DNA from: Isohypsibius dastychi
Lineage: Eukaryota > Tardigrada > Eutardigrada > Parachela > Isohypsibiidae
Reading direction: 5' to 3'
NCBI GenBank assembly: GCA_034696485.1
Contig: JAQIWT010000373.1
Span: 1-21,993 of the forward strand
DNA length: 21,993 nucleotides
Below the pieces are notes generated by a model. The model was not told the DNA's origin. It did no database searches and saw only the letters and a list, made by a program, of their open reading frames with translations. Positions 1-21,993 of this stretch are shown piece by piece (positions within the stretch are counted from its first letter, which is position 1; each line of letters opens with the position of its first letter). The position numbers and the translations under genes were made by a program.

Positions 1-518
1 TACATTTTATGGGGGGCTGGGGTCGCGCCGAGATTATTATCGGAAAATCCGCGCCGGGATTCCGTGTTATGCTGGTAGTGTTTTTCACTTTTGGTTTTCT
101 AAACTGACGAATAACTGAAAAGAGCTTTTCGCCAGCTGCAAACAGAATTATTGAACAGATTGATGAATGAAATATTACTTATTATAAATTTCATAGTTAA
201 GAAATGAAATTTAAAATCGAAAACCAAAACCGATGGATGAGAATTGAAATTCTTATGGAAGTGCTCTCTCTTTTCAGTAAATTTTTTTAAAACAAATGAA
301 AAGTGGATTGATTCTTTTTCTCATTTAATCAAGACGGATATCGATGGATGGAAAGATTCTAATTTACTTCGGATGTTGAACATGAAATAGGCTTGGTTGA
401 CTACGAGTAGGTTCTCTTTCTAGTTCGATTTGTTTCAATGTCTTCAGGTTGAAGGAATCAATCCTTAGCGCGGTTGCACTCTTACTGTTAACTTGTCCCA
501 ATTGTTTTTTTCTTTCAG
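1..518 (+). other. Non-coding sequence upstream of first visible NF1 exon (probable intron)
   Basis: No reading frame here resembles the N-terminus of neurofibromin, and the segment ends in a pyrimidine-rich tract and CAG at 516-518, a good splice acceptor. I therefore read it as the 3' part of an intron whose upstream exon, with the start codon, lies outside the window. It is AT-rich with one small hairpin: a 9-bp stem AAATTTCAT (186-194) pairing with ATGAAATTT (204-212). Nothing else recognisable is seen. Confidence 0.55.
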
Positions 519-10644
<10,126 letters not shown>

Positions 10645-10847
10645 GGAGCTATTCTCTTCTTTTATGGCACTTGGAAAGCTGGCACTTTTTTCGAGTTTTA
10701 CTGCGACACAAGCTTCTTGGCTGCTCTCGTTTTTTCTTGCTTTTTACTGGTAATATTATGAGAGAATTTTTTGTTTTATGATCTCGGCTTTTGTTGTTCG
10801 GATTTGCGTTTTATTGGCCACAGAAACGATATTTTTCTGTTTTAGTG

Positions 10848-10853
10848 AATAAA
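10848..10853 (+). terminator. Polyadenylation signal AATAAA of NF1
   Basis: A canonical AATAAA lies 204 nt after the NF1 stop codon at 10642-10644 and before the start codon of the next gene at 11021. The interval 10645-10847 is T-rich and has no credible coding frame, as expected for a 3' UTR. Confidence 0.7.
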
Positions 10854-11020
10854 AATTGTAAAATGGTTTGTTGTGGTTTGTGGCTACCACGTGCGTGGGT
10901 CAGTGGCTTGACCCTCAGGCCAGAGCAGCGTTCCACTTTTACCAAACGGTCGTTTTCACACTTTTCTCAAAGACTCAGTCTCTTACAAATGTACTTCCGG
11001 ATACGTGTTTCTATCAAGGA

Positions 11021-11947
11021 ATGCGATTTATTAGGAAGTGGACTGAAATACTCCTCATTACATTTGCATTGACACTTGCGACAATGAGTTTCATCAGCCA
11101 CTTGTCTTCCCCTCCAACCGCATACCTAACACGGATGAACCACACTCGAATGATCATTCCGAACCTAAAATGCCAAAAAACGTCGGAGAAAGCCAGTTTC
11201 ACCATGATTGCCATCATCACAAGTCCTGAGATGTTCGAGCGAAGACGAGCTATCAGGTCGACATGGGCGACTCAAGTGGATGGAAGCTGCAACATGCAGT
11301 ACATGTTTGTGATCGGGTTAACAACAAACCAAACTATTCAAAACAAGATCAACCTCGAATCAGCTATTGCTGGTGATATCCTTCAGTTCTCACAATTCGA
11401 AGACCCATTCAGGTCCTCAAGCATCAAAACACTGTACCTGTTCCAGTGGGTCGTTAAATTTTGCCCAGTTGCGACGTTCCTGGCGAGAATCGACGACGAT
11501 TCTTGGTTGAATGTTGAAATGCTTCATAATTTCCTTGAAAAAGAGAACGATGTGCGGAATGCCGTTGTGGGAAGATGGACTGCTAGATACGGGATAGTCC
11601 CCAGAGACCCATTGGATAAACACTACCTGCCGTTTGAGGAATATGATCTCCCGTATTTTCCGAGTTATATTCATGGGAATGCTATGATACTTCCGACAAG
11701 ATTCCTTGCCAGAATAGTGAAAGCTTCACAAAGAGTGAGGAGAGTATACTTGGATGATTGTTACATTGGGGAACTTGCCAAGTTTGCTCGTTTGAAAATG
11801 CGGTCTTATTCCGAGTTTGAACCTGGACGGAATCGAAGCTATGAGATATGTTGGAAGCGAAGCCGTATGGCAGTGCACCAGCTCAGTCCTGATGATATGT
11901 TTTCCTACTGGCGTGACCTTTGTGCGCCAAATAGCCAAGTCTGCTAA
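11021..11947 (+). CDS. Beta-1,3-galactosyltransferase-like (GT31) type II membrane protein
   Basis: The protein is probably a Golgi glycosyltransferase that moves a sugar (galactose or GlcNAc) from a UDP donor in beta-1,3 linkage. Coding is 308 residues in a single exon. ATG 11021 is the first in-frame ATG of the open stretch and puts a short basic cytoplasmic tail (MRFIRKW) before a membrane anchor at ~8-27, the classic type II layout. GT31 motifs in order: RRRAIRSTW at 74-82, FVIGLTTN at 96-103, AGDILQFSQFEDPF at 117-130, the metal-binding DxD as IDDDSWLN at 157-164, FPSYIHGNAMIL at 213-224 and LDDCYIGELA at 244-253, the usual C-terminal acidic motif. Possible N-glycosylation sites are Asn40, Asn103 and Asn271. 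The acceptor sugar cannot be told. The start lies 376 nt after the NF1 stop, with a CACGTG E-box at 10888-10893 between; an AATATA variant signal (11978-11983) follows the stop. Confidence 0.9.
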   Translation: MRFIRKWTEILLITFALTLATMSFISHLSSPPTAYLTRMNHTRMIIPNLKCQKTSEKASFTMIAIITSPEMFERRRAIRSTWATQVDGSCNMQYMFVIGLTTNQTIQNKINLESAIAGDILQFSQFEDPFRSSSIKTLYLFQWVVKFCPVATFLARIDDDSWLNVEMLHNFLEKENDVRNAVVGRWTARYGIVPRDPLDKHYLPFEEYDLPYFPSYIHGNAMILPTRFLARIVKASQRVRRVYLDDCYIGELAKFARLKMRSYSEFEPGRNRSYEICWKRSRMAVHQLSPDDMFSYWRDLCAPNSQVC

Positions 11948-12746
11948 AGAAAATTGTTTCTGGTTTTTAGTTTTGTTAATATAAATTGTTCAAATCGGAT
12001 TGTTTCTGATTTTTCCGCCAGCTAAACTTTCGTTTTTATTTTCACAGAAAGCCATTTCTTTCAGTCTTTTAGTTCGATAGCTTTTCTCGAACAATACACG
12101 TTCACAGCAATTGGAAAAGAAAAGGTTGAAGACCGGACGCAAATTTATCATATTAATGGTAAAACAGAAAGACTCAAAGTTTGTATCCACAGGTATTGTA
12201 AAGAATTGAACCGTCCAAAAGCCGGGCCTGCAGCTGCAGCTGTCAGTTTTGCACAACAAGAAAAACGCCGTAGTTCAGCAGCAAGCGCGAAGTCTGTCGT
12301 GGAATACAAAAAAACTGCGCTGAAAGAACTTCGCTCTTGAATCGCGAAATTCCGCGATATGCTTTTGAATCACTGAAGTGTCCATTGCCCAATTCTAATG
12401 ACAAATTGGCGGCTCCTGTTTTCTACTCGCACGTCTGGGTGAACTTGTGGAGATCACATGACGGTGGTCACTCACTTGCCATCGAGGGTAAACACTGATT
12501 CCATGTGACAAGCCCAGATGAATTCGCCAGACAGACCGCACAGTAAAAGTTGTGTATGTGAACAAAAACCAACGATCTAATGTTTTTCACATTAGACAGC
12601 TGTTCACTGTTCGCATGGTGGCTTTCTAGGGGGTGATCATGTTTATTAAGGGGTCTTAATCTCAACGGGGTTGAACATTATTTATAGGTGGTTCTCTGGG
12701 TGTGTAATCATTTTCATCAGTTCGTTGTTCAAAAACATTCAAGGTA
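11948..12746. other. Intergenic DNA with one unassigned open frame
   Basis: No gene of known family is recognised. On the + strand a frame without ATG is open from 12026 to a TGA at 12338-12340 (~104 codons). A good acceptor (TTTTATTTTCACAG) ends at 12047 inside it, so the last ~97 codons could be a terminal exon; the end is Lys/Ala/Ser-rich (for example EKRRSSAASAKSVVEYKK). The stop is followed directly by an imperfect 18-nt palindrome, ATCGCGAAATTCCGCGAT, at 12341-12358. No upstream exon could be joined to it. From 12359 to 12746 nothing coding is seen. Confidence 0.3.
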
Positions 12747-13180
12747 CAGTAAAATCCACTAAGTGGACCACCTCTCTGTGCCTGGTTCACTGGTCCACTT
12801 ACATAGGTGGTCCACATACACAGGTAGACTCTAGTGGTTTATTATAATAATAATAATAATAAATGGGTCTGGTTCGTCGTCTTCGTTTTCGCTCTCTGGT
12901 CTGCGCTGCCGAAAACGGTTGGTAGGGATTTGGTAAGTTATAGTTAAAAGTTCTCAAAAAACAACTCTGACTTGCATAATGCACAAATTTTATTGGTGAG
13001 TGATGAAAGTGGTCCAAATAATAGGTGGACCAAGGATCACGGTGCATACGTTACTGGTCCACATACATAGGTGGTTCATTTAGACCGGTCCACTTACGCA
13101 GGTTACCCCTAATATAAAATATCAGGTGATTCCCATTCTGGTGGTCCACATACTTAGAGGTCCACTTAGTAGGTTAACTG
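12747..13180. mobile_element. Non-autonomous DNA transposon (MITE), pogo/Tigger-like ends, TA target duplication
   Basis: The element begins CAGTAAAATCCACTAAGTGG (12747) and its other end, read on the opposite strand, begins CAGTTAACCTACTAAGTGG (from 13180). These terminal inverted repeats of ~22 bp differ by one gap and few substitutions. Both ends are flanked by TA (12745-12746 and 13181-13182), the target duplication of the Tc1/mariner/pogo superfamily, and the CAGT start suits pogo/Tigger elements. At 434 bp it has no transposase frame, so it would depend on one supplied elsewhere. The inner core of the repeat (GGTCCACTTA and variants such as TGGTCCACATACATAGG) recurs inside near 12791, 12808, 13010, 13055, 13087 and 13141. 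The family name is inferred from ends and target site only. Confidence 0.8.
12842..12862. repeat. (TAA)n microsatellite inside the MITE
   Basis: A run of TTA followed by six TAA units lies in the 5' third of the transposon. Confidence 0.9.
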
Positions 13181-13182
13181 TA

Positions 13183-14469
13183 CTTTGTTTCAGTCGACTT
13201 TGAGCAACACGTGTTGGGGTTTCTGTTTCCTTTCTCTTCTTTGCGAACCTGGTTACGGTAGATAGTCTGGACTTGTTTTGAACATCGAAATTCGGAGAGA
13301 ATATACTTTCACTCTGACAGATGGTTCCCTCTGACAGATTGTATTTGTATAGCTTGTCCAACAATTTTTATTCACTGTTCACAAAGAACAGCTGTTCACT
13401 GTTCACATCGTCCCTTCTATGTTATAGTCTGTGGTTACCGTACTGTTCTTTGGGTAGTTCCTGTAAAGTTGACCAATTACAAAAAGTCGATATTCCGTTT
13501 CGAAAACAGGGACGGAGACATCCCAGAAAATACGAGTTTGTATCTTCCGGCAACCAGCACGTACACTACCAAATGGAAGCGTAACACTTTGTCACGCTCA
13601 AAGTGTAACTTTTCTACCATAGATGGGGAGGTATACAACTTCTGCTCTTCTTTGTGTCCTTCTTTGGTTGGTTGTTCTAGAATGATCGAAGCAAAACGAA
13701 AACAAAATTGTGTTTTAGCCAAAATCGTCCAGTCCTGTGGTAGTTTCCACACAACACAGCGTGTTGTCTGCAATCTGAGTTTCAATACAGGAACTAGAAA
13801 CTCAGTTTCTCTAGCAAAATTCTCTAGGTTGTTACGCAAAATATGGGAGGATGATGAGATCGTATTAGAGGAGTGTATATTATGTGACCCATGGCAGTTC
13901 TGTATCATTTTTCGTCATCAAAAACAAAGTCCACGTATTTTTTCCAACGGATGTTTTCTAAATCGTAAATGACCGTTGAAAATAAAGGTCCTTGTGTGCA
14001 CCATTGTAAAGACCTGTCGAATTCTACGATCTGCAGTCACCTTTGTCACTTTTTACAACTCTCATACCTTGTTGACCACCATGGGAAACTGTGAGCTCGG
14101 TTCAGGTGTTTTTCTCAAACACCAATACACCGTTCTGAATTCGCAATATGTACCTGGATGCACGCTTCAAAACAATCTCTTTTTCGCACGACTTGGTGTG
14201 TTGTTTGTTCTCCGCCTCTCTCATGTCATGACGCGTACAAGTTCTGAATATAAGAAAATAATCCCTGATCCAGTTAGGTAAAAGTCGATTTCGATCGACC
14301 TCTCGACCTTCCCTGAAGAATCGCAAAGTGGAACCGACTTCTACGTTAGAGTTTGCTCGGCCAATTACTACACATTGATTGATCCGCGGAAGGCTGTGTT
14401 CGTGAGAAAAAAGGAGATGAACCTCTTGTGAAATGTGCATGTCATTTCGCAAACTGCATTTCGCACAGA
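13183..14469. other. Intergenic DNA with unassigned ORFs and clustered hairpins
   Basis: No known family is recognised. Open frames exist on both strands: + 13469-13972 (167 codons, TTG or other first codon), - 13477-13908 (143) and - 14102-14452 (116). They overlap each other or lack recognisable motifs, so none is called as a gene. Small perfect hairpins cluster here: 13584-13606 (8-bp stem ACACTTTG), 13751-13767 (7-bp stem ACAACAC, loop AGC) and 13775-13805 (9-bp stem CTGAGTTTC). A 12-bp palindrome CAACACGTGTTG sits at 13205-13216. Short direct repeats are CTCTGACAGAT at 13312 and 13329, and TTCACTGTTCAC at 13371 and 13394. The last part should hold the promoter and 5' UTR of the first cyclase exon; short upstream ATGs are at 14417 and 14433. 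Confidence 0.4.
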
Positions 14470-14598
14470 ATGTATGTCATATTTGCTCAGCTTTTGTTCT
14501 ACATCATCGTCCTGGTCGTGGATGATTCCAATGGACTACCAAAGCCTGTCATCAAAGTATCCTCAGGTGGAGCAACGTTCCCAGTCGACATTTACAAA
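14470..14598 (+). CDS. Alternative first exon (1a) of the PstS-domain receptor guanylate cyclase
   Basis: This exon encodes 43 residues. A signal peptide with hydrophobic core FAQLLFYIIVLVV comes first, then the first strand of a PstS-type domain, SSGGATFPVDIYK, whose ATF turn touches phosphate in bacterial PstS. It ends in phase 0 at a strong donor (GTGAGA at 14599). Exon 2 of the cyclase starts at 16214 in phase 0, so joining gives an open 1,027-residue protein. A second exon with the same design sits at 15874-15999. The two are alike in protein but clearly diverged in DNA. Either they are alternative promoters of one gene, or this is the last remnant of a decayed upstream gene copy; I favour the first because no other cyclase fragments lie between them. 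Confidence 0.7.
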
Positions 14599-15873
14599 GT
14601 GAGACCTATCTACCGAACGTTGTGTTAATTATATTTGATTTGATTTGATTGAAAGAAAATTAGCACGGTGTTCAAGCCACGGCTTTGTGAAGTAACGTCG
14701 TGCACAAATGCGATCTTTCATCTTGCTTCGAAAGTTCCATGTTATCGTTTTTCAATTTTACCCAAATATTTTTCGGAAATCTACGGTGAAAATGGCAGGT
14801 TATACATACACGTTGTTGGTTATTGATTCGCGATATTTTAATCTGCTGAGATGTCTCATCTGGTCCAGTGGTCTCATTCTCATTAATTAGGTTTAGCTGA
14901 TATTTGTTTTCTGGTGCACTGCATGACGTAGTTCCACACTCGGGGTACGGTGAGAATGATTTCAGAATTCATGGAGATGCAGTGAAAAGGATCGATGCAT
15001 GTACTTTTCATTAGGCGGAACAAATACGATGAAAGCTCTTGATTCCGGATTTCTAGTATAAGCCCGCTAGCAATGTTCAACGAAATACACATTTTGCTCA
15101 GGTGGCAAAGTGCTTGTTTGGAAATGCCAGAGATTCGTGGTAACGTCTTACCAAAAAACGCAATCGTCATTAAAATGCTAACATGGATGACATAGAGCTC
15201 AATTTAGCGGACCGATCGAGGCATAAAGAACCGAGTATGTGGGGCGTTTTTATCTGGCGTAACCACTTCTCGATTTGGTCGCGCATTTTGTGGCCATTCA
15301 AAGTTTTCTCATTGGCTGCTTGTCTAACAACGAAATTGCCACTGAATGACAACTGACAACAAAATTATTGTAGTATATCTTTGGGTTGAAATTTTTTGCC
15401 CCTTGGTCCTGACTCTAGTGAGTGAATAGGTTCATTATGGCGGCAAAAAAAATTTGCCCGAAATGCTGTTGATTGTTCGAGTATATACTCGCAATCATAT
15501 TTGACAGTGTAGACAACAAACATGGGTAAAAATGCAAGTCTGAGTCGCTGTTTTAAACCCCCAATGGAGCTTTTTGAACTCGTAAATAATATATTAATAA
15601 AACACTGCGTTTTGATCGATCATATCGAACAAGCAGACACCGGCAGAAAATTCGATAAATCTATGATTGGCTCCACCTTGAACACCTACAGGCTACCCAC
15701 CTACGCACACGATTTCTACACGAAGAAGTGGAGAACGGATACTGTAAGATAGTATCGCTGCTTCCGGGAACTGTGATCTTTCACTTATAGCCAATAGCTT
15801 CGTTCCAACCAGGCACTTTTTTACTGTCTTCAAAATTCATGACCTTTACCAACATATCCTTCTTTGGTATGAT
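14599..15873. other. Region between the two alternative first exons
   Basis: The region acts as intron for transcripts from exon 1a and as promoter/5' flank for exon 1b. A + strand frame 15522-15752 (76 codons, own ATG) runs into a donor-like GTAAGA at 15745, but I do not recognise the product (includes TYRLPTYAHDFYTKKWRT) and cannot join it to anything. An imperfect palindrome with central TATATA lies just upstream at 15471-15496 (stem CGAGTAT/ATACTCG plus flanking GATTG/CAATC). Two short - strand frames (14883-15170, 15170-15352) resemble nothing known. A (TTTGA)3 run is at 14634-14648. Confidence 0.45.
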
Positions 15874-18800
15874 ATGGGTACCAGATATCATTTGGTCTGG
15901 GTTATTATTTTTGTGACGAGATTTATTGCTACTGCGACAAATCGGCAAGGAGTGGTGATCAGTTCTGGAGGAGCTACGTTTTCTATGGATGTTTATAAGG
16001 TAGCAATGGACGCATGCAAAAACATGTTGTTTTTTTGGATTCGGATTCATAAGAGGCTGAGCAGCACGAACACTCAGCATGGAATGATATGATATTTTCT
16101 CTTTCTTTGTAATTAAACAAATATTTTGCAGAACGAACTTTGTCACGAACTAATCAGGACGCTATGTGGTCTAGGACAGAAGTGTCAGTTTAGTGAATTG
16201 TCAATTTTCGCAGATCTGGAGACCAATGTACTTATCCCAACGGACAACATACGCGGACGTTGTCCTGACCTATCAAGCCGTTGGAAGCGGAACCGGGATA
16301 AGAAGGTTCACCGAAAAACTGTACGATTTCGCTGGCTCGGACATCGTCCTGCCCGAATCAAGTTACACCAATGCGTCAGACGATTTCCAAATGTTCCCCA
16401 CAATGGCGGGGTTCGTTTTAAAGTTGAGATTGTTCTTCTCGTTTTCTGACGACAGTTCGTTTTTTAGGCCGATCTCCGTGTCATATAATGTTCCAGATCT
16501 TCCGAAAACGTGCACTGATTACACGATCGCCAATAATCCAAATTGCCTAAATTTGACCAGAGAAGCGCTTGTTGGAATATTCAACGGGACAATCAAAGTG
16601 TGGAATCACCCACTCATAGTTGAATACAACGCCGTTCTTAAAGATGTCAATGCATCAATTACTGTCGTTGTTCGAGCCGACTCATCAGGCACTACGCAGC
16701 TCTTCACCAGCGCCCTGGCCGCCTTTGATCCGGCCTGGAACGCTACATATGGAAGCTTTAGCGAAGGTACGTAAATTGCGAAAGAATCCAGTGGAAAATC
16801 CTACTGGATCACGCTTTCCCCGTCGCATGCCCACCTTCGCTTTGGCCTCGGTAGGCAAAGTGTCTCTTTGCAACGTTCTTTAGACATAAACATTATTCAA
16901 AAAAAAGAAGTTTTTTCAAAAAAAAACATTCGGGGAGGGGGGGGGGATTAAATCGCGTGATTTTCAACAAGAGAGATCAGAGTTTTCTATCCGTAATAAA
17001 AATCGCTTAGAGTAGCGGGAGGTCCCCCCCCCCCCAACCCGGCAAAGATTTCAGTGTGAGTTCAGTGGGTTTATACCTATATAAGTCGGGCGTAAATACG
17101 TCCCTGCGACAATCTCAGGAAATTCCCACAACAGTTTAATTTTTCACATTTCCTCCCCGTGTATTCTCTGGGGATCAGATTCTATATTCTCGTTTTGTTT
17201 TTCAGGATGTGCTGCGAAGGAGAAGCCAATCAAGTGGAATGCAACTATGAATACTCGATGCGGTGCGACTTCATTTGGCGCCGCTGGATTGATACTCACT
17301 AGCCCCTATTCCATTGGGTATTGCGCTACGTCGGAAGCCAGGGACTCTATTCTTCCCGAAACAAGGATACTCAATAGAGCCAATAACTGGGTTAGTCCGA
17401 GTGTCGATGGAACACAAGCTGCGATGGACAGCTTTGCTGGAGCTCTGGGGTCACGCTTGACTGGATCCATCGTTGATGCACCTGCTACACAGGCTTATCC
17501 TATTGCCGGGTATACGTACTTTCTCATCAGGAAGACCACCATGGCAAACTGCACCGTTGCTCAAGAAATACTCAGGTACCTGAACTTTTCGAATTTAAAC
17601 TTCAAAGACAAAAAGAATTACAATGAAAAAATAATAATAATAAGAAAATGAAAATGAATTTAAAATCAGAGTATGATAGTATATTTGTTTTTAGTAGTTT
17701 TTTGAAAATTGAAAACCTAAATAAGTGTTCTGTGGTCTGGTAACTTACTGTCAACTGACACTCAGTTTTGGATTGCGGTTTTTGAAACATGTTTGTCGGA
17801 GCTGCTCGGTAATTAATCAATGATTATTGAGTGTACTCGTTTTTGTTGAAAAACAGTTCGACCCGATATTAATTTTCAATACCAAAAAATTCTGTCTGGA
17901 CTTTTGGAAATTTTGGCAATGGCTGAATAACACGAAACACGGTGCACCACTAGCCTTTCCTGTTACAGATTCTTCACATTTGTTCTCACTGACCAATTGG
18001 CGAAAAGCGTGGTACGGGATTTGGTCAAAGCACCAATCAGCGACCGTGTCTTCTCCTTGATTGACACTCAAGTCTTCTCAAAATTTGAATGCGGAGGAGC
18101 AAGGGTCAAGGAGCTGGTCCGTGTGGCCATCGCCATTGAGACTGGAGCTTACGATCTATGGAAAATTCCTGTGGCTGTTTGTGTGTCGATATTGTTCATC
18201 ATATTGTTGGTTTCGGCGATCGCCTTTGCCTACATTGAATATCTGAAAAATCGAAGCGTTCTTAAAGGGAGCTTCATAATTCAGATCGAAGGAACGGAGG
18301 CTATGAAGCATTCGGTCATCTCTTTCAATTCAAGTGTTAATTCGATGAGTCGATTCGATGCGAATTTCGGATCGAAGAGCATGGTGGTCCGAGTGACTTC
18401 TGGAGAGAAATGCCTGGCCAAACCGCTGTGCAAACATTTCGACGCGGAGACCTTGCAGTGGAATACCAGGAAACTGCTTGTGCAAATGAAACAACAGCTG
18501 CAGCATGCCAATATCGTCAAGGTCATGGGTATTGGGAAACGAGATGCTGATTGGAAACTAGTGACAAGCTGGCCTAAAAAAGGAAGATTACAGGTAAACA
18601 TTTGTCAAAAAATCGAATTTAGCTCACATTGAGTCAAACATACGAGATCCATCAACCACCATCAATTACTGTGGGGGTTTTAACTGAGGGAGGGGGGCAG
18701 ATGATGCTGTAGCTGTGGAGCTCCCGCAAGAAAAGTAAAGTTTCGAAGAAGTTCTCTGAACATTCGGAACCACCCCCCCCCCCCCCCAACATTTGAAAAC

Positions 18801-21064
18801 GCAGAACTGCAAACGTTTGAACACACGTATGTAGTGGATGTAATTCTTTTTTTCATTAGGACGTTATTCACGCTGGAAAGTACCACTTGAACTCCGGGGT
18901 CCGCTACTCAATCGCCAACGACATCGTCGAAGGCATGACCTATCTCCACAAAAATGAAATCGTGCACGGGCAATTGACAACAAACAACTGCTACATTGAC
19001 GGCCGTTGGAATGCTCAAGTTGGCGACTGGGAACAGAACGTTCTACATTGCGCTCAGAAGGTTCATTTCACGGCTTTCGAGCCATTATATCGCAGCGTCT
19101 CCGACACTTACCCAAAAGACCTCGACGGTCTGAATGAATATTGTCGACTTCTCTACTCGAGTCCGTCAGAAATTCTCGAACAAGATGCCAAAAAGCTCTT
19201 TCTCGTTACAAGTCCGACCAAGGCCTCGGATGTTTACAGTTTCGCCATTACAATCTACGAAGTGTTCAGCAACATGATGCCATTTGAAAACCTTGCCAAA
19301 GAGGAGGACTCCAAATGGAGTCCATTGAAGATTCTAGTTCTTATCAAAGCTATTGATACGCGACCAATCATTCCGGATGACATGCGTATGGAATTCGCAC
19401 ACATTGTTCAGCTAATCGAGAAATGCTGGGATCCTGAAGAGAACAAGCGACCGACATTTATTCAAATTGGAAAAATGCTGAGAGCCGCGAATCCGAAGGG
19501 GGAAAGTGTGGTTGATACGATGATGCAGGCTGTTGAGAATTACGCGCTGAGTTTGGAAGAGAAGGTCGTGGAAAGGACGACCGAAATGGAGAAGGTTACT
19601 CAGAATTTGAAAACTTTACTTCATAATATGCTGCCCCCAAGTATCGCTGATAAGCTTTCGAGAGGGGAGCAAGTTGAGCCGGAGTTTTATGATTCGGTGA
19701 CCATTTGCTTTACGGACATTGTTGGGTTCACCTCGATCGCGGCCGCGTCGCTGCCGATCCAGATTGTCAACCTGCTCAACGATCTTTATATAAGTGAGTG
19801 ATTCGATTTTGAGGCCTGCTGATGTTGTTCTGTTAAGATTGTTGTTGTTGGATTGCAGCATTTGATTCGGTGATCAATAATCACGATGTTTATAAAGTGG
19901 AGACTATTGGTGATTCGTACATGTGTATATCGGGCTTACCCCGAAGAAATGGATTGGCACATGCAGCAGAAATTGGAACGATGGCATTGGATATGCTGAG
20001 TGTCGTTTCAACGATCCCGATTCGTCACATGCCTGGGAGTGTCTTGAGAGTGCGAGCGGGCGCCCATAGTGGGAGTGTCATGGCCGGTAAGCTTGGTTCT
20101 TCGTATGCTGGTCAGCTCATGTTGACCAGAATGTTCACAACTTTTCATCTTTTTTTAATGATAAAAGCAACTTGGGTGCGCAACAGACTTGGTAACGCTC
20201 AAAATAAAGACGTTGTTTTTCAAAGCAAACAGATTTTTCGGGCAGATCTCATGGGATTTCGGAGGTCCAGTTATGAAATCTACCAAACCATAACCGAAGA
20301 TCAAAAACGAATTGAAAAATTTATGCGATATTTTTCAAAAACGAGATTTCAGGCCATGTAGATTGTCAAAGAGATTTCAGGCCATGTAGATTGTCAAAAC
20401 TTGCTCTGTGAAACTCTCGCTCATTTCCGTATCAGTATCGGCACTTTGAAAACTTGGCCTGAACCAGCTCTAAATAGCGCAGCTTGCGCCCCCCCCCCCT
20501 ATAATTTACTTACAATTTTATTAGATGATGGAAACCTGAGTGGAAACTCATTGGAAACTCAGAAAGTTCTAGTAATTTGAACCTAATGTGTTGACTGTCC
20601 GAGTCTAGGTGTTGTGGGAATCAAGATGCCTCGTTACTGCCTTTTTGGTGATACAGGTACAAAGTGGTCGTGATCAATGAATTTGGATAATGTCTAATTC
20701 TGTGTTGCCTTTCAGTCAACACTGCTGCGAGAATGGAGTCGTCTTCCTTACCAATGCGAATTCAGATCAGCGAGGACACAAAGAACATTCTGGAAACTTT
20801 CAAAGTGTATGAAATTCACTTGAGGGGTGTGCGAGATATCAAGGTACGAATGATGGAAATACAACCAGAATTCAGTCTATGGCAAATTGTTTGGAAATGG
20901 CATGGTTTGGCGACAAAGTATGACAGTTTGTTTTGCAGGGAAAAGGCAATCTGACGACATATTGGTTGACGGGGAAAAGTGGTTTTTCTAAAGATCTCCC
21001 TGTGTTCGATCCAGCTCAAGACGATGAACTTTTATTGATGCTCGATCAATCGCAAATCAAATAA
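15874..21064 (+). CDS. Receptor guanylate cyclase with PstS-type phosphate-binding ectodomain
   Basis: The gene product should make cGMP in response to a ligand outside the cell. Exons as read: 15874-15999 (1b), 16214-16410, 16468-16766, 17206-17575, 17969-18593, 18860-19793, 19859-20086, 20609-20656, 20716-20843, 20939-21064. They join in one open frame: 1,026 residues with exon 1b, 1,027 with exon 1a at 14470-14598. Order of parts (1a numbering): signal peptide ~1-20, PstS-type domain ~28-375, one membrane helix ~399-421, kinase-homology domain ~435-740, linker helix, cyclase domain ~820-1005. Exon phases carry the frame from ectodomain through membrane helix to cyclase, so this is one protein, not two neighbouring genes. 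Usual animal receptor cyclases have an ANF-receptor (PBP type I) ectodomain; this type II binding-protein fold is different. I do not recall a described animal cyclase of this form. Introns are longer than in NF1 and carry G/C homopolymers. Confidence 0.9.
16932..17035. repeat. Complementary G-run and C-run within one intron
   Basis: Inside the 439-nt intron 16767-17205, a G tract (GGGGA then ten G, 16932-16946) is followed ~80 nt later by twelve C (17024-17035). The two could pair in the transcript. The rest of this intron holds a 7-bp hairpin ATCCAGT/ACTGGAT (16786-16809) and nothing coding. Confidence 0.8.
17576..17968 (+). other. 393-nt intron before the transmembrane exon
   Basis: Donor GTACCT at 17576 splits an arginine codon (AG then A), and the acceptor CCTGTTACAG ends at 17968. 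The intron is AT-rich with a short ATA/TAA repeat near 17630-17643. Frames on both strands near 17817-18071 are low in similarity to anything known and overlap the next exon, so they are treated as chance. Confidence 0.7.
18688..18787. repeat. Second complementary G-run and C-run within an intron
   Basis: In the 266-nt intron 18594-18859, GGGAGGGGGG (18688-18697) is followed by a run of fifteen C (18773-18787), in the same G-then-C order as the pair at 16932-17035. A lone run of eleven C occurs in a later intron at 20489-20499. Confidence 0.8.
20087..20608 (+). other. 522-nt intron inside the cyclase catalytic domain
   Basis: Donor GTAAGC at 20087 and acceptor GTCTAG ending at 20608 flank it. 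Reading straight through the donor stays open for 91 codons, to a TAG at 20359-20361. A retained intron or early polyadenylation would therefore give a cyclase that lacks Cys938 and the catalytic Asn/Arg. It also holds a 28-bp tandem duplication (20343-20398) and a C run (20489-20499). Confidence 0.7.
20343..20398. repeat. Perfect 28-bp tandem duplication
   Basis: The unit starts GAGATTTCAGGCCATG and occurs twice head to tail without mismatch (20343-20370 and 20371-20398). Each copy contains TTTCAG, which resembles a splice acceptor. The first copy also holds the TAG that closes the read-through frame. Confidence 0.95.
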
Positions 21065-21274
21065 TCCCGCGAAATTCCCATAAACTCACCCAATATTTTG
21101 ATCCTGTGATATAACACCGTTCTAGAATTAATTGCCGATCTATCGAAGATCGGTCCACTATTTCCCTTTACGGAGAAAATCTGTTGGTAACACCCCACTT
21201 TATTCAAGACAGACAACCTTCGAAAACAAGTTCTGATATCTTTGGATTCTCCAATACCCAGTACTTAATGTCTA
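21065..21274. other. Cyclase 3' UTR and spacer to the downstream transposon
   Basis: No AATAAA is seen after the stop codon at 21062-21064. The clearest structure is a perfect hairpin at 21135-21153, a CCGATCT stem with an ATCGA loop, starting 71 nt after the stop. No coding frame is recognised. Confidence 0.5.
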
Positions 21275-21993
21275 CAGGGGCGGGGCATTTATTCGAGACC
21301 ACTTTGTTTGCGCGGGCCTGCTTTGTCACTTGAATTTTTCTCCCCAGTTTCCAAAACAGTTTCATATTTATAAGAGCCCATTGTATTCAGAAAATTTTGG
21401 TTGGGATTTGTTCGCTGTGAGATGGGACGAAAACTTGATCCCGAAGTGAAGGGATCCATCATTGCCCTTCATGGGATAGGATATTCTCAGCGAAAAATTG
21501 TCAAGGCGCTCAAGGAGCAGAATGTTGTTGTTAGTAAAACAGCTGTTTGCCATGCTATCCGGGAAAAAAATCTGGAGGAGATCGGAGCTGTTGATGGAGA
21601 AAAAAAAGCGTGGAACCGAGGACTACCAAAAAAGCGTACCAAGAACCTGATCAAGAAAGTGAAGAAGGATTCGTCAGGCCCTTCTCCCCTCACCCATCTT
21701 CAGATGGCAAAAAAGTACGGAGTGTCCAAGCGTACTATTGGCAGAATTATTCACAGCAATCTGGAAGGCAAGTTGAGGAAAAAGCATCGTGTCCATGCTC
21801 TGTCGAATAAACAGATCGCTCAACGACTAGAACGGGGTCCTCGCTTCCTTCTCTACCTAGAAGGCAATTTGTGGAAAAAGATCTTGACAGTGGATGAAGC
21901 ATGGGTGTATCTTACTAATGTTAACGGAATTCGTCGGATTTATTACCAGTTCAAAGGAGATCGGACGGAAGAAAGTTGGACGAAATACTGGAA
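21275..21993 (+). mobile_element. Tc1/mariner-type DNA transposon, 5' part, cut by window end
   Basis: A transposase frame starts at 21422. Upstream, a TA (21273-21274) is followed by CAGGGGCGGGGCATTTATTC, which could be the left terminal inverted repeat. The right end is outside the window, so the left boundary is only a proposal. TTTATAAG at ~21366 could be the element's own promoter box. The MITE at 12747-13180 has different ends and is not a deletion copy of this element. Confidence 0.6.
21422..21993 (+). CDS. Tc1/mariner superfamily transposase, 3' partial
   Basis: The enzyme binds the element's ends and cuts and pastes it at TA sites. From ATG 21422 the frame is open for 190 codons to the window edge, without stop or frameshift. 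Two helix-turn-helix segments form the expected paired DNA-binding region: SIIALHGIGYSQRKIVKALK (~13-32) and QMAKKYGVSKRTIGRIIHS (~99-117). KKHRVHALSNKQIAQRLERG is the usual linker to the catalytic domain. LTVDEAW (~155-161) contains the first catalytic aspartate of the DDE/D triad at residue 158; the remaining two acids would lie beyond the window. The subfamily (DD34D, DD34E, DD37 and so on) cannot be decided without the missing end. The intact frame suggests a fairly young copy. Confidence 0.88.
   Translation, partial: MGRKLDPEVKGSIIALHGIGYSQRKIVKALKEQNVVVSKTAVCHAIREKNLEEIGAVDGEKKAWNRGLPKKRTKNLIKKVKKDSSGPSPLTHLQMAKKYGVSKRTIGRIIHSNLEGKLRKKHRVHALSNKQIAQRLERGPRFLLYLEGNLWKKILTVDEAWVYLTNVNGIRRIYYQFKGDRTEESWTKYW

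Follow-up and report, generated by a model that had tools for sequence, protein, structure and literature searches.

Receptor guanylate cyclases such as GC-A (NPR1), GC-C and the GCY proteins of C. elegans share a single membrane helix, a pseudokinase, a linker and a cyclase domain, and their usual, though not strictly defining, ectodomain is ANF_receptor (PF01094). Bacterial PstS, a PBP type II protein, binds its ligand in the micromolar range or better, and the PstS-like DING proteins, which include a preparation from human plasma, belong to the same superfamily. Some C. elegans receptor cyclases are reported to sense ions directly (PMC5225109), and PMC3251606 reports one fungal class C G-protein-coupled receptor (GPCR), SPPG_06488, with a PBP_like_2/PstS ectodomain. 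Here we describe a gene in a 21,993-nt stretch of DNA from the tardigrade Isohypsibius dastychi (the window), which probably encodes a single-pass receptor guanylate cyclase whose one complete PstS-type ectodomain would couple extracellular phosphate, or a close oxyanion, to the production of cGMP. Among the open-access papers listed as matches, none described a receptor cyclase of the PstS type; the architecture had been noted in a previous sequence-only reading of the window.

The spliced model contains ten exons on the + strand (15874–21064), encodes 1026 residues without an internal stop and has only GT-AG introns (Table 1). The junctions 17575/17969 and 18593/18860 proposed in the sequence-only reading were recovered identically, and its common part of 984 residues corresponds to exons 2–10, exon 1 supplying the other 42 of the 1026 residues. 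The second intron is frame-neutral, so that unspliced RNA would gain 19 residues that are absent in the aligned relatives. Two first exons are possible. Their last 17 codons comprise two identical, eight synonymous and seven non-synonymous ones, with the residues SSGGATF unchanged. The N-terminus of exon 1b is a candidate signal peptide as judged by eye; in 19-residue windows its hydropathy never reaches 1.6, whereas that of exon 1a does. A search of the window for tRNAs and for Rfam matches at gathering score returned none.

Table 1. Coordinates of the receptor gene and its domains in the window
Feature	Position	Strand	Content
Possible alternative first exon (1a)	14470..14598	+	43 residues; hydrophobic N-terminus and SSGGATFPVDIYK; donor site GTGAGA, in phase with exon 1b
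Exon 1 (1b)	15874..15999	+	Signal-peptide-like N-terminus (by eye); first PstS strand; contacts Thr35, Phe36
Exon 2	16214..16410	+	PstS domain; contacts Ser67, Asp85
Intron, 57 bp	16411..16467	+	GT-AG, frame-neutral; no insertion there in aligned relatives
Exon 3	16468..16766	+	PstS domain; contacts Arg177, Ser181, Gly182, Thr183
Exon 4	17206..17575	+	PstS domain; Ser230 where E. coli has Asn177
Exon 5	17969..18593	+	PstS end, membrane helix (about 18165–18239) and kinase-homology start in one open frame
Exon 6	18860..19793	+	Kinase-homology domain (HGQL for HRDL, DWE for DFG), linker, cyclase start; Asp825
Exon 7	19859..20086	+	Cyclase; Glu865, Asp869
Exon 8	20609..20656	+	Cyclase; Cys937
Exon 9	20716..20843	+	Cyclase; Asn944, Arg948
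Exon 10	20939..21064	+	Cyclase end, C-terminus, stop codon
PBP_like_2 (PstS-type) domain, Pfam	16241..17993, across introns	+	Residues 52–339; E 1.9e-23, 84 bits (cut-off 27)
Guanylate_cyc domain, Pfam	19676..20971, across introns	+	Residues 812–996; E 1.9e-61

On the spliced protein, Pfam matched all three domains that had been expected, PBP_like_2, PK_Tyr_Ser-Thr (residues 503–745, E 2.8e-25) and Guanylate_cyc, bearing out the proposal of a single frame that runs from a signal-peptide-like start through a complete PstS-type domain and one membrane helix to a pseudokinase and a cyclase; neither ANF_receptor nor the seven-helix class C domain PF00003 matched at E≤0.001. The ectodomain, PstS in place of the ANF_receptor of other receptor cyclases, matched, at E≤0.001, the sequences of solved structures: 20 distinct ones, each carrying the name of a PstS or phosphate-binding protein (best 2z22, 5.7e-25). 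The NCBIfam PstS equivalog model TIGR00975 gave E 5.6e-53 and 180.1 bits, under its cut-off of 205 bits, and of seven proteins scored against it two relatives passed (P0007, 208.5; P0005, 208.3) and five failed. Thus, the sequence-only reading, which would have been contradicted by a lack of PstS-family profile matches, agrees with clear matches in the Pfam, solved-structure and TIGR00975 searches. A DING-type domain was ruled out by the sequence and by the fold of P0007. At E≤0.001 the 30.4-Mb assembly contains one PBP_like_2 match, this gene, versus 40 ANF_receptor matches, and the seven window ORFs scanned contained no ABC transporter domain, the PstS domain there being fused to the receptor. 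Hydropathy rises to 3.06 in windows starting at residues 391–406; the only others above 1.6 are three of 1.63–1.66 inside the cyclase domain, which points to a single membrane helix. Among solved structures, GC-A comes nearest to the inner part (1.2e-106; Foldseek 2.6e-35 for P0007). That two adjacent genes were misjoined in the model is a reading to which we give almost no credence: a merged tardigrade annotation does exist (P0018), but the end of the PstS domain, the membrane helix and the start of the pseudokinase lie in one open frame on exon 5, and the same parts are joined in at least 27 relatives. Since both sides of the junction are on one exon, this reading was rejected.

The pocket was scored at eight phosphate contacts of E. 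coli PstS. All eight are identical in the window protein (Table 1); a further contact, Asn177, is replaced by Ser. Allowing Thr/Ser exchange and one Phe-to-Ile change at a backbone contact, the pocket is kept in 14 of the 17 family members scored at all eight positions; the remaining 11 of 28 were left out, ten for want of the N-terminal part and P0001 because its start, although its letters are present, could not be aligned (counted as a miss, it gives 14/18). Several contacts are lost in three of four Hypsibius paralogues (P0002, P0003 and P0018), indicating that ligands can drift, and the pocket is also lost in a related paralogue on C142 that has degenerate parts. These losses, together with the Ser in place of Asn177, would fit a receptor of the same architecture whose ligand is not free phosphate, its domain having become a chemoreceptor that detects a different oxyanion, an organophosphate or some unrelated small molecule. 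As none of the eight scored contacts has changed in the window protein and the pocket is kept in most fully scored members, we consider such a ligand unlikely, though it is the most serious of the alternatives.

The six cyclase residues checked, presumably the metal-binding Asp pair, the Glu and Cys for GTP, the Asn and the Arg, are all present in the window protein. The pseudokinase lacks the catalytic Asp of HRD (HGQL instead, with Gln at residue 577) and carries DWE, a motif common to 28/28 family members, where GC-A has DYG and GC-C has DFG. Two possible first exons and the degenerate C142 paralogue could indicate that the gene is no longer used, or that its ectodomain is merely structural. 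Against this, ten exons are joined in a frame without a stop, ligand and catalytic residues are both kept, and the paralogue C1545 shows a dN of 0.25 (dS not computable), and we regard both possibilities as improbable.

The sequence itself shows the one-gene architecture, the conserved pocket, the conserved catalytic residues and the lone membrane helix. The pocket and the complete cyclase residues agree with the hedged suggestion that the receptor may convert extracellular phosphate, or an oxyanion like it, to cGMP. The protein would be located at the cell surface as a dimer, and we infer phosphate as its ligand as well as the direction of regulation. Extracellular inorganic phosphate, or an oxyanion much like it, would be enclosed by the two PstS lobes in the manner of a Venus flytrap, and closure would shift the short helix leading into the membrane helix; both the PstS fold and this helix are predicted from models of two relatives. 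The pseudokinase and the coiled linker would pass the signal on within the dimer, and cGMP would then be made by the paired cyclase domains. If binding were as tight as in bacterial PstS, the receptor would be saturated in body fluid and would therefore have to face fresh water or the gut. The Ser in place of Asn177, the missed TIGR00975 cut-off, the contact losses in Hypsibius and the keeping of the pocket without a cyclase in other phyla all count against phosphate-to-cGMP coupling as the best explanation.

At least 27 proteins in the databases have PstS and a pseudokinase in one polypeptide, and those with a named source come from tardigrades, nemerteans and molluscs. The distribution draws on three protein searches and is a lower bound, as each scored the 8000 candidates sharing most words. 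The nearest named proteins among the candidates scored are from tardigrades. The tardigrade gene model P0018 is a merged one that fuses the receptor with a GPI ethanolamine phosphate transferase. The full set of cyclase residues is, unexpectedly, present in 5/5 scorable tardigrade-group members versus 0/20 scorable others. The tardigrade group kept these residues and has several gene copies; the non-tardigrade members scored have a degenerate cyclase. Outside the tardigrade group the pocket is kept where scorable, so its conservation is independent of cGMP output.

As the domain is of bacterial type and tardigrade genomes are known for disputed transfer claims, a recent tardigrade-specific gain of the PstS part from bacteria, or bacterial contamination, was considered. 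All 20 solved-structure matches are indeed to bacterial-type phosphate-binding proteins. However, introns lie inside the PstS domain, molluscs and nemerteans share the architecture, and in a reduced ectodomain tree the metazoan ectodomains formed one clade (98/89) with the bacteria on one side (100/99). This tree used the rows of the larger quick tree described below, less P0018, P0047, P0012, P0014, P0025, P0028, P0016 and 20 prokaryote rows. The best tree holding tardigrades with bacteria was 19.9 log units worse, although the AU test did not formally reject one clade of the two (p 0.074) and would not exclude this origin by itself. In a larger quick tree with the best 45 of 80 prokaryote loci (one archaeal), 15/28 family ectodomains (P0004 partial) and 11 other eukaryotes, a single metazoan group had a support of only 83. 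Taken together, introns, relatives and trees make recent transfer or contamination very improbable.

In a tree of 26 rows, PstS cyclases and ordinary ones were split at 76/54. A smaller tree, which omitted two long rows of ordinary cyclases, L108 and L109, along with the five PstS-cyclase rows P0002, P0047, P0053, P0056 and L115, gave the split at 100/99 with only four ordinary rows. L107 and L114 were in neither. The trees and the DWE motif in all 28 members favour a single old origin over recent transfer.

The window domain shares with bacterial PstS nearly all phosphate contacts and, from the models of relatives, the whole fold; it differs in being tethered to a membrane receptor, in its Ser for Asn177 and in branching apart from the bacterial rows in both ectodomain trees. 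Some class C GPCRs resemble the window protein in joining a PstS ectodomain to a signalling receptor, but their output is a seven-helix G-protein receptor instead of a cyclase; here these comprise P0010 and P0020 (fungi), P0011 (Plasmodiophora), P0022, P0023 and P0025. The two fungal ectodomains are the nearest kin and were sister to the metazoan ones in the reduced tree (95/91); their placement was not resolved in the larger one. This kind of receptor is old and spans at least the protostomes. We consider it an even bet that it represents an ancient animal class of extracellular phosphate receptor with a PstS ectodomain nearest to those of the fungal GPCRs, in which the output was swapped (GPCR in fungi, cyclase in animals), the cyclase being active in tardigrades and a pseudo-enzyme with the pocket kept in molluscs and nemerteans.

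A phosphate pocket outside and a cGMP-making enzyme inside would allow the direct sensing of extracellular phosphate by animal cells to be tested on a single protein. Beyond what the sequence-only reading had proposed, the architecture recurs widely among protostome database entries that are named otherwise: relatives from at least three phyla are publicly annotated as, for example, natriuretic-peptide, speract or retinal cyclases. Its two halves decay independently, the pocket being lost and the cyclase kept in Hypsibius P0003 and P0018, versus the cyclase lost and the pocket kept in molluscs and nemerteans.

The gene at 15874-21064 on the forward strand was resolved into a spliced model of ten exons encoding 1026 residues, with GT-AG borders and consistent phases throughout, and this model reproduced the junctions (17575/17969 and 18593/18860) and the 984-residue common part proposed in the sequence-only reading. 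When the Pfam check suggested there was run, all three expected domains were matched in the spliced protein. The single exon 17969-18593 contains both the end of the PBP_like_2 match (base 17993) and the beginning of the pseudokinase match (18483), so the PstS-pseudokinase link is independent of splicing. The claim of a PstS-type ectodomain was borne out by the strength of the PBP_like_2 match and by a sequence search in which the residues N-terminal to the membrane helix matched 20 distinct solved-structure sequences, all named PstS or phosphate-binding (best matches, Yersinia PstS 2z22, 5.7e-25, and E. coli PstS, 1.9e-22). A second possible first exon (window 14470-14598) lies in the same phase as the exon at 15874. 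Its translation shows both a hydrophobic N-terminus and that exon's phosphate-loop strand (SSGGATFPVDIYK), and it could serve as an alternative start or represent a tandem-copy remnant.

Features of the receptor (residues) and of the remaining window (bases)
Feature	Position	Strand	Evidence
PBP_like_2	residues 52-339	+	Pfam, E 1.9e-23
Membrane helix	residues ~397-420	+	single strongly hydrophobic stretch
PK_Tyr_Ser-Thr	residues 503-745	+	Pfam
Guanylate_cyc	residues 812-996	+	Pfam
Neurofibromin-like gene	~4387-7409 and beyond	+	RasGAP, CRAL_TRIO_2, PH_NF1 matches
Galactosyltransferase-family open frame	10862-11947		Galactosyl_T E 2e-32
Open frame running off window end	21374-21991		

Three protein searches (17, 29 and 23 matches, some not relatives of the PstS-cyclase kind) found PstS and pseudokinase together in at least 27 proteins, a lower bound set by database coverage, and a Pfam cyclase domain was present in 25 of these, the exceptions being P0047 and P0056. 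Tardigrade members came from Hypsibius exemplaris (four genes) and Paramacrobiotus metropolitanus; the further named species were Tubulanus polymorphus, Lineus longissimus, two Haliotis, Patella vulgata, Ylistrum balloti, Pecten maximus, Argopecten irradians, Liolophura sinensis, Saccostrea cucullata, Elysia crispata, Solemya velum, Nucella lapillus and Mizuhopecten yessoensis. They are annotated, among other names, as atrial natriuretic peptide receptor, retinal guanylyl cyclase, speract receptor and guanylate cyclase 2G. At the pseudokinase DFG place, DWE was present in all 28 members, window protein included, whereas the ordinary receptor cyclases GC-A and GC-C have DYG and DFG, respectively. 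The insect protein P0019 had DYG. In the assembly that holds the window, three ordinary receptor cyclases had DFG, and two further pieces (L108 and L109) had neither. The PstS-membrane junction was also shared by the ten members aligned, with Cys372, Val377, Glu388, Trp395 and Pro398 invariant.

At the phosphate contacts of E. coli PstS, Thr10, Phe11, Ser38, Asp56, Arg135, Ser139, Gly140 and Thr141, the window protein has Thr35, Phe36, Ser67, Asp85, Arg177, Ser181, Gly182 and Thr183. If Thr and Ser are counted as interchangeable and the single Phe-to-Ile change of P0044, at a backbone contact, is tolerated, this pocket was kept in 14 of the 17 fully scorable members and not in the Hypsibius paralogues P0002, P0003 and P0018; the other 11 of 28 were left out, ten lacking the N-terminal part and P0001 having an unalignable start. 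The Arg135-Ser139-Gly140-Thr/Ser141 set was retained in 25/28. The Xanthomonas PhoX contacts, as listed in PMC5439949 (Ser34, Ser62, Asp80, Arg159, Gly164, Thr165 and Asn201), add one place, aligned here to E. coli Asn177, where the window protein has Ser230 and the family has Asn (11/28), Ser or Thr (16/28) or Gly (1/28).

The cyclase domain divided the family in a way that the sequence-only reading had not foreseen. Both metal aspartates, the GTP-specificity Glu and Cys, and the catalytic Asn and Arg were all present in the window protein and, counting it, in all five scorable members of the tardigrade group (window protein plus five database proteins; the P0002 model lacks part of the domain), whereas the set was complete in none of the 20 scorable among the 22 non-tardigrade members, where only the two Haliotis proteins had both metal aspartates. 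The pocket was retained, with the same exchanges allowed, in all 13 non-tardigrade members scorable at the eight places, and such members look like phosphate-binding receptors with a dead kinase and a dead cyclase.

The same assembly encodes a second receptor of this layout (L107 and L117, contig C142, reverse strand) with a degenerate PstS-like ectodomain, whose two pieces scored 18.8 and 19.3 bits against the family profile and which lacked the phosphate Arg and the SGT loop; its pseudokinase has SDW (SDWC in L107) and its cyclase is degenerate. A paralogue (L115, contig C1545, bases 197-1759) showed three segments of 53-78% identity to the window protein, all from residue 564 on; the contig start truncates it, leaving this contig without its ectodomain. 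The fusion of a GPI ethanolamine phosphate transferase to a PstS receptor cyclase in the Hypsibius exemplaris database model P0018 is probably an annotation error.

A genome scan found at least 596 matching stretches in prokaryote genomes, and 582 of those listed encode relatives, the best 80 of which had, in their best segment, at most 34% identity to the window protein; in the multiple alignment a fungal GPCR ectodomain reached 38% and a nemertean one 37%. In a careful 46-row tree, 13 metazoan ectodomains formed a single clade (98/89). The fungal GPCR ectodomains P0010 and P0020 were its sister (95/91), and the split that set 26 bacterial rows to one side had 100/99 support. A quick 73-row tree separated eukaryotes from prokaryotes at 100, with metazoa at only 83 and the place of the fungal pair not resolved. 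The pseudokinase tree split PstS cyclases from four ordinary cyclases at 100/99, and at 76/54 when the set was enlarged by five family rows and two long, partial ordinary ones. The simplest reading is one fusion predating the tardigrade/nemertean/mollusc split rather than a recent transfer. Constraining tardigrades with bacteria was 19.9 log units worse, though the AU test did not formally reject it (p-AU 0.074).

The two lobes of bacterial PstS close around phosphate, which is bound with micromolar or tighter affinity; a receptor of similar affinity should face a fluid poor in phosphate, for example fresh water or the contents of the gut. The model proposed for ordinary receptor cyclases is that ligand binding turns the membrane helices within a dimer and frees the cyclase from the pseudokinase hold (PMC5225109). 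Combined, lobe closure and this relay would convert extracellular phosphate into cGMP, making the protein a candidate phosphate-to-cGMP receptor, whose dimerization, affinity and regulatory direction we infer.

A single fungal class C receptor carrying PBP_like_2 has been published (PMC3251606). The oyster kinome paper counts 23 receptor cyclases, of which eight are oyster-specific, and the terms PBP, periplasmic and phosphate-binding are absent from its main text (PMC4883820). Among the open-access papers listed by the literature searches, none described PstS-type receptor cyclases, and judged by sequence these would add a new class of ectodomain to a known type of receptor, one whose ligand can be tested.

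PstS domains were also seen on other proteins, and the domain appears to have been used repeatedly as a sensor. In P0028 (source lgn), SPX, a transporter of the sulfate-permease family, a PstS domain with retained phosphate contacts and STAS are parts of one protein, which may be a phosphate transporter that carries its own sensor. PstS ectodomains occur on other protist membrane proteins, namely P0014, P0015 and P0017 (EukProt entries whose names suggest Euglena), P0021 (Palpitomonas) and P0012, the last with a cyclase; a Ser/Thr kinase (P0016, JGI source) has one too. Elsewhere in the window, the open frame at 21374-21991 had no Pfam match and resembles a mariner/Tc1-type transposase.
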